Origin: Pseudomonas baltica
GTDB taxonomy: Bacteria > Pseudomonadota > Gammaproteobacteria > Pseudomonadales > Pseudomonadaceae
DNA length: 64,000 bases
NCBI RefSeq assembly: GCF_031880315.1
Contig: NZ_CP134771.1
Span: forward strand, 1,736,001-1,800,000
Reading direction: 5' to 3'
Below are positions 1 through 64,000 of the stretch, in pieces. The notes under the pieces were generated by a model. It saw only the letters and a list, made by a program, of their open reading frames with translations. It was not told where the DNA came from and ran no database searches. Numbering within the stretch: the stretch's first letter is position 1; the number at the start of each line of letters is the position of its first letter. A program made the translations under genes and the position numbers.

Positions 1-654
1 CAGGATCACCTGCACCACGCTCTTGCCGGTGCGCTGCGCAATACCTTGCAGTAGCGGATGGTGTTGCAGGTCGTTACCGCGGCCGATCGGGCTCCACGCC
101 TCGGTGACGATGCCGTGCGCTTTGTCCCACGCCAACTGCTCGGCCTGCGGGAAGTACGGGTGCAATTCGATCTGGTTGACGACCGGCGTGATGCCACTGG
201 CGCCAATCAGTGTTTCCAGGTGTGCTGGCAGGAAGTTGCACACACCGATGGATTTCACCCAGCCACGCTGACGGGCCTCGACCAGAGCGCTCCAGGCTTC
301 GAGGTACAGCCCCTGTTGCGGGTTGGGCCAGTGCAGCAGGTACAGGTCTATGTAATCGAGCCGGGTGCGATAGAGGGATTCTTCGACGGTGGCCAATGCG
401 TCCTCATATTTGTAGTAGCGGCCGGGGAGCTTCGAGGTGACGCGCAGTTCCGCCCGATGGATCGTGGTCTGGCGCACCGCTTCGCCCACGGCTCCTTCGT
501 TCTCGTAGGCAAAGGCGCTGTCGAGCAAGCGATAGCCCGAATCGATGGCCCGCAATATGGCCTCTACGCCCGGCGAGCCGTTGAGCTTGCAGGTACCGAA
601 GCCGACGGCGGGGATAGTGGTGCCGTCGTTGAGGGAGATGGCAGGGATCGTCAT
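1..654 (-). CDS. Aldo/keto reductase, 3' end cut by window edge
   Basis: NADPH-dependent aldo/keto reductase, probably cytosolic, reducing aldehydes or ketones. Only the first 218 codons are inside the window. The catalytic tetrad of the family is visible: Asp45 (LLDSA), Tyr50 (FAYENE), Lys75 (VTSKL) and His108 (LLHWP). NGSPGV/GYRLLD and GVCNF near 25-45 and 150-160 match the family pattern, and the protein resembles 2,5-diketo-D-gluconate reductase-type enzymes. The ATG at 654 follows a GGAAG element. It is transcribed leftwards, away from the next gene. The exact substrate cannot be read from the sequence. Confidence 0.9.
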   Translation of the reverse strand, partial: MTIPAISLNDGTTIPAVGFGTCKLNGSPGVEAILRAIDSGYRLLDSAFAYENEGAVGEAVRQTTIHRAELRVTSKLPGRYYKYEDALATVEESLYRTRLDYIDLYLLHWPNPQQGLYLEAWSALVEARQRGWVKSIGVCNFLPAHLETLIGASGITPVVNQIELHPYFPQAEQLAWDKAHGIVTEAWSPIGRGNDLQHHPLLQGIAQRTGKSVVQVIL

Positions 655-895
655 ACAGGAGGCTTCCTTTCTTGGTTTTAGAGGCGAAGACGGCTGTCGC
701 AAGGCAATGAACGCCATGCGCCGTCAGCCCTGCTGTTGAAGGCATTCTAGGAATGGGAGTTCCGTGGACGCCAGCAAACCGGTAGGGGATTTTGAGGGGA
801 ATACGTCAGGGGGCTCTGCCCCGAAGGTTGTAGGTGGGGCTAGAACATTGCGCGGATCGCCGCCATTGCAGAGGGCTAGGTGTAGAAGCGATTGC

Positions 896-1402
896 TCAGA
901 TCTGGCAAACGCGGATCGAACCGCCAGCCACCGCGAATTGGCGCTGCATCATCGCACCATGAGTGAGTGTGTCGGTGTCGACGGCGTTGTCGATGCCGTC
1001 AGCGGACACCACGACCATGAACCGGTGCTGGTAGCCCTGCAGGGATTTCAGGCGCTCGATATCGTCGCACAGGCTGGCATCATTGACCGCTGACGGGCGG
1101 TCCAGCGGCGCGGTGGCCGTCAAGCGCGCGCGCTGGGGCTTGCGCAGGTACTTGATCTCGACGGCCATTTGCTGGTCATGGGTGAACAGGCGACCGGGCA
1201 AGTCCGGGGCGTTGCGGTCACCGCTCCAGATTTCCATGTCGTGCTGGTACCAGGCATACAGGCTCAATTGCGCCTGAATCCACTGCTCGCCCGAACCATT
1301 GAGCCGCAGCGCCTGAGGCAGCCGATCACCCAGCGAACGCAAGCCATGCTCGAACAGATCGAACCATTCGGATGCGGTCATCGGGGCGAGGGACTTGGCC
1401 AT
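896..1402 (-). CDS. Conserved hypothetical protein with a possible PD-(D/E)XK-like core
   Basis: 168 residues, no signal peptide or membrane segment, so probably cytosolic. The start at 1402 is chosen because AAGGA lies 8 bases upstream; the open frame continues 27 codons further without support. I do not recognise a named family. The middle contains VEIKYLRK (Glu82-Ile-Lys84) inside a predicted strand, followed by DDIERLKSL and then a hydrophobic strand (RFMVVVSAD). That order, strand-ExK-helix with acidic residues-strand, is the pattern of restriction-endonuclease-like folds. This is inference from pattern only; the protein may be a non-catalytic relative. It sits downstream of the MocR regulator gene on the same strand but about 100 bases away, so a shared function is not shown. 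Confidence 0.7.
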   Translation of the reverse strand: MAKSLAPMTASEWFDLFEHGLRSLGDRLPQALRLNGSGEQWIQAQLSLYAWYQHDMEIWSGDRNAPDLPGRLFTHDQQMAVEIKYLRKPQRARLTATAPLDRPSAVNDASLCDDIERLKSLQGYQHRFMVVVSADGIDNAVDTDTLTHGAMMQRQFAVAGGSIRVCQI

Positions 1403-1498
1403 GTTGAGTCCTTGAAAAGTGAATAACAGGGAATGAACTGCAGTGTTCTGCTTGCTTGTACAGGCTATCGGCCCGGGCAGCATTCCCTGTAGGGCAAC

Positions 1499-2977
1499 TT
1501 AAATATTTGTGCTCGACGACGGCGTCTTGGGCCAATGAAACAAGGGGCGTGCGAGGTCCGCGTGAAAATGTGCGACATTGATTCGCAACCACGGTCCGGC
1601 CTGCGCCTGGGCGCTGAACAACGTGGCCGGAGCAAGCAGGATACCCTGGTGAAAAGCAGCCTCGATAAAGGCCGCAAGGCACGGCAGTTGTGGGTGCCTG
1701 ATCCACAGGAACATGCCATCCACTGGCGTATGAAACAGCTCCCAACCCCAGCTCTGAAGGTGCTTCTGCGCTGTGACCTGAGCGGTTTGCAGTTGCCGCC
1801 GCACGCGGCGCAGATGACGCTCGTAACTGCCGTCGGCGAGCATGGCGCTGACGAACCGCTCGCAAAACCCCGGCACCGCGACGCTGGTCAGCAATTTGAG
1901 ATCCGCCAGGGGTTGGATCACCGCCGGTGGCGCAACGATGTATCCCACCCGCAGATTGGCCGAGAGGGTCTTGGAAAAGCTGCCGATGTAGATGACCCTG
2001 TGCAGCCCATCGAGGGCGACCAGACGGCTTTGGCCAGCCGGGCAGAAATCGCCGTACACGTCGTCTTCCACTAGCAGCAGATCGTGCTCGTTGGCCAGTT
2101 GCAGCAGGCGAAATGCGCCGTGATCACTGAGCGAGGTGCCGGTGGGATTGTGCAGCCTGGAATTGAGGAAGAATGCCTTGACCCGGCCCTCCCCCAGACG
2201 TGCCGCCACCGCTGGAATATCAGGACCATCGTGACCGCGAGGGATGCCCAGGATGATAGCGCCGCGCAGCCTGAGCAGTTGCACCAGATTATTGTTGCAG
2301 GGGTCGTCGACCAGCACTCGGTCACCCGGCTCGATGTGCTGGCGAATGATCAGATCCAGCGCTTGTGTCGCTCCCAGAGTGGTGAGCAAATGATCAGGTG
2401 CCAACGCTACCCCGAGCCGGCGCTGCAGATGCGCAACGAGTTTTTGCCGCAATGGCAGATAACCGGCCGGATCGCCATAGTCGACCAGTGAACTGTGGGC
2501 AAAATTGGCCGTTCGCCGTACTACCCGCGCCAGTGCCTGGGTATCGCGCCAGCCTGCGGGGAGCCAGCCGCACCCCAGCTTGAGGCATTGGTCGTTGCCA
2601 TGGAACAACTGCCAGAATGCCTTGATGCCATGGGGGTCGAGCGGCCCTTCGGTTGCCGGCTTCGCGCATGCGGGCAAGGACACGCCCGCCGTGGCGACGA
2701 AATAGCCGAGCCCCGGCTCGACCCTGATGGTGCCTTGCGCTTCTAGCCGCTCATAAGCACTGACGACAGTATGAAAACTGATGCGCAGGCTTGCGGCCAT
2801 TTGCCGGATGGAAGGGATCTTTTGCCCGCAGACAAGGCGCCCGTCGGCGATCTCCTGGCTGAGCCGCGCCGCCAGTTGCTCGGCAGCCAACGAAGGGCGC
2901 CGGGCGACGGTCATGACCGGGCAAAGAGGGGCAGTACGCGCGGGGGGTTTTGAATGGGGCTTTCCATTGAAGTGCAC
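1499..2977 (-). CDS. MocR-type (GntR/aminotransferase) transcriptional regulator
   Basis: About 492 residues. An N-terminal GntR winged helix (roughly residues 30-110, with KIPSIRQMAASL and TVVSAYERLEAQG) is joined to a full fold-type I aminotransferase-like domain. The latter keeps the PLP lysine context SFSKTLSANLRVGY and the NPTG motif. MocR proteins use PLP or PLP-amino acid adducts as effectors and usually control a divergent neighbour. I place the start at the GTG at 2977, because a perfect AAAGGAG lies 8 bases upstream; an ATG at 3076 and one at 2914 lack such support. The divergent five-gene operon beginning at 3246 is the obvious target. The repeated CTGTTAG motifs at 3093-3145 are the likely operator. 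Its own promoter must lie in the same gap, so autoregulation is plausible. Confidence 0.9.
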   Translation of the reverse strand: MHFNGKPHSKPPARTAPLCPVMTVARRPSLAAEQLAARLSQEIADGRLVCGQKIPSIRQMAASLRISFHTVVSAYERLEAQGTIRVEPGLGYFVATAGVSLPACAKPATEGPLDPHGIKAFWQLFHGNDQCLKLGCGWLPAGWRDTQALARVVRRTANFAHSSLVDYGDPAGYLPLRQKLVAHLQRRLGVALAPDHLLTTLGATQALDLIIRQHIEPGDRVLVDDPCNNNLVQLLRLRGAIILGIPRGHDGPDIPAVAARLGEGRVKAFFLNSRLHNPTGTSLSDHGAFRLLQLANEHDLLLVEDDVYGDFCPAGQSRLVALDGLHRVIYIGSFSKTLSANLRVGYIVAPPAVIQPLADLKLLTSVAVPGFCERFVSAMLADGSYERHLRRVRRQLQTAQVTAQKHLQSWGWELFHTPVDGMFLWIRHPQLPCLAAFIEAAFHQGILLAPATLFSAQAQAGPWLRINVAHFHADLARPLFHWPKTPSSSTNI

Positions 2978-3013
2978 GAGCGAAACTCCTTTCGCATTGA
3001 CCGACCGGACCAC

Positions 3014-3147
3014 GTTAGGGGGGCACAGTACCCAGGGCAACTGCGCTATTGAGACCAAGTGTTTCGAAATCGACATGCCCCCGCCCCGCCGGGGCTGTTA
3101 GAAAAACCTATCTAACAGCCGCCAGTTTTTGCGCCCCTCTGTTAGGG
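3014..3147. promoter_or_regulatory. Divergent promoter region with candidate MocR operator repeats
   Basis: GGCTGTTAG at 3093-3101 and CTAACAGCC at 3112-3120 form a 9-base inverted repeat with a 10-base AT-rich spacer. A third copy, CTGTTAG, lies at 3139-3145 in direct orientation to the first. A shorter GTTAGGG is found at 3014-3020 and again at 3141-3147. Several half-sites in a divergent gap fit known MocR operators (for example those of GabR and PdxR, which have repeated half-sites). The assignment to the MocR protein encoded at 1499-2977 is inference from position. Confidence 0.6.
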
Positions 3148-3245
3148 AAAGCCCCCCACCTTTGACGATATTCTCCCTGCCACTTTCACGGCCTTGCCAT
3201 TGATCGGCACTGTTACTGGCCCCACAGAACAAGGACGCCCTGCTC

Positions 3246-4421
3246 ATGACCCCAGTGGAGATTCTCGCCACCTGCGCGCCTGCCGATTACCAGGATTGGC
3301 AGTGGCAACAGCGCAACACGCTGCAATCCGCCGACGATCTGCTCAAGGCGTTCCCTGGGCTGCGCGGCACTGCACAGCTGAGCAATATCGTCCAACATCT
3401 CGGCACCCGCAAAGTGGGAATTACCCCCTACTTCGCCAGCCTGATCGAGACCGATGCCTTGGGTTGCCCGTTGCCCGACGATCCGCTCTGGCGCCAAGTA
3501 GCGCCGCTGTGGCCAGCCCACACTCACAACCAGCACGTCCCCGGCAATGCCTTCGCCTACGACGGCACGGCAGAAAACTGGGAGCTGCCCGGCGAGATGG
3601 TTACCCCCATCTGCCAGCATAAATACGACAACCGGGTGCTGGTGCGTACCGCCAATATCTGCCATGCCTATTGCCAGTTCTGCTACGAGGCCCTGCGCAC
3701 GCTGGAGCGCAACAGCCAAAAACAGGCATTCAGGAAGAGCGAGTGGCAACTGACACTGGACTATCTGGTCGCCCACCCCGAGGTCGATGAAGTGATCCTC
3801 AGCGGCGGCGAGCCGTTGATGTTGTCCGATCGCCGCCTCGACGAATTGCTGGCGTCGCTACGCGCGCACCGCCCCGAGATCATCATCCGTTTGCATACGC
3901 GCGCTCTGACCTTCAACCCCTACCGCATCACCGACGAGCTGCTGGCGGTGCTTGAAAAATGGAACGTCAACGCGCTCGGCCTGCACATCAGCCATTCCCG
4001 GGAAATCAGCGAAGCCTTCATCGATGCGACCATGCGCTTGCGCAAGGCCGTACCCGTGCTGTTCGCCAACATGCCGCTGCTGGCCGGTATCAACGACAAC
4101 TACCCGCAGCTCAAAACCCTGTGCATGCGTCTCTATGGCTTGGGCATCGTGCCCCACTACCTGTACCAGTTCATGCCCTTTTCGCCGGGCGCCGAACACT
4201 TCTGCACGCCGCTGCGCAGCGGCATCGCACTGGTTGCACAGATGAAGCGGCGACTGTCGAACCTGGCGGTCCCCGAGTTCGTGCTGCCCCATCGCGAGGG
4301 CAAATACAGCGTACCGCTGGACCTCGACAAGCCTGCGGCACGCTTGCATCAGGATGAATCGGGCAATGAGTTCATGCACTTCACCAATTGGCAGGATGCC
4401 CGTTGCGTGTTCCCGCAGTGA
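3246..4421 (+). CDS. KamA-family radical-SAM, PLP-dependent 2,3-aminomutase of unknown substrate
   Basis: 391 residues. The radical-SAM iron-sulfur motif is complete: Cys139, Cys143 and Cys146 (CHAYCQFC), with the SAM-binding SGGEP at 186-190. The PLP lysine of lysine 2,3-aminomutase is conserved in position as Lys353 (HREGKYSVPL). Family members move an amino group from the alpha to the beta carbon through a 5'-deoxyadenosyl radical. The two Asp residues that hold the lysine side chain in clostridial KamA (in CDLS and VVDAPGGGGK) are replaced here by QFMPFS and FVLPHREGK. I therefore infer a substrate other than lysine. The length argues against the shorter EF-P enzyme EpmB. AAGGA precedes the ATG. 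It is the first gene of a five-gene operon with a dehydrogenase, aminotransferase, ATP-grasp enzyme and exporter. Confidence 0.85.
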   Translation: MTPVEILATCAPADYQDWQWQQRNTLQSADDLLKAFPGLRGTAQLSNIVQHLGTRKVGITPYFASLIETDALGCPLPDDPLWRQVAPLWPAHTHNQHVPGNAFAYDGTAENWELPGEMVTPICQHKYDNRVLVRTANICHAYCQFCYEALRTLERNSQKQAFRKSEWQLTLDYLVAHPEVDEVILSGGEPLMLSDRRLDELLASLRAHRPEIIIRLHTRALTFNPYRITDELLAVLEKWNVNALGLHISHSREISEAFIDATMRLRKAVPVLFANMPLLAGINDNYPQLKTLCMRLYGLGIVPHYLYQFMPFSPGAEHFCTPLRSGIALVAQMKRRLSNLAVPEFVLPHREGKYSVPLDLDKPAARLHQDESGNEFMHFTNWQDARCVFPQ

Positions 4422-4453
4422 ACCATCCTTTCGGATTTGACCGGACAGCCCCC

Positions 4454-5416
4454 ATGAAAATCATCATCCTGGATTCAGTTCTCAACGCTTACGTCACCGA
4501 GCCGGACCTCGAGTATCAGTACCTCAAGGAATACGCTGAGGTTGAGCTATATCACGTCGAAACCGTCAACCAGTTGCCGGCCAGCGCGCTGGAGTGCGAT
4601 GCGATCATTTCCTGGCATCTCGTGCCACTGGGGCGTGCTGCGCTGAGCCGCTTCACGCGCTGCAAGGCCATCGTGCGGGCGGCGGTAGGGTTCGACAACA
4701 TCGACCTCGATTACGCCCGCAGCCGTCAGATTCAGGTCGCCAACGTGCCGGACTATGGCACCGACGAAGTCGCCGATCACACGCTGGCACTGTCACTGGC
4801 GCTGCTGCGCAAGCTCAAGGCCGCCGACCGCGTGGTGCGTAGCGGCAGTTGGGACTGGCGTGATGTCGGCTCGATCCCGCGCTTGGGCGACCTGCGCGTC
4901 GGTATCGTCGGCCTTGGCCGGATCGGTGCCGCAGTTGCACAGCGCTTCCGGGCATTCGGCTGCGATATCGCCTTTCACGACCCGCACATTGGCAGTGGCT
5001 GGGAGAAAACCCTGCGGCTCAAACGCTGCGAAACCCTGCATGACCTGCTCGACTTCGCTGATCTGGTCACCTTGCATGCACCGCTGAACGCCGATACCCG
5101 CCACCTCATCAACCAGCACAGCTTGCAGCACTTGCATGGCAAGTTCCTGATCAACACCGCTCGGGGCGCATTGATCGACCCCGATGCCCTGGAAAGCGCC
5201 ATGCAACGACGACAACTGCGCGGTCTGGGACTGGACGTGCATGCCGACGAAACCCGCCTCCCGGCGGCTGTGCTGCGAGGTGAAGAGGTGTTGTGGTCAC
5301 CCCACGTCGCCTTCTATTCGGATCGCGCCTTAGGCGAGTTGCGCACCAAGGCGGCGCGATGCGTGCTGCAACTGCTGCTCAGCGGCTGGCACCGCAACCT
5401 GGTCAACCCGCACTGA
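4454..5416 (+). CDS. D-isomer-specific 2-hydroxyacid dehydrogenase (NAD-dependent)
   Basis: 320 residues, cytosolic. The Rossmann motif GLGRIG is at 153-158. The catalytic triad of the family is visible as Arg237 (NTARGALID), Glu266 (DVHADET) and His284 (SPHVAFYSD). It interconverts a 2-oxo acid and a D-2-hydroxy acid; the overall pattern is closer to the CtBP/phosphoglycerate-dehydrogenase-like branch than to lactate dehydrogenase. The start is the ATG at 4454, 32 bases after the aminomutase stop; the frame is open further upstream but overlaps the aminomutase gene. In this operon it may reduce, or supply, a 2-oxo acid intermediate shared with the aminotransferase encoded next. The substrate is not known. 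Confidence 0.88.
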   Translation: MKIIILDSVLNAYVTEPDLEYQYLKEYAEVELYHVETVNQLPASALECDAIISWHLVPLGRAALSRFTRCKAIVRAAVGFDNIDLDYARSRQIQVANVPDYGTDEVADHTLALSLALLRKLKAADRVVRSGSWDWRDVGSIPRLGDLRVGIVGLGRIGAAVAQRFRAFGCDIAFHDPHIGSGWEKTLRLKRCETLHDLLDFADLVTLHAPLNADTRHLINQHSLQHLHGKFLINTARGALIDPDALESAMQRRQLRGLGLDVHADETRLPAAVLRGEEVLWSPHVAFYSDRALGELRTKAARCVLQLLLSGWHRNLVNPH

Positions 5417-5445
5417 ATCCTGGACCACTGCACAGAGAGCCCGCC

Positions 5446-6552
5446 ATGCCCCTCGCCGCTCGGCAATTCATCGATAAAACCCTGGAGAACCCATTCCCGG
5501 GTATCCCGGCACTGGAACGCGAACTGGGACGTCCCATCATCAGCCGCCTCAGCGGCAATGAAGCCCTGCCGATCCATCCCGACCAATGGCTGCGGACCTA
5601 TCGCGAAGAGTTCCTCGACCAATGCCGCCAATACCCAGACCCCGCAGCCCATAGCCTGCGCCTGGCACTGGGTCGGCACAGAGGCATCGGTATCGACGAG
5701 GTGCTGGTGGATGCGGGTGCCGACAGCCTGATCCATCTTGCCCTGCGCACCTTCACCCGAGCCGGTGATCAGGTGCTCTGCTCGACAGGGACCTATCCCA
5801 CCTTCGAATACTTCGCCCGCGCACAGGGATTGGAGGTCAGGCTGATGCCCTACGCAGGTAAAGGTATGCAGTTGCGCAACGACCTGCCGGGGCTTTTAGC
5901 CGCTGCATGGGACATTCGCCCGAACGTGCTCTACCTCGCCAATCCGGACAATCCTACCGGGCACTACCACAACGAGCAGACCATCCAGGCCTTCGCCCAG
6001 GCGCTGCCCGAGGAGACTTTGCTGCTCCTGGACGAAGCCTACCTGGAGTTCGCCGTCGACGATCTGCACCCCGTCCGCCTCTGGCCCAATACCTTGCGCC
6101 TGCGCAGTTTTTCCAAAGCCTACGGCTTGGCCGGGCTGCGCATCGGCTATGCGATGGCACCGGTGACATTGCTTGATTATCTCGTGCAAGCGCGTATCCA
6201 TTATTCGGTCTGCGGCCTTTCCCAGTGGCTGGCCGAACAAGCCCTTGACGACAGCGCCTACAGCCTTCAGTTACGAGCGCAAACTCTCCAACTGCGAGTG
6301 CGCTTCCAGCAGCTCGCCGACGAAGCCGGGCTGACCTGCCTGCCCTGCGCCACCAACTTCGTCACCCTGTGCATGCCCAGCCCCGAGGCCGCCAACCACT
6401 TGCAGTGGGCCTTGCTCGAGTTGGGTGTCAGCGTCAGCAAGCCGGCCACGATCAATGGCCAGAGCCTGATCCGCATCACCCTGCAACCCGACATATTCGT
6501 CCCACAGATCGCGCGGTTGATCTTTGCGCGCCCCGGGAGATCACTACCATGA
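5446..6552 (+). CDS. Fold-type I aminotransferase, HisC-like
   Basis: 368 residues, PLP enzyme of the histidinol-phosphate aminotransferase-like group. Motifs are ANPDNPTG at 165-172, LLDEAYLEF at 194-202 with the PLP-ring Asp196, and the Schiff-base lysine Lys224 in SFSKAYGLAGLRIGY. Such enzymes swap an amino group between an amino acid and a 2-oxo acid. The start at 5446 lies 29 bases after the dehydrogenase stop. An earlier in-frame ATG at 5293 would lie inside the dehydrogenase gene and is rejected. The 3' end overlaps the ATP-grasp gene by ATGA, indicating translational coupling. A real hisC role is unlikely because no other histidine genes are nearby. It most likely makes or consumes an unusual amino acid in this pathway. 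Confidence 0.87.
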   Translation: MPLAARQFIDKTLENPFPGIPALERELGRPIISRLSGNEALPIHPDQWLRTYREEFLDQCRQYPDPAAHSLRLALGRHRGIGIDEVLVDAGADSLIHLALRTFTRAGDQVLCSTGTYPTFEYFARAQGLEVRLMPYAGKGMQLRNDLPGLLAAAWDIRPNVLYLANPDNPTGHYHNEQTIQAFAQALPEETLLLLDEAYLEFAVDDLHPVRLWPNTLRLRSFSKAYGLAGLRIGYAMAPVTLLDYLVQARIHYSVCGLSQWLAEQALDDSAYSLQLRAQTLQLRVRFQQLADEAGLTCLPCATNFVTLCMPSPEAANHLQWALLELGVSVSKPATINGQSLIRITLQPDIFVPQIARLIFARPGRSLP

Positions 6553-7787
6553 AGAAACTCCTGATTACCGGCGTTGGCTGCGTTGCCCTCAAGTACCTAG
6601 TGCAAGCCTTGGAGCCTTTCGGCTACCAGCCCGTGCTGCTGGCGCGCCGAGGCGCATTCTCGGAGCAGATACAACACTACCTGGATGAGCTGGAAATCCA
6701 CGAAGTCGACACCGCGTCCATCCCACAGGTCATCAACTACATCCGTGTCCATCCGGTCGCTTTCGACGGGGTAGTCGCGGTGACCAGCCTGTTCGACGAG
6801 CAATTCACTCTGGTAGAAGCCTTGGCCAAGGAATTCGACTGGGCGTACTCCGGCCCCGTGCTGGCCTGGCTGAGTCACAAGCACAGCGTGTTGTCGCTGA
6901 TTCCCGAATTCAGCCCGCCCAGCCTCAGCTTCAAGAGCCATGAATTGCGTTCGATGAATCTGCGTCGAGTCGATAACTGGGGCCCCCGGCTGGTGCTCAA
7001 GCCGGCGTGCTCATCTGGGGGGCTGGGGCTACACCATCTGGCCACCAGCGGCACCTTGAAGGCGGAATTGGCAGCTCACCTGCACCATAGCGGCTATCAC
7101 GCCGACACCGACTGGATACTGCAACAGGAAGTGAGCGGACGTCTGTTGAGTTTCGAAGGCTTCGTCGAAGCGGGATGGGTGCGCCGCCTGGGGATCTCCA
7201 GTCGCTCGCGTATCGGTTTTACCGAGGTCGCGAACAAGTACCCGGCAGACGACCACCTCAGCCAGGCCATCATCGCCCGCGGCTGGGACTGCGTAGAAAC
7301 GCTGGTCAGCCGATCCTGCTATCAGTTCGGCTATTTCCATTGCGAATTCATCCAGACCGCCACCAGCATCTATCTAGTGGATGCCAATGTCGGTCGTATC
7401 GGCGGCGCCACCGTGCTCGAACAAGTGGCCCTGGCCCACAGCATCAATCCTCGGCAGTTGCTGGCCCACGTGCTGTTATTGCCGGTGTTGCGCGGCAAAT
7501 GCCCACTGTCGCTATGCGCCAGCGCACGGCTGGCCCCGCAGAGGACGCTGGGTATCTGGTATGGCCTACCCGAGGCCGGCACCCTGGAGTGCGTGCAGCT
7601 ACCCAAGATCCGCAGCCAGCACACACAATTCGCGGTCGAAGGCAGCCAGCTGGCCACAGTGGGAACGTCGGATTACGGGTGGGTGGGCCTGCTTTGCGGC
7701 GCGGAGGAAGAGGTGCTCGCCGACATCCACTGCATCACTGTGCGGACCGAAAAAGGCACCACCGATCCTGCATTCACGCTGGACTGA
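6549..7787 (+). CDS. ATP-grasp domain protein, probable amino-acid or peptide ligase
   Basis: 412 residues. The N-terminus (KLLITGVG) is a Rossmann-like pre-ATP-grasp domain. The ATP-grasp core shows Lys151-Pro followed by the glycine-rich SSGGLG (155-160), acidic ligands in CEFI (265-268) and the Mg/ATP motif DANVGRIGG (278-286). Enzymes of this superfamily join a carboxylate to an amine through an acyl phosphate. The start ATG at 6549 overlaps the aminotransferase stop by four bases. Placed after an aminomutase and an aminotransferase and before an exporter gene, it most likely couples an unusual amino acid to a partner (dipeptide or amide formation). The partner is not deducible. It does not look like a biotin carboxylase, D-Ala ligase or PurK by context. 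Confidence 0.82.
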   Translation: MKKLLITGVGCVALKYLVQALEPFGYQPVLLARRGAFSEQIQHYLDELEIHEVDTASIPQVINYIRVHPVAFDGVVAVTSLFDEQFTLVEALAKEFDWAYSGPVLAWLSHKHSVLSLIPEFSPPSLSFKSHELRSMNLRRVDNWGPRLVLKPACSSGGLGLHHLATSGTLKAELAAHLHHSGYHADTDWILQQEVSGRLLSFEGFVEAGWVRRLGISSRSRIGFTEVANKYPADDHLSQAIIARGWDCVETLVSRSCYQFGYFHCEFIQTATSIYLVDANVGRIGGATVLEQVALAHSINPRQLLAHVLLLPVLRGKCPLSLCASARLAPQRTLGIWYGLPEAGTLECVQLPKIRSQHTQFAVEGSQLATVGTSDYGWVGLLCGAEEEVLADIHCITVRTEKGTTDPAFTLD

Positions 7788-7805
7788 AGGGCAACAGGAA
7801 GCACT

Positions 7806-8939
7806 ATGACCCTTTACATCATCCGATTTTTCACTTGGGGCGCATGGAGCATCCTCTTCACCTTTTTTGCCGTATGGCTGGCGACGTCGGCCCCCTTCAG
7901 CGCCGCCGACATTGCGATAATTGCCGGCACCGTCGCAATGACCAACCGTGCTGGCGCGCTGTTGTTCACCCGCTGGATCGGCAGATGGGATTTTCGCGCT
8001 GTGATGGTCTGCATGCAGGTGCTGTTGATGGCCGCTATCATCTGGCTGCAATGGCTGCACCTGCATCAGGTATATTCGCTAGCGGCCTGGCTGCTGGGCG
8101 TCGCGTTGTTCGGCATCGCCAACTCGGTATCGACCCTGACGCAACTGACCTTCATCGCCAGCGGTCATGCCGAAGACGACACGGTCACGGCGTTTTCCAA
8201 GGAAAACGTCGCGCTCAACCTGAGTGCCGGGATCACTCCCTACCTGTCGGCCCTGGTGCTTGCCCACTTACCGGACTGGTATTTGGCGTTCGCCTTGCTG
8301 TACTGCCTGCCCACTGTCGCACTTTGTATGCGGATCACTTGCGCGCAGCAGCAGCCACTCACCTGCAATGAACCGCAGGCACGAAGCCCGAATGGCCAAA
8401 GCCGTGTGCAATTTCTGGCCATCAACTTTTTGTCGTTCTTTGCCTTCGCGCAGTTTTACAACGTGTTTCCGTTCTATGCCGAAGACAGCCTGGGGGCGGA
8501 AAAGATCGGGCTGTTCTTCGCTGCCAGCAGCGTATTGATCGTCATCCTGCAGATCCCCCTGACCCGCCTGTGTGCCCGGCTTTACCGCCGCGACTTGATT
8601 ACCGCGGCCAACCTGGCGTTGGCCATCGGGGTGTATGCATTGCTGTTCGCCACGCAAAAAATGACCGCGATGGTCGCTGCCATCCTGTTGCTGACCCTCG
8701 CCGAGATGATCTTCGGGCCGCTGTACCAGTCGATGTCGATCCAGCTGTTCCCTGGTCGCCCGGCCTTCGCCATGGCGGTACTGACCTTCACCTGGGCGCT
8801 GGCCGAGACCGCCGCCACCACCTTGGGGGTGTACATGGTCGCGCAGGGCCATGCCGCCGCCCTGTTCACCCTGGCTGCGGTGGCTGCTGCGCTGGTGGTA
8901 GCAATCGTGTGGGGCCGAGGAGGTTACTCGACCGCTTGA
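7806..8939 (+). CDS. MFS transporter, likely product exporter of the aminomutase operon
   Basis: 377 residues with about 12 hydrophobic segments spread along the whole length and few charged loops, the pattern of a Major Facilitator Superfamily permease. A conserved charged loop (TRWIGRWDFR) follows the second segment. The start ATG at 7806 has AGGAAG 6 bases upstream and lies 18 bases after the ATP-grasp stop, so it is the last gene of the operon. By position it probably exports the pathway product or protects the producer; uptake is an alternative. Its last 16 bases overlap the end of the convergent lipoprotein gene (8924). Confidence 0.87.
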   Translation: MTLYIIRFFTWGAWSILFTFFAVWLATSAPFSAADIAIIAGTVAMTNRAGALLFTRWIGRWDFRAVMVCMQVLLMAAIIWLQWLHLHQVYSLAAWLLGVALFGIANSVSTLTQLTFIASGHAEDDTVTAFSKENVALNLSAGITPYLSALVLAHLPDWYLAFALLYCLPTVALCMRITCAQQQPLTCNEPQARSPNGQSRVQFLAINFLSFFAFAQFYNVFPFYAEDSLGAEKIGLFFAASSVLIVILQIPLTRLCARLYRRDLITAANLALAIGVYALLFATQKMTAMVAAILLLTLAEMIFGPLYQSMSIQLFPGRPAFAMAVLTFTWALAETAATTLGVYMVAQGHAAALFTLAAVAAALVVAIVWGRGGYSTA

Positions 8940-10369
8940 ATCCGCCATGCCCAGTCGCTGATCTGATCCACTGTGCGCAACGGGAAAAACAAGCCGTAGG
9001 CGCTCAGGTAAGCGTAATGGCCGACGCCCGTGGCGCGCTCGTTCTCGCCCTTGCAGGTGACCTGTTTGGCGGTGCCTGGCAGTACCGGATTCAGGGTATT
9101 GGCCGGTTGTTCGCTATCGATCGAACAGTAGAGGGTGATCAGGTCGCCCAGCTTCGGCTCACCGTTCACCAAGGGCTTGTAGGCCCGGCTGTAGCTAACG
9201 GTCTTACCGACCGGCAGGTTCTGCCAGTCACCGTCGAAGTGCAGGTAAGTCAGGGCAATCACATTGGCTTTCGGGCCTTCGGCGGAGGGATCGGAAATGG
9301 CCGCAGACAACGGAATCAAGCCCCTGAAGCTCACCTCGATATTGCCCGCGGCCGTGAGACCACGCTTTTGGATCACCATCTGGCCAGTGGCCGGATCGGT
9401 GCTGAAAAACCACTGAGCCTTGTCGTTGTCGGCAATCTTGCGCTTGAGCACAGTGGCGTCATACACCAGACCCAAGCGGCTGAGGGTTTTTGGCGGCGGC
9501 GGCAACATCAGCCCTTGCACTGCTTCAGTCACAGGCGCGGCGACGGGTGGGACAGGCATTTTGGCCGGAGCTTTGATCCGCCCTTCGTAGCGCGGCAGCG
9601 ACGCCAGGCTGGCGGGTGCCGCGCACACTTTCTGCAACAGCAAGCGCTCATCGACAGTGGCATCGGCAAGCGGGTGCACCTGGGTTTCGAGCAACACCTG
9701 GCCGGCACCGACACCGTTGTCGGCATCGACATAAAACGCGCTCAAGCGCCGAAAACGCTGCTGCGAGCAATCTGCCGCAAAGCGCTCGCGGCGTTGAACG
9801 TAGTAGCCGCTGCGCTGGCTATCGAGTTGTTCGCGAGGGTAATCGTACGCGCCCCAGAAGAGCACCTCGCGGCCTTCACGGTGCAGGCTCGCGCCATCGA
9901 GCAACAGCCATGACTGGCCAGACTCGCCTTTAAGCCTGCGCCAATCGGCCGGAGGATTGTCGGCACAGGCCTGACGCAATTGTGCACTGCCCTGCAACTG
10001 GTCAAGTTGCTCGGCAGGCAGTTGCGACTCATCCCCGATCTTGCGCGGCATGGCCGCAAAAAACGCCATGCCGCCCCCGGTGGGATACATCATCTGGCCG
10101 CGGGGCTGAGTGCAAGAGGCATTGAAACGAGCAATGAGCGTTTCGGGCTGATCGCCGCTGGCGGGGCGACTGACCAGGTACGAGACCTGATCACCTTCGC
10201 GCACCACCGAACTGGTCACCGCCGGCAAGGCCACGGCCTCCTGGAATATCGCTAGGCCGGGCGACTGTGGTTGCTCGGGCACAGGCGGGGTATGGCTGCA
10301 ACCGGCCAGCAATGCAAGCGTCAAGGTGACCAAGGCAAGGCGGTGAAACGAGGCGGGACGGCCTTCCAT
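8924..10369 (-). CDS. Putative lipoprotein of unknown function
   Basis: 481 residues. The N-terminus MEGRPASFHRLALVTLTL with lipobox LLAGC (Cys24) is a typical lipoprotein signal, so the protein is lipid-anchored, probably in the outer membrane facing the periplasm. I recognise no domain; the mature part has a proline-rich linker near the middle (around MLPPPPKTLSRLG) separating two globular halves. The start at 10369 has GGAAG 9 bases upstream; the open frame is 24 codons longer without support. It is convergent with, and overlaps by 16 bases, the MFS gene, and diverges from the secreted-protein gene at 10537. Confidence 0.8.
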   Translation of the reverse strand: MEGRPASFHRLALVTLTLALLAGCSHTPPVPEQPQSPGLAIFQEAVALPAVTSSVVREGDQVSYLVSRPASGDQPETLIARFNASCTQPRGQMMYPTGGGMAFFAAMPRKIGDESQLPAEQLDQLQGSAQLRQACADNPPADWRRLKGESGQSWLLLDGASLHREGREVLFWGAYDYPREQLDSQRSGYYVQRRERFAADCSQQRFRRLSAFYVDADNGVGAGQVLLETQVHPLADATVDERLLLQKVCAAPASLASLPRYEGRIKAPAKMPVPPVAAPVTEAVQGLMLPPPPKTLSRLGLVYDATVLKRKIADNDKAQWFFSTDPATGQMVIQKRGLTAAGNIEVSFRGLIPLSAAISDPSAEGPKANVIALTYLHFDGDWQNLPVGKTVSYSRAYKPLVNGEPKLGDLITLYCSIDSEQPANTLNPVLPGTAKQVTCKGENERATGVGHYAYLSAYGLFFPLRTVDQISDWAWRIQAVE

Positions 10370-10536
10370 GCGAAAGCTTCCAGTATGGGCAGGGGATTGG
10401 ATTCTATCAGTCGCGTTACGGACCTCGGCAACCCGACGCACACCGCGATTTTCGATGAGCTCTAGACCTACGCGATATGGGATGATTCACCCTTGGCCAT
10501 CAATGCACCACGTTTACCTGTCAAAGGACCTTGCCC

Positions 10537-11151
10537 ATGCTGTCGTACCGCCCGCTTCTCGCTGCCATGAGCCTGTCTGTGCTCGCGGCGCTTTCGCCCG
10601 TCACCGGCTACGCCGCCAGCAAGCACAAGCAGGAGCCCGCCAAGGAAGCGCCGGCGAGCGCCGCGCTCAAGGTCTCGACCTTGGGCGGCAAGTTCGCCTT
10701 CACCTTACCCGCCGGCTACGCTGCCAACCCGCTGCCGTCTGGTGATGCGGCCCACGGCACCGAAGGCGCCAGCGGCACCATGTACCTGAACGAGGCGCTC
10801 AAACGGGTGATCATCGTCACCGAATCGCCGATCCCCAATGGCACCCAGGTCAGCGACAACGACGACACCTTCCTCGACGGCGCCGCCGCCGGCCTGGCGA
10901 GCCAGCAACGCGCAGGGCTGCCGGACTATCAGAAAGTCAGCGAGAAGAGCATGAAGATCAACACCCTCGGCGTACGCCAGATCGACAGCACCGGCACCAT
11001 GGGCGGCGGCAAGACCATCACCACCACCCTGGTCGCGGGCTCGGGCGCGCGCATGACTGCCGTGGAAGTGGTTTCCCGCGCTGCCGATCAGAGCAGCCAC
11101 GACGCGTTCGTGCAGCAGATCGTCAGCGCCAAGGCGCCAGCGGCCAAGTAG
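10537..11151 (+). CDS. Small secreted protein of unknown function
   Basis: 204 residues. A Sec signal peptide (MLSYRPLLAAMSLSVLAALS, cleavage near YAAS) indicates a periplasmic location. The mature part is Ala/Lys-rich at its start and then beta-rich (VSTLGGKFAFTLPAGY, TGTMGGGKTITTTLVAG). I know it only as a type of conserved Pseudomonas exported protein with no function assigned. AAAGGA lies 8 bases before the ATG at 10537; a TTG at 10531 is too close to that element. It is followed by a strong intrinsic terminator at 11181, so it ends a transcript. Confidence 0.82.
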   Translation: MLSYRPLLAAMSLSVLAALSPVTGYAASKHKQEPAKEAPASAALKVSTLGGKFAFTLPAGYAANPLPSGDAAHGTEGASGTMYLNEALKRVIIVTESPIPNGTQVSDNDDTFLDGAAAGLASQQRAGLPDYQKVSEKSMKINTLGVRQIDSTGTMGGGKTITTTLVAGSGARMTAVEVVSRAADQSSHDAFVQQIVSAKAPAAK

Positions 11152-11180
11152 CCACGCGACATAGTAACGTCCACAAAAAA

Positions 11181-11209
11181 GGGCGACCCTCTCGGGTCGC
11201 CCTTTTTTT
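11181..11209 (+). terminator. Intrinsic terminator after the 10537 gene
   Basis: GGGCGACCC (11181-11189), loop TCTC, GGGTCGCCC (11194-11202), then seven T. Nine perfect base pairs plus a T-run make this a strong rho-independent terminator. The A-run before it lets it also work for the tRNA transcript arriving from the other strand. Confidence 0.93.
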
Positions 11210-11235
11210 CACCGCCCAGCAGAGCGGATTTTGTT

Positions 11236-11312
11236 TGGTAGGCGCGATTGGACTCGAACCAACGACCCCCACCATGTCAAGGTGGTGCTCTAACCAACTG
11301 AGCTACGTGCCT
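11236..11312 (-). tRNA. tRNA-Val (anticodon GAC), CCA encoded
   Basis: The reverse strand folds as a cloverleaf: D-arm GCTCAGTTGGTTAGAGC, anticodon stem CCACC/GGTGG with loop TTGACAT giving anticodon GAC, T-arm with TTCGAGT, and a 3' CCA encoded in the DNA. It reads GTC/GTT valine codons. The acceptor stem AGGCACG/CGCGCCT has one mismatch, A5 opposite C68; all other pairs are regular. Confidence 0.95.
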
Positions 11313-11377
11313 GCTGTGGCGCGGGATTTTACGGGTTTATACGAAGCTGTCAACGGCTAGTTTCAACCCGTGCGGTC

Positions 11378-12052
11378 TCAGGCCCCGCAGCACTGCTTGA
11401 ACTTCTTGCCACTGCCGCACGGGCAAGGGTCATTGCGACCGACCTTTTCCGCGGCACGCACTGGGGTGTTGGTGGGGCGCTGCTCGGTCCAGTACTCATG
11501 CAACTGCACAGCCGAATGAGTAATCATATCGGCAGCAGTGAAAACGTCGATCTCCGGCAGCTCGCCCTCTTCGTAGGCATCATCGCCCAACGACTGCAGG
11601 ACGATCATCGAGAGCATCACGTCCTGGTCGTCTGGCATCTTCGGCCAGCTGTCAGCCAGGCGACGGTAGCCATAGCACCATTCCTGCAGGCTTGGCATGC
11701 CATCGGCGTCTTCGTTGTCGTCGTCCAGCACCTCGTTGAAGATCGGCGCGAACTCGGCAGTATGCTCGGTGATCACCAGCTCCAGATTGCCCATGTGCTG
11801 GACCAGCAGGTTGACGAAACGATCGAATGCTTTTTCATCCTTCCACTTGGGCAGGACTTTTGGGTTGCCCCACAGCGCGTTGTACCAAACGCTGAACGGC
11901 AGGATTTCCGGGCTGGAAATCAGCGCGGTGAAAAACCCGTCGAGTTCGGAAATATCACGCACCGAGTCTTCGCTCTGGAAACTATCCAGGGCGCTCTGGA
12001 GCTCGTCCAGTTCGTCGTCGGTCAAGGGTTCGGTGCTGAGGGGGGTGTTCAT
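11378..12052 (-). CDS. UPF0149 (YecA-like) protein with SEC-C zinc motif
   Basis: 224 residues, acidic, cytosolic. The N-terminal two thirds match the UPF0149/YecA pattern ([37 protein letters not shown]). The last 20 residues are a SEC-C motif ([17 protein letters not shown]), the zinc-binding tail also found at the end of SecA. The molecular role of the family is not settled; ribosome or Sec-related work has been suggested for YecA. The start at 12052 is the ATG where the conserved part begins; an open stretch of 39 codons upstream has no family resemblance. It is transcribed towards the tRNA-Val gene. Confidence 0.9.
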
Positions 12053-12309
12053 TGAAGCGATCGCCTTCTTGGAAGGATGAAAATACGGCCGGGCACGTAA
12101 CAGCGCTAGAAGGTATTCGTGCTCGCAGGAAAGCCGCCATTGTGGCCTATTGCTGTGCACGTTGCTCACCCCAATCTTGCAGGCCGTCTAAAAGCACCGC
12201 TCGCACCGGAAAAAAGCGTATTCAATGCGTTGACGTCAATCGAGTGTCATAAAGCCATCATCTTGTTTTGTTACAACACCATGAACAGTTGATTACTCAG
12301 GTTCGTGCC

Positions 12310-13968
12310 GTGAAAGCTTTGATCACTCGATTGCGTCGTCCCCTGCTGCGCCGCCTGGCCATCGGCCCGCGTCTGCTGGCCGGGTTCATCCTGACCGCTT
12401 TGCTGATGGGCGCGCTGGGCGGCTTTTGCCTGTTGGAAATGCAGAAGATCCGCCATCAGGGCGAATTGATCGAACGCGGGCCGCTGTCCAGCATCGCCCA
12501 GGCCGATGCCATCGCCATCGACCTGGTCAAACTGCGGCTGGAAGCGGCGCTGCTGCTGGCTTACGCCCACGATCCGAGCGAAACGGTGAACCGCAAGATC
12601 AACGTCGAGCAACTGGCCAACGAGGTCAATCAGGGCTTCAAGGACTACCTGGCCAACGTGCCTGCCGGCACCGAGCACGACTCGATCATGCTGCTGCAGG
12701 ACGCCTATCAGCAGTTCCTCGCCCCGCTCAAGGACGCCATCGGCCTGATCGAGCAGAACCGTACCAGCGAGGCCAATGCCATGGCCAACGGAGCCTTGGG
12801 CAATCAAGGCGCGATGATGGACATGCAGGTGCAGTTGCTGCGCGAGCTCAACAAGCAGGCCACCGCCGATGCGTTGGCCGCCTCGGCCCAGACCGATGCG
12901 CAGTCGCGGCTGGTGATCCCCATTGCGATTGCCGTCGCGCTGCTGATCACCCTGCTGCTGGCCTGGCGCCTGAGCGTCAGCATCATTCGGCCGTTGCGTC
13001 AGGCCCTGCAGGTCGCCCACACCGTGGCCGCTGGCGACCTCAGCCAAGCGGTGCACGCCGAAGGCCGGGACGAGGCTGCACAGCTGTTGCAGATGCTCGG
13101 CCACATGCGCGACCAGTTGCATGGGGTGATCAGCCAGATCGGCGGTGCAGTGACGCGCTTGAATGCCGCGACGCACGAGATGGGCGCCATCATGCAAGGC
13201 AACGCCGAGGGCATGCAGCAGCAGTACAACGAGATCGAGCAGGCCGCTACGGCAGTCACGCAAATGAGCCAGGCGGTGGAAGAGGTGGCCGGCAACGCGG
13301 TCTCGACGTCCACCGACTCTCGCGCCTCCAGTACGGCGGTGCGCCAGGGCCAGACGCAACTGGACCAGACCATGGCCGACATCGGCGAACTCACCGACCA
13401 AGTCGAGCAGGCCGCCGCCCGCGCCCAGGATCTGGCCGCGCAAACGGCCGGCATCAACAAGGTACTGGATGTGATCCGCAATGTCGCCGAGCAGACCAAC
13501 CTGCTGGCCCTCAACGCCGCCATCGAAGCGGCCCGCGCCGGGGAAGTGGGACGAGGTTTCGCGGTGGTCGCTGACGAAGTACGCGCCCTGGCTCACCGCA
13601 CCGGCGCCTCGACCCGAGAGATCGAGCAGATGATGGGCGGTATCCATCAGGGCACCGGCCTGGCCGTGCAGGCCTTGGCCGCCAGTGCGAGCCAGGCGGG
13701 GCGAACCCGAGAACGGGCGCAGGCGGCCAAGGATGTGCTGGGCAGTATTGCCCAGGCGGTGGCGACCATCGATGAGCGCAATCAGGTGATCGCCAGTGCG
13801 GCCGAACAGCAGGCCCAGGTGGCGCGCGAGGTGGATAGCAATCTGGTGCGGATTCGCGATCTGTCGCTGCAGAGTGCTACCGGCGCGGCACAGACCAGCG
13901 CCGCGAGTCAGGAGCTGGGGGAGCTGGCAGTGGAGCTCAATGGCATGCTGGGGCGGTTTTCGTTGTAA
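12310..13968 (+). CDS. Methyl-accepting chemotaxis protein
   Basis: About 552 residues. A first membrane segment (about 22-43), a periplasmic ligand-binding region rich in helices (four-helix-bundle type), a second segment (about 201-220), a HAMP linker, and a cytoplasmic signalling domain. The highly conserved hairpin tip is seen near 389-428 ([35 protein letters not shown]). It senses an extracellular ligand and controls CheA. The start is uncertain: GTG at 12310 is preferred because it sits just before the basic segment [10 protein letters not shown]; a TTG at 12268 in the same frame is the alternative. Neither has a strong ribosome-binding site. No che genes are adjacent, as is usual for Pseudomonas receptors. 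The ligand is unknown. Confidence 0.9.
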
Positions 13969-14097
13969 ACCTATACCGCGCGTCAGGCGGCGTAGAGGCC
14001 AGCCCCGACACTGACATGTCGAGACTTGAACCAGCCCTTGCCGCTCCCGAATTTTTTCGCCATCTTGGAAGCCATCCCCCCGTACCAGGCCCGCGCC

Positions 14098-15000
14098 ATG
14101 CCCACACCTGCCGCCCCCATCAAACGCCGTCGCTGGCTGCCTTGGCTGTTGCTGGCGCTGTTCATCGGCGTCGGCCTGCCTTACGGTTGCTCGCAGCTGG
14201 TCCACAAGGAGCGGGAGCTGATCTTCAGTATCGAGCCGGGCAATGCCGGGTGGTTCACCGGCATACCCGCCGGCATGCAGGAACTCGACATCCCGATCGA
14301 CAAGACCCTCAGCAGCAACCAGTACCTGCACGCCTGGTGGTGGCCGGCACGCGGCAGTAACGCGCCGACCCTGTTGTACTTGCACGGCATGCGCTGGAAC
14401 CTGACCGCCCAATTGGGCCGCATCACCGCCCTGCACAACATGGGCTTCGCGGTGCTGGCCATCGACTACCGCGGCTTTGGCCAGAGCCCCGGCGACCTGC
14501 CTTCCGAGCGCAGCGTCTATCAGGATGCCCAGGCCGCCTGGAAACGCTTGGTACAACTGCAACCCGATGCCGGCAAACGCATGATCTACGGCCATTCGCT
14601 GGGCGGCGCGATCGCCATCGACCTGGCCGAACAGATCGACAAGGACGACCTGCCCAAGGCCTCGGGATTGATCATCGAATCGACCTTCACCGACATGGGC
14701 GCCGCCGCCCAGGCGGTGATCAAGACGTCGCTGCCGGTGCGCTGGATCCTGTCGGAGAAATTCGATTCCATCGACAAGATCGCCGACGTCGGCATTCCGG
14801 TACTGATCGTGCACGGCACTGAAGATCAATACATCCCGCCGCGTTTGAGCGAAGAACTGTTCGAGGCCGCCATGGCGCCCAAGAAGCTGCTGCTGATCCC
14901 AGGCGGCACCCATAACAACAGCATGATCGTCGGTAACCGACAGTATGCTGAAGCGATTCGCCAGCTGTTCAAGGTCGATGCGGATATAGGCGCCGGCTGA
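14098..15000 (+). CDS. Membrane-anchored alpha/beta hydrolase
   Basis: 300 residues. A single N-terminal hydrophobic anchor after KRRRW places the catalytic domain in the periplasm or at the membrane. The alpha/beta hydrolase elements are LLYLHGMRWN (oxyanion region), nucleophile GHSLGG, acid in VHGTEDQYIP and histidine in GGTHNN. The layout resembles the BEM46/YfhR-like group. Substrate unknown. The ATG at 14098 is chosen because the anchor follows directly; a TTG at 14026 is an alternative longer start. The gene follows the chemoreceptor gene after 129 bases without a visible terminator. Confidence 0.87.
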   Translation: MPTPAAPIKRRRWLPWLLLALFIGVGLPYGCSQLVHKERELIFSIEPGNAGWFTGIPAGMQELDIPIDKTLSSNQYLHAWWWPARGSNAPTLLYLHGMRWNLTAQLGRITALHNMGFAVLAIDYRGFGQSPGDLPSERSVYQDAQAAWKRLVQLQPDAGKRMIYGHSLGGAIAIDLAEQIDKDDLPKASGLIIESTFTDMGAAAQAVIKTSLPVRWILSEKFDSIDKIADVGIPVLIVHGTEDQYIPPRLSEELFEAAMAPKKLLLIPGGTHNNSMIVGNRQYAEAIRQLFKVDADIGAG

Positions 15001-15069
15001 CGCAACTAACTCGCCACTGCCAGAGTCTGTGCTAGAACCCCGAATGACTTCAGCGTTCAAGGATTCAGC

Positions 15070-15942
15070 ATGGACTCCAGGCCACAACCCGATACCTCCC
15101 CCGAGCCTCACAAGGACGGCGAAACGCCCGGTTTGTCCAAGGACGAGAAAAAGGAAGCCAACGAACAGCAGCCTTCCCGGGCGGCGGTGCTGCACGAGAT
15201 CATCCGCAGCCAGGGTGATCATGAGCTGGAACGCAGTTTCGCGGCGTTGTTCTGGTCCGCGCTGGCGGCGGGGCTGACCATGGGCCTGTCGCTCATGGCC
15301 ATGGGTTTGCTCAATTCGCGGCTGCCGGACGCTGAAGGCTTCAAGGTCATCGCCAGCTTCGGCTATTGCGCGGGCTTCCTGGCGGTGATCCTCGCGCGCC
15401 AGCAGTTATTTACCGAAAACACCCTGACCGCCGTGCTGCCGGTGATGACCAAACCGACGCTGAACAACTTCGGCCGCCTGCTACGGCTTTGGGGCGTGGT
15501 ACTGGTGGGCAATCTGATGGGCACTCTGCTGGTGTCCTACGTGATGCTGCACCTGCCGATCTTCGATAGCAAAACCGATCAAGCCTTCCTTGAGATCGGC
15601 CGCAAGGTCATGGAAAACGCGCCTTGGCCGATGTTCGCGAAGGGCATCATCTCGGGTTGGATGATCGCCACGCTGGTGTGGATCATCCCTTCGGTCAAGG
15701 ATGGCAAGATCTGGCTGATCGTGATGGTGACTTACCTGATGGCGCTGGGAGACTTCACCCACATCGTGGTGGGCTCGGCAGAGGTGTCGTATCTGGTCTG
15801 GGCCGGTGAACTGAGCTGGGGCGAATTCTGGGCGCACTTCGCCGGGCCGACCCTGGCGGGCAACATCATCGGCGGCAGTTTCATCTTCGCGCTGATAAGC
15901 CACGCCCAGGTGCGCAGCGACAGCGCGCCGCAAGGGGCCTGA
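15070..15942 (+). CDS. Formate/nitrite transporter (FNT) family protein, YfdC-like
   Basis: 290 residues. A hydrophilic, charged N-terminal tail of about 55 residues is followed by six membrane segments with the FNT pattern (GYCAGFLAVILARQQLFTEN, GNLMGTLL, ALGDFTHIVVGSAEV, GPTLAGNIIGG). FNT proteins are pentameric channels for small monovalent anions such as formate or nitrite; the YfdC branch is poorly characterised. AAGGA lies 7 bases before the ATG. It is convergent with the GNAT gene 30 bases downstream, with no clear terminator between. Confidence 0.88.
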   Translation: MDSRPQPDTSPEPHKDGETPGLSKDEKKEANEQQPSRAAVLHEIIRSQGDHELERSFAALFWSALAAGLTMGLSLMAMGLLNSRLPDAEGFKVIASFGYCAGFLAVILARQQLFTENTLTAVLPVMTKPTLNNFGRLLRLWGVVLVGNLMGTLLVSYVMLHLPIFDSKTDQAFLEIGRKVMENAPWPMFAKGIISGWMIATLVWIIPSVKDGKIWLIVMVTYLMALGDFTHIVVGSAEVSYLVWAGELSWGEFWAHFAGPTLAGNIIGGSFIFALISHAQVRSDSAPQGA

Positions 15943-15972
15943 AATCAAGGGCCCTGAAACACAGCCCACCGC

Positions 15973-16491
15973 TCAGCGGCCGCACAGTTCCAGGCGCCGC
16001 TGCAGCACGTTGAACGATACCGGCTCTTCGCGCGCCGGGCTGGCCGCGAGGGTCATGCACCAGTAGTCCGCTTCGCAGTGCACGTCGATGCTCTGGTGCA
16101 CGCCGATCGGGGCGAACCCCAAGCGCTTGTGCAAATCGGCACTGTCACTGTCATGCACCGACACCGCAGCGTAAATCGCCATGAAGCCTTGCTCACCCAA
16201 GTGCCGAATCAGGCTGTTATACAACGCAGCGGCTACGTCGGGATCCTGCCCCGGGACTTCGACGCGAGCATCCACTGACCAGCGCAGCGCCATCAGTGAG
16301 CGGTGCGCAGCGCCATAGGCATAACCCAACACGCGGCCCGCCTGCTCTGCCACCAGAAAGGGGTACAGCTTGAGGGTCTGTTGTATCAGCTCGGCAAACT
16401 CGCGCCGTGAAACATCAGGCGGGCCAGCTTGCAGGGCGAGCAGCGCGGCGGCGTCCTCAAGGGTGGCCGTGCGCACATGCAGATCAATCAT
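15973..16491 (-). CDS. GNAT-family N-acetyltransferase, phosphinothricin-acetyltransferase-like
   Basis: 172 residues. The GNAT fold is shown by the N-terminal VRTATLEDAAALLALQ, the acceptor region YPFLVAEQAGRVLGYAY and YNSLIRHLGEQGFMAIYAAV, and DLHKRLGFAPIGVHQS, which matches motif B. It transfers an acetyl group from acetyl-CoA to an amine. The overall pattern resembles PAT/YncA-type enzymes that act on amino-acid analogues. GGAAG lies 9 bases before the ATG at 16491. The substrate is not determined. Confidence 0.85.
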   Translation of the reverse strand: MIDLHVRTATLEDAAALLALQAGPPDVSRREFAELIQQTLKLYPFLVAEQAGRVLGYAYGAAHRSLMALRWSVDARVEVPGQDPDVAAALYNSLIRHLGEQGFMAIYAAVSVHDSDSADLHKRLGFAPIGVHQSIDVHCEADYWCMTLAASPAREEPVSFNVLQRRLELCGR

Positions 16492-16801
16492 ACAGTCGAG
16501 CTTCCAGTGGTATTTCCCAGGTGCGAAATATCCCTCGCATCACAGCTCCTGAAGACATCCATCCGAATTGTGTCTTTTTTTTACCAATTCATTCAAGTGT
16601 GTTTGACGCCATTTTCATGACACAGATCAATACATGGAACACTCAGCCTTGCTAAATCCCCGCCATTGGGTTGAAAGCCCACAGGGCAGGCGACTTACAC
16701 CTATGGGAATATTTTCGTACGGTTCGATCAACGGATCGACACTGGACAGCCCGCGCGCAAAAAGCCAATGATGGCCGTTTCCCTAGATGGAGCCTCTTCC
16801 C
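16492..16801. other. Intergenic region, 310 bases
   Basis: A divergent gap between the GNAT gene (leftward) and the GlcG-like gene (rightward). It is less GC-rich than its surroundings and holds a run of eight T near 16575. A TTGACG at 16603-16608 could be a -35 element for the rightward gene, but no good -10 follows at the right distance. No open frame with a ribosome-binding site and no hairpin were seen. Confidence 0.5.
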
Positions 16802-17203
16802 ATGCAGAGTAAATTGATTCTCGGCCATACCGAAGTCACCCGCATCCTCGCTGCCGCCCGCGCGGAGGCGCAGCAACACCAGTGGGCAGTGACTATCGCA
16901 GTGGTCGACGATGGTGGCCATCTGTTGGGCCTCGAGCGCCTGGATGGCGCGGCCGCGAGCACAGCGTACATCGCCACCGAAAAAGCACGGACCTCGGCCT
17001 TGGGGCGCAGCGAGTCGAGCAAGTACGAAAAGATGGTCAACGAAGGGCGCACCTCGTTCCTGTCCAACCCGGTGCTCACCAGCCTCGAAGGCGCGGTGCC
17101 CGTGATCGTCGGCGGTCAGGTCATCGGTGCGGTGGGAGTGTCGGGCGTGGCGTCCAAGGATGACGTGCAGGTAGCGCGGGCGGGCGCGGCAATCCTCGCC
17201 TGA
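16802..17203 (+). CDS. GlcG/HbpS-family (DUF336) heme-binding-like protein
   Basis: 133 residues. The pattern of the family is clear: helix with ILAAARAEAQQHQWAVTIAVVDDGGHLL, then ATEKARTSALGRSES, FLSNPVLTSLEGAVPVIVGG and GAVGVSGVASKDD. Family members include GlcG of glycolate clusters and the heme-binding HbpS; the role of stand-alone members is not settled. No signal peptide. ATG at 16802 is chosen because TGGAG lies 9 bases upstream; an ATG at 16787 overlaps that element. It is monocistronic and convergent with lpxO. Confidence 0.88.
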   Translation: MQSKLILGHTEVTRILAAARAEAQQHQWAVTIAVVDDGGHLLGLERLDGAAASTAYIATEKARTSALGRSESSKYEKMVNEGRTSFLSNPVLTSLEGAVPVIVGGQVIGAVGVSGVASKDDVQVARAGAAILA

Positions 17204-17268
17204 ATCACGCCGCCCCCTCCCCCCTTTTGGGAGCGGGCTTGCACGTCGCCACTCGGGTATGGGCGGTG

Positions 17269-18207
17269 TCAGCCGAACAACCAGTAGCCCACCGCCGTAA
17301 ATACCACCACCGCCAGCACTGGCCGCAACACGCGGTAGGCCTTGGGATTGCGGCGCTTGAAGGCCTTGACCTTGGCGCTGAAGCCATTACTGAAGCGCTT
17401 GCTGAAGGCATAGGCTTGGTTGATACCGCCCACGCGTTCGTCGTCGGTGTTCTGCGGTGCCGTAGCGCGACCGAGAAAGTCACTCACGGCCTTGTTCACC
17501 CGTCCCATGATACGGTTGGACAGCGGCCGCTCGATGTCACAGAACAGAATCACTCGGGTCACGTCAGTCTCGTTCTTGACCCAATGCACATAGGTCTCAT
17601 CGAACATCACGTCCTCTCCGTCGCGCCAGGCATATTCCTTGCCGTCGACGAAAATGCGGCAGGCATCGGAGTTGGGCGTCGACAGGCCGAGGTGATAGCG
17701 CAGCGAGCCGGCAAACGGGTCGCGGTGCGGGTTGAGGTGACTGCCGCCTGGCAGCAAGGCGAACATCGCGCCCTTGACGTTGGGGATGCTGTTGACCAGC
17801 GCCACGGTCTTGGGGCACAGCGCCTCTGCGGATGGCAGGGCCTTGTCGTACCACTTCAGGTAGAAGCGCTTCCAACCCTTCTTGAAGAACGAGCCGAATC
17901 CGGCATCGTTGTCCTTGGCGGCGGCGCGAATATAGCCTTCGTCGAACAGGTGCATGGCCTCTTCGCGGATGGTTTCCCAGTTGTTCTTGAGCACATCGAG
18001 TTCGGGGAACTTGCTGCGGTCCAGATATGGCGTGGAAGGTACGCTGGAAAACAGGTACATCAGGGCGTTATAAGGCGCGAACAATGCCGAATGATTGACG
18101 AACTGGCGCAACACCGGCAGCCGCGCCTTGCCGCGCAAATGCACGTACAGGATGCTGCCGACGAAAATCAGCAGCACCAGTAGCTTGGCGGCGAGAGAAA
18201 GGGTCAT
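17269..18207 (-). CDS. lpxO: Lipid A hydroxylase, aspartyl/asparaginyl beta-hydroxylase family
   Basis: 312 residues. One N-terminal membrane segment (LAAKLLVLLIFVGSILYV), a cytosolic Fe(II)/2-oxoglutarate dioxygenase domain, and a C-terminal hydrophobic segment. Likely iron ligands are His161 and Asp163 (NPHRDPF) and His208 (TYVHWV), with the 2-oxoglutarate-binding Arg region in VTRVILFCDIERPL. LpxO adds a 2-hydroxyl to the secondary acyl chain of lipid A at the inner membrane. The start at 18207 is the ATG just before the anchor; a much longer open frame upstream is unsupported. The name rests on overall resemblance of the sequence to Pseudomonas LpxO. Confidence 0.87.
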   Translation of the reverse strand: MTLSLAAKLLVLLIFVGSILYVHLRGKARLPVLRQFVNHSALFAPYNALMYLFSSVPSTPYLDRSKFPELDVLKNNWETIREEAMHLFDEGYIRAAAKDNDAGFGSFFKKGWKRFYLKWYDKALPSAEALCPKTVALVNSIPNVKGAMFALLPGGSHLNPHRDPFAGSLRYHLGLSTPNSDACRIFVDGKEYAWRDGEDVMFDETYVHWVKNETDVTRVILFCDIERPLSNRIMGRVNKAVSDFLGRATAPQNTDDERVGGINQAYAFSKRFSNGFSAKVKAFKRRNPKAYRVLRPVLAVVVFTAVGYWLFG

Positions 18208-18312
18208 GCGTGGACTCCACGAAAAGGCAGTCCACCATGATAAACCCGATTGCAGCGGGGGAACACCTGTGGCGACGGGGTGGGTGATTTGGGTCAATGG
18301 AGCAGCCTGTGC

Positions 18313-18376
18313 CGGCACCTTCGCGAGCCCGCTTCGCGAGCATTGTCGGAGCAAGGCTTGCCCGCGAAGGGGCCAA
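18313..18376. repeat. REP pair between lpxO and cysK
   Basis: CTTCGCGAGCCCGCTTCGCG and, after a short gap, GGAGCAAGGCTTGCCCGCG in inverted orientation. It lies upstream of lpxO and directly downstream of cysK on the same strand. The left half is diverged from the common element. Confidence 0.75.
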
Positions 18377-18390
18377 CCCTGCCTACATCA

Positions 18391-19365
<975 letters not shown>

Positions 19366-19489
19366 GGGACGGGTCCTTATGCATCAGCGTCAAAACTCAA
19401 GGGTATGCCTGCCGGGCGAACGAGTCCAGTCGCGGCGAACCGATGGCGTGCCCCGCAGTCAACCGTCCATATCTCACGAGAACCTGGTC

Positions 19490-20569
19490 ATGAAACGTCG
19501 CTACAGCTGGCCCATGTGGACCCTTGTCGGTCTGGTGTTGATCCTGGTCGTGGTGCATATCGCCCTGCCCTACGTGGTGCGCAACTACCTCAATGACAAG
19601 CTGGCGAGCATGGGCGACTACCATGGCCATGTCGATGACGTCGACCTGGCGCTGTGGCGCGGCGCCTACCGGATTAACGGCCTGCAGATCACCAAGGTCG
19701 ACGGCAAGGTGCCCGTGCCGCTGCTGGACGCACCGTTGATCGATCTGTCGGTGAGCTGGCATTCGCTGTGGTACGACCATGCCGTGGTGGCCGAGATGGA
19801 GTTTGTGCGTCCGACGCTCAACTTCGTCGACGGCGGCACCAACAAGCAAGCCTCGCAGACCGGTAGCGGCACCGACTGGCGCGCACAACTGGGCAAGCTG
19901 TTGCCGATTACCCTCAACGAGGTGCGCATCGACGACGGCAAGATCAGCTTCCGTAACTTCACCTCCAAGCCACCGGTCGATCTGCAGGCCACCCAGGTCA
20001 ATGCCAGCGTCTATAACCTGACCAACGTGGTGGATGTGCAAGGCAAACGTGACGCGCGCTTCACGGCCAAGGCCCAGCTGTTCGGCCAGGCCCCGGTGGA
20101 AACCACAGCGACCTTCGATCCGCTGAGTAACTTCGAGGACTTCGAATTTCGCTTGCGCGCTACAGGCATCGAACTGCGCCGGCTCAATGACTTTTCCAGC
20201 GCCTATGGCAAGTTCGACTTCAATGCGGGCACCGGCGATATCGTCATTGAGGCCGATGCCAGGAAGGCTCAGTTGAGCGGCTATATCAAACCGCTGCTGC
20301 ACAACGTCGATGTGTTCAATTGGCAGCAGGATGTCGAGAACAAGGACAAGGGCATTTTCCGTTCCATCTGGGAAGCCATTGTCGGCGGCTCGCAGACGCT
20401 GCTGAAAAACCAGAGTAAAAACCAGTTCGCCACCCGAGTGGACCTCAGCGGTAATGTGCACCGCCAGGATATCAGCGCCCTGGAGGCGTTCTGGGAGATC
20501 CTGCGCAATGGGTTCGTGCAAGCGTTCAATGCCCGATATGAACAAGCGCCGCCAAGTGCTGATAAATAG
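19490..20569 (+). CDS. DUF748/AsmA-like membrane-anchored protein
   Basis: 359 residues. One N-terminal signal anchor (WTLVGLVLILVVVHIALPY) and a large periplasmic domain with the AsmA/DUF748 pattern (VDDVDLALWRGAYRINGLQI, LNEVRIDDGKISFRNFTSKP, LRATGIELRRLNDFSSAYGK). Such proteins are thought to help move or order lipids between the membranes; this member is shorter than the large DUF748 proteins. Start ATG at 19490 is the first residue before the anchor; an upstream open stretch of 79 codons is antisense to the cysK leader and rejected. Confidence 0.86.
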   Translation: MKRRYSWPMWTLVGLVLILVVVHIALPYVVRNYLNDKLASMGDYHGHVDDVDLALWRGAYRINGLQITKVDGKVPVPLLDAPLIDLSVSWHSLWYDHAVVAEMEFVRPTLNFVDGGTNKQASQTGSGTDWRAQLGKLLPITLNEVRIDDGKISFRNFTSKPPVDLQATQVNASVYNLTNVVDVQGKRDARFTAKAQLFGQAPVETTATFDPLSNFEDFEFRLRATGIELRRLNDFSSAYGKFDFNAGTGDIVIEADARKAQLSGYIKPLLHNVDVFNWQQDVENKDKGIFRSIWEAIVGGSQTLLKNQSKNQFATRVDLSGNVHRQDISALEAFWEILRNGFVQAFNARYEQAPPSADK

Positions 20570-20589
20570 CAGGTAGCAACGTCAAACCT

Positions 20590-20616
20590 GTGGGAGCGAG
20601 CTCGCGCGTGCGGCCA
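20590..20616 (+). repeat. Degenerate single REP element
   Basis: TGTGGGAGCGAGCTCGCGCG followed by TGCGGCC, a diverged single copy of the common REP, located between the DUF748 gene and the MoxR gene. Confidence 0.55.
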
Positions 20617-20697
20617 CATGGACGGTGTCGCGTTCCCATGATTTAGCCCCCGCGTTATAGTCGGGAATATTCATTCAACAAGACCGGAGTTGCACCG

Positions 20698-21543
20698 ATG
20701 AAATTCGAAGGCACAGCCGCTTATGTCGCCACTGACGACCTGAAACTGGCGGTCAACGCAGCCATCACTCTGCAACGGCCTTTGCTGGTCAAGGGCGAAC
20801 CCGGCACCGGCAAGACCATGCTGGCCGAGCAACTGGCCGAATCCTTCGGCGCACGGCTGATCACCTGGCACATCAAATCGACCACCAAGGCCCATCAGGG
20901 CCTCTACGAATACGATGCCGTCAGCCGCCTGCGCGACTCGCAACTGGGCGTCGACAAAGTCCACGATGTGCGCAATTACCTGAAGAAGGGCAAGTTATGG
21001 GAAGCCTTCGAATCCGAAGACCGGGTCATCCTCTTGATCGATGAAATCGACAAGGCCGACATCGAGTTCCCCAACGACCTGCTACAAGAACTCGACAAGA
21101 TGGAGTTCTACGTTTACGAGATCGACGAGACCATCAAGGCCAAGCAGCGGCCGATCATCATTATTACCTCCAATAACGAGAAAGAACTGCCGGACGCCTT
21201 TCTGCGCCGGTGCTTCTTCCATTACATCGCCTTCCCCGATCGCATCACACTGCAGAAAATCGTCGACGTGCATTACCCCAACATCAAGAAGGAACTGGTC
21301 AGCGAAGCGCTGGACGTGTTCTTCGATGTACGCAAGGTGCCGGGCCTGAAGAAAAAGCCCTCCACCTCGGAATTGGTCGACTGGCTCAAACTGTTGATGG
21401 CCGACAACATCGGCGAAGCGGTCCTGCGCGAGCGCGATCCCACCAAGGCCATCCCGCCCCTGGCAGGCGCCTTGGTGAAGAACGAACAGGACGTGCAGTT
21501 GCTTGAGCGCCTCGCGTTCATGAGCCGTCGCGGCAACCGCTGA
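20698..21543 (+). CDS. MoxR-family AAA+ ATPase
   Basis: 281 residues. Walker A GEPGTGKT at 33-40, Walker B LLIDEID at 112-118, sensor 1 in IIITSNNEKELPDAFLRRC with the arginine finger region. MoxR ATPases work as chaperones that mature or remodel partner complexes, usually with a VWA-domain protein encoded next to them. That partner gene starts 30 bases downstream (21574). GGAG lies 9 bases before the ATG. The client of this pair is unknown; in other bacteria CoxD/CoxE-like pairs assist metal-cofactor insertion. Confidence 0.92.
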   Translation: MKFEGTAAYVATDDLKLAVNAAITLQRPLLVKGEPGTGKTMLAEQLAESFGARLITWHIKSTTKAHQGLYEYDAVSRLRDSQLGVDKVHDVRNYLKKGKLWEAFESEDRVILLIDEIDKADIEFPNDLLQELDKMEFYVYEIDETIKAKQRPIIIITSNNEKELPDAFLRRCFFHYIAFPDRITLQKIVDVHYPNIKKELVSEALDVFFDVRKVPGLKKKPSTSELVDWLKLLMADNIGEAVLRERDPTKAIPPLAGALVKNEQDVQLLERLAFMSRRGNR

Positions 21544-21573
21544 CTTTCGATTTTCTGCCAAAGGGCGACGGCC

Positions 21574-22752
21574 ATGCTGCTCAACCTCTTCAATGAAATG
21601 CGCGCCGCCAAGGTGCCGGTGTCGGTGCGCGAGTTGCTCGACTTGATCAACGCTCTCCAACAGCGGGTGATCTTTGCCGACATGGATGAGTTCTACTATT
21701 TGTCGCGGGCGATTCTGGTCAAGGACGAGCGCCATTTCGACAAGTTCGACCGGGCGTTTTCGGCGTACTTCAATGGCCTGCAAAATCTCGATCAACACCT
21801 CGAAGCACTGATTCCGGAAGACTGGCTGCGCAAGGAGTTCGAGCGCTCGCTGACGCCCGAGGAGCGCGCCGAGATTCAATCCCTCGGCGGCCTCGACCAG
21901 TTGATCGAAGCCTTCAAGCAGCGCCTTGAAGAACAGAAAGAACGCCACGCCGGTGGCAACAAATGGATTGGCACCGGCGGCACCAGTCCGTTCGGTTCGG
22001 GGGGCTACAACCCCGAAGGTATCCGCGTTGGCGATGCCGGCAAGCGCCAGGGCAAGGCGGTGAAAGTCTGGGATCAACGCGAGTACAAGAACCTCGACGA
22101 TCAAGTCGAACTCGGCACTCGCAACATCAAGGTCGCTTTGAGGCGCTTGCGCAAATTCGCCCGCCAAGGTGCGGCTGATGAGTTGGACATCGATGGCACC
22201 ATCGACCACACCGCTCGCGATGCCGGCCTGCTGAATATCCAGATGCGACCGGAACGACGCAACTCGGTAAAGTTATTGCTGCTGTTCGATATCGGCGGCT
22301 CGATGGATGCCCATGTAAAGGTGTGCGAAGAGTTGTTCTCGGCTTGCAAGACCGAGTTCAAGCATCTGGAGTATTTCTACTTCCACAACTTCATCTATGA
22401 ATCGGTCTGGAAGAACAATCTGCGGCGCACCTCCGAGCGCACTTCCACCCAGGACCTGCTGCACAAATACGGCGCCGATTACAAAGTTATCTTCGTCAGC
22501 GATGCGGCCATGGCGCCCTATGAAGTCACTCAGCCAGGCGGCAGCGTCGAGCACTGGAACGAGGAAGCCGGGTATGTGTGGATGCAGCGTTTCAGGGAGA
22601 AATTCAAGAAGTTGATCTGGATCAATCCATATCCGAAGGACACTTGGGGCTATACCGCCTCGACGCAGATCATCCGGGAGTTGGTCGAGGACCAGATGTA
22701 TCCCCTGACCCTGCGCGGCCTGGAGGAAGGGATGCGTTATTTGGCCAAATAA
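21574..22752 (+). CDS. CoxE-like VWA-domain protein, partner of the MoxR ATPase
   Basis: 392 residues. The C-terminal half is a von Willebrand A domain with a MIDAS start DIGGSMD (Asp239). The N-terminal half is helical (MLLNLFNEMRAAKVPVSVRE) with a glycine-rich linker (GGNKWIGTGGTSPFGSGGYN). The pattern is that of CoxE-family proteins, metal-ion-dependent adaptors for MoxR ATPases. AAAGGG precedes the ATG at 21574. It forms a two-gene operon with the ATPase gene. No oxidoreductase or other obvious client is encoded beside it. Confidence 0.9.
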   Translation: MLLNLFNEMRAAKVPVSVRELLDLINALQQRVIFADMDEFYYLSRAILVKDERHFDKFDRAFSAYFNGLQNLDQHLEALIPEDWLRKEFERSLTPEERAEIQSLGGLDQLIEAFKQRLEEQKERHAGGNKWIGTGGTSPFGSGGYNPEGIRVGDAGKRQGKAVKVWDQREYKNLDDQVELGTRNIKVALRRLRKFARQGAADELDIDGTIDHTARDAGLLNIQMRPERRNSVKLLLLFDIGGSMDAHVKVCEELFSACKTEFKHLEYFYFHNFIYESVWKNNLRRTSERTSTQDLLHKYGADYKVIFVSDAAMAPYEVTQPGGSVEHWNEEAGYVWMQRFREKFKKLIWINPYPKDTWGYTASTQIIRELVEDQMYPLTLRGLEEGMRYLAK

Positions 22753-22779
22753 CGCGGCCCCCGTGGGAGCGGGTCAGGC

Positions 22780-23310
22780 TCAGCGCCAGCTCTCGTGCTT
22801 GCTGATCTTGCCCCGATGCCGTCCACCGGCAAACGCCCAGTCCAGCAGCACGATAAACCCTTCGATCAGCCACGCCAGCAGGAACGCGCAGGCCATCCCC
22901 CAGGCAATGGCCTCGGGCGCCAGCAGCACTTGATAGCTGTAGCCATTGGCGGTCTCGTCAAGAATCGCCGGATCGGCGGCGGTGATCACGTGCCAGGCTC
23001 TCTGATACCAGGGGCCCTGCAGCGCCATCCATTCGGCATCCAGCGCGGCCTGGCGACTGGCCAAGGTGCCGATGCTGGTAGCGTCGCTGCGGAAAACCGG
23101 GTCTTCGCTGCTGCGATAATGCTCGACCAGCGCCTGCAGATTACCGTTGAAGAACTGGTTGGCCGTGTCATTGAAACCTTTGAGGCTCTGCTGCGCCTCG
23201 TTCAGATGCGCCTCGACCCGATGGCTGTAATCGTTGATGAAACCGGGCACCTGCACGCCCACCAGCAGGCCGAAGGTAAACAGAATCAAGCGCGCGTAAC
23301 TTCGCAGCAT
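22780..23310 (-). CDS. DUF2937-family inner membrane protein
   Basis: 176 residues. Two membrane segments, one at the N-terminus (ARLILFTFGLLVGVQVPGFI) and one near the C-terminus (WGMACAFLLAWLIEGFIVLL), flank a helical periplasmic part (EAHLNEAQQSLKGFNDTANQ). This is the DUF2937 layout; function unknown. GGAAG lies just upstream of the ATG at 23310. It is convergent with the VWA gene and likely cotranscribed with the amidotransferase gene, which starts at 24106 and ends at 23321. Confidence 0.82.
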   Translation of the reverse strand: MLRSYARLILFTFGLLVGVQVPGFINDYSHRVEAHLNEAQQSLKGFNDTANQFFNGNLQALVEHYRSSEDPVFRSDATSIGTLASRQAALDAEWMALQGPWYQRAWHVITAADPAILDETANGYSYQVLLAPEAIAWGMACAFLLAWLIEGFIVLLDWAFAGGRHRGKISKHESWR

Positions 23311-23320
23311 GGGAGCTTCC

Positions 23321-24106
23321 CTATTCGATAACCGCTGTCTGGCCATGGTCTGTGCATTCACCGCCGCGCCACAGGCGCCATTCGCCCGAGGCGTAGCGAT
23401 GCCAGATCTCGTCTTCGGTCAGTGGCTCGGTGGCGATCACCGTGACCACATCGTTGGGCGTGGTCTCGGCCTGAAAATCGACGATCATGTCCACATCTTT
23501 GAGGCGCGCCGGGCCGAAAGGTGCCCGCCGGGTGATGTGCACCAACTTGCTGGAACAGAAACTGAACAGCCCATCGCCGTCGCTCAGCAGACAGTTGAAA
23601 ACGCCTTGGCTGCGGTACTCGGTACAGGCTTTGACCAGTACCGGCAGCAGCGCTTGGAGGCTGACCGGCTCGGGAAATTCACTGCGGATGCGGTTGAGCA
23701 GATCGCAAAACGCTGCCTCGCTGTCGGTATCGCCCACCGGCCGATAAAAGCCGACTGCCGGGTTGAAGTCGGCCAACTGGCCGTTGTGGGCGAAACACCA
23801 GTTGCGCCCCCACATCTCGCGCACAAACGGGTGAGTGTTGGCCAGGCACACCTTGCCGACATTGGCCTGGCGGATGTGGCCGATTACCACTTCGCTCTTG
23901 ATCGGGTAACGTTGCACCAGTTGTGCGACTTGCGATTCACTGCTCGCGGTCGGATCCTGGAACAGCCGCAGGCCGCGGCCTTCGTAAAAGCCGATGCCCC
24001 AGCCATCGCGGTGCGGCCCGGTGCGGCCGCCGCGCTGCATAAGCCCGGTAAAGCTGAAAACGATGTCGGTCGGAACGTTGGCACTCATGCCCAGCAATTC
24101 GCACAT
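23321..24106 (-). CDS. Class II glutamine amidotransferase (YafJ-like)
   Basis: 261 residues, cytosolic. After Met removal, the N-terminal Cys2 (MCELLGMSANVP) is the nucleophile of an Ntn-type glutaminase domain. Other conserved elements are GGRTGPHRDGWGIGFYEG, IGHIRQANVG, THPFVREMWGRNWCFAHNGQL and GDTDSEAAF. It covers the glutaminase half only, with no synthase domain, like E. coli YafJ. The acceptor of the ammonia is unknown. The gene is followed 10 bases later by the DUF2937 gene on the same strand. Confidence 0.9.
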   Translation of the reverse strand: MCELLGMSANVPTDIVFSFTGLMQRGGRTGPHRDGWGIGFYEGRGLRLFQDPTASSESQVAQLVQRYPIKSEVVIGHIRQANVGKVCLANTHPFVREMWGRNWCFAHNGQLADFNPAVGFYRPVGDTDSEAAFCDLLNRIRSEFPEPVSLQALLPVLVKACTEYRSQGVFNCLLSDGDGLFSFCSSKLVHITRRAPFGPARLKDVDMIVDFQAETTPNDVVTVIATEPLTEDEIWHRYASGEWRLWRGGECTDHGQTAVIE

Positions 24107-24128
24107 GTGCGGGTTCTCGCAATCAGCG

Positions 24129-24611
24129 TTAGAGGCGCGGTTCTACGCGATAACCTGTATTGGCCGCAGCGGGACGGCGCTCGCCGCGTGCCTCGAATCG
24201 TTCCTGGGCCTCTTCCTCGGCCTTGATTTCGGCGGCGCGACGCTCGGCGGCGACCGCCTGCTCGGCCTTGCGTCGGCGCGAGGCACTGACGATCGGCCAG
24301 CGAATCAGCACGAAGATCAGGTACAGGCCAAAGGCGAACATGCCATACATGGCCAGATCGGACGCGGCCTGCAGGATGTTGTTACCTGCCTTGACCAGCA
24401 GATCCAGGGCCGTGATGGCGATGGCCGGCGCGTAAAGCTCCTTGAGTGGATCGACGATGGTCGGCGTGGCCAGCAGCACCAGGGCCAGCACGCGCAGCGG
24501 CTCGCGTAGATAGCGCCACATCCAGCGGGTCAGGCGAAACCAGACCAACAAGCAGCCGACAGCGGCGATAGCGTAGATGCCCCAGGCGAGGAAATAATCG
24601 TGCTCGGTCAT
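24129..24611 (-). CDS. Small membrane protein with C-terminal coiled coil
   Basis: 160 residues. Three hydrophobic segments (FLAWGIYAIAAVGCLLVWF, VLALVLLATPTIV, MYGMFAFGLYLIFVLIRWP) are followed by a charged, alanine-rich helix (RKAEQAVAAERRAAEIKAEE) likely to be a coiled coil in the cytoplasm. I know no function. Ends 22 bases before the amidotransferase start on the same strand, so the three genes 24611-22780 may be one transcript. Confidence 0.78.
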   Translation of the reverse strand: MTEHDYFLAWGIYAIAAVGCLLVWFRLTRWMWRYLREPLRVLALVLLATPTIVDPLKELYAPAIAITALDLLVKAGNNILQAASDLAMYGMFAFGLYLIFVLIRWPIVSASRRRKAEQAVAAERRAAEIKAEEEAQERFEARGERRPAAANTGYRVEPRL

Positions 24612-24700
24612 GGTGTCCGTGGTAAGGCTGGCAAAGAGACGCTTATGATAACGGCTTTATGGAAGCAAAGCTTCCCCGAGAGCGTCGTGGTGCTGCTGAT

Positions 24701-24789
24701 GGCCTCTTCGCGAGCAAGCTTTGCTTGCACAGTGCAATGAGGTCCCGCACCGTACAGGTGTCGGAGCAAGGCTTGCCCGCGAAGAGGCC
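24701..24789. repeat. REP pair (REPIN) upstream of ptrB
   Basis: GCCTCTTCGCGAGCAAGCTT and, about 40 bases on, GGAGCAAGGCTTGCCCGCG with AAGAGGCC face each other as an inverted pair. It fills most of the gap between the divergent genes 24129-24611 and 24856-26904. Confidence 0.85.
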
Positions 24790-24855
24790 CGTATGAACGC
24801 CATCATTTGCAAGCCCATCCCAGGCGCTCGACTTTCAGATAATTCAGGAATCCTC

Positions 24856-26904
24856 ATGGCCTCGACCCCCTCCCTGCCTCCCATCGCCCGTCGCGCCGCG
24901 GGTGACGACCCCTATGCCTGGCTGCAAGAGCGCGACACCGATGCCGTGCTCGACTACCTCAAGGCCGAAAACGCCTATCAGGAAGCGCAACTGGCCGATC
25001 AAGCCGAATTGCGCGAGCAGCTGTTCGAAGAAATCAAAGGCCGGATCCGCGAAACCGATCTGTCGCTCGCCTCGCCCTGGGGCCCTTGGCTGTACTACAC
25101 CCGCACCACCGCCGGCGATGAATACGCTCGCCACTACCGCTGCCCGCGCCCGGCCGATGACTCGCCGACCGTCGACGAACAGCACGAGCAGTTGCTGCTC
25201 GACCCCAACGTGCTGGCCGAAGGCGGCTTCCTCTCGCTGGGCGCCTTCAGCATCAGCCCGGACCAACAGCGCCTGGCCTACAGCCTCGATACCAACGGCG
25301 AGGAAACCTATCGCCTGTACATCAAGGAGCTGAGCAGCGGCGCGATCACCGAGCTGCCGTTCGAGCAATGTGACGGCAGCATGACCTGGGCCAACGACAG
25401 CCAGACCCTGTTTTTCGGCGAACTGGATGATACCCACCGCCCCTGGAAGCTGTATCGCCATCGCCTGGGCAGCGACATCGCCGAGCCGGTGTTCGAGGAA
25501 ACCGACGGGCGCTTCTTCCTGCACTGCTACCGCGCCAGCTCCGAGCGCCAGTTGATCCTGCTGCTCAACAGCAAGACCACCAGTGAAGCGTGGGTGCTGG
25601 ACGCCGAGACACCGCTGGGCGATTTCACCTGCCTGGCGCCGCGGGTCGAGGATCACGAGTACTACCCCGACCACGGCCAGCTCGAAGGCCAGTGGACCTG
25701 GTTTATCCGCAGCAACCAGGCCGGCATCAACTTCGCACTCTACCAGGCAGCGGACACCGGCCAGGTGCCGGGCCGCGAACAGTGGCAAACCCTGATCGAA
25801 CACCGTCAGGACAGCATGCTCGAAGGCGTCACCCTCAATGCCCAGGCCTACAGCCTCAGCTTGCGCGAAGGTGGCTTGCCGATTATCGAGGTGCACCCGC
25901 AAGGCGCCGCCGCATATCGCGTGCAACTGCCGGATGCGGCCTACAGCCTGTATATCTCCGACAGCCTGGAATTCGACAACCCCCGCATCCGCCTGCGCTA
26001 CGAGGCCCTCAATCGCCCCGCTCAGGTGCGCCAGCTCAGCCTCGCCGACGGCGCCCAAGTGGTGCTCAAGGAAACCCCGGTGCTCGGCCCGTTCAACGCC
26101 GACGATTACCTGAGCCAGCGGCTGTGGGCGACCGCAGCCGATGGTACTCAGGTGCCGATCAGCCTGGTGCAGCGCCGCGATACCGTGGGCACCGCTACGC
26201 CGCTGTACCTCTATGGCTATGGCGCCTACGGCGAGAGCCTCGATCCGTGGTTCTCCCATGCTCGCTTGAGCCTGCTGGAGCGCGGCGTCGCCTTCGCCAT
26301 CGCCCACGTACGCGGTGGCGGCGAGCTGGGCGAAGCGTGGTACCGCGCCGGCAAGCAGGAACACAAGGCCAACACCTTCAGCGACTTCATCGCCTGCGCC
26401 GAGCACCTGATCGAGCAGCAACTGACCAGCCCCGCCCAGTTGGTGATCAGCGGTGGCAGTGCCGGTGGCCTGCTGATCGGTGCGGTGCTCAATCAACGCC
26501 CTGAACTGTTCCGGGCAGCGATTGCCGAAGTCCCGTTCGTCGACGTGCTCAACACCATGCTCGACCCGGACCTGCCGCTGACGGTCACCGAATATGACGA
26601 ATGGGGAAATCCACAAGAAGCTGACGTCTATGCGCGCATCAAGAGCTACGCTCCTTATGAGAACGTCAGCGCCCAGGCGTATCCGGCCACATTGGTGATT
26701 GCCGGTTACAACGACAGCCGCGTGCAGTATTGGGAAGCGGCCAAGTGGGTCGCCAAGTTGCGCGCCACCCGCACCGATGATCACTTACTGCTGCTCAAGA
26801 CCGAGCTCGGTGCCGGGCACGGCGGCATGAGCGGGCGCTATCAGGGCTTGCGAGATGTGGCACTGGAGTATGGATTCGTGTTCAAGGTGCTCGAGCTGGT
26901 ATAA
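24856..26904 (+). CDS. ptrB: Oligopeptidase B (protease II)
   Basis: 682 residues, close to E. coli PtrB (686). A cytosolic serine peptidase of the prolyl oligopeptidase family (S9A) that cuts small peptides after Arg or Lys. A beta-propeller fills the first ~400 residues and the alpha/beta-hydrolase domain the rest. The catalytic triad is Ser535 (SGGSAGG), Asp620 (YNDSRV) and His655 (GAGHGG). AGGAA precedes the ATG at 24856; the frame is open further upstream only through the REP pair. A hairpin after the stop may end the transcript. Confidence 0.94.
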   Translation: MASTPSLPPIARRAAGDDPYAWLQERDTDAVLDYLKAENAYQEAQLADQAELREQLFEEIKGRIRETDLSLASPWGPWLYYTRTTAGDEYARHYRCPRPADDSPTVDEQHEQLLLDPNVLAEGGFLSLGAFSISPDQQRLAYSLDTNGEETYRLYIKELSSGAITELPFEQCDGSMTWANDSQTLFFGELDDTHRPWKLYRHRLGSDIAEPVFEETDGRFFLHCYRASSERQLILLLNSKTTSEAWVLDAETPLGDFTCLAPRVEDHEYYPDHGQLEGQWTWFIRSNQAGINFALYQAADTGQVPGREQWQTLIEHRQDSMLEGVTLNAQAYSLSLREGGLPIIEVHPQGAAAYRVQLPDAAYSLYISDSLEFDNPRIRLRYEALNRPAQVRQLSLADGAQVVLKETPVLGPFNADDYLSQRLWATAADGTQVPISLVQRRDTVGTATPLYLYGYGAYGESLDPWFSHARLSLLERGVAFAIAHVRGGGELGEAWYRAGKQEHKANTFSDFIACAEHLIEQQLTSPAQLVISGGSAGGLLIGAVLNQRPELFRAAIAEVPFVDVLNTMLDPDLPLTVTEYDEWGNPQEADVYARIKSYAPYENVSAQAYPATLVIAGYNDSRVQYWEAAKWVAKLRATRTDDHLLLLKTELGAGHGGMSGRYQGLRDVALEYGFVFKVLELV

Positions 26905-26920
26905 ATTCCTACTACCCTGC

Positions 26921-26949
26921 GGGCGATTCGGCGTTCGCCCCGGGGTTTT
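26921..26949 (+). terminator. Probable terminator after ptrB
   Basis: GGGCGA (26921-26926) and TCGCCC (26935-26940) form a stem, followed by CGGGGTTTT. The T-run is short and not immediate, so this is a moderate call. Confidence 0.5.
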
Positions 26950-26973
26950 CACCCATAGCAAAGACCTGATGCC

Positions 26974-27438
26974 ATGCCTGATCCGACCTACCTGAACAAC
27001 GAAATTCGCGACATGCTGATGGACTGCGGCATGTTCGTGCAGATTCATCCTGACGACCTGAAGGTAGCCTCGGGCTATTTCAGCATCGTCGACGTCGCCA
27101 AGGATCAAGCGATCTTTCGCGAAGGCGATGCCGGCACTTTCATGTGCATCATTCACTATGGCCAGGTGTCGATCCAGAAGACCGACAGCGAAGGCAAGCA
27201 AGTGGAAGTGGCAACCTTGCGCAAAGGCCGCGCATTCGGCGAGATGGCGGTGCTCGATGGCGAACGGCGTTCGGCCAGCTGTATCGCCGCGCAGGACTGC
27301 AAGCTGTTGAACCTGGGCAAGGACTCGCTGGAAAAAATGCTCAACGATGTGCCCAAGGTGGGCGCCAAGATCATCCGCGTGTTGGCGGTATCGATGTCCA
27401 AGCGCTTGCGCATGGCGGATGGGCAGCGGGTGTCGTGA
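26974..27438 (+). CDS. Cyclic-nucleotide-binding domain protein
   Basis: 154 residues consisting almost only of one cNMP-binding domain: FREGDAGTFMCIIHYGQVSI and the phosphate-binding cassette FGEMAVLDGERRSAS. There is no helix-turn-helix or other output domain, so it may act as a stand-alone sensor or as a subunit. Whether it binds cAMP, cGMP or nothing is not determined. No strong ribosome-binding site is seen before the ATG at 26974. Confidence 0.87.
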   Translation: MPDPTYLNNEIRDMLMDCGMFVQIHPDDLKVASGYFSIVDVAKDQAIFREGDAGTFMCIIHYGQVSIQKTDSEGKQVEVATLRKGRAFGEMAVLDGERRSASCIAAQDCKLLNLGKDSLEKMLNDVPKVGAKIIRVLAVSMSKRLRMADGQRVS

Positions 27439-27479
27439 TCCGGGAAATGCACTGACCGAGCAGGCCAGTACTGACGACA

Positions 27480-27773
27480 TCAGCCCCCAGGTGGCTTGCT
27501 CTTGTTGGCATCCTCCCCGGTATCCGGGGTACTGGCGGCTTCGCGGGCAGGTGGCGTCGGCACTTGTATCGGTGGCAATGCTGGCTGGCTGTCAGTGAGC
27601 GGGCTGCCAGTCAACACTGCCTGTGTCGAGACCTGCGGATAAGGGGTTGCGGCCGCCGCGGTCGGGCTCTGCGGCACGGGCAGCACCGGCCCTTCAGGCG
27701 CTTCTACAGCGTGGGCCTGAGCCAGGGTGAAACAGGCGAAGGTCGCAATGACCAGAATAAAACCAGACCTCAT
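27480..27773 (-). CDS. Small proline-rich exported protein
   Basis: 97 residues. A clear Sec signal (MRSGFILVIATFACFTLAQA, cleavage near AHA) and a mature part of about 75 residues made mostly of Pro, Ala, Thr and Ser without predicted structure. I do not recognise it. TGGAG lies 6 bases before the ATG at 27773. It is convergent with the cNMP-binding gene. Probably a periplasmic or cell-envelope protein. Confidence 0.7.
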   Translation of the reverse strand: MRSGFILVIATFACFTLAQAHAVEAPEGPVLPVPQSPTAAAATPYPQVSTQAVLTGSPLTDSQPALPPIQVPTPPAREAASTPDTGEDANKSKPPGG

Positions 27774-27881
27774 GTAACACTCCAGCACCATGCCGATCAC
27801 AAGGCTACTCCCTGTCGGGGCAAATTGCGCTTGTCGCGGCGACACTTTCATTCAAAACCAAGCGAATCACTGGAGCGTGAG

Positions 27882-27917
27882 CACCTGTGGGAGCGAGCTC
27901 TGCTCGCGAAAGGGCCG
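27882..27917 (+). repeat. Single REP element
   Basis: CACCTGTGGGAGCGAGCTCT then GCTCGCGAAAGGGCC, a single REP copy in the gap between the small exported protein gene and the LysR gene. Confidence 0.75.
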
Positions 27918-27936
27918 ACGGTGTCGATACACATCG

Positions 27937-28830
27937 TCAGACCTGAATGAGCTGAGTCTTGAGCAGATCACGGAATGTCTGAATCAAGGGCTCGCGGCTG
28001 CGGCCACGGCGCAGTATCAAGGTAAAGGGTGCCTGGTAGCCGAAGGTCGCTGGCGACAGCACGCGCAAATCGCCTTTATCGACCCAGGGCTGGGCGTAGT
28101 GCTCCGGCAAGTAGCCGACATAGGCGCCGGAGAGCACCAGAATCAGCTGCGCCTCCATGCTGTCGACCGTCGCCGCGCTGTGCTTGAAACCATGACGCGC
28201 CAGCTCCGCCTGGCTCCAGTAACCGCGCCCGACCATGCGTTGCTGGGTGATCACCTGTGGTGGAATGCGCCGCTCGCTGAACAGCGGATGGCGGCTGCTG
28301 CAGTACAACCAATGCTGTTCGCGATACAGCGGCTGATAGACCAGCCCGCTCATACGCGTCGAAAACGCGCCAATGGCCAGGTCGAGGCGATTGTCCTGCA
28401 CCGCCAGCTGCAATTCATAGGGGCTGAGTACCGACAGGTGCAGGTGCACCGCCGGATGCTCCTGACTATAGGCACCAATGGCTTCAGCCAGCGGCAAGGA
28501 GTGATCGTTGACGGTGGAATCGATCACACCTAGGTTGAGCGTACCGCGCAATTCGCCCTTGAGCGCCGCGGCGTATTGCTCGAAGCCTTCCATTTCAGCC
28601 AACAGGCGCAGGGTTTCCTGGTGGAACAGCTCGCCTTTGCTGGTCAGGCTGAACCCCCCGCGACCGCGGTGGCAAAGGACGATCCCCAGCGCGGTTTCCA
28701 GTTGGCTCATGTAGGTGCTGATCGCCGAGGTCGACAGGTTCAGCTCCTGCTGGGCGGTGGCGAACCCCTGATGGCGCACGACGCTGACGAAAATTCGCAG
28801 CAGCTTCAGATCCGGCAGCGCGTTACCCAT
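27937..28830 (-). CDS. gbuR: LysR-type regulator, probable GbuR
   Basis: 297 residues. N-terminal winged helix (LKLLRIFVSVVRHQGFATAQ, LNLSTSAISTYMSQLETALG) and a periplasmic-binding-protein-like effector domain. It is divergent from the guanidinobutyrase gene, the arrangement of gbuR-gbuA in P. aeruginosa, where GbuR induces gbuA with 4-guanidinobutyrate. GAGGGG lies just upstream of the ATG at 28830; longer open frame rejected. The name rests on position plus family. The likely operator is TTCAG-N6-CTGAA at 28935-28950. Confidence 0.83.
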   Translation of the reverse strand: MGNALPDLKLLRIFVSVVRHQGFATAQQELNLSTSAISTYMSQLETALGIVLCHRGRGGFSLTSKGELFHQETLRLLAEMEGFEQYAAALKGELRGTLNLGVIDSTVNDHSLPLAEAIGAYSQEHPAVHLHLSVLSPYELQLAVQDNRLDLAIGAFSTRMSGLVYQPLYREQHWLYCSSRHPLFSERRIPPQVITQQRMVGRGYWSQAELARHGFKHSAATVDSMEAQLILVLSGAYVGYLPEHYAQPWVDKGDLRVLSPATFGYQAPFTLILRRGRSREPLIQTFRDLLKTQLIQV

Positions 28831-28842
28831 CACAACCCCTCT

Positions 28843-28868
28843 AGCAAGGGGGCTCGCCCCCGATAACG
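28843..28868. repeat. REP element of the GGGGGC/GCCCCC family
   Basis: AGCAAGGGGGCTCGCCCCCG followed by ATAACG, the second REP family in this window, located just upstream of gbuR. Confidence 0.7.
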
Positions 28869-28934
28869 GTGAGTCAGCCGCAATAATGGCGCTGACACGA
28901 TGGAAGGAGCGCACTCCCTCGGGGCGGAGTTTAC

Positions 28935-28950
28935 TTCAGAAAATCCTGAA
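28935..28950. promoter_or_regulatory. Candidate LysR operator for gbuR/gbuA
   Basis: TTCAG-AAAATC-CTGAA is an interrupted palindrome (5-base arms, 6-base spacer) in the divergent gap, the usual form and place of a LysR-type recognition site. Assignment to GbuR is inference. Confidence 0.5.
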
Positions 28951-29012
28951 CTAAGTATTTCTCGACAGCGATTCTTCCCTTTCCCCGCAATGCCCAGACT
29001 CCGGCGATGCGT

Positions 29013-29030
29013 GCCCGTTCCTGAACGGGC
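29013..29030 (+). other. Perfect palindrome in the gbuA leader
   Basis: GCCCGTTC-CT-GAACGGGC, 8-base perfect arms with a 2-base centre, ending 28 bases before the gbuA start. There is no T-run, so it is not a terminator. It could be a protein site or an RNA hairpin in the leader. Confidence 0.55.
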
Positions 29031-29058
29031 CTCAAGCTTGAGATGGGAGATATCAGCC

Positions 29059-30009
29059 GTGGAAAAAATCTATCACCAACCCCTGGGTGGCAACGAAATG
29101 CCGCGCTTTGGCGGTATCGCTACCATGCTGCGCCTGCCGCACTTGCAGAGCGCCGCAGGTCTGGATGCAGCCTTTGTCGGCATTCCACTGGACATCGGCA
29201 CCTCGCTGCGCCCCGGCACCCGCTTCGGGCCGCGCGAGATTCGCGCCGAATCGGTGATGATCCGTCCCTACAACATGGCCACCGGCGCCGCGCCTTTCGA
29301 TTCGCTGTCAGTGGCCGACATCGGCGACGTCGCGATCAACACGTTCAATCTTCTCGACTCGGTACGGATCATCGAAGAAGCCTACGACGAAATCCTCGAA
29401 CATAATGTGATCCCCTTGACCATGGGTGGCGACCACACCATCACCCTGCCGATCCTGCGGGCCATTCACAAGAAGCACGGCAAGGTCGGACTGGTGCATA
29501 TCGATGCCCATGCCGACGTCAACGATCATATGTTCGGCGAAAAGATCGCCCACGGCACCACCTTCCGCCGCGCCGTCGAGGAAGGCTTGCTGGATTGCGA
29601 TCGCGTGGTCCAGATCGGCCTGCGTGCCCAGGGCTATACCGCCGAGGATTTCAACTGGAGCCGCAAGCAGGGTTTCCGCGTGGTCCAGGCCGAGGAGTGC
29701 TGGCACCAGTCGCTCAAACCGCTGATGGAAGAAGTGCGCGCCAAGGTCGGTGACGGCCCGGTGTACCTGAGTTTCGATATCGACGGCATCGACCCGGCTT
29801 GGGCGCCGGGCACCGGGACCCCGGAAATCGGCGGTCTGACCACCATTCAGGGCATCGAGATCATCCGCGGTTGCCAGGGCCTGGATCTGGTCGGCTGCGA
29901 CCTGGTGGAAGTGTCGCCGCCCTACGACACCACCGGCAATACCTCCTTGCTGGGTGCCAACCTGCTGTACGAAATGCTCTGCGTGCTACCAGGGGTCGTG
30001 CACCGCTGA
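29059..30009 (+). CDS. gbuA: Guanidinobutyrase (agmatinase/ureohydrolase family)
   Basis: 316 residues, cytosolic binuclear manganese ureohydrolase. Metal-binding motifs are MGGDHT, HIDAHADVND and SFDIDGIDP, in family order. The N-terminus (HQPLGGNEMPRFGGIATMLR) closely resembles the P. aeruginosa GbuA sequence as I recall it. It hydrolyses 4-guanidinobutyrate to 4-aminobutyrate and urea, a step of arginine/agmatine-linked catabolism. The start is GTG at 29059 with GGGAGA about 9 bases upstream. It is divergent from the LysR gene and is followed by an NCS1 permease gene. A related guanidinopropionase cannot be fully excluded. Confidence 0.9.
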   Translation: MEKIYHQPLGGNEMPRFGGIATMLRLPHLQSAAGLDAAFVGIPLDIGTSLRPGTRFGPREIRAESVMIRPYNMATGAAPFDSLSVADIGDVAINTFNLLDSVRIIEEAYDEILEHNVIPLTMGGDHTITLPILRAIHKKHGKVGLVHIDAHADVNDHMFGEKIAHGTTFRRAVEEGLLDCDRVVQIGLRAQGYTAEDFNWSRKQGFRVVQAEECWHQSLKPLMEEVRAKVGDGPVYLSFDIDGIDPAWAPGTGTPEIGGLTTIQGIEIIRGCQGLDLVGCDLVEVSPPYDTTGNTSLLGANLLYEMLCVLPGVVHR

Positions 30010-30030
30010 TGCATCGTTTTCGGTCTTGAA

Positions 30031-30112
30031 ATCGCTTTCGCGGGCAAGCCTTGCTCCCACAGTGGTACGTCGTACACCTGTGGGAGCATAGCTTGCTCGC
30101 GAAGAGGCCGGC
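30031..30112. repeat. REP pair (REPIN) between gbuA and the permease
   Basis: TTCGCGGGCAAGCCTTGCTC and TGGGAGCATAGCTTGCTCGC are inverted copies about 25 bases apart, followed by GAAGAGGCCGGCC. Inside the gbuA-permease unit such a hairpin may reduce read-through. Confidence 0.88.
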
Positions 30113-30190
30113 CCATTCACCACAGACCTAATAAAAATCGCCCCACCCAAAAAACACTGCCACCAATCCACCGCATGCTCGGAGCTGATC

Positions 30191-31699
30191 ATGCACGACA
30201 ATAAAAATGCGCAGCGCATCAATGAAATCGAAACCAACGGCGTCGAACAGATTCCGGACCATCAACGTACCGCCACCCCGCTGGACCTGTTCCGACTGAT
30301 ATTCGGCGGCGCCAACACCTTTTCCACCGCCGTGCTGGGCAGCTTCCCCGTGTTGTTCGGGCTGTCGTTCCAGGCCGGCCTGGCGGCGATCCTGCTAGGC
30401 ACGCTGGTAGGCGCAGTCATTCTGGCGCCCATGGGCCTGTTCGGCCCTATCAACGGCACCAACAACGCGGTGTCCTCCGGGGCGCATTTCGGCGTGCACG
30501 GGCGTATCGTCGGCTCGTTTCTGTCGCTGTTGACCGCCATCGCGTTCTTCTCGCTGTCGGTGTGGAGTTCGGGGGATGCCTTGGTCGGCGGCGCCAAGCG
30601 CTTGGTCGGGCTGCCTGAGAATGATCTGTCACTGGCGCTGACTTACGGCCTGTTCGCCCTGCTGGTGCTGACCGTGTGCATCTATGGCTTTCGCTTCATG
30701 CTGTGGGTCAACAAGGTGGCGGTATGGACGGCCAGCGCGCTGTTCCTGCTGGGCATCGTGGCGTTCGCCCCCAGCTTCGACGTCAACTTCGCCGGCAGTC
30801 TCGCCCACGGCCAGGCAGGTTTCTGGGCGGCGTTCATCGGCGCCTCTCTGGTGGCCATGAGCAACCCGATCTCCTTCGGCGCCTTCCTGGGAGACTGGTC
30901 GCGCTATATCCCGCGCACCACGGCCAAGAGCCGAATCTTGGGTGCGGTGATCCTGGCGCAACTGGCGACTTTGCTGCCCTCGGTATTCGGCCTCGCGACC
31001 GCGACCATCGTCGCGGCGCAGGCGCCGGACTACATCACCAACAACAACTATGTGGGTGGCTTGCTGGCGGTATCGCCGACCTGGTTCTTCCTGCCTGTGT
31101 GCCTGCTGGCGGTGATCGGCGGCATGTCCACCGGCACCACGGCGCTGTATGGCACGGGCCTGGACATGTCCAGCGTGTTCCCGCGAGTGCTGTCGCGGGT
31201 CAAGGCGACGCTGCTAATCGGGGCGATGTCGATTGCGTTCATCTTTATCGGCCGGTTCGCCGCCAACCTGGTGCAGAGCGTATCGACCTTCGTAGTGCTG
31301 ATCATTACCTGCACCACACCGTGGATGGTGATCATGCTCATCGGGCTGTTGGTGCGCCGCGGCTGGTACTGCCCGCAGGACCTGCAAGTGTTCACGCGCG
31401 GCGAGACCGGTGGCCGTTATTGGTTCAACCATGGCTGGAACTGGCGCGGGCTGGGGGCTTGGATCCCGAGCGCGCTGGTGGGCTTGTGCTTCGTCAACTT
31501 GCCGGGGCAATTCGTCGGGCCACTGGGCAATCTGGCGGATGGCATCGATATCAGCTTGCTGGTAACCCTGGGGCTGGCGGCGCTGCTGTATGGCCTGTTG
31601 CTGAAGCTGTTTCCGGAACCTGCCGCAGTCTATGGGCCGGGGCATACCGTTGCCCAAGCGCCGCACGGTGCAGGCCTGAAGTCAACGCCCTCCTTGTAG
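30191..31699 (+). CDS. NCS1-family permease (cytosine/purine permease-like)
   Basis: 502 residues with about 12 membrane segments. A hydrophilic N-terminal tail precedes the conserved first segment (LFRLIFGGANTFSTAVLGSF) and the mid-protein SNPISFGAFLGDWSRYIP, which matches NCS1 transporters of nucleobases and related compounds. GGAG lies 6 bases before the ATG. In P. aeruginosa a similar permease gene lies next to gbuA, so uptake of a guanidino compound or a related nitrogen source is likely. The exact substrate is inference. Confidence 0.87.
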   Translation: MHDNKNAQRINEIETNGVEQIPDHQRTATPLDLFRLIFGGANTFSTAVLGSFPVLFGLSFQAGLAAILLGTLVGAVILAPMGLFGPINGTNNAVSSGAHFGVHGRIVGSFLSLLTAIAFFSLSVWSSGDALVGGAKRLVGLPENDLSLALTYGLFALLVLTVCIYGFRFMLWVNKVAVWTASALFLLGIVAFAPSFDVNFAGSLAHGQAGFWAAFIGASLVAMSNPISFGAFLGDWSRYIPRTTAKSRILGAVILAQLATLLPSVFGLATATIVAAQAPDYITNNNYVGGLLAVSPTWFFLPVCLLAVIGGMSTGTTALYGTGLDMSSVFPRVLSRVKATLLIGAMSIAFIFIGRFAANLVQSVSTFVVLIITCTTPWMVIMLIGLLVRRGWYCPQDLQVFTRGETGGRYWFNHGWNWRGLGAWIPSALVGLCFVNLPGQFVGPLGNLADGIDISLLVTLGLAALLYGLLLKLFPEPAAVYGPGHTVAQAPHGAGLKSTPSL

Positions 31700-32029
31700 C
31701 CCAAGGATCGTAATGGCGAAGAAGTTGCGCGCTTGCCTCAGCGCACGCTGGAGTTCACTGACCACGGCCTGGCACCTGGCACTGCTTATCGTTATGTAGT
31801 GAAGGCGATCGACACACTCGGGCAGTACTCACCCGCCAGCAACGAATTGAACGTCAGCACTGAGGGCACTCCAGGAGCGCCAGAGTGGATAGAGGCTGGC
31901 GAGCTCTACGAGGTGGACGATCGCGTGACTTATCTGGGCAACGTGTACAAATGCACCCAGAGACACACCTCCAATATCGGCTGGAAGCCGACCGAGGCAA
32001 TTACGTTATGGACGCGGGTGGCCTCCTGA
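31700..32029 (+). pseudogene. Remnant: C-terminal Fn3 and chitin-binding (CBM5/12) fragment
   Basis: About 109 codons are open from just after the permease stop, but no start with a ribosome-binding site is present. The first ~55 residues are the end of a fibronectin type III repeat (LEFTDHGLAPGTAYRYVVKA, LGQYSPASN). The rest is a CBM5/12 chitin-binding module with the aromatic pattern W..G..Y..DDRVTYLGNVYKC, HTSNIGWKP and LWTRV. This is the usual tail of a chitinase or chitin-binding protein whose catalytic part is missing. The fragment abuts the permease gene, so it looks like debris of a deletion. Confidence 0.75.
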
Positions 32030-32412
32030 GCCCTTATGGCGATGAATGGCCTCCGTAGATGATCTAGCGATCCACTGCTCTTTTCGCGGCAGAGCGCGCG
32101 TTGCTGATGGCATACCCTGGGGTTTGCCAATCGGCGCGCGGGCTTTGGCGACGAATCGCCCTCTTTGCATCAGTCCATACCTCCCGCCACGAGTGCAAAA
32201 AGCCATTGCGGCGCCACTCCCACAGTTGTACGATGACAGACAAATCAGGCTAATCTCCGCCACATAAAAACAAACGAGCCCAGGTGTCACCATGTCCTAC
32301 GCCCAACCCGCACGTCCGCTGCAAACGCCCCTCCTCCCGCACGTTATCCGCTATCCCTGACTCACCCATACGCTGACCCGCACTCAAAAAACAACCGCGT
32401 GGGAGATGTAAT
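32030..32412. other. Intergenic region, 383 bases
   Basis: It lies between the chitin-binding remnant and the glucarate permease gene. The first ~230 bases hold nothing I recognise; a leftward frame over 32006-32293 has no supported start and no known pattern. The stretch near 32250-32280 is AT-rich (CCGCCACATAAAAACAAACG) and may be promoter. A 22-codon open frame at 32292-32360 is listed separately. Confidence 0.5.
32292..32360 (+). CDS. Possible 22-residue leader peptide before gudP
   Basis: ATG at 32292 with AGGTG upstream opens 22 codons, starting MSYAQPARPLQTP and ending with a stop at 32358-32360, 52 bases before gudP. It has four prolines and ends in IRYP. Pro-rich short frames just before operons can act as leader peptides. 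It could equally be chance. Confidence 0.25.
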   Translation: MSYAQPARPLQTPLLPHVIRYP

Positions 32413-33759
32413 GTGAAGACTCCGTCTGCAGTGTCCGGCACCCCGATGAGCGAAACGCTCAAGTCGGCGGTGGCGAAAGTAAAGATGCACGTATTACCCC
32501 TGTTCGTGATCATGTTCATCGTCAACTACATCGACCGCGTCAATGTCGGCTTCGTGCGCACGCACATGGAAACCGACCTCGGCATCGGCGCGGCCGCCTA
32601 TGGCTTGGGCGCCGGATTGTTCTTCGTCGGCTACGCGATTTTTGAAGTACCTTCCAACCTGCTGCTGCAACGCTTCGGCGCCCGTGCCTGGCTGGCGCGC
32701 ATCATGCTGACCTGGGGCGTGGTGGCCATGGCCATGGCGTTCGTCAAGGGCGAGACTAGCTTCTACGTGCTGCGCTTCTTGCTCGGCGCGGCGGAAGCGG
32801 GCTTCTTCCCAGGCATCATTTACTACTTCACCCAGTGGCTGCCTTCGAGCGAACGCGGCAAAGCCATGGCGATCTTCCTCAGCGGCTCGGCCATCGCCTC
32901 GGTGATCTCAGGGCCTGTGACCGGCGCCCTGCTCAGCGTCTCCGGTCTGGGCCTGCATGGCTGGCAGTGGATGTTCATCATCGAGGGCGGCTTTTCGGTG
33001 GTGCTGTGCTTTTTCGTCTACGCCCTGCTGGATTCGCATATCAGCGAAGCCAAGTACCTGACTGAACCCGAAAAAACCGCACTGATCGACTGTATCGAAG
33101 AAGAACAACGCCTCAAGGACGCCGAATACACTGTGCGTCCGTCGCTGATGCGCTTGCTGGCGGACCGGCAGATCGCGCTGTTCTGCTTTATCTATTTCTC
33201 CGTTGCCCTGACCATTTATGGCGCCACCTTCTGGCTGCCTAGCATGATCAAGAAGATGGGCAACATGGGCGACTTCGAAGTCGGCCTGTTCAACTCCATT
33301 CCGTGGATCATCTCGATCATCGCCATGTACGGTTTTGCCGCCCTGGCTGCGAAGTTCAAGTTTCAGCAGGCCTGGGTCTCGACCTGCCTGGTGATCGCGG
33401 CGATCGGCATGTTCGCTTCCACCTACGGCGGCCCGGTGTTCGCCTTCGTGGCCATCTGCTTTGCGGCAATCGGCTTCAAGGCGGCATCGGCGCTGTTCTG
33501 GCCGATTCCGCAGGGCTACCTGGATGCTCGCGTGGCAGCGGCGGTGATTGCGCTGATCAACTCGCTGGGCAACCTCGGCGGTTTCGTTGCGCCGACCGTG
33601 TTCGGCTTTCTGGAAGAGAAAACCGGGTCGATCCAGGGTGGCCTGTATGGCCTGGCCGCGACCTCGTTGCTGGCCGCCATCGTGATCTTCTTCGCGCGCA
33701 CCAAACCCAAGGGTGACAAGGCCGGCTCGCAGCCGGCCGGCCCGGCCATGGTTCACTAA
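32413..33759 (+). CDS. gudP: MFS permease of the ACS family, probable glucarate/galactarate transporter
   Basis: 448 residues, 12 membrane segments, anion:cation symporter branch. Typical elements are VNYIDRVNVGFVRTHMETDL, VGYAIFEVPSNLLLQRFGAR and LGAAEAGFFPGIIYYFTQWL. The start is GTG at 32413 with GGGAG 7 bases upstream; ATG at 32446 is an alternative. It forms an operon with a glucarate dehydratase gene 18 bases downstream, which supports uptake of D-glucarate or galactarate at the inner membrane. No dedicated regulator gene is adjacent. Confidence 0.87.
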   Translation: MKTPSAVSGTPMSETLKSAVAKVKMHVLPLFVIMFIVNYIDRVNVGFVRTHMETDLGIGAAAYGLGAGLFFVGYAIFEVPSNLLLQRFGARAWLARIMLTWGVVAMAMAFVKGETSFYVLRFLLGAAEAGFFPGIIYYFTQWLPSSERGKAMAIFLSGSAIASVISGPVTGALLSVSGLGLHGWQWMFIIEGGFSVVLCFFVYALLDSHISEAKYLTEPEKTALIDCIEEEQRLKDAEYTVRPSLMRLLADRQIALFCFIYFSVALTIYGATFWLPSMIKKMGNMGDFEVGLFNSIPWIISIIAMYGFAALAAKFKFQQAWVSTCLVIAAIGMFASTYGGPVFAFVAICFAAIGFKAASALFWPIPQGYLDARVAAAVIALINSLGNLGGFVAPTVFGFLEEKTGSIQGGLYGLAATSLLAAIVIFFARTKPKGDKAGSQPAGPAMVH

Positions 33760-33776
33760 GTCTTAGGAGCTGAGTC

Positions 33777-35051
33777 TTGAAAATCAAACGCGTAACCGTC
33801 ACCCCGATTGCCTTCCGTGACCCGCCGTTGCTCAATGCCAGCGGCATCCACGAGCCCTATGCACTGCGCTCGATCATCGAAATCGAAAGCGACAACGGCT
33901 ACATTGGCCTCGGTGAAAGCTACGGCGATGCGCCGGCACTGGCGATCCAGGAAGCCCTCAAAGGCGAACTGATCGGCCTGGATCCGTTCAACCTCAACCA
34001 CCTGCGCGAAGTGGTCAAAAGCGTGGTGGCCAAACATCGGCCCGCCAGCCTGGCCGGTGCCGAACTGGCCCCGGGCTCCCACGCCAGCAAGGCGGTGAGC
34101 AACGCCTATTCGGCCTTCGAAGTGGCGTTCCTCGATCTGCAAGCACGTTCGCTGAACCTGCCGCTGGTGGACCTGCTCGGTGGCCGCTGCCGTGACGAAG
34201 TGCCGTTCAGTGCCTATCTGTTCTTCAAGTACGCCCAGCATATCGACTCCCCCTACGCGCCGGATTCCTGGGGTGAAGCCCTCAGCGAAGCGCAGATCGT
34301 CGCCCAGGCCAAGCGCATGATCGACGAGAACGGCTTCCAGAGCATCAAGCTCAAGGCCGGCGCGCTGGACCCGGAACACGAAGTGGCGTGCATCAAGGCG
34401 CTGAAAAAAGCCTTCCCCAACTGCCCGCTGCGCATCGACCCCAATGGCAACTGGTCGCTGGAAACCGCCATCCGCATGGCCGAGCTGCTGGGCGACGACC
34501 TGCAGTACTACGAAGACCCGACCCCGGGCCTGGACGGAATGTCCGAGCTGCACAAGCGCACCGGTCTGCCACTGGCGACCAACATGGTGGTCACCGACTT
34601 CGACGAGTTCCGCCGCAGCGTGGAATTGAACAGCGTGCAGATCGTACTGGCCGACCACCATTACTGGGGCGGCCTGCGCGACACGGTGGCGTTGGCGAAG
34701 ATGTGCGACGTATGGGGCCTGGGCGTGTCGATGCACTCCAACTCGCACCTGGCGATCAGCCTGATGGCCATGGCTCACGTGGCGGCGGCGACGCCGAATC
34801 TGGATTACGCCTGCGATACCCACTACCCGTGGCAGGAACCGGACGAGGAAGTGATCAAGGGCGGCAAGCTGAAGATCGTCAACGGCGCCGTGCAGATCAA
34901 CAAGACCCCTGGGTTGGGCCTGGAGCTGGATTACGATCAGTTGGGCAAGCTGCACGAGCAATTCTTGAGCTGCGGGATTCGCAGCCGGGATGATGTGAAG
35001 CAGATGCGCAAGTACAAACCTGACTGGACGCAGGTCAAGCCTCGGTTTTGA
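33777..35051 (+). CDS. gudD: D-glucarate dehydratase (enolase superfamily)
   Basis: 424 residues, cytosolic Mg-dependent dehydratase giving 5-keto-4-deoxyglucarate from D-glucarate. Family residues are Lys191-x-Lys193 (IKLKAG), metal ligands Asp221/Asn223 (RIDPNGNW) and Glu246 (YYEDP), ADHHYWGG, and the catalytic histidine region MHSNSH at about 319-324. These line up with E. coli GudD with an offset of 14. The start is TTG at 33777 with AGGAG 8 bases upstream; the coding frame begins MKIKRVTVTPIAF. It is coupled to the permease gene. Confidence 0.93.
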   Translation: MKIKRVTVTPIAFRDPPLLNASGIHEPYALRSIIEIESDNGYIGLGESYGDAPALAIQEALKGELIGLDPFNLNHLREVVKSVVAKHRPASLAGAELAPGSHASKAVSNAYSAFEVAFLDLQARSLNLPLVDLLGGRCRDEVPFSAYLFFKYAQHIDSPYAPDSWGEALSEAQIVAQAKRMIDENGFQSIKLKAGALDPEHEVACIKALKKAFPNCPLRIDPNGNWSLETAIRMAELLGDDLQYYEDPTPGLDGMSELHKRTGLPLATNMVVTDFDEFRRSVELNSVQIVLADHHYWGGLRDTVALAKMCDVWGLGVSMHSNSHLAISLMAMAHVAAATPNLDYACDTHYPWQEPDEEVIKGGKLKIVNGAVQINKTPGLGLELDYDQLGKLHEQFLSCGIRSRDDVKQMRKYKPDWTQVKPRF

Positions 35052-35086
35052 TCAGCGTGAGGGCTTGCTGGTGAAGGCATCCTGCG

Positions 35087-35175
35087 GGCCTCTTCGCGAG
35101 CAAGCTTTGCTCCCACTGTGTGCTCCGCTTGTGGGCGCACACCTCTGGGAGCAAGGCTATACCGCGAAAGAGCCG
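35087..35175. repeat. REP pair (REPIN) between gudD and the PA1414-like gene
   Basis: GCCTCTTCGCGAGCAAGCTT and, about 40 bases on, GGGAGCAAGGCTATACCGCG with AAAGAGCC, in inverted orientation, in the gap between convergent genes. Confidence 0.85.
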
Positions 35176-35193
35176 TGCGGACTTTGGATATAT

Positions 35194-35319
35194 TCAGCGG
35201 CGGCGTGGCGGCTGACGGCGCTTGTCTTCGGTGGGAATAGGCACGGGTTGCAAAGGTGGAGGCACCAGGCCGAGTGCGACGGCGAGGTCATGGAGCCAGT
35301 TGTACAGTGGATTTCTCAT
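35194..35319 (-). CDS. PA1414-family micro-protein
   Basis: 41 residues, not detectable by length filters. It begins MRNPLYNWLHDLAVALGL, continues with a proline-rich middle (VPPPLQPVPIPTEDK) and ends in arginines. The short amphipathic start plus basic tail matches the PA1414 family of Pseudomonas as I remember it. AAGGGGGG lies a few bases before the ATG at 35319. In P. aeruginosa the PA1414 locus is strongly induced without oxygen, and a regulatory RNA, SicX, was described from it. The locus there is close to gbuA, as here. The promoter at 35366-35413 has an ANR-type site. The molecular role of the peptide is unknown, and the RNA rather than the peptide may be the active product. Confidence 0.72.
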   Translation of the reverse strand: MRNPLYNWLHDLAVALGLVPPPLQPVPIPTEDKRRQPPRRR

Positions 35320-35365
35320 ACAGCCCCCCTTCAGGGTGATACTGAGCGGCAGAACTGCTGCGCTT

Positions 35366-35413
35366 CAAACTGATGATAGTCCGATGTCCATAGCAGCGCT
35401 TGCCTTAAATCAC
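35366..35413 (-). promoter_or_regulatory. ANR/FNR-type promoter of the PA1414-like gene
   Basis: Read on the minus strand, GTGAT-TTAA-GGCAA (35413-35400) matches 7 of 10 fixed positions of the ANR/FNR box TTGAT-N4-ATCAA. A -10 hexamer TATCAT lies at 35378-35373. Counting from that -10, transcription would start at about 35366 and the box centre would be at -40.5, the class II activator position. The leader to the ATG would be about 47 bases. Confidence 0.65.
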
Positions 35414-35504
35414 CAAATATCGCCACATTTCATTTCAGAGCCCTTAGCGAGCAGGCTAGCCACCGAAAGGGGGAGCCAGCACTATCGTGATGGCTGATCA
35501 GCCC

Positions 35505-35532
35505 AATCGGGGGCAAGCCCCCTCGCTACGGG
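35505..35532. repeat. REP element of the GGGGGC/GCCCCC family
   Basis: AATCGGGGGCAAGCCCCCTC then GCTACGGG, the P. fluorescens-type REP with a GGGGGC/GCCCCC stem, just after the helicase stop. Confidence 0.8.
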
Positions 35533-35540
35533 GCCTCGCC

Positions 35541-36878
35541 TTACTCGGCCGCAGCCTCTGGCTTGCGGCGCTTGAGCGGCGCCATGCCATCACCGCTCAC
35601 CAACGGGTCGGCTTTCGGACGATTGACCGTCTTGCGCTTGGTCGGGCCCTTGGCGGCAGTCTTCTTGTCGGCTTTCTTGCCGTCGGCCTTCTTCTTTTTC
35701 ACGCCGACGGCCTTGCCTGATGCCTTGACCTTTTTCGGGCCGCTATAGGTGCCTTTGACCTCTTTGATCACTCGGCGCTCGAAGCTCTGCTTGAGGTAGC
35801 GCTCGATGCTCGACATCAGATTCCAATCGCCATGACAGATCAACGACACAGCCAGGCCTTCGTTGCCAGCCCGGCCCGTACGGCCGATACGGTGCACGTA
35901 GTCGTCACCACTGCGGGGCATGTCGAAGTTGATCACCAGGTCGAGGCCTTCGACATCCAGGCCACGGGCCGCGACATCGGTGGCCACCAGGATCTTCACG
36001 CCGCCCTGCTTGAGGCGGTCGATCGCCAGCTTGCGGTCCTTCTGATCTTTTTCGCCATGCAAGACGAACGTCTTGTATTCCTGCGCCACCAGACGGCCAT
36101 AGATACGGTCGGCCATGGCCCGGGTATTGGTAAAGATGATCGCCTTCTGGTAGGTCTCGTTGGCCAGCAGCCAGTTGAGGATCTGTTCCTTGTGCACATT
36201 GTGGTCGGCAGTGACGATCTGCTGACGAGTGCCCGAGGCCAGCTCGCTGACGTTGTTGATCAGCAGGTGCTCAGGGTCCTTGAGCACCTTGCCGATCATG
36301 TCGCGCAGGCCGGCACCGCCGGTGGTGGCGGAGAACAGCAGGGTTTGCTGGCGGTTGACAGCTTCGTCGCACAGGCGCTGGACGTCTTCAGAGAAGCCCA
36401 TGTCGAGCATGCGGTCGGCTTCGTCGAGGACCATCACCTCGACCTTTTTCAGGTCCAGGTTACCGGCGTTGAGTTGCTCCAGCAGGCGGCCCGGGGTACC
36501 GATCAGGATGTCCGGGACCTTGCGCAGCATGGCTGCCTGGACCTTGAAGTCCTCACCGCCGGTGATCAGGCCGGCCTTGATGAAGGTGAACTGCGAGAAG
36601 CGCTCGACTTCCTTGAGGGTCTGCTGCGCCAGTTCGCGCGTCGGCAACAGGATCAGCACGCGGATATCGACGCGTACCTGGGCCGGCCCCATCAGGCGAT
36701 TGAGCAATGGCAGCACAAACGCTGCCGTCTTGCCGCTGCCGGTCTGGGCGGTTACCCGCAGGTCCTTGCCTTGCAGCGCGAGCGGAATGGCCGCGACCTG
36801 CACTGGCGTAGGCTCGACAAATTTCAGTTCGGCCACGGCTTTGAGCAGGCGTTCGTGCAGGGCAAATTGGGAAAACAC
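35541..36878 (-). CDS. DEAD-box RNA helicase (SrmB/RhlE-like)
   Basis: 445 residues. All helicase motifs are present in order: Q motif (FVEPTPVQVAAIPLAL), Walker A AQTGSGKT, PTRELA, TPGRLLE, DEAD in VLDEADRMLDMGF, SAT, then TDVAARGLD and HRIGRTGRAG. The C-terminal ~75 residues are Lys-rich (KVKASGKAVGVKKKKADGKK), an RNA-binding tail. It unwinds RNA, probably in ribosome assembly or mRNA decay. The start is GTG at 36878 with GAGGT upstream; 49 extra open codons before it are not supported. Confidence 0.93.
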   Translation of the reverse strand: MFSQFALHERLLKAVAELKFVEPTPVQVAAIPLALQGKDLRVTAQTGSGKTAAFVLPLLNRLMGPAQVRVDIRVLILLPTRELAQQTLKEVERFSQFTFIKAGLITGGEDFKVQAAMLRKVPDILIGTPGRLLEQLNAGNLDLKKVEVMVLDEADRMLDMGFSEDVQRLCDEAVNRQQTLLFSATTGGAGLRDMIGKVLKDPEHLLINNVSELASGTRQQIVTADHNVHKEQILNWLLANETYQKAIIFTNTRAMADRIYGRLVAQEYKTFVLHGEKDQKDRKLAIDRLKQGGVKILVATDVAARGLDVEGLDLVINFDMPRSGDDYVHRIGRTGRAGNEGLAVSLICHGDWNLMSSIERYLKQSFERRVIKEVKGTYSGPKKVKASGKAVGVKKKKADGKKADKKTAAKGPTKRKTVNRPKADPLVSGDGMAPLKRRKPEAAAE

Positions 36879-37254
36879 GGGTGTTACCTCGGCGCAGTTC
36901 GGAAATTCAACGGCATAGCGTAACGGTTTCCACGCCAAAGGCCGAATTTCTTTACTCGCCAAGGCTAAATCTCCGACTTGGCTACCGATTGGAGGCGGTG
37001 CTCGCAGCGCTGATCCTGCAACCACCCGCTTTGGTCAATGGGGCAAATTCCCACAAACGTGACAATTTATTACCAAAGGTCCTTCCACCACTCGTCTGCT
37101 TTTTCAGCGCATCTTGTCGTCGAGTTCGACACATTTACGTATGACAACCAGACTCTACGAACAAGGGCTGCCGACGCTTCAGGGCGCCCTTTGCAGGAAG
37201 CAAAAGTGCCAGGGTCAGTCAATCCAACGCACAATCGCAAGGATCAGCACAATA
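36879..37254. other. Divergent intergenic region, 376 bases
   Basis: It lies between the helicase gene and the GGDEF/EAL gene and must hold both promoters. The part near 37050-37140 is AT-rich (CGTGACAATTTATTACC). Open frames here lack ribosome-binding sites. No hairpin terminator was seen. Confidence 0.5.
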
Positions 37255-39864
37255 ATGAATAAAACCAATGCGGATTCGTCTTTACCTGCCCTACCCCAAA
37301 CGCCCCATACCCGCACGCTGGTGGCATTGATCGGCTTGTTGTTCGCCGCAGCGTTTTTGCTCGGCATGGGCGCCCTGATCAACATCGCCCGCAACCTCAA
37401 CAGCGAAGAGCTGCAGAAAAGCTACTTCTATACCCAAAAGGCCCTGGAAACCCGCACTGCGACGTCGGCGGCATTGATCAGCTCCTTTGCCGTCTGGGAC
37501 AGCGCCTACGACCACCTCAACGGCATTGCCGACACTCAGTGGGCCTATAAAGAGCGCAATCTGGGCGATCCGCTGTTCATCAGCAACGGCTACGAAGGCG
37601 TGTTCGTGATCGACCGCAAGAGCACCAAATACGGCCTGCTCAACGGACGCCTCACCGAGGTTGCGCTGTCGCGGTACCTGGACACCTCGCTGGGCAGCCT
37701 GATCGACGCCGCTCAGGATGCCGCCGCACAGGCCCGGGCAGTAGACCGCTTCGCGCTGTTCAATGGCTGGCCGGCGCTGGTCACGGCTGCGGCGATTCAA
37801 CCCGGTGACGACGGCACGCGGGTCGATCCGGCCTCCCTGTCGGTGATGATTTTCGTCGACCAGTTGACCCCGGCCAAACTGCTCAAACTGGGTCAAGCCT
37901 ATGGCCTCACGGGCCTTGCGATCGAGGCGCCAGGGGTGCAGACCTCGTCGCGTCCGCAACTCAATCTGGGCCACACCGGCTATCGCCTGACCTGGGATCA
38001 GCCGCGACCGGGCAACGAGCTGCTGTGGTCGGTGGTCCCTCCCCTATTGGCTGCCGGTATGGTGCTATGCCTGCTGCTGGGTTACTTCTTCCGGTTCGCT
38101 TTGCGCACCTCACAGCAAATGGACTCCAACTACCGGGTTTTGAAAGTCAGCAACCAGGCGCTGGAAGCCAGTGAGGAGCGGTTTCGCGCGGTGGCAGAGG
38201 CTGCCTCGGACTGGATCTGGGAAACCGATGAGCAAGGCCGGATCCTGTACCTGTCGACGCGATTCGTGGCGGTGACCGGCTTTACCAGTGACGACTGGCT
38301 GGGCAAACCCCTCGAGCAGCTGCTGCATTGCGACACGTTGCCGATCGACACCTGGCTGGCCGATCTGCGCAACAGCCAGCCCCACACGGCTCATCTGCGC
38401 TGCACTTACCGAGATCATTGTGCGCAACCACGTTACTGCCGGGTGTCGGCTCGGCCGATACTGCAGGATGGCCAGGTAGCGGGGTTTCGCGGCACGGCGA
38501 GCGATATCACCGACGAAGTGGCCGCCCATGCGCAGATCCAGCACCTGTCGATGCACGACGCCCTCACCGGTCTGCCCAACCGCAATTTGCTGGCTCGCCA
38601 CCTGGAAGAGGCCCTTGGTCGGTTGTCGCATCCGCCCGGCAACCACGGCAATGCCCATGGCCTGACTTTGCTGTTGCTGGATCTGGACGATTTCAAGCCG
38701 ATCAACGATACCCTCGGCCACCCCGTCGGCGATGCCGTGTTGCTCGAAGTCGCCAAGCGCCTGCGCGACGCCACCCGCGAGCAGGACCTGGTGGCGCGCC
38801 TGGGCGGGGACGAATTCCTCATGGTGCTCAGCGGCCTGACCAACGACAAGGAGATCGATCGCTTTTGTGCGCGCTTGATCGAAAGCATGCGCCAGCCCAT
38901 CGTCCATGGCGATCAACAGTTGTACATCGGCGCCAGCATGGGCATCGCCCAAAGCCATCTGCAGGGGCCGGATCCGACTGAACTGATCCGCTGCGCCGAC
39001 ATCGCCCTGTACGCCGCCAAAGCCGAAGGCAAGAACACCTGGCGCTACTTCTCGGCGCAGATGAACGAGGAAATCCAGCATCGCCGCCACCTCGAAAACG
39101 AACTGCGCCTGGCGGTCAAGAACCACGAGTTCATCCTCCACTATCAACCGCGCTACGAGCTCGACGGCATGACCATCGTCTCCGTCGAGGCACTGGTACG
39201 CTGGGATCATCCGATCGAGGGCCTGATCAGCCCCGATGCCTTCATTCCCTTGGCCGAACAGACCGAGCTGATCGTGCCCCTCGGCCGCTGGGTGCTGCGC
39301 GAAGCCTGCGAGACGGCGCGCCACTGGCCGGGCGATCTGATGGTCTCGGTGAACCTGTCGCCCGCGCAGTTTTCCCGCAGCGATGTGGTCGCGGATGTAC
39401 GCGAGACCTTGATCCAGACCGGCCTGCCGGCCCATCGCCTGGAGTTGGAGATCACCGAAAACGTCATGCTCAACGATATCGACAATGCCCTGCACATCAT
39501 GAACGCCCTCAAGGAGCTGGGCGTGCGCCTGAACATGGATGATTTCGGTACCGGTTACTCGTCTCTCGGCTATCTGCGTACCTACCCTTTCGACAGCATC
39601 AAGATCGACAAGCGCTTCATCGCCGCCATGGCCCTGGGCAGCAACGATCGCGCGGTGGTACAGGCGATCATCAACCTGGGCAAGGCCATGGGTTTGAAGG
39701 TCACCGCCGAAGGGGTAGAGACCGAGCAGCAACTGGCGCTCTTGAGCTCCGATGCCTGTCACGAGGTGCAAGGCTTCTATATGAGCAGGCCGATCGACAA
39801 ACTGGCGCTGGGCAGGCTGTCGGCCCAGCAGGATGAAGCTCGGTTGCCCAGTCGTAGCGCATGA
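37255..39864 (+). CDS. Membrane-bound c-di-GMP enzyme: periplasmic sensor-PAS-GGDEF-EAL
   Basis: 869 residues. Membrane segment 1 at about 20-45, a periplasmic sensor of about 210 residues with the CHASE4-like pattern (SFAVWDSAYDHLNG, FISNGYEGVFVIDR), membrane segment 2 near 262-284, PAS at about 303-415, GGDEF near 517 and EAL from about 645. The cyclase motif is intact (RLGGDEF) with an RxxD inhibitory site (REQD) upstream. The phosphodiesterase motifs are also intact (EALVRW, ELEITENVML, MDDFGTGYSSLGYL, TAEGVET). It may therefore make or degrade c-di-GMP. ATG at 37255 has AAGGA upstream. The neighbour gene at 40003 encodes a histidine kinase. Confidence 0.9.
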   Translation: MNKTNADSSLPALPQTPHTRTLVALIGLLFAAAFLLGMGALINIARNLNSEELQKSYFYTQKALETRTATSAALISSFAVWDSAYDHLNGIADTQWAYKERNLGDPLFISNGYEGVFVIDRKSTKYGLLNGRLTEVALSRYLDTSLGSLIDAAQDAAAQARAVDRFALFNGWPALVTAAAIQPGDDGTRVDPASLSVMIFVDQLTPAKLLKLGQAYGLTGLAIEAPGVQTSSRPQLNLGHTGYRLTWDQPRPGNELLWSVVPPLLAAGMVLCLLLGYFFRFALRTSQQMDSNYRVLKVSNQALEASEERFRAVAEAASDWIWETDEQGRILYLSTRFVAVTGFTSDDWLGKPLEQLLHCDTLPIDTWLADLRNSQPHTAHLRCTYRDHCAQPRYCRVSARPILQDGQVAGFRGTASDITDEVAAHAQIQHLSMHDALTGLPNRNLLARHLEEALGRLSHPPGNHGNAHGLTLLLLDLDDFKPINDTLGHPVGDAVLLEVAKRLRDATREQDLVARLGGDEFLMVLSGLTNDKEIDRFCARLIESMRQPIVHGDQQLYIGASMGIAQSHLQGPDPTELIRCADIALYAAKAEGKNTWRYFSAQMNEEIQHRRHLENELRLAVKNHEFILHYQPRYELDGMTIVSVEALVRWDHPIEGLISPDAFIPLAEQTELIVPLGRWVLREACETARHWPGDLMVSVNLSPAQFSRSDVVADVRETLIQTGLPAHRLELEITENVMLNDIDNALHIMNALKELGVRLNMDDFGTGYSSLGYLRTYPFDSIKIDKRFIAAMALGSNDRAVVQAIINLGKAMGLKVTAEGVETEQQLALLSSDACHEVQGFYMSRPIDKLALGRLSAQQDEARLPSRSA

Positions 39865-40002
39865 GCCATGCGGGCCCTGACAGCAGATAATGCGGTCCGA
39901 AAACATCTTTTTACAGCGCACTACGGTCTCGCTTAGACTCCCAGCTACTGTATGCTCGAACCGACGCGAGCCGCTTCCATTTTCTGGGAAATCCACTGCT
40001 CC

Positions 40003-41187
40003 ATGGCGAAAACCGTTGCTGCCGATATCGCCACCATCGGCCGAATCAATGCCGTGCCCGCGTTATTGCAGGTGATCTGCGAGACCACTGGCATGCGCTT
40101 TGCGGCCGTCGCGAGGGTGACGGATACGGCTTGGATCGCCTGCGCGGTGCTCGACAACCTTGGATTTGGTCTGCAAGTGGGTGGCGAACTCGAGCTCAAC
40201 ACCACGTTGTGTGACGAGATTCGCGATCACCACCGCACCATCATCATGGATCAGGCGAGCACCGACCCGCTTTACTGCGATCATCACACCCCGCGCATCT
40301 ACAAGTTCGAGAGCTATATTTCGGTGCCGGTGTTCCGCACCAACGGCGAGTTTTTCGGCACCATCTGCGCGCTCGACCCCAATCCCGTACAACTCAAGGG
40401 TTCGGCCATTCAGCCGATGATCGAGTCCTTCGCGCGCCTGCTATCGATCCAGATGGAAAGTGAAGAAGCCTTCGTCGAGACCGAACAGGCGCTGCTGCAG
40501 GAGCGTCAGGTGGCCGAATTGCGCGAGCAGTTCATCGCCGTGCTGGGCCATGACCTGCGCAATCCACTGTTCGCCATCAACGCCGGGGCCGAAATGCTTC
40601 TGCGCCGCGCCGTGGACGAGCGCAGCATCAGCATCATCGAGCACATCATTACCAGCAGCAATCGCGCTTCGCGGCTGGTCGAGGACGTGCTCGACTTCGC
40701 CCGCGGTCGCCTGGGCTCCGGCATCACCGTGAACATGGTGCCGATGCCCGATCTGGCCGAGGCGCTGCAACATGTGGTCGCCGAAGTTCATCGAGTCAAT
40801 CCGCAGCGGGTGTTCAATCTGCATATTGGCGACCTGCGCGATCTCAAAGGCGATCGCGAGCGTATCACCCAACTGCTCTCCAACCTGGTGGCCAACGCCA
40901 TTCACCATGGTTCGAAAGAGGGTCCGGTGATCATTGAAGCGGACGTCGAAGACGGGATATTTCGCCTGAGCGTGCACAACCAGGGCACGCCCATCTCGGC
41001 GCCGGTGCTGGCGCAACTGTTTCAGCCCTTCACCCGCCATAACGCCGATGCACCGCCCAGCGGCCTGGGCCTTGGGCTGTACATCGCCGATCAGATCGCC
41101 CGCGCCCATGGCGGTCATATGGAGGTGTCTTCGACGGCCGAGACGGGCACGCTGTTCACTTTCAGGCTGGCGCTCAAGCCGGAGTGA
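40003..41187 (+). CDS. GAF-domain sensor histidine kinase
   Basis: 394 residues, no membrane segment. A GAF domain fills about 15-150 (VARVTDTAWIACAVLDNLGF, FESYISVPVF). The HisKA domain has the phospho-acceptor His183 (VLGHDLRNPL). The HATPase_c domain shows NLVANAIHHG (N box) and GLGLGLYIADQIARAHGGHM (G2 box). It autophosphorylates and passes phosphate to an unknown response regulator; none is encoded nearby. ATG at 40003 is taken as the start because the conserved GAF part begins there; an ATG at 39952 adds 17 residues. Confidence 0.9.
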   Translation: MAKTVAADIATIGRINAVPALLQVICETTGMRFAAVARVTDTAWIACAVLDNLGFGLQVGGELELNTTLCDEIRDHHRTIIMDQASTDPLYCDHHTPRIYKFESYISVPVFRTNGEFFGTICALDPNPVQLKGSAIQPMIESFARLLSIQMESEEAFVETEQALLQERQVAELREQFIAVLGHDLRNPLFAINAGAEMLLRRAVDERSISIIEHIITSSNRASRLVEDVLDFARGRLGSGITVNMVPMPDLAEALQHVVAEVHRVNPQRVFNLHIGDLRDLKGDRERITQLLSNLVANAIHHGSKEGPVIIEADVEDGIFRLSVHNQGTPISAPVLAQLFQPFTRHNADAPPSGLGLGLYIADQIARAHGGHMEVSSTAETGTLFTFRLALKPE

Positions 41188-41192
41188 GCCGA

Positions 41193-41687
41193 TCAATCAT
41201 CGCGTAACTCGCGGGTGACTAGCTCCACCAGCCGATCCAGACTTTCATTCCAGCCCTGATGAAACCCCATTGCCTCATGACTGCGACAATCTTCGGCGCT
41301 CCAATGCCAGGCGCTAGCGGTGTAGCGGGTCTTGCCGTGCACGTCCTCGAGTTCGATGACGGCGGTCATGAAGGGCTTGGCCGAGGGTATCCAACCGGGC
41401 AAAAAGGCATCGGTGAACACGATCCGGCGCGGCGCTTCGATTTCCAGGAACACGCCTTGGGTCGGATACTCACTACCATCCGGGGCGCACATCAGGGTGC
41501 TGAACAGGCCGCCGGGCCATAGCTGCAGGGTGCATTCAGGGGTGGTCATGCCGTGGGGTCCCCACCAGCGCTTGAGCAGTTCGGCGCGGGTCCAGGCGCG
41601 AAACACGCGGGCGCAAGGGGCGTCGATCAGGCGGGTAATGGACAGTTCGTAGGCAGGTGAAGCAACGGCGAGGGATTGAAGGCTCAT
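41193..41687 (-). CDS. SRPBCC/AHSA1-family protein
   Basis: 164 residues forming one START/Bet v1-like (AHSA1, activator of Hsp90 ATPase-like) domain: ITRLIDAPCARVFRAWTRAE, LKRWWGPHGMTTPEC, VFLEIEAPRRIVFTDAFLPG, and the C-terminal GFHQGWNESLDRLVELV. The fold binds hydrophobic ligands; roles of bacterial members are mostly unknown. AAGGAAAT lies upstream of the ATG at 41687. It is convergent with the kinase gene with only 5 bases between. Confidence 0.88.
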   Translation of the reverse strand: MSLQSLAVASPAYELSITRLIDAPCARVFRAWTRAELLKRWWGPHGMTTPECTLQLWPGGLFSTLMCAPDGSEYPTQGVFLEIEAPRRIVFTDAFLPGWIPSAKPFMTAVIELEDVHGKTRYTASAWHWSAEDCRSHEAMGFHQGWNESLDRLVELVTRELRDD

Positions 41688-41926
41688 ATTGTTATTTCCT
41701 TCGTTCGGGTTGGAACGCTGACGATTCGCCGGCCCATGATGGCGCCTCAAAGCTAAAATCGGCAATGCCAAAATTCACGACGAAGAGGTCATTTCGTATC
41801 GCCGCTGCGTGCCTGGTCGTAGCCTTTTCACAATTTTTCGATAAGTGGCAATCTACAGTCGACGGGCGCGCCAGTTAGCCCCTGGCGTCCCTCTTCCGCC
41901 ACTCCCTCTAACAACAAGAGCCATCG

Positions 41927-43567
41927 ATGATCAGCGTTATAAGCCGTCGCCTCCCCTCCATCAGCAGCCAACGATTGGTGATGCTCTGCGCCGCAGTGTT
42001 AGTGGCGATCTACAATCTGGCCACCTGGAAAGCCGTTGACGCACTGGTGAATTTTTCGGGTCTCAAGGCGCTGGCGTTCAACCTGTCGTTCGCCGTATTC
42101 CTGTGGGCGGCCTTCACCGTGTTACTGACAGTGGTGTCGTTTCGGCCTGTGTTCAAACCGGTGCTGGTGGTGATCTTCCTGTGCTCGGCGGCGGCGGCCT
42201 ATTTCATGGACACCTACGGTATCGCCATCGATACCGACATGATGCAGAACGTCCTCGAAACCAATCCTGGCGAGGCCGCCGCGCTGCTCAGCCCGAAACT
42301 GTTCGGTTATCTGTTGCTGCTCGGCGTCGTTCCCGCGCTGTTGGTCTGCTGCTGGCCAGTGGTGTATCGGCGCTGGTTACCGGGGCTGATCAACAAGGTG
42401 TTGGTGATCGTTGGTTGTCTGGTGCTGGTGGCAGCATCGGTGGGCAGCTTCTATTCCACCTACGCGCCGATCTTCCGCCAGCAGGACAAGCTCACGCACT
42501 TCATCAACCCGACCAACTATATCTACGCCAGCAACCGCCTGATCAAACAACGCTTCGCCATCAAGGAAAACCTGGTGGTGCAGAAGATCGGCGAAGACGC
42601 CGTGCTGAGCAACGCGGCCCTGCAGCGCCCGAAAAAACAGCTGATGATCTTCGTGGTCGGTGAAACCGCTCGCGCCGACCACTTCTCGCTCAATGGCTAT
42701 GCGCGCGAGACCAACCCGGAGCTGTCCAAGCTCAATATCCTCAATTACACCCAGGTGCATTCCTGCGGGACCTCGACTGCGGTGTCGGTACCCTGCATGT
42801 TCTCGATGTTCCCGCGCAAGGATTACAGCGACAAGAAAGGCAAGACCTACGAGGGCCTGCTGGACGTGATGCAGCGCGCCGGCGTCCAGGTGCTGTGGCT
42901 CGACAACAACAGCGACTGCAAGGGTGCCTGCCTGCGCGTGCCGCACAAGGACATCCCCAAGAACCAGCCGAGCGCCTTCTGCGATGGCAATCGCTGCCTG
43001 GACGAATCGCTGCTGGTGGGCCTGCAGCCTTATGTCGACAGCCTGAAGGACAACGCCATCATCGTCCTGCACGCAGACGGCAGTCACGGCCCGGAATATT
43101 ACGATCGCTACCCTACCGATCAGGAGCGCTTCAAGCCGGTCTGTCACACCAACCAGCTAGGCAGTTGCAGCAAGGACGAACTGGTCAACGTGTATGACAA
43201 CACGATTCTTTACACCGACCACTTCCTCGCGCAGGTAGTGAACTTCCTGAAGAAGAATCAGGACAAGTACGACACCTCGATGATTTACATCTCCGATCAC
43301 GGCGAATCCTTGGGCGAGAACGGCATGTACCTGCATGCAGCGCCTTACGCGATTGCGCCAGAGGCGCAGATTCACGTGCCGATGGTGATGTGGTTCGGTG
43401 ACGGCACCTTGCCGGCGGCAGGTGTTGATCGCGACTGCCTGGCGAACAAGCGCGACCAGGCGGACTTGAGCCAGGACTACATGTTCCACTCGGTGCTGGG
43501 GCTGTTTTCGGTGCAAACGGCGGTCTATCAGCCGGCGCTGGATATCTTCCACAGTTGCAAGCGCTGA
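41927..43567 (+). CDS. eptA: Lipid A phosphoethanolamine transferase
   Basis: 546 residues. Five N-terminal membrane segments (to about residue 180) and a periplasmic alkaline-phosphatase-like domain. Catalytic Thr282 (CGTSTAVSVPCMFS) is followed by other zinc-site residues in VVGETARADH and DHGESLGENGMYLHA, and by disulfide cysteines around SDCKGACLRVP. It transfers phosphoethanolamine from phosphatidylethanolamine to lipid A phosphates, which lowers the negative charge and raises tolerance to cationic peptides and polymyxin. ATG at 41927. No pmrAB/two-component genes lie next to it, so its control is not visible. Confidence 0.93.
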   Translation: MISVISRRLPSISSQRLVMLCAAVLVAIYNLATWKAVDALVNFSGLKALAFNLSFAVFLWAAFTVLLTVVSFRPVFKPVLVVIFLCSAAAAYFMDTYGIAIDTDMMQNVLETNPGEAAALLSPKLFGYLLLLGVVPALLVCCWPVVYRRWLPGLINKVLVIVGCLVLVAASVGSFYSTYAPIFRQQDKLTHFINPTNYIYASNRLIKQRFAIKENLVVQKIGEDAVLSNAALQRPKKQLMIFVVGETARADHFSLNGYARETNPELSKLNILNYTQVHSCGTSTAVSVPCMFSMFPRKDYSDKKGKTYEGLLDVMQRAGVQVLWLDNNSDCKGACLRVPHKDIPKNQPSAFCDGNRCLDESLLVGLQPYVDSLKDNAIIVLHADGSHGPEYYDRYPTDQERFKPVCHTNQLGSCSKDELVNVYDNTILYTDHFLAQVVNFLKKNQDKYDTSMIYISDHGESLGENGMYLHAAPYAIAPEAQIHVPMVMWFGDGTLPAAGVDRDCLANKRDQADLSQDYMFHSVLGLFSVQTAVYQPALDIFHSCKR

Positions 43568-43615
43568 TTCACCGGGGCCTGGATTGGCGAAGAGGCCGGC
43601 CGCATCACTTCAACT

Positions 43616-44260
43616 TCATGATGCGGCCCCAAGAATGAACTCGCGGTACCCCGACATGATCACGAACACCGCGAACCACACGAAAATCCCCGCCGACACC
43701 AGATACGACACCTTCAGCAGGCGCGCGCCCAGCAGCTTGCCGCCCTGACTGGCGACGCCGCATAACGCCAGACACCACAACACCCCGGCACTGAAGAACC
43801 CGCCCAGAAACAACCCGGTGCCCATCGGCCCCGAGGCCCCAGCGCGGGAAATCAACACGCCGCCGACCGCCGCAAACCACAGAATCGCACTGGGTGACGA
43901 CATCGCCAGGAACACCCCACGGCCAAACGCTCTGATCGACGACCGCTGCCCGGCCTCGCCCGCCACTGCCAGCTCGTTGCTGCTAGTGACTGCCGACACC
44001 AGCATGCGCACGGCAAACCAGATCAACAACGCCGAACCGCCGAGCCACAGCACCCAGCGCACGCTTTGGTATTGCAGCAGCACCGTCATGCCTGCCAGTG
44101 CCAGTACGGCATAGGCCAGATCACCGAAACAGGTGCCAAGGCCCAACCAGAACCCAGGCAAAAAGCCCCGCTGCATGGCCAGCGTGATCATGGCGATGTT
44201 CGCCACACCGATATCCAGGCACAACGACAGGCTCAGCAAGAAGCCACTGGTGAATTGCAT
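43616..44260 (-). CDS. LysE-family translocator
   Basis: 214 residues, six membrane segments. LysE/RhtB pattern: SGFLLSLSLCLDIGVANIAM, GFWLGLGTCFGDLAYAVLAL, FLAMSSPSAILWFAAVGG. Exports amino acids or related small molecules from the cytoplasm. ATG at 44260 has TGGAA 8 bases upstream; an ATG at 44272 is four codons earlier. The long open frame further upstream runs through REP sequence and is rejected. Substrate unknown. Confidence 0.85.
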   Translation of the reverse strand: MQFTSGFLLSLSLCLDIGVANIAMITLAMQRGFLPGFWLGLGTCFGDLAYAVLALAGMTVLLQYQSVRWVLWLGGSALLIWFAVRMLVSAVTSSNELAVAGEAGQRSSIRAFGRGVFLAMSSPSAILWFAAVGGVLISRAGASGPMGTGLFLGGFFSAGVLWCLALCGVASQGGKLLGARLLKVSYLVSAGIFVWFAVFVIMSGYREFILGAAS

Positions 44261-44360
44261 GGCGGGTTCCATCGCATCAGTTATCAAGCCGGGCAGAATA
44301 CCTGCATGTCCTGCAAACTTGAACGATGGGTGCGAGTCCTGGGTTCTCATGCATGCGCAT

Positions 44361-44390
44361 TTTCGCGGGCAAGCCTTGCTCCCGCGGTGC
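44361..44390. repeat. REP element
   Basis: TTCGCGGGCAAGCCTTGCTC then CCGCGG, the same core as the other copies in the window; faces the copy at 44511. Confidence 0.8.
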
Positions 44391-44510
44391 CAGCAGACGC
44401 ATAGTCGTACCAGGTGCAAGAGTCTATGGTCAGCCGCAGGAGCGGGTGCGATGCTGCGGGCATCTTCGCCGTCGAACACGCCCACAGTGCAAACCGATCC
44501 TGAGTCGTGC

Positions 44511-44545
44511 AGCTGTGGGAGCAAAGCGTGCTCGCGTAGGGGCCG
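44511..44545. repeat. REP element
   Basis: CTGTGGGAGCAAAGCGTGCT then CGCGTAGGGGCC, an inverted partner of the copy at 44361, slightly diverged. Confidence 0.78.
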
Positions 44546-44600
44546 CTATCCCCGCCCGATGAACCTACTGGCTCCCCCCAAAAAATCGGAGAAAACCCAG

Positions 44601-45263
44601 GTGCAATACACCCTAGGCCTGTTCGACGATCTGCCCGGCGCACCGGGTGGCGTGCGCGCCATCGGCGGTCAGGCATTCGTGCTCGAAGGCTTCGCCCTGC
44701 CCTACATCGCCGCGCTGCTGCCATTGCTGGACAGCATCAAACGCCGCGCACAGATCCGTCACATGGTCACCCCTGGCGGTTTCACCATGTCCGTCGGCCT
44801 CACCAATTGCGGGTCCCTCGGCTGGGTCAGCGACCGCCAGGGTTACCGCTACTCGGCCGTCGATCCCCTAAGCGGCGAGCCTTGGCCCGCGCTGCCGCCG
44901 CTGATGCTGGAACTGGCGCGCGAGGCCGCGCAGAAAGCCGGTTTCGAGCACTTCGATCCGGATGCCTGCCTGATCAATCACTACGCGCCGGGTGCGCGCA
45001 TGTCACTGCATCAGGACCGCGACGAAAAACAACTGGGCGAACCCATTGTTTCTGTTTCATTGGGCTTGCCTGCGACGTTTTTATTTGGTGGCTTCGAGCG
45101 CAGCGACCGTACCCAGCGTGTTCCGCTGGTCCATGGCGACGTAGTGGTATGGGGCGGTGCCGACCGGCTGCGCTTTCATGGCGTATTACCGATCAAACCT
45201 GCCGAGCATTCATTGCTGGGCCCTTGGAGGATCAATTGCACTTTTCGCAAGGCAGGGCATTAA
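44601..45263 (+). CDS. alkB: DNA/RNA alkylation repair dioxygenase AlkB
   Basis: 220 residues (E. coli AlkB is 216). An Fe(II)/2-oxoglutarate dioxygenase that removes methyl groups from 1-methyladenine and 3-methylcytosine. Iron ligands His137 and Asp139 (LHQDRDE) and His193 (RFHGVLPI) match E. coli H131, D133 and H187 with a constant offset. Other stretches shared with E. coli are HMVTPGGFTMSVGLTNCG, DACLINHYAPGA and PIVSVSLGLPA. The start is taken as GTG at 44601 because GGAG lies 9 bases upstream; ATG at 44559 is the alternative. Not next to ada, so SOS or adaptive control is not evident here. A terminator follows. Confidence 0.94.
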   Translation: MQYTLGLFDDLPGAPGGVRAIGGQAFVLEGFALPYIAALLPLLDSIKRRAQIRHMVTPGGFTMSVGLTNCGSLGWVSDRQGYRYSAVDPLSGEPWPALPPLMLELAREAAQKAGFEHFDPDACLINHYAPGARMSLHQDRDEKQLGEPIVSVSLGLPATFLFGGFERSDRTQRVPLVHGDVVVWGGADRLRFHGVLPIKPAEHSLLGPWRINCTFRKAGH

Positions 45264-45274
45264 AGTTCGAATAC

Positions 45275-45303
45275 AAAAAGCCCCAGCTGCTGCTGGGGCT
45301 TTT
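45275..45303. terminator. Bidirectional terminator between alkB and the DUF2790 gene
   Basis: AGCCCCAGC (45279-45287), loop TGCT, GCTGGGGCT (45292-45300). An A-run before and TTT after make it usable from both sides, as expected between convergent genes. Confidence 0.88.
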
Positions 45304-45321
45304 GGCGTAACAATTAACACA

Positions 45322-45588
45322 TTAGCCTTGCTGGCAACCGTTACCCATCACACGGTATTCAATCTTGTGTTCCTGACCCTGATGGTCGAAATAAGTCATG
45401 GTGACGGGCACCACACCGCACACATCCGGAACCGGTGAAACATCAACGACCTTGGCGATATCCAGCTTGGTACCGTAGGTATATTCGGTAACCGCCAACT
45501 TACGACTGCTGCCATCAGCTGCCTGAGCAGCGGGCATGCAACCGATAATCGAAAAACCAACAAGAGCGAGAGCAGCGATACTTTTCAT
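45322..45588 (-). CDS. DUF2790-family small exported protein
   Basis: 88 residues. Sec signal MKSIAALALVGFSIIGC with cleavage near AQAAD; the Cys in FSIIGC could also act as a lipobox-like residue, but it is followed by another small-residue cleavage site. The mature part has the DUF2790 pattern: EYTYGTKLDIAKVVDVSPVP, one Cys in PDVCGVVPVTMTY, FDHQGQEHKIEYRVMG and a C-terminal Cys, probably a disulfide. Family common in Pseudomonas, periplasmic, function unknown. AAAGG lies before the ATG at 45588. Confidence 0.83.
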   Translation of the reverse strand: MKSIAALALVGFSIIGCMPAAQAADGSSRKLAVTEYTYGTKLDIAKVVDVSPVPDVCGVVPVTMTYFDHQGQEHKIEYRVMGNGCQQG

Positions 45589-45903
45589 GATCAATGGCCT
45601 TTAGAGCAATCTTACAACCGATTTGCTTCATGTGGCGACTAGGCTTATTAGTTTTTATAAGGACAGTATAGGGTCAAATTAAACAGCTTATTATAGTTTG
45701 ACGATTCACCGCGTCGTAACACGAAGTATCCAGATCTCTTAGAAGACAGTTACTCTTCCGGAGTCCCCTGCGGGTTGTTTTCGTAAGGGATGAACATATC
45801 TTACAAGAATGAAATTTAGATTAAACACATGTTATAGACATGCACTATTACCGTTTCAGCAACAATCGGATACACTCTACCTAAGTCCCAAGGAAGGCCA
45901 GCC
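45589..45903. other. AT-rich divergent intergenic region, 315 bases
   Basis: Markedly richer in A and T than the rest of the window (for example TTATTAGTTTTTATAAGGAC and ATGAAATTTAGATTAAACAC). It is flanked by divergent genes and must hold their promoters. No supported open frame or strong hairpin was seen. Confidence 0.6.
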
Positions 45904-46305
45904 ATGTCCATACCCCAGTACGCTGCGCTGCAAGCCGCTGCTCGCCCACTGCTGAACAAGTTCTACCGCCAACACCGCTCTGCCATGCGCTTGCCCCCGG
46001 ATGCTCAAGGCTGGGTCGCACGTGACGCCGAAATCATCGCTGGCTTGTGCCTGACCCCGGTGGCTCGGGGTCAATGGCTGACGGGTTTGCTGGTGACACC
46101 AGGCTGGCGGGGGCGCGGCGTGGCGCACGCGCTGATCGACGCCTCGATCGCTGCAGGGCCAGTATGGTTGTTCTGTCATCCGCAGTTGCGTGGATTCTAT
46201 GAGCGGGTCGAGTTCGATGTCGCCGAGACACTGCCGCCAGCGCTGGCAGAGCGCCTCAGGCGCTATCAGCAGAGCAAAGAGTTGATTGCGATGCAGCGGG
46301 GGTGA
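45904..46305 (+). CDS. GNAT-family acetyltransferase
   Basis: 133 residues. The acetyl-CoA-binding loop is LLVTPGWRGRGVAHALIDAS (motif A, R-G-x-G-x-A form). The following strand is PVWLFCHPQLRGFYERVEFD (motif B). A small single-domain GNAT; substrate not known. AAGGAAGG lies 7 bases before the ATG. Confidence 0.86.
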   Translation: MSIPQYAALQAAARPLLNKFYRQHRSAMRLPPDAQGWVARDAEIIAGLCLTPVARGQWLTGLLVTPGWRGRGVAHALIDASIAAGPVWLFCHPQLRGFYERVEFDVAETLPPALAERLRRYQQSKELIAMQRG

Positions 46306-46324
46306 GGGTGGTGTCCCCCGATTG

Positions 46325-46398
46325 CCTCTTCGCGGGCGGAGCCGCTCCCATCCAACCCACGGCTCTTGTGGGAGCGAGCGCCGCCCCGCGAAAGGGCC
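46325..46398. repeat. REP pair between GNAT and def genes
   Basis: CCTCTTCGCGGGCGGAGCCG and TGTGGGAGCGAGCGCCGCCC then CGCGAAAGGGCC, a variant inverted pair between convergent genes. Confidence 0.82.
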
Positions 46399-46410
46399 GG
46401 CAGCGACGAT

Positions 46411-46950
46411 TCAATCGTCGGCGTTGGGATCGAGCCCTGGAAATAACACCTCGGTGAACCCGAACCGGGTGAAGTCGCGAATGCGCGACGGATACAACCG
46501 GCCGATCAAGTGATCGCATTCGTGTTGCACCACACGCGCATGAAATCCATGGGCTACACGCTGAATGGGTCGCCCCTGCGGATCGACCCCTTCATAGCGA
46601 ATGTGCTGATAACGCTCGACTACACCGCGCAAGCCAGGCACCGACAAGCACCCTTCCCAGCCCTCTTCCACAGTCGGACTCAGCGGCGTGATCAACGGGT
46701 TGAGCAACACGGTCTGCGGCACCGGCTCGGCTTCTGGGTAACGCTCACTGCGCTCGAAACCAAATATCACCAACTGCATGTCGATGCCGATCTGCGGCGC
46801 GGCAAGACCGACGCCACCGACATGCTCCATGGTTTCGAACATATCGGCGATCAGCGCATCGAGCTCCTCGGTACCGATCAAGGCTTCAGGCACGGGTGGG
46901 GCGATTCGCAGCAGACGCTCGTCACCCATTTTCAGAATGTCGCGGATCAT
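46411..46950 (-). CDS. def: Peptide deformylase
   Basis: 179 residues, cytosolic metalloenzyme that removes the N-formyl group from new proteins. Motif 1 [10 protein letters not shown] at 46-55, motif 2 EGCLSVPG with metal ligand Cys101, motif 3 QHECDHL with His143, Glu144 and His147. All three are intact. The start ATG at 46950 overlaps the stop of the YihY gene by ATGA, and GGAAG lies 9 bases upstream. It is not next to fmt, so it is probably a second deformylase; Pseudomonas often has more than one. Confidence 0.93.
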
Positions 46951-47912
46951 CGGGTCATGCTTCCGGTTGGAGGGGGCGGCGCAACAGGAGATGGGCTGTG
47001 CGTGTGGCCCAATACTGTGGCATGTTTTTCCTCCATTGGCGCGTCTGCGTCCTTCTGACCCTTGGCCTTGCCCTCCGTCGACATATGCTCGATCACGGCA
47101 TTCATTTCTGCCCCCAGCAACAGCACCGCCGAGGAAATATAGAAATACAGCAGCAGGACAATGATCGCGCCGATGCTGCCATACATGGCATTGTAATCGG
47201 CGAATGTCTTCACATAGAAGGCGAAGCCCAGTGATGCGATGATCCAGATCACCACCGCCAACACAGAACCAGGGGTGATGAAGCGAAACTCCTGCTTCAC
47301 GTCGGGCAGCACGTAATACATCAGCGCCACGGCCACCATCATCAAAATGATGATCACGGGCCACCGGGCGATGGTCCATAACGTGACGACTATGTCTTCG
47401 AGGCCGATCTGCGCAGCGATCCAGTTCATCACTTGCGGCCCCAATACCATCAGGGCCGCCGCCGCCAGCAACATGCCAGCAATTCCGACGGTATACAGTA
47501 CGGACAACGGCAGACGCTTCCAGACCGGGCGCTCTTCCGGAACATCGTAAGCGGCGTTCATCGCGCTCATCAGCAGGCGGATACCCGCCGACGCACTCCA
47601 CAGCGCGACGACGATACCCACCGACAACAAGCCACTCTTGGAAGTCTGTAATTGGTCGATCACCGGATTGACCAGATCCAGCGCCTGAGGCGGCAAGACC
47701 ATCCCCGCCTGCATGCGCAGCCAGGAGAAGAAATCAGGCAAATGCAGGAAACCGATCAAGGCGATCAGAAAGAGGATGAATGGGAACAGTGAGAACAGCA
47801 TCTGATAGGCCAATGCCGAGGCATAGGTCGACATCTCGTCGTCGACGAACTCTTTGACCGTCCTGACCATGACCTGGCCCAACGACAAATTACGTAATGT
47901 GGGGAAAATCAT
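46947..47912 (-). CDS. YihY/UPF0761-family inner membrane protein
   Basis: 321 residues, about six membrane segments. Pattern of the YihY family: [60 protein letters not shown]. Once called ribonuclease BN, but that activity belongs to another protein; function unknown. The last ~40 residues are hydrophilic and proline-rich. AAAGGAG lies 5 bases before the ATG at 47912. It is translationally coupled to def. Confidence 0.9.
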
Positions 47913-48097
47913 AGCGTCTCCTTTCGCCTCGCCTTGTCGAGCAGCGGCTTGAATACAACGGGGCATCTGGCACCCCCTTCACTCGCCACGACAACGTGAA
48001 CGCTTTTGATCAGTCAACGCGCGCGGCCAATGCCTTGCGGCGCGCCGACGTTACCCTATCTTGATGCGCGGGGCCAATTCGCTACCCGCTGACAGCG

Positions 48098-48156
48098 CAA
48101 CGGCCATCCGTGGATGACCGTTGATAGTGCTACAGCTCACCGGAGCGCATCCGGTG
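48098..48156. other. Two hairpins in the csbD/yihY gap
   Basis: CAACGG (48098-48103) pairs with CCGTTG (48118-48123). CACCGGA (48138-48144) pairs with TCCGGTG (48150-48156). The second is 13 bases after the csbD stop on the minus strand and may end that transcript, but neither has a T-run. Confidence 0.45.
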
Positions 48157-48168
48157 TCGGCGTGCGCC

Positions 48169-48351
48169 TTAATGCTTCTTGCTCACAGTATCTTTGACCT
48201 TGCCGACGGTTTTCTGTGCTTCGCCTTTGCGTTCCTGCACTTTACCTTCAGCTTGCATCTTGGCGCTGCCAGTGGCTTTGCCGACGCCTTGCTTGACGTT
48301 ACCGACTGCTTCGTTTACCGCACCTTTCACTTTATCTTTAGTGCCACTCAT
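48169..48351 (-). CDS. CsbD-family stress protein
   Basis: 60 residues, hydrophilic and helical: MSGTKDKVKGAVNEAVGN and QAEGKVQERKGEAQKTVGKV, the CsbD pattern. Abundant general-stress proteins of unknown mechanism. AGGAG lies just before the ATG at 48351. Confidence 0.9.
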   Translation of the reverse strand: MSGTKDKVKGAVNEAVGNVKQGVGKATGSAKMQAEGKVQERKGEAQKTVGKVKDTVSKKH

Positions 48352-48552
48352 GGTGTTTCTCCTAATGAGATCGAAGTGTCTTAATCGACATAAGGTTGAC
48401 TGCAACGCAGGCGAGAGAGTTTCAATTTTTACTGCAACCGTTCATCGGCGCGCCTGAAAAAATCGTCCGGGGCTTTATATTCAAAGGTTTTGCCACCAGA
48501 ATAGGCGCCAGTTCAGGCATGTGCCCGTGCGTCATTTTTTTACAGGTTTTCC

Positions 48553-48933
48553 ATGAAGCTCGATAAACCCCAGGCCATCGTTCGCCGCAACGAACAACTC
48601 GGCGGCGCAGTGCTCGGCGTCAATAACTGCCATTTTTCCGTTCTCGACAAGCGCCGCAACATCTGGTGGTTCGATATCCCGGTGGCACGCTTGCAGATTG
48701 GCCAGTACGAGTGGATTCACCTGCTGATGCACGATCCGCTGACTGATCGCCTGGTTCATGCCAAGGTGCCGACAAAAGTCATGCGCGAGGGGCTTGAAGG
48801 TTTGGTGGTGCGCAACGCCGGCAAGCGCAAATCGACGGTGAGCCTGGAGTTGAGCGCCGACAAGGATTCCTTCCTCAAGGACGTCCGGCCGCTGAGCAGC
48901 AATATGGGCTTCGCGTCTTTCGTGCAGGATTGA
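48553..48933 (+). CDS. Conserved hypothetical protein
   Basis: 126 residues, no signal or membrane segment. Strands such as AVLGVNNCHFSVLDKRRNIW and KSTVSLELSADKD suggest a compact beta-rich protein. I do not recognise a family. ATG at 48553 follows ACAGG. It stands alone between csbD and a REP pair. Confidence 0.75.
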   Translation: MKLDKPQAIVRRNEQLGGAVLGVNNCHFSVLDKRRNIWWFDIPVARLQIGQYEWIHLLMHDPLTDRLVHAKVPTKVMREGLEGLVVRNAGKRKSTVSLELSADKDSFLKDVRPLSSNMGFASFVQD

Positions 48934-48967
48934 TACCGAGATTCCGATAGTTGCGCTGTGGCTGATG

Positions 48968-49052
48968 ACCTCTTCCCGAGCAACTTCGGCTCCCTCAGTG
49001 CCCGCCGCACCTGAGCTTGCACTTGTGGGAGCGAGGCTTGCCCGCGAAGGGC
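48968..49052. repeat. REP pair
   Basis: CCTCTTCCCGAGCAACTTCG (diverged) and TGTGGGAGCGAGGCTTGCCC then GCGAAGGGC, inverted, between two convergent genes. Confidence 0.78.
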
Positions 49053-49053
49053 T

Positions 49054-49458
49054 TCACTCGGTCGCACGCCGAGCGATGAACACGCCCGCAGCCGCGCTCA
49101 GAGCCGAGATGACCACGCCCCAAGCCATGTCAATGGCAACCAGCGCGCCGGGCCACCCGGTCAGCGTCGCCCAATTGCTCAGGTCGTAAGTGCCATAGGC
49201 GATCAGGCCGAGCAAGGCGCCGCTGCTCAGCGCTCGCCCCAGGCGCCCGCTGAGCAGCCCCGGCAACACCGCAAAATATGCAACGCCCAGCGGATACAGC
49301 AGATAGAACAGCAGCGCTGGCAGCCACCGTGGTTGATCGAGCATCAACGGCCCGAGCATGGCCTTGTAGGTGGGGCCCATCAACACCCCGAGCCACAATC
49401 CATCGAGGATGATCAGCGCCAGCAAGGCACCCAGATAGGCAAGGGCGAAACGTTTCAT
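49054..49458 (-). CDS. DUF2177-family membrane protein
   Basis: 134 residues, four membrane segments. Pattern LALIILDGLWLGVLMGPTYK, PALLFYLLYPLGVAYFAVLP, LIAYGTYDLSNWATLTGWP and IDMAWGVVISALSAAAGVFI identifies DUF2177. Function unknown. The stop is next to a REP copy. Confidence 0.88.
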   Translation of the reverse strand: MKRFALAYLGALLALIILDGLWLGVLMGPTYKAMLGPLMLDQPRWLPALLFYLLYPLGVAYFAVLPGLLSGRLGRALSSGALLGLIAYGTYDLSNWATLTGWPGALVAIDMAWGVVISALSAAAGVFIARRATE

Positions 49459-49541
49459 GGGGAAGCCTCTGTGCGAAGAATTCTGTGTAAAGACAGAAAG
49501 TGGACCTCACACAGGGACTTTCGCTCAACTTACGCGCTGAA

Positions 49542-50378
49542 TCAGCTCAATTCGATGCGATCGGCGTGGATGACGATCTGGCCGTTCTTGTACAACGCGC
49601 CGATGGCCTTCTTGAAGTTGCCCTTGCTGACACCGAACAGATCGGCGATCACCTGCGGCTCGCTCTTGTCGCTCACGGGCAGGCTGCCCTGGTTGTCGCG
49701 CAACTTGCCGAGGATCTTCTCGTTGAGGCTGTCCGCTGCCTGGGCGCCTACCGGCTGCAGGCTCAAGGCGATCTTGCCATCATCGCGCAAGGCTTTGATG
49801 TAGCCGACTTCCTGCTTGCCCGAACGCAGGAACTTGAACACTTCGTTCTTGTGAATCAAGCCCCAGTGCTGGTTGTTGATCACCGCTTTGAAACCCAGAT
49901 CGCTTTCTTCGACCACCAGCAGCTTCACTTCCTGACCCAGGCTGTAGTTGGCGGCGACCTTGTCCAGATAGCGGTCCAGGCGAGCGGTGGCGGTGATGCG
50001 CCGGGTGCGCTTGTCGAGGTAGACGTGCACGACGCAGTAATCGCCCTGCTTGAGCTGGCGCTTTTCTTCGGAATACGGCAGCAGGAGGTCCTTGGGCAGG
50101 CCCCAATCGAGGAACACGCCGATGCTGTTGATTTCCTTGACCTTGAGGCTGGCGAATTCGCCGACTTGAACCTTGGGCTTTTCGGTCGTGGCCAGCAGCT
50201 TGTCTTCGCTGTCGAGGTAGACGAACACGTTGAGCCAGTCCTCGACCTCCGAGGGCGTGTCCTTGGGAATGTACCGATTGGGCAGCAGGATTTCGCCATC
50301 GGCGCCTCCGTCCAGATACAGACCGAAGTCCGTGTGCTTAACCACTTGCAAACTGTTGTAACGCCCAATCAAAGCCAT
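49542..50378 (-). CDS. CvfB-like S1-domain RNA-binding protein
   Basis: 278 residues, cytosolic. Several S1-type OB folds (FGLYLDGGADGEILLPNRYI, EFASLKVKEINSIGVFLDWG, VGYIKALRDDGKIALSLQP) and a C-terminal winged-helix-like part (IADLFGVSKGNFKKAIGALY). This is the CvfB/YitL layout; CvfB affects virulence gene expression in Staphylococcus, and the Pseudomonas role is unknown. Start ATG at 50378 with AGGAT 8 bases upstream; a GTG at 50393 is five codons earlier. Confidence 0.9.
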   Translation of the reverse strand: MALIGRYNSLQVVKHTDFGLYLDGGADGEILLPNRYIPKDTPSEVEDWLNVFVYLDSEDKLLATTEKPKVQVGEFASLKVKEINSIGVFLDWGLPKDLLLPYSEEKRQLKQGDYCVVHVYLDKRTRRITATARLDRYLDKVAANYSLGQEVKLLVVEESDLGFKAVINNQHWGLIHKNEVFKFLRSGKQEVGYIKALRDDGKIALSLQPVGAQAADSLNEKILGKLRDNQGSLPVSDKSEPQVIADLFGVSKGNFKKAIGALYKNGQIVIHADRIELS

Positions 50379-50549
50379 GCTCAAGATCCTCACTGCGAGG
50401 CCGGTATTCTACCCGAGATCGCTGCCGCATGCCTTGCCTGACGAACGGCAACCGTGGCATTCTGGTCCGTTGCGACATTCGGCCACCGGCCACTGGTTAT
50501 TTCGTGTACAATGCCTGGCCAAGTTAATTTTCAAAGGTTAATGGCAGCC

Positions 50550-50729
50550 ATGCGCGTAAAAGCATCCACCACCAAAGCGAAACCAGCTCCGGCCGTCGAG
50601 ACCAGCGAGTCGATCAACGAACAGATCGCTGCGTTTCTGAACAAGGGCGGCGAGATCCAGCAGATCGCCAAAGGTGTGAGCGGCCAGACCTTCACCCCTT
50701 CGCGCCATATCAGCCTCGGCAAGAAGTAA
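50550..50729 (+). CDS. Conserved small hypothetical protein
   Basis: 59 residues, basic at both ends (MRVKASTTKAKPAP and SRHISLGKK) with a helical middle (SINEQIAAFLNKGGEIQQIA). No family name known to me. The ATG at 50550 or the in-frame ATG at 50541 could be the start; AAAGG at 50533-50537 is 12 and 3 bases from them, so neither is ideal. A TACAAT at 50507-50512 is a possible -10. Basic ends suggest nucleic-acid binding, which is inference only. Confidence 0.68.
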   Translation: MRVKASTTKAKPAPAVETSESINEQIAAFLNKGGEIQQIAKGVSGQTFTPSRHISLGKK

Positions 50730-50745
50730 GCTTAAAAGCACCCGA

Positions 50746-50841
50746 GCCTGAATCGAAGTCAGTGGGCAGCGCGAAACGCCCACGGCTTCAGGCGACAAAC
50801 CGTCGCCCGCAACATCCTCTTTTTTGCGACTCGATGTCGCA
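50746..50841 (+). other. Cluster of hairpins upstream of the porin gene
   Basis: GCCTGAA (50746-50752) pairs with TTCAGGC (50787-50793) and encloses GTGGGC (50762-50767)/GCCCAC (50778-50783). GGCGAC (50791-50796) pairs with GTCGCC (50802-50807) and competes with the first stem. A third hairpin is TGCGAC (50825-50830)/GTCGCA (50836-50841), just after a T-run. This may be a terminator for the 50550 gene, a structured leader or a small RNA. Confidence 0.5.
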
Positions 50842-50988
50842 GCCTGCCGAAAAATAGACGAGTGGCGCCCATCTGCGCAGTTCAGAGGGTATGCTTTGCA
50901 CCGTCTAGCTCGGGCCTTTGCGCCCACCTTCACAGACCGCGCCGATCATTGCGCGGCACACTGCGTTCGGCACTACACGGAGTAAGAC

Positions 50989-51714
50989 ATGCTCAGAACC
51001 CGACTTGTTCTGACCGCCACGCTTCTGGCCATACCCTACGCCCATGGGCAGGTTGCCGAGCGCAATCTGGGTGACTTCGATCTCAAGATCGGCACCACGC
51101 CTACGCGCAGCATGGCGGCAGGCCTGGTTCAACCAGCCTCCGTTGGCACCTTGCACGGAGGCCTCGACCTGACTCACGACAGTGGCTTCTATGCGGGCCA
51201 GTGGTCACCCAGTGTCGGACTGACCAGTGACAGCACCCTGGAAATCGACTCGTATGCCGGTTTCAAGCACCCCTTCGACAAGAATCTGGGGATGGGCTAT
51301 GAAGCGGGCATTATCCATTACAGCTATCCCCGTCTCGAGGCCACTGACAGCCATGAGTTCTACGCGGGCCTGAAAGTGCTCGACACACGCTTCGGCGCTG
51401 CCTTCAACGAAGCCGTCGACAGCCGTAACAGCACCCTTTTCGCGAGCCTGCACGGTTTACCGCTGCTGGATGTCGACATGAGCTTCAAGGTTACCAACCA
51501 CCAGCTCGACTCCCCGTACATACTGGGCTCCGGTGGCCAGGTGGCCAGCTTCAATGATTGGTCGCTGCAGCTTTCCAAACCGTGGAAAGGCGTCAACCTG
51601 GACTTCATCTACAGCGATTCGAGCCTGCGTGGCGAAGATTGCTCGGCGTACTCGGGGCACAACCCGCAGTGTGAAGGGGTGTTCACGGTTCAGGCCGTCC
51701 GCGCGTTCTTTTGA
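50989..51714 (+). CDS. TorF-family putative porin
   Basis: 241 residues. Sec signal (LVLTATLLAIPYAHG) and alternating amphipathic strands (GGLDLTHDSGFYAGQW, STLEIDSYAGFKHPF, MGYEAGIIHYSYP) ending in a C-terminal Phe (VQAVRAFF), the mark of outer-membrane beta-barrels. This is the pattern of the small TorF-type putative porins. Next to the nitrate module, it may serve anion entry, which is inference from position. Confidence 0.82.
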   Translation: MLRTRLVLTATLLAIPYAHGQVAERNLGDFDLKIGTTPTRSMAAGLVQPASVGTLHGGLDLTHDSGFYAGQWSPSVGLTSDSTLEIDSYAGFKHPFDKNLGMGYEAGIIHYSYPRLEATDSHEFYAGLKVLDTRFGAAFNEAVDSRNSTLFASLHGLPLLDVDMSFKVTNHQLDSPYILGSGGQVASFNDWSLQLSKPWKGVNLDFIYSDSSLRGEDCSAYSGHNPQCEGVFTVQAVRAFF

Positions 51715-51817
51715 TGTGGGCGGATGGCTTCTTCGCCCCACTACATATTTGGCATCAAGCTGGTATAGGCTGTAACGAGCAGACACAGCCCTCCCACCTC
51801 GACACAAGACCGCCGCC

Positions 51818-53095
51818 ATGCCCGACCGTCAGATGCCGCCCGCCCTGCGTTTCATGCTTGCCGCACGCCGAATCGAGCTGGAGGGCCTTGAAGGCCTTGC
51901 CGTCACCTGCGAGCTGGTCACGCGCATCAGCGAATTGATCCACGCCCTGCAACGCGAACGCGGCTATACCAATCTGTATCTGGCCCAGCTCAGCGATGCC
52001 CACCGGGTCTACCTCGATCACCTCAGCGACGACGCTCTGGAGATCGAGCGGGTGGTGCGCGAGCGCTTCGACAGCATGGATCTGGAATCCAACAGCGCCA
52101 CCGATCGGGCCCGCCTGTTCAACCGGATCGCCCATGTGCTGCACGGCCTCGACGAGCTGCCCGGCCTGCGCCGGCGAATTCGCGACCAGATGCTGGAGCC
52201 TGGGGATGCCACAGTAGCGTTCACGCGCATGATCGGCGGCTTGCTGGCCGTGGTGTTCGAAGCCGCCGACACGGCCGCCGATCCGCTTATCACTCGGGTG
52301 CTGGTGGCCATGTTCAATTTCATGCAGGGCAAGGAACTGGCCGGTCAGGAACGCGCGTGCGGCGTAGGCGGCTTTTCCCAAGGGTTTTTCGACGCCCCAC
52401 GGCGCGATCGAATGGAGCAACTCGCCCACAGCCAGGAGCGCTGCTTTGAAACCTTTCTCGATTTCGCCGATGACCGGGCCCGGGAAATGTGGTTCAACAC
52501 AGCCACCGGCGACGTCAACGCCAAGCAGGCACGCATGCGCGCCATGGCGCTGCGCACCTCGGAAAAGGACAAGGTCTCGCCGGAGCTGTCCGAGCTCTGG
52601 TTCGACGTCTGCACCGAGCGCATGGATGCTTTCAAGGGTGTCGAAAATCATATTTCTACCTTGCTCCACAGCAGTTGCCACCGTGGCATCCAGCACGCCC
52701 GCGCCGACCTCGACAACCACCGCGAGCTGCTCAAACGCCTGGGCAGCCTGGAACGCCGCGACGAAGGCGAGTTCAGCAAACTGTTCAATGTCCACGCCAG
52801 CGACCTCGGCGGCAATGGTCATGACACCTTGGGCCCGCACCTCAGCCGCTCGGTGCTGGACCTGCTGCAAGCCCAGACCCAGCGCCTGGTCACTGCCACC
52901 GAGCAACTCGACGAGGCGCGCGAGGCACTGAACGAGCGGCGGGTGGTCGAGCGCGCGAAAAAACTGTTGATGGAGGAATATCAGGTCACTGAAAGCCAGG
53001 CCTACGTGCGCTTGCGCAAGACCGCCATGGAGCGCGGCGAGCGCCTGGTGGATGTCGCGCAGAATCTGCTCAATCTTGCCGCACGGCGGCGCTGA
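51818..53095 (+). CDS. nasR: Nitrate-sensing antiterminator, NIT-ANTAR protein
   Basis: 425 residues. The N-terminal ~300 residues are an all-helical NIT (nitrate/nitrite sensing) domain, with ELIHALQRERGYTNLYLAQL as the typical first helix. The last ~55 residues are an ANTAR RNA-binding domain (LNERRVVERAKKLLMEEYQV, SQAYVRLRKTAMERGERLVD). In Klebsiella NasR, nitrate binding lets ANTAR bind two hairpins in the leader of the nitrate operon and prevents termination. Here the leader at 53096-53392 ends in an intrinsic terminator directly before the nitrate-binding protein gene, which fits. No strong ribosome-binding site is seen at the ATG 51818. Confidence 0.87.
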   Translation: MPDRQMPPALRFMLAARRIELEGLEGLAVTCELVTRISELIHALQRERGYTNLYLAQLSDAHRVYLDHLSDDALEIERVVRERFDSMDLESNSATDRARLFNRIAHVLHGLDELPGLRRRIRDQMLEPGDATVAFTRMIGGLLAVVFEAADTAADPLITRVLVAMFNFMQGKELAGQERACGVGGFSQGFFDAPRRDRMEQLAHSQERCFETFLDFADDRAREMWFNTATGDVNAKQARMRAMALRTSEKDKVSPELSELWFDVCTERMDAFKGVENHISTLLHSSCHRGIQHARADLDNHRELLKRLGSLERRDEGEFSKLFNVHASDLGGNGHDTLGPHLSRSVLDLLQAQTQRLVTATEQLDEAREALNERRVVERAKKLLMEEYQVTESQAYVRLRKTAMERGERLVDVAQNLLNLAARRR

Positions 53096-53392
53096 AGCGG
53101 CCCAGGGTTGCGCCGTTGAAGTGCAGCGTGCTCCTGCAGTGTGCGGCGCAAACCGGATCGATGGCTCGGCATCGCCCATGCTGGCGCCCTACAAACCCAT
53201 GATTTAAAAGGTTTAGTTTCAGAGCATTCGTTCATCCTTCTCGCTGGCACACATTCTGCTTTGTGTTGATCAGGCCGCACGACACGGGCCTCTCAATCGA
53301 ATACAGGACAACGGCGTCCATTCTTCTTGCGGCAGCATTGCCCATCAAGAGTGGTCGCCGTTTTTTTATGCGCGTCATTTGGGGAATCGACG
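53096..53392 (+). promoter_or_regulatory. Leader of the nitrate transport operon with candidate antitermination hairpins
   Basis: Between nasR and the transporter gene the RNA can form hairpins upstream of a strong terminator (53310-53367). Candidates are ACACA (49-53 of block 53200)/TGTGT at 53249-53266, AGGCC/GGCCT at 53272-53291, and CGATG/CATCG with a six-base loop near 53160-53175. I could not match the ANTAR consensus loop (A at 1, G at 4) with certainty. Confidence 0.6.
53310..53367 (+). terminator. Leader terminator before the nitrate-binding protein gene
   Basis: ACGGCGtCCATTCTT (53311-53325) pairs with AAGAGTGGtCGCCGT (53347-53361) with one T-T mismatch and one wobble. An inner hairpin GGCA/TGCC lies at 53331-53342, and seven T follow (53361-53367). 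It lies 25 bases before the ATG, so it must be passed for expression of the operon. Confidence 0.88.
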
Positions 53393-54724
53393 ATGGATGA
53401 CACACCTTTCAGTGCAGCAGATGAACAACACGATGCCCCGCGGCGCACCTTTCTCAAGCAATCCCTCGGCGTACTCGGCGCTGGCGCAGCGCTGACCCTG
53501 CTGCCGGCGGGCCTGCAGTCGAACGTCTGGGCGGCCGGCAGCGATGCGCCGGAAACCACCAGGGCCAAGCTGGGCTTCATCGCACTCACCGACGCTGCGC
53601 CATTGTTCGTTGCCGATGAAAAGGGCCTGTTCGCCAAATACGGCATGACCGAAGTCGACATCCTCAAACAAACCTCCTGGGGCACCACCCGCGACAACCT
53701 GGTGCTCGGCTCGGCGGCCAATGGCATCGATGGCGCGCACCTGCTGACGCCCATGGCGTACCTGATGAGCACCGGCAAGATCACCACCAACAACCAGCCG
53801 GTGCCGATCTCCATCCTGGCGCGCCTCAACCTGGCCGGCCAGTGCATCTCCGTGGGCGAGGAGTACTCGGCGCTGAAACTGGGCACCGATTCGAGTCCCT
53901 TCAAGGCCGCCCTGCTGGCCAAGAAAGCCGCCGGCAAGACGGTCAACGCCGCAGTGACCTTTCCCGGTGGCAACCACGACCTGTGGATGCGCTACTGGCT
54001 CGCCGCCGGTGGGATCGACCCCAACAAGGACGTCGCCACCATCGTCGTACCGCCGCCGCAGATGGTCGCCAACATGAAGGTCGGCACCATGGATACCTTC
54101 TGCGTCTGCGAGCCATGGAACTCGCAGCTGGTCAACCAGAAGATCGGCTACACCGCCAATACCACCGGCGAGCTGTGGGACAAGCACCCGGAAAAAGCCT
54201 TCGCCCTGCGCTCGGACTATGTCGCCACCAACCCTAATGCCGCCAAGGCATTGCTCAAGGCCATCATGGAAGCGCAGATGTTCTGCGAAAAACCGGAGAA
54301 CAAGGACGAGGTCGCGCAGATCTGCGCCAAGCGTCGCTGGATCAACGCACCGGTCGAAGACATCGCTTCGCGCATGAAGGGCACCTTCGCCTACGGCACC
54401 GGCAAGGTGGTAGAAAACAGCCCGTTCATGATGCGCTACTGGGATGACCACGCCTCCTATCCCTTCAAGAGCCACGACCTGTGGTTCCTCACCGAGAACC
54501 AGCGCTGGGGCTACCTGCCGCAGAACCTCGATACCCAGGCGCTGATCGACAAGGTCAACCGCGAGGACATCTGGCGCACGGCTGCCGGCGAATTGAACCT
54601 GTCCGCCGAGCTGATCCCGACCTCGACTTCCCGTGGCATCGAAACCTTTTTCGATGGCAAGCAGTTCGATCCACAAAACCCTAAGGCCTACCTCGACAGC
54701 CTGGCGATCAAGGCGTTGGTGTAA
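53393..54724 (+). CDS. nrtA: CmpA/NrtA-family nitrate-binding protein, Tat-exported
   Basis: 443 residues. A twin-arginine signal (PRRTFLKQ, Arg17-Arg18, then GVLGAGAALTLLPAGL) directs folded export to the periplasm. The mature part matches CmpA/NrtA solute-binding proteins (LGFIALTDAAPLFVADEKGL, GGNHDLWMRYWLAAGGIDP, TFCVCEPWNSQLVNQKIGY). It captures nitrate or nitrite for the ABC importer encoded next. GGGGAA lies 7 bases before the ATG. Expression probably depends on passing the leader terminator. Confidence 0.91.
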   Translation: MDDTPFSAADEQHDAPRRTFLKQSLGVLGAGAALTLLPAGLQSNVWAAGSDAPETTRAKLGFIALTDAAPLFVADEKGLFAKYGMTEVDILKQTSWGTTRDNLVLGSAANGIDGAHLLTPMAYLMSTGKITTNNQPVPISILARLNLAGQCISVGEEYSALKLGTDSSPFKAALLAKKAAGKTVNAAVTFPGGNHDLWMRYWLAAGGIDPNKDVATIVVPPPQMVANMKVGTMDTFCVCEPWNSQLVNQKIGYTANTTGELWDKHPEKAFALRSDYVATNPNAAKALLKAIMEAQMFCEKPENKDEVAQICAKRRWINAPVEDIASRMKGTFAYGTGKVVENSPFMMRYWDDHASYPFKSHDLWFLTENQRWGYLPQNLDTQALIDKVNREDIWRTAAGELNLSAELIPTSTSRGIETFFDGKQFDPQNPKAYLDSLAIKALV

Positions 54725-54751
54725 CTCCCTGACATCTGCGGGGCCTCTGAG

Positions 54752-54825
54752 GGCCTCTTCGCGGGCAAGCCTCGCTCCCACAACGGCATGCATTGTGGGA
54801 GCAAGGCTTGCCCGCGAAGAGGCTC
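54752..54825. repeat. REP pair (REPIN) inside the nitrate operon
   Basis: GCCTCTTCGCGGGCAAGCCT and TGGGAGCAAGGCTTGCCCGC then GAAGAGGC, a near-perfect inverted pair between nrtA and nrtB. In such positions REPs can lower expression of downstream genes relative to upstream ones. Confidence 0.92.
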
Positions 54826-54873
54826 GCAATCCCAGCGCAAAATACCGTTATTCACGCATCCTTGGAGACGCCG

Positions 54874-55749
54874 ATGAACGCTGATGCAAAACTACCCAAG
54901 GCCACCGCTCACGCGCTAGAGCCCAAACCGATTGTTCAGCGCCCGATGCCCGGCTGGCTCAAGCGCCTGCGCACGGCGTTGCTGCACAATGTCGTGCCAC
55001 CCCTGGTGATCGCCGCCCTGCTGCTGTGTCTTTGGCAACTGCTGTGCAGCGGCAAGGGCTCGGCGTTGCCGCCACCGACCCAGGTGATCAAGGACACTTG
55101 GGAGCTGATCGTCAATCCATTCTTCAACAATGGCGGCAACGATGTCGGCATGGCCTGGCAACTGCTCGCCAGCCTCAAGCGCGTCGCCTACGGCTACCTG
55201 CTGGCAGTGGTCGCCGGCATCAGCCTGGGCGTGCTCGTCGGACAATCGAGCTGGGCCATGCGCGGCCTCGATCCGCTGTTCCAGATCCTGCGTACCGTGC
55301 CGCCGCTGGCCTGGTTGCCGCTGTCGCTGGCAGGCTTCAAGGACAGTCACCCGTCGGCCATCTTCGTGATTTTCATCACCGCCATCTGGCCGATCATCAT
55401 CAATACCTCGGTGGGCGTGCGCAACATCCCCGACGACTACCGTAACGTCGCCAAGGTGCTGCGCCTCAATGGCATCGAGTACTTCGTCAAGATCATGCTG
55501 CCGGCCGCCGCGCCGTACATCTTCTCCGGGCTGCGCATCGGTGTGGGCCTGTCGTGGCTGGCGATCATCGCGGCCGAGATGCTGATCGGCGGCGTAGGCA
55601 TCGGCTTTTTCATCTGGGATGCGTGGAACGCCTCGCGCATCAGCGACATCATCCTCGCGCTGTTCTACGTCGGTATCGTCGGCTTCTGCCTCGATCGCCT
55701 GGTCGCCCTCGTGGGCCAACTGGTCACCCGCGGCACGTCCGCCAGCTAA
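54874..55749 (+). CDS. nrtB: Nitrate ABC transporter permease
   Basis: 291 residues, about six membrane segments, with the EAA-type loop (AKVLRLNGIEYFVKIMLPAA) that contacts the ATPase. Family pattern ILRTVPPLAWLPLSLAGFKD and GLSWLAIIAAEMLIGGVGIG is that of NrtB/SsuC-like permeases. GGAG precedes the ATG at 54874. Forms the channel with the ATPase encoded 12 bases downstream. Confidence 0.92.
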   Translation: MNADAKLPKATAHALEPKPIVQRPMPGWLKRLRTALLHNVVPPLVIAALLLCLWQLLCSGKGSALPPPTQVIKDTWELIVNPFFNNGGNDVGMAWQLLASLKRVAYGYLLAVVAGISLGVLVGQSSWAMRGLDPLFQILRTVPPLAWLPLSLAGFKDSHPSAIFVIFITAIWPIIINTSVGVRNIPDDYRNVAKVLRLNGIEYFVKIMLPAAAPYIFSGLRIGVGLSWLAIIAAEMLIGGVGIGFFIWDAWNASRISDIILALFYVGIVGFCLDRLVALVGQLVTRGTSAS

Positions 55750-55761
55750 GGAGCACAGCCC

Positions 55762-56607
55762 ATGGGCACACGTTATCTGAGCATCGAAAACGTCGACAAA
55801 CATTTCGAGCGCGACGGGGTCAGCAGTCAGGTCCTGAGCGGCGTCAACCTGGACATCGAGCGCGGCGAATACATCTCCATCATCGGCCACTCGGGCTGTG
55901 GCAAATCGACGGTATTGAACATCGTCGCCGGGCTGCTGCAGGCCAGTAGCGGCGCAGTGATCCTCGATGGCCGCGAAGTGCATTCGCCCGGCCCGGATCG
56001 CAGCCTGGTGTTCCAGAACCACTCGCTGCTGCCGTGGCTGACGGTGTACGAAAACGTCTCGCTGGCGGTCAACAAGGTGTTCAAGTCGAGCAAGACCAAG
56101 GCCGAACGGCACGAATGGACGCTGTACAACCTGGAGATGGTCAGCATGGGCCATGCATTGCACAAGCGCCCGAGCGAGATTTCCGGCGGCATGAAGCAGC
56201 GCGTCGGCATTGCCCGCGCCATCGCCATGCAACCCAAGGTGCTACTGCTGGACGAGCCGTTCGGCGCCCTCGACGCCCTGACCCGCGCGCATCTGCAGGA
56301 TGAAGTGATGCGGATTCAGGGCGAACTGCACAATACGGTAATGATGATCACCCACGATGTCGACGAGGCCGTGCTGCTGTCCGATCGCATCGTGATGATG
56401 ACCAACGGCCCGGCGGCGACCATCGGCGAGATCCTCAGCATCGACCTGCCGCGCCCGCGCAACCGCATCGAGCTGGCGGACGATCCGCTGTATAACCAGT
56501 ATCGTCATGCGGTGCTGAGCTTTTTGTATGAAAAGCAGCGCAAGGTGGAGGATGTCGGCGCTCGGCGTTCGGTTGCCCCAGCGGCCAAGGATCAGGCCCG
56601 GGCTTAA
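55762..56607 (+). CDS. nrtD: Nitrate ABC transporter ATP-binding protein
   Basis: 281 residues. Walker A GHSGCGKST, signature region SGGMKQRVGIARAIA, Walker B LLLDEPFGALDALTR and H-loop ITHDVDEAV. It lacks a fused solute-binding domain, so it is of the NrtD/NasD rather than NrtC type. AAGGAG lies just upstream of the ATG. It is the last gene of the operon; nitrate or nitrite reductase genes, often found next, are not present here. Confidence 0.92.
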   Translation: MGTRYLSIENVDKHFERDGVSSQVLSGVNLDIERGEYISIIGHSGCGKSTVLNIVAGLLQASSGAVILDGREVHSPGPDRSLVFQNHSLLPWLTVYENVSLAVNKVFKSSKTKAERHEWTLYNLEMVSMGHALHKRPSEISGGMKQRVGIARAIAMQPKVLLLDEPFGALDALTRAHLQDEVMRIQGELHNTVMMITHDVDEAVLLSDRIVMMTNGPAATIGEILSIDLPRPRNRIELADDPLYNQYRHAVLSFLYEKQRKVEDVGARRSVAPAAKDQARA

Positions 56608-56640
56608 GTACGATACTGCAAGATTTGCAGTGGCGCGTCG

Positions 56641-56730
56641 GGCCTATTCGCGGGCAAGCCTTGCTCCCACTCTGCAAACAGTTGCATCGGCGTACCCCTG
56701 TGGGAGCAAAGCTTGCTCGCGAAGACGCCG
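56641..56730. repeat. REP pair (REPIN) after the nitrate operon
   Basis: TTCGCGGGCAAGCCTTGCTC and TGGGAGCAAAGCTTGCTCGC then GAAGACGCC, inverted, about 35 bases apart. Confidence 0.9.
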
Positions 56731-56867
56731 GAGAATGCTGCGCAGGACCACAGCATGACTTCGGCTCTCAAACATACAGTCACACTCTTTGAGGCCTCGG
56801 CGCATGGCATCGACAACAAGGTCTGCGCTTTAATAGCCGCCCTATCGAGCGACGGCCTGCCACCAAT

Positions 56868-58175
56868 ATGGATTTTCAATCACTCTGGCTGCGCGCCCAC
56901 CATCTCTGGGACGCGCTTGATCAACATCCTTGGCTGCACGCCACTCTGGGCCTCATCCTGCTGTTCGGTGTGGCCTTGGCGCTCGGCCGGGTCGCGCGCT
57001 ATGTGATCATCCACGGCATCAAGCTGCTCAGCCGCCAACCGGCGCTGCATTGGCTCAGCGATTTTTTGCACAACAAGGTCTTCCACCGCCTGGCCCAGAC
57101 GGTCCCCTCGCTGGTCGTGCAATTCGGGCTCAATCTGGTGCCGGAATTGACCGAAGTCGCCCGCCACTTCCTCGGCAACGGCGCCCTGGCCTTCACCATC
57201 CTGTTCCAGATGCTTGCCGTGGGCGCCCTGCTCAACGCCTTGCTGGACATCTACGCGCGCACCGAACATGCCCGCACCCGCTCCATCAAGGGCTATGTGC
57301 AACTGGCCAAAATGATCCTCTACATCTTCGGCGCCATCATTATCGTCGCCACCCTGATCGACCGCTCGCCGCTGTTGCTGCTGTCCGGGCTGGGCGCCAT
57401 GTCGGCCGTCATCCTGCTGGTCTACAAGGACACGCTGCTGTCGTTCGTGGCCGGCGTGCAGCTGACCAGCAACGACATGCTGCGGGTCGGCGACTGGATC
57501 GAAGTACCCCAGGTGGGGGCTGATGGCGATGTGGTGGATATCACCCTGCATACCGTGAAGGTGCAGAATTTCGACAAGACCATTGTCAGCATTCCTACCT
57601 GGCGCTTGATGTCCGAGTCGTTCAAGAACTGGCGCGGCATGCAGCAGGCCGGTGGCCGGCGCATCAAGCGCAGCCTGTTCATCGATTCAAGTGGCGTGCG
57701 CTTTCTGCGCCAGGACGAGATCGAGCGGCTGACCCAGGTGCATCTGCTGACGGACTACATGGGCCGCAAGCAAGCCGAACTGCAGAGCTGGAACGAAGCC
57801 CAGGGCAATGTCGCCAGCGTCGCGGCCAACCGCAGGACCATGACCAACCTCGGCACCTTCAGGGCTTATGCCCTCGCCTACCTGAAAAGCCATCCGGACA
57901 TCCAGCCGAACATGACCTGCATGGTCCGGCAGATGGAAACCGGCGCCGAGGGGGTGCCGTTGGAGATTTACTGCTTTACCCGCACGACGGTCTGGGTGGA
58001 GTACGAGCGGATTCAGGGGGATATCTTCGATTACCTGCTGGCGGTATTGCCGGAGTTCGGGCTGGGGGTGTTTCAGCAGCCGAGTGGCGCGGATATACGG
58101 GCAGGGTTACTGGGGGGCGGTATACGCCTGCCATCCGCGGATGCGCCCTCCATCCCATCTCCGATGCAGGAATGA
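56868..58175 (+). CDS. Mechanosensitive channel, YbdG/MscM-like
   Basis: 435 residues, about five membrane segments followed by an MscS-type beta domain. Pattern VILLVYKDTLLSFVAGVQLT, RVGDWIEVPQVGADGDVVDI and ADVMEIG-like TLHTVKVQNFDKTIVSIP marks the YbdG branch, which has an insert in the soluble domain. Acts at the inner membrane to release solutes on osmotic downshock. Start ATG at 56868. Earlier frames in the gap lack support. Confidence 0.9.
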   Translation: MDFQSLWLRAHHLWDALDQHPWLHATLGLILLFGVALALGRVARYVIIHGIKLLSRQPALHWLSDFLHNKVFHRLAQTVPSLVVQFGLNLVPELTEVARHFLGNGALAFTILFQMLAVGALLNALLDIYARTEHARTRSIKGYVQLAKMILYIFGAIIIVATLIDRSPLLLLSGLGAMSAVILLVYKDTLLSFVAGVQLTSNDMLRVGDWIEVPQVGADGDVVDITLHTVKVQNFDKTIVSIPTWRLMSESFKNWRGMQQAGGRRIKRSLFIDSSGVRFLRQDEIERLTQVHLLTDYMGRKQAELQSWNEAQGNVASVAANRRTMTNLGTFRAYALAYLKSHPDIQPNMTCMVRQMETGAEGVPLEIYCFTRTTVWVEYERIQGDIFDYLLAVLPEFGLGVFQQPSGADIRAGLLGGGIRLPSADAPSIPSPMQE

Positions 58176-58310
58176 CCGCAGCGCAGGTACGCCACTGAAT
58201 GGGTATATCGCAGTCATTGCCGCTGCGCGCGGGTATGCAATTGCTTCCAGGGCTACGGCGCCCTAATAGGCTGCTGGCTTGAAAGTGATGGATCCTTGGA
58301 ACTGGAGCAC

Positions 58311-59207
58311 TTAGCGCTCCAGACCCGAATCAGCGTGGCGCGAGGCAGGCGAGTGGCAAGCCCGTCGCCCACGCCGACTGATCCACAACGACGCCATAAT
58401 CACCCCCCCACCCAACGCCAATCGCCCCAGCGGCTCGCTCTGATTCCATATCAGCAGATTCAGCAACAGCCCCACCGGTACATGCAGGTTGTTCATCACC
58501 GCCAAGGTCCCACCGCTCACCTGACACGCGCCCTTGTTCCACCAGTACATGCCCAGCGCCGTGGACACCAGCCCGAGGAACATGAGCACGCCCCACTGCA
58601 GCGGCGCCTCTGGCCAGTGGTGCAAGTTGCCGAACGCCAGCCAGGCCGGCAACGCCACCAGCAATGCCCCGACATAGAAATAGCCGAATCGCCGGTAATG
58701 CGGCAGATCACTGGGGTAGCGCGCAATCAGGTGCTTGTACATCACCTGCCCCGCCGCATAGGTGAAGTTGGCCAGTTGCAACAGCAAAAAGCCCATGAAG
58801 AAGTCCGCACCGATGCTGTCGAAGCGAATCACCGCAGCGCCCATCACCGCCACCAGCGCCGCCACCAATCCCCAGGGATTGAAGCGCCGATTAAGCGCGT
58901 CTTCGATCAAGGTCACGTGCACCGGCGTGAGGATGGTGAAGAGCAGCACCTCGGGCACAGTCAGCACGCGAAAGCTCAGGTACAGGCACACGTAGGTGAC
59001 GCCAAACTGCAAAGCGCCGATCAGCAGCATCGAGCGCATGAACCGTGGCTCGACCTGACGCCAATGGGTCAGCGGGATGAACACCAGGCCGGCGAAGAGG
59101 ATTCGCAAGACCACAGCCAGGTAGCTGTCGACGTGGCCAGCAAGGTAGACGCCGATCAGACTGAAGGAAAATGCCTGGATAAGAGTAACGATCAGAAGGT
59201 AGGGCAT
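58311..59207 (-). CDS. EamA/DMT-family transporter
   Basis: 298 residues, ten membrane segments in two EamA repeats (ILFAGLVFIPLTHWRQVEPR in the first, LMFLGLVSTALGMYWWNKGA in the second). Exports or exchanges metabolites; substrate unknown. GAGG lies 6 bases before the ATG at 59207. It is divergent from a LysR gene, which probably regulates it. Confidence 0.88.
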   Translation of the reverse strand: MPYLLIVTLIQAFSFSLIGVYLAGHVDSYLAVVLRILFAGLVFIPLTHWRQVEPRFMRSMLLIGALQFGVTYVCLYLSFRVLTVPEVLLFTILTPVHVTLIEDALNRRFNPWGLVAALVAVMGAAVIRFDSIGADFFMGFLLLQLANFTYAAGQVMYKHLIARYPSDLPHYRRFGYFYVGALLVALPAWLAFGNLHHWPEAPLQWGVLMFLGLVSTALGMYWWNKGACQVSGGTLAVMNNLHVPVGLLLNLLIWNQSEPLGRLALGGGVIMASLWISRRGRRACHSPASRHADSGLER

Positions 59208-59382
59208 GACGGCCTCGTGCAGTGAGCCGGCGACCATAGCGGCTCGCTCGGCGTGAGGCAATTGTTGTGCTTGGTTGATCGCTTCGCCTATTAACCTTCG
59301 ATGAAACATTTGAAAAAAGGCTCGTAATCCATCGATTTAATTGTTTTATTAGCCAGATGTGTAATTACCTAGAGAGCCGGTC
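59208..59382. promoter_or_regulatory. Divergent promoter region of the DMT transporter and LysR genes
   Basis: AT-rich in its second half. TTAAT-TGTTTT-ATTAG at 59337-59352 is an imperfect inverted repeat of LysR type. It is the only such motif I see in this gap. Confidence 0.4.
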
Positions 59383-60306
59383 ATGAAAGCGCCACGCGTA
59401 ACCCTCGACCAATGGCGCACGCTTCAGGCAGTGGTCGATCACGGCGGATTCGCCCAGGCCGCCGAAGCCTTGCACCGTTCGCAATCGTCCGTGAGCTACA
59501 CCGTCGGGCGCATGCAGGAGCAACTGGGCGTGCCGTTGTTGCGTATCGATGGCCGCAAGGCGGTACTCACTGAAGCGGGTGGCGTATTGCTGCGCCGCTC
59601 CCGGCAGCTGGTCAAACAGGCCAGCCAGTTGGAAGACCTGGCGCTGCATATGGAACAGGGCTGGGAGGCGGAAGTCCGACTGGTGGTCGACGCCGCTTAC
59701 CCCAGTGCGCGGCTGGTCCATGCGCTGACGGCCTTCATGCCGCAAAGCCGTGGCTGCCGCGTGCGCTTGCGTGAAGAAGTGCTGTCAGGGGTCGAGGAGG
59801 TGCTGCACGAAGGCATCGCCGACCTGGCCATCAGCGGCTACAACATCCCCGGTTACCTCGGCACGGAAATGAACGCAGTCGAGTTCGTCGCCGTCGCCCA
59901 CCCTGACCACGCGCTGCACAAGATGAACCGCACACTGAATTTTCAGGACCTCGAAAGCCAGCTCCAGGTGGTGATCCGCGATTCCGGCCGCCAGCAACCA
60001 CGTGATGTCGGCTGGCTCGGCGCCGAACAGCGCTGGACCGTCGGCAGCCTCGGTACCGCCGCCACGTTCGTCGGCAGCGGGCTGGGTTTCGCCTGGTTGC
60101 CTCGGCACATGATCAGCCGCGAACTGCGCGAGGGCGTGCTCAAGCCACTGCCTTTGGATCAGGGCGGCTCGCGCCATCCGCTGTTCTACCTATACTCGAA
60201 CAAGGATAAACCTCTCGGCCCGGCGACGCAGATCCTCATCGAGTTGTTGCGCACTTTCGATACCACCCCGCTGAGCACCCTGCAAGCCACTGCGCTGACC
60301 GTCTGA
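59383..60306 (+). CDS. LysR-type transcriptional regulator
   Basis: 307 residues. Winged helix (VTLDQWRTLQAVVDHGGFAQ, LHRSQSSVSYTVGRMQEQLG) and effector domain (VRLVVDAAYPSARLVHALTA). Divergent from the DMT transporter gene and 12 bases ahead of a hydrolase gene. The most likely target is the divergent transporter gene, but the genes behind it share its transcript. Effector unknown. Confidence 0.9.
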   Translation: MKAPRVTLDQWRTLQAVVDHGGFAQAAEALHRSQSSVSYTVGRMQEQLGVPLLRIDGRKAVLTEAGGVLLRRSRQLVKQASQLEDLALHMEQGWEAEVRLVVDAAYPSARLVHALTAFMPQSRGCRVRLREEVLSGVEEVLHEGIADLAISGYNIPGYLGTEMNAVEFVAVAHPDHALHKMNRTLNFQDLESQLQVVIRDSGRQQPRDVGWLGAEQRWTVGSLGTAATFVGSGLGFAWLPRHMISRELREGVLKPLPLDQGGSRHPLFYLYSNKDKPLGPATQILIELLRTFDTTPLSTLQATALTV

Positions 60307-60318
60307 CAAGGAAGCTCC

Positions 60319-61122
60319 ATGGCTCGCTTCGACCACCAAGGCTGCGCCCTGCACTATGAAGTCACCGGCCATGGCAGCCCTGTGCTGCTGTTGCATGGCC
60401 TGGGCTCCAGCGGGCTGGACTGGGAATACCAGACCGAGGCGTTGGCGGCTCACTATAAAGTCATCGTGCTCGACCTGCGCGGCCATGGCCAATCCGCCAA
60501 GCCCCCCGAGCGCTACAGCATCGAAGGCTTCAGCGCCGATGTCATCGCGCTGCTCGAACACCTGGGTTGCGGGCCGGTACATCTGGTCGGCCTGTCGATG
60601 GGCGGCATGATCGGTTTCCAACTGGCGGTGGATCATCCGCAGTGGCTCAAGAGCCTGTGCATCGTCAACAGTGGCCCACAGGTCAAGCTGCTTTCCCCGA
60701 GCGATTACTGGCAGTGGCTCAAGCGCTGGAGCCTCATGCAGGTGGCCAGCATGCGCACCATCGGCATCGCCTTGGGCAAGAATCTTTTTCCCAACCCCGA
60801 CCAGGGCGCACTGCGCGCCAAAGTCGCCGAGCGCTGGGCCGGCAACGACAAACGCGCTTATCTCGCCAGCTTCAACGCCATCGTTGGCTGGGGTGTGCAG
60901 GAACGTCTCGGCGCCATTGACTGTCCTACCCTTGTGATCAGCGCTGACCACGATTACACCCCGGTGGCGGTAAAAGAACATTACGTCACACTCATTCCGG
61001 ACGCGCATCTGGCGGTCATCGAAGATTCGCGTCACGCTACACCGCTGGATCAACCAGAACGCTTCAACCAAACCCTGCTGCGCTTCATCGCCACCGCAGA
61101 CAACACCCTCAAGGATCAATGA
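60319..61122 (+). CDS. Alpha/beta hydrolase
   Basis: 267 residues, cytosolic. [10 protein letters not shown] oxyanion region, [11 protein letters not shown], nucleophile Ser93 (GLSMGG), acid in ISADHDYTP and histidine in [11 protein letters not shown]. Resembles 3-oxoadipate-enol-lactonase-like and esterase-like hydrolases; no aromatic degradation genes are nearby, so the substrate is open. AAGGAAG precedes the ATG. It lies between the LysR gene and ppiA with short gaps, suggesting one transcript. Confidence 0.88.
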
Positions 61123-61126
61123 GTCC

Positions 61127-61699
61127 ATGTTCAAGAAAATCCTGATCGCCGCCTCCACCCTGCTCTTCGCCGCCAACCTGATGGCCGCGCAACCGGCCAG
61201 CGGCAACAAGCCCCACGTATTGCTGCACACCAGCAACGGCGACATCGAGCTGGAGCTGGATGGCGACAAAGCGCCCATCAGCACCAAGAACTTCCTCGCG
61301 TATGTCGACAAGGGTTTCTACACCAACACCATTTTCCATCGCGTGATCCCCAATTTCATGATTCAGGGTGGCGGTTTCACTCAGCAGATGCAGGAAAAGG
61401 ACACCAACCCGCCAATCAAGAACGAAGCCAACAACGGCCTCGAGAATGCGCGTGGCACCATCGCCATGGCCCGTACCTCGGATCCTGACTCCGCCACCAG
61501 CCAGTTCTACATCAACCACCGCGACAACGACTCGCTCAACTACGCCCCGGGTAACGCTGGCTACGCGGTGTTCGGCAAGGTGGTCAAGGGCATGGATGTC
61601 GTCGACATCATCGCCAACAGCAACACCACGACCAAAAGCGGCATGCAGAACGTGCCCGTCGACCCCGTATTGATCCTTTCGGCCAAGCGCATCGACTGA
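61127..61699 (+). CDS. ppiA: Periplasmic peptidyl-prolyl cis-trans isomerase (cyclophilin)
   Basis: 190 residues. Sec signal ([16 protein letters not shown]) and a cyclophilin domain: [45 protein letters not shown]. Key catalytic Arg (FHRVIP) and Gln/Phe residues are present. Speeds proline isomerisation during folding in the periplasm, as E. coli PpiA. Starts 4 bases after the hydrolase stop. Confidence 0.94.
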
Positions 61700-61753
61700 C
61701 GTCTAGCTCTAGCCCGCCAGGACTGCCCCAATCGCACAGGAGAGCCCGCCCCC

Positions 61754-63586
61754 ATGATCTACCGCCGCTTCGAGCAATGGATCGATATCTTCCGCGAAGC
61801 TCCAACCGAGTCGCCGCCCAGCAAGGTCCTGGCGTTCTATATCTACTACTTGCGCCAGGTCTGGCCGACCTTCGCCGTGCTGTTGGTGGTCGGGCTGATC
61901 GGCGCGCTGATCGAAGTCGCGCTGTTCCGCTACCTCAGCCGGATCATCGACATGGCGCAGGGCACACCCAACGTGCACTTCTTCCAGGACAACGCCCTCG
62001 AGCTGATCTGGATGTTGGTGGTCACCCTGGTGCTGCGGCCGATCTTCATCGGTTTGCACGACCTGCTGGTGCACCAGACCATCAGCCCTGGCATGACCAG
62101 CATGATCCGCTGGCAAAATCACAACTACGTGCTCAAGCAGAGCATGAACTTCTTTCATAGCGACTTTGCCGGGCGCATCGCCCAACGCATCATGCAGACC
62201 GGCAACTCGCTGCGCGACTCGGCCGTGGCTGCCGTCGATGCCCTGTGGCACGTGCTGATCTACTCCATCAGTGCCTTGGTGCTGTTCGCCGAGGCGGACT
62301 GGCGCCTGATGATCCCGCTGATCTGCTGGATCGGGCTGTACATCCTGTCGTTGTATTACTTCGTGCCACGGGTCAAGGAACGCTCGGTGATCTCTTCCGA
62401 TGCCCGTTCCAAGCTGATGGGGCGCATCGTCGATGGCTATTCCAACATCGCCACCCTCAAGCTGTTCGCCCACACCAGCATGGAGCAGCAATACGCTCGT
62501 GAAGCATTGACCGAGCAGACCGAAAAAACTCAGATGGCCAGCCGGGTCATTACCAGCATGGATTTCGCCATCACCGCCATCAACGGTCTGCTGATCGTCG
62601 GCACCACCGGGCTGGCACTGTGGCTGTGGACGCAATCGCTGATTTCGGTGGGCGCCATCGCGCTGGCCACAGGCCTGGTAATTCGTATCGTCAACATGTC
62701 TGGCTGGATCATGTGGGTGGTCAATGGCATCTTCGAGAACATCGGCATGGTGCAGGACGGCCTGCAGACCATCGCCCAGCCCGTAACGGTGACCGATCCT
62801 AAAGGCGCTCCGGCGCTCAACGTCAGCCGTGGCAATGTGCGCTTCGAAAGCGTCGACTTCAGCTACGGTAAAGGCCCTAACATCATCGATGGCCTGACCC
62901 TGGATATTCGCCCCGGCGAAAAAATCGGCCTGATCGGTCCTTCCGGCGCTGGCAAATCGACCCTGGTCAACCTGCTGCTGCGCCTCTATGACCTGCCTGC
63001 CGGGCGCATCGTGATCGACGGCCAGGACATCGCCAGCGTCACTCAGGAGAGCCTGCGAGCACAGATCGGCCTGATCACTCAGGACACTTCGCTGTTGCAC
63101 CGCTCGATCCTCGAGAACCTGCGCTACGGCAAGCCGAATGCCACGGAGGAACAGGTCTGGGATGCGGTACGCAAGGCGCGCGCCGAAGAGTTCATCCCGC
63201 TGCTGTCCGACTCCGAGGGACGAACCGGTTTCGAAGCGCATGTGGGCGAACGCGGGGTGAAGATTTCCGGTGGTCAGCGCCAGCGCATCGCGATTGCGCG
63301 GGTATTGCTCAAGAACGCACCGATCCTGATCATGGACGAAGCCACGTCAGCACTGGACTCGGAAGTCGAGGCAGCGATCCAGGAGAGCCTCGAGACGCTG
63401 ATGAAGGGCAAGACCGTGATCGCCATCGCGCACCGACTGTCGACCATTGCCAAGATGGATCGCCTGGTGGTGCTGCAGCATGGGCGTATCGTCGAGGTCG
63501 GCAGTCATGCCGAGCTGCTGGCCCAACAAGGGCTGTATGCGCGGCTGTGGCATCACCAGACGGGAGGGTTTGTCGGGATTGATTGA
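61754..63586 (+). CDS. ABC transporter, fused permease and ATPase (exporter type)
   Basis: 610 residues: six membrane segments in the first ~330 residues, then an ATPase domain with Walker A GPSGAGKST, signature SGGQRQRIAIARVL, Walker B ILIMDEATSALDSE and H-loop IAIAHRLST. The half-transporter works as a homodimer that exports lipids, drugs or peptides. The N-terminal ~30 residues before the first segment are hydrophilic. Starts 54 bases after ppiA. Substrate unknown; the MsbA/HlyB-like class is clear but not the subtype. Confidence 0.9.
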   Translation: MIYRRFEQWIDIFREAPTESPPSKVLAFYIYYLRQVWPTFAVLLVVGLIGALIEVALFRYLSRIIDMAQGTPNVHFFQDNALELIWMLVVTLVLRPIFIGLHDLLVHQTISPGMTSMIRWQNHNYVLKQSMNFFHSDFAGRIAQRIMQTGNSLRDSAVAAVDALWHVLIYSISALVLFAEADWRLMIPLICWIGLYILSLYYFVPRVKERSVISSDARSKLMGRIVDGYSNIATLKLFAHTSMEQQYAREALTEQTEKTQMASRVITSMDFAITAINGLLIVGTTGLALWLWTQSLISVGAIALATGLVIRIVNMSGWIMWVVNGIFENIGMVQDGLQTIAQPVTVTDPKGAPALNVSRGNVRFESVDFSYGKGPNIIDGLTLDIRPGEKIGLIGPSGAGKSTLVNLLLRLYDLPAGRIVIDGQDIASVTQESLRAQIGLITQDTSLLHRSILENLRYGKPNATEEQVWDAVRKARAEEFIPLLSDSEGRTGFEAHVGERGVKISGGQRQRIAIARVLLKNAPILIMDEATSALDSEVEAAIQESLETLMKGKTVIAIAHRLSTIAKMDRLVVLQHGRIVEVGSHAELLAQQGLYARLWHHQTGGFVGID

Positions 63587-63591
63587 TCGCT

Positions 63592-63624
63592 GCTGATGGC
63601 CTCTGCCCGCTAGAGGCCATCAGC
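63592..63624. terminator. Long hairpin between convergent genes
   Basis: GCTGATGGCCTCT (63592-63604), loop of 7, AGAGGCCATCAGC (63612-63624): 13 perfect pairs 5 bases after the ABC gene stop. No T-run follows on either strand, so it may act as a weak terminator or an RNA end-protecting hairpin. Confidence 0.6.
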
Positions 63625-63644
63625 CATAAAGATTCATCACTGAC

Positions 63645-64000
63645 TCACCCCTGCCGATAAGGCAACGCCGCCCGCGCCTCCTCGGCATAGGCCAATACCC
63701 CCACCCGCTCCTGTTCCAGGAACTCTCGCACCGCAGCCTCCAGCCCAGGATGCGTCAGGTAGTGCCACGACCGCGTGATGGTCGGTTCGAAGCCGCGAAT
63801 CAGCTTGTGCTCGCCCTGAGCGCCAGCGTCAAAGCGCTTGATCCCCTTGGCGATCGCGTAATCCATGCCCTGATAGAAACACGTCTCGAAGTGCAACCGG
63901 TCGAACTCGGCAAGGCATCCCCAGTAACGGCCATACAAGCTATCGCCACCGACCAGGCTGAACGCCATGGCGACCGGACGCGAGCCTTGCAAGGCGAACA
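63645..64000 (-). CDS. FemAB-like GNAT acyltransferase (DUF482/PF04339 type), 5' end outside window
   Basis: Only the last ~118 residues are present. The visible part has LYGRYWGCLAEFDRLHFETC, FYQGMDYAIAKGIKRFDAGA and GEHKLIRGFEPTITRSWHYL, the typical C-terminal pattern of DUF482/FemAB-like GNAT proteins. Function unknown; members are thought to transfer acyl or aminoacyl groups. It is convergent with the ABC exporter gene. Confidence 0.88.
   Translation of the reverse strand, partial: FALQGSRPVAMAFSLVGGDSLYGRYWGCLAEFDRLHFETCFYQGMDYAIAKGIKRFDAGAQGEHKLIRGFEPTITRSWHYLTHPGLEAAVREFLEQERVGVLAYAEEARAALPYRQG

What the first reader, a model, noticed from the sequence alone, without database searches (positions are those of the whole stretch)
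1499..8939. Uncharacterised MocR-controlled cluster: aminomutase, dehydrogenase, aminotransferase, ATP-grasp ligase, exporter
Seen: five rightward genes with gaps of 32, 29, -4 and 18 bases, divergent from a MocR gene. Known: KamA-family enzymes make beta-amino acids, ATP-grasp enzymes form amide or peptide bonds, MFS proteins export, MocR regulators sense PLP adducts or amino acids. Inference: the set makes and exports a small compound containing a beta- or hydroxy-amino acid, perhaps an antimetabolite. I cannot match it to a described Pseudomonas pathway (not the usual toxoflavin, mangotoxin, AMB or FVG gene sets).
Basis: partly seen in the sequence, partly recalled or inferred. Interest (0 to 1): 0.85.

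Follow-up and report, generated by a model that had tools for sequence, protein, structure and literature searches.

The report
MocR-controlled aminomutase and dipeptide-ligase operon
A compact, rare and patchily distributed Pseudomonas operon carries enzymes that look set up to rearrange an amino acid, link it into a small peptide-like compound and export it; much the same set of functions recurs with unrelated enzymes in another genome, which makes the pathway testable although its product is unknown.

Summary
In detail: a MocR gene diverges from five tightly packed genes with the stated gaps: a divergent lysine-2,3-aminomutase-like radical SAM protein (KamA), a D-2-hydroxyacid dehydrogenase (DHDH), a HisC-like aminotransferase (AT), an ATP-grasp protein and an MFS protein. 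Of 57 KamA-bearing loci, 6 have all six genes and 21 have KamA+DHDH+AT, with differing partner genes. Close DHDH occurs in 7 of 398 genomes of the genus, always beside this KamA. A candidate MocR operator, CTGTTAG-N10-CTAACAG, precedes both ATP-grasp/MFS and AzlCD versions. In one genome a homologous ATP-grasp and MFS sit with a phenylalanine 2,3-aminomutase, a GlcD-like FAD dehydrogenase and a HisC-like AT: two unrelated enzymes of similar inferred function. I read it as a mini-cluster for an aminomutase-derived amino acid that is ligated and exported. Substrate and product are unknown; residues that bind lysine in the known enzyme are replaced. Other loci with this KamA have the gene order of pboFGHI from the phaseolotoxin-linked Pbo cluster. 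Eight searches of open-licence papers found no description of this gene set. New variant of a known kind.

The parts
1499..3076 (-). MocR-type regulator (GntR DNA-binding domain + aminotransferase-like domain); likely true start near 2914
   Evidence: Pfam GntR and Aminotran_1_2; homologues 54-100% identical, divergent from KamA, in 12 of 13 group A and B loci; no match in L004, which has 2.6 kb upstream of KamA
3095..3118 (.). Candidate MocR operator (inference), inverted repeat CTGTTAG-N10-CTAACAG
   Evidence: Only exact match in the 6.6 Mb genome; at most 1 mismatch of 14 in 10 of 12 MocR-KamA regions (the window and 11 loci; near-copy L001 left out), 0 of 200 shuffles reaching it in each of the 10; L003 and L008 do not match
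3139..3145 (+). Third half-site CTGTTAG, 44 bases after the first
   Evidence: Exact at +44/45 in window, L002 and L053; two mismatches at +44/45 in L005, L009, L006, L050, L054; not seen there in L007, L010
3246..4421 (+). KamA-like radical SAM/PLP protein, putative 2,3-aminomutase of unknown substrate (P0001)
4454..5416 (+). NAD-type D-2-hydroxyacid dehydrogenase (P0002)
   Evidence: PF00389, PF02826; close homologue (E <= 1e-75) in 7 of 398 genomes of the genus, all beside the KamA gene
5446..6552 (+). HisC-like PLP aminotransferase (P0003)
   Evidence: PF00155; best NCBIfam PRK08153 (247.2/510) and hisC (194.6/276.55), both below cut-off
6549..7787 (+). ATP-grasp protein, putative amino-acid (dipeptide) ligase (P0004)
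7806..8939 (+). MFS transporter, putative exporter (P0005)
   Evidence: PF07690; 32% identity over 354 columns to the MFS next to the G047 ATP-grasp

Best explanation
The operon is a MocR-controlled mini biosynthetic cluster. Inferred steps: the KamA-like radical SAM/PLP enzyme moves the alpha-amino group of a neutral amino acid to the beta carbon; the dehydrogenase oxidises a D-2-hydroxy acid to a 2-keto acid and the HisC-like aminotransferase aminates it; the ATP-grasp ligase joins the resulting amino acid to a partner, probably another amino acid; the MFS protein exports the product; MocR senses an amino compound through PLP and binds CTGTTAG-N10-CTAACAG between the divergent genes. Most likely (about 0.4) aminomutase, dehydrogenase and aminotransferase act in that order on one carbon skeleton, giving a 2,3-diamino acid, which needs an alpha-hydroxylation that this operon does not encode. 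Shown: gene families, folds of KamA and the ATP-grasp, co-occurrence, the conserved repeat, and a second cluster with a different aminomutase and a different dehydrogenase type. Inferred: substrates, order, product, export, regulation.
For: Full set in 6 of 57 loci, KamA+DHDH+AT in 21 of 57, DHDH and AT never apart; fixed gene order within groups. Trees of the three proteins fit the same three groups. Close DHDH in 7 of 398 genomes, all within 2.3 kb of KamA. KAM fold over most of the length; L-amino acid ligase as best VIA-align match of the ATP-grasp. G047: homologous ATP-grasp and MFS beside a protein above the cut-off of TIGR04475 phenylalanine aminomutase (878.9 against 800), a GlcD-like FAD protein, a HisC-like aminotransferase and a TauD-like dioxygenase. 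Repeat conserved in groups A and B.
Confidence: 0.6

Rival explanations
1. Reverse order: dehydrogenase and aminotransferase first build a non-protein alpha-amino acid from a D-2-hydroxy acid of metabolism, KamA then turns it into the beta-amino acid, which is ligated (here) or exported free by AzlCD (group B).
For: Needs no missing enzyme; in group B loci L006 and L008 only KamA, AT, DHDH, AzlC, AzlD and MocR were matched (no methyltransferase match), enough for this route.
Against: KamA stands without DHDH and AT in 33 group D loci, so its substrate is available there without them, unless the substrates differ between groups.
Confidence: 0.25
2. Two building blocks: KamA makes a beta-amino acid, AT and DHDH make a separate alpha-amino acid or 2-hydroxy acid, and the ligase joins the two.
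For: An ATP-grasp protein whose model is closest to an L-amino acid ligase by VIA-align.
Against: Seven group B loci keep all three enzymes with AzlCD and with no match to either ATP-grasp query; a single exported amino acid fits these better.
Confidence: 0.2
3. Catabolic or detoxifying operon: the enzymes break down or modify an external amino compound, the MFS protein imports it, MocR induces.
For: MocR regulators control catabolic genes in several known cases (recalled); the whole set is one short operon.
Against: A ligase-like ATP-grasp, AzlCD in group B (families from L007; presence) and, in actinobacterial relatives, MetK, a haem-oxygenase-like protein and in 3 of 8 a GCS2 ligase point to synthesis rather than breakdown.
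Confidence: 0.12

Closest known systems
Pbo cluster, pboFGHI, of Pseudomonas syringae pv. phaseolicola (PMC8473136; outline with abstract, section 2.5 and passages incl. the gene table seen)
   Same: KamA-like gene followed by an ATP-grasp L-amino acid ligase-like gene, a 2OG-Fe dioxygenase and an MFS gene, as in 32 of 33 group D loci (order), whose KamA is a relative of the window's.
   Different: The window has DHDH and AT and no 2OG dioxygenase; its ATP-grasp and MFS show no BLASTP likeness to those of group D locus L022. PboF itself was not compared by sequence.
Lysine 2,3-aminomutase (KamA/AblA, PDB 2a5h)
   Different: R134, D293 and D330 align with E148, P311 and P348; below all family cut-offs.
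L-amino acid ligases (3vot; also YwfE/BacD, RizA)
   Different: No Pfam, NCBIfam or PDB sequence match; Foldseek ranks biotin carboxylases higher; substrates unknown.
Mangotoxin mbo cluster (PMC13185094; outline with abstract and first of six text parts seen)
   Same: Small Pseudomonas cluster that builds a short peptide with ATP-grasp ligases.
   Different: MboA is a haem-oxygenase-like oxidase, MboC and MboD are ATP-grasp ligases, MboE an arginine deiminase; no PF14518 protein is in this operon, and none of MboA-E is described there as an aminomutase (MboF not seen).
   Same: Homologous ATP-grasp and MFS, a HisC-like aminotransferase, an aminomutase and a GlcD-like (D-2-hydroxyacid type, inferred) dehydrogenase.
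   Different: Aminomutase is of the MIO type, dehydrogenase is an FAD protein, plus TauD-like dioxygenase, AlaXM-like protein and an unassigned ORF; no MocR.

Membership tests
Lysine 2,3-aminomutase (KamA) superfamily | Radical SAM CX3CX2C motif and KAM fold | tested here: met
Lysine 2,3-aminomutase (KamA) superfamily | PLP-binding lysine | tested here: inconclusive
   K353 invariant in 50 of 50, but the phmmer alignment puts it two residues from K337
Lysine 2,3-aminomutase (substrate lysine) | R134, D293, D330 that bind lysine (roles recalled) | tested here: not met
   Aligned residues E148, P311, P348; E148 and P311 invariant, P348 nearly invariant
Curated KamA-family, AblA, AblA-like, EpmB, Glu- and Arg-2,3-aminomutase models | Score above NCBIfam cut-off | tested here: not met
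   186.1/199.2, 176.8/525.4, 164.6/396.25, 170.3/369.3, 165.1/650, 163.5/600
ATP-grasp superfamily | ATP-grasp fold | tested here: met
   all leading matches are ATP-grasp enzymes
ATP-grasp L-amino acid ligase | Closest to the ligase subgroup | tested here: inconclusive
ATP-grasp L-amino acid ligase | Ligates two amino acids with ATP | not testable with these tools
   Needs enzyme assay
MocR regulators | GntR winged helix plus aminotransferase-like domain | tested here: met
   PF00392 65-127, PF00155 164-504
Pbo-type set (pboFGHI) | KamA, ATP-grasp, 2OG-Fe dioxygenase, MFS in order | tested here: not met
   No PF10014 gene in the operon; ligase and MFS not alike to those of L022
Mangotoxin (mbo) cluster | Haem-oxygenase-like oxidase and two ATP-grasp ligases | tested here: not met
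   No PF14518 among the six proteins and one ATP-grasp only
AMB, FVG and toxoflavin clusters | Their gene sets | not tested

The most novel reading that the evidence does not exclude
The KamA-like protein is a radical SAM 2,3-aminomutase for a neutral, perhaps aromatic, amino acid (a reaction that I recall only from MIO enzymes for Phe and Tyr), and with dehydrogenase and aminotransferase it forms a new route to 2,3-diamino acids that bacteria have assembled at least twice, from partly non-homologous enzymes.
Probability: 0.2. Interest if true: 0.8.

Novelty: new variant of a known kind. Interest (0 to 1): 0.5.

Why it matters
It marks out a subfamily of KamA-like enzymes with an unusual active site, found in at least four kinds of small gene sets in Proteobacteria and Actinobacteria. 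Finding its substrate would tell what these sets make, and may help explain the unknown product of the Pbo cluster, two of whose operons are essential for phaseolotoxin synthesis (PMC8473136, abstract). The G047 comparison is a useful handle: two partly unrelated enzyme sets that appear to do similar jobs narrow the chemistry.

Tried and rejected
Literature: eight searches (open-licence PMC library only) listed no paper on this five-gene set; one search listed none at all. Only passages were seen of PMC11794875 (azetidine-carboxylate synthases, considered for the methyltransferase-like gene of group B and not pursued) and of PMC11278893 (phaseolotoxin review). Antiphage function: the only PADLOC match is a weak match of KamA to viperins (E 2.3e-05); rejected. 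Second operator-like site of the genome (one mismatch): lies 25 bases inside an ORF not examined further (L100 4918-5526); about one such site is expected by my own estimate (no call), so taken as chance. The repeat also forms a hairpin read as terminator-like (3093-3120; 3 such sites found in the region against 4.7 expected); its fixed place between divergent genes favours an operator, but this is inference. Base composition gives no sign of recent transfer: G+C 0.605-0.623 in the operon, 0.594-0.673 around it. Neighbours of three group A loci (F48, F49, F52) look by eye like a sirtuin, a short HTH protein and an aldehyde dehydrogenase, not a hydroxylase. A serine-to-isoserine shift would remove the need for a hydroxylase, but nothing supports it. 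A Pantoea plasmid locus (L107) has a 25% identical ATP-grasp with TauD, MFS and a tRNA-ligase-related gene: too distant to use.

Limits: the genus searches score only the best few candidates per genome and use different E-value limits (1e-60, 1e-20, 1e-75). The 57 loci come from six short peptide patterns of P0001, so distant relatives are missed and near relatives inflate counts. Families of the partner genes were tested on one member each (L007, L022, L052). Gene calls were rough; counts are. In three of the 33 group D loci (L039, L048, L049) the MFS match is only 27-28% identical, and L048 has another order. L046 ends just after its KamA gene and could not be typed; L056 matches only the dioxygenase query and L057 (a partial 34% KamA match) none. 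Of the 32 control loci, L046 is untyped and for L040 the stretch taken is not upstream of KamA. Flanks of groups A and B were not scanned for oxygenases.

Full report

Does the set recur? A scan of species genomes gave 57 loci. By tblastn within 8 kb of KamA: 6 loci have MocR, KamA, DHDH, AT, ATP-grasp and MFS (group A); 7 have KamA, DHDH, AT, AzlC and AzlD (group B; 6 of 7 with MocR, 5 of 7 with a methyltransferase-like gene); 8, seven from Streptomyces and one actinomycete MAG, have KamA, DHDH, AT, a haem-oxygenase-like protein and MetK (group C; 5 of 8 with an alanine-racemase-like gene, 3 of 8 with GCS2); 33 have KamA, another ATP-grasp, a PF10014 dioxygenase and another MFS (group D); 3 (L046, L056, L057) fit none. 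DHDH and AT occur together in 21 loci and never apart. Gene order is the same in 6 of 6 (A), 6 of 7 (B, all but L004), 8 of 8 (C) and 32 of 33 (D, all but L048). Families of the partner genes were read on one member each. Trees of KamA, DHDH and AT for groups A-C each need only the minimum of two group changes, though the split of A from B is weakly or not supported in some trees. Of 398 genomes of the genus, 23 have the KamA protein, 7 a close DHDH, all among the 23 and within 2.3 kb of KamA, and 6 the ATP-grasp, 5 of them among the 23. In three genomes that carry the set, the cluster DHDH (43-56% identical over nearly its full length) stands well above the other dehydrogenases there (31-40% over shorter stretches or with much weaker E-values); two group D genomes in the same call had no match at E 1e-30. 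Across a phylum sample 4 of 398 genomes have KamA, the window's own included. The set is rare, patchy and kept together.

A second front end. The sixth genome with the ATP-grasp (G047) has no KamA match at E 1e-60. Its locus (L095) holds, on one strand, a TauD-like dioxygenase, a MIO protein, a HisC-like aminotransferase, an AlaXM-like protein, an unassigned ORF, a GlcD-like FAD protein, the ATP-grasp and an MFS gene. The ATP-grasp is 35% identical over 416 columns and the MFS 32% over 354 to the window proteins; the aminotransferase 30% over 279. The MIO protein passes the curated cut-off for phenylalanine aminomutase, D-beta-phenylalanine forming (878.9 against 800), nearest solved structure AdmH; the other seven pass no NCBIfam cut-off, so that the GlcD-like protein oxidises a D-2-hydroxy acid is an inference from its family. 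With the same kind of ligase and exporter, an aminomutase, a dehydrogenase of D-2-hydroxyacid type and a HisC-like aminotransferase thus come together again, the first two from families unrelated to the window's. This is the strongest evidence for the functional reading, but it is one genome, and none of 56 other relatives searched had this ATP-grasp at E 1e-20.

Regulation. CTGTTAG-N10-CTAACAG lies at 3095-3118, with a third CTGTTAG at 3139; it is the only exact match in the genome and the only match with up to two mismatches in the window (0.05 expected). Of 12 regions between MocR and KamA (the window and 11 loci; near-copy L001 left out), 7 match exactly and 3 with one mismatch, with 0 of 200 shuffles reaching this in each; L003 (5 mismatches) and L008 (6) do not match. 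Several of these loci are close relatives, so the independent lineages are fewer, about seven by my count. Of 32 control stretches, nearly all upstream of group D KamA genes, none is under 4 mismatches. The repeat is shared by groups A and B although their exporters differ, which suggests a common signal. Binding by MocR is untested.

How it likely works. The enzymes point to an amino acid whose amino group is moved or doubled, then, in group A, a ligation and MFS export, and in group B export by AzlCD without a matched ligase. Three orders are open. In the diamino route the beta-amino acid is hydroxylated at the alpha carbon, oxidised by DHDH and aminated by AT; G047 has a dioxygenase and group C a haem-oxygenase-like protein that might hydroxylate, but no such gene was seen in groups A and B. 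In the reverse route DHDH and AT come first; nothing is missing, but group D has KamA without them. In the two-block route the ligase joins separate products, which group B does not fit well. I lean to the diamino route (about 0.4), without proof.

Known relatives. The gene table of PMC8473136 lists pboF (lysine 2,3-aminomutase-like), pboG (L-amino acid ligase-like), pboH (2OG-Fe dioxygenase, isoleucine hydroxylase-like) and pboI (MFS), the order of group D; the authors suggest that the Pbo cluster makes secondary metabolites that could take part in the regulation of phaseolotoxin synthesis (abstract). The window operon shares only the KamA subfamily with this kind of set: ligase and MFS are not alike to those of L022, and PboF itself was not compared. 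The mangotoxin cluster (PMC13185094, abstract and first part read) shows that a small Pseudomonas cluster with ATP-grasp ligases and an amino acid oxidase can make a toxic tripeptide, a precedent in kind. Eight literature searches found no account of this gene set; the library holds open-licence papers only.

Verdict. The finding is real and conserved, its general reading is plausible and now better supported, and its product is unknown. It is a new variant of a known kind: a small ATP-grasp cluster with an uncharacterised KamA subfamily.

Noticed in passing
L095 7729-17094 (G047:C33): A cluster of phenylalanine aminomutase (TIGR04475 above cut-off), TauD-like dioxygenase, GlcD-like FAD protein, HisC-like aminotransferase, AlaXM-like protein, ATP-grasp and MFS; product unknown.
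   Followed up: partly
L011-L014, L016-L018, L052: Actinobacterial sets DHDH, KamA, haem-oxygenase-like PF14518 protein, AT, MetK, with an alanine-racemase-like gene in 5 of 8 and GCS2 in 3 of 8; L016 also has two ORFs that read like ATP-grasp ligases (by eye).
   Followed up: partly
L053 9941-11104: The KamA gene of the Pseudomonas japonica locus reads as two ORFs, a break in the strain's gene or in the assembly.
   Followed up: no
L107 7004-12135 (Pantoea sp. JZ29 plasmid): tRNA-ligase-related gene, TauD-like dioxygenase, ATP-grasp 25% identical to the window's, MFS and Asp/Glu racemase in a row; a flanking gene is annotated as a YopT-type cysteine protease.
   Followed up: no
L042 5642-6880: A Xenorhabdus group D locus has, on the other strand, an ORF 26% identical to the window's ATP-grasp.
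   Followed up: no
window 11239-11312: tRNA gene on the minus strand, the only Rfam match in the window at gathering score.
   Followed up: no
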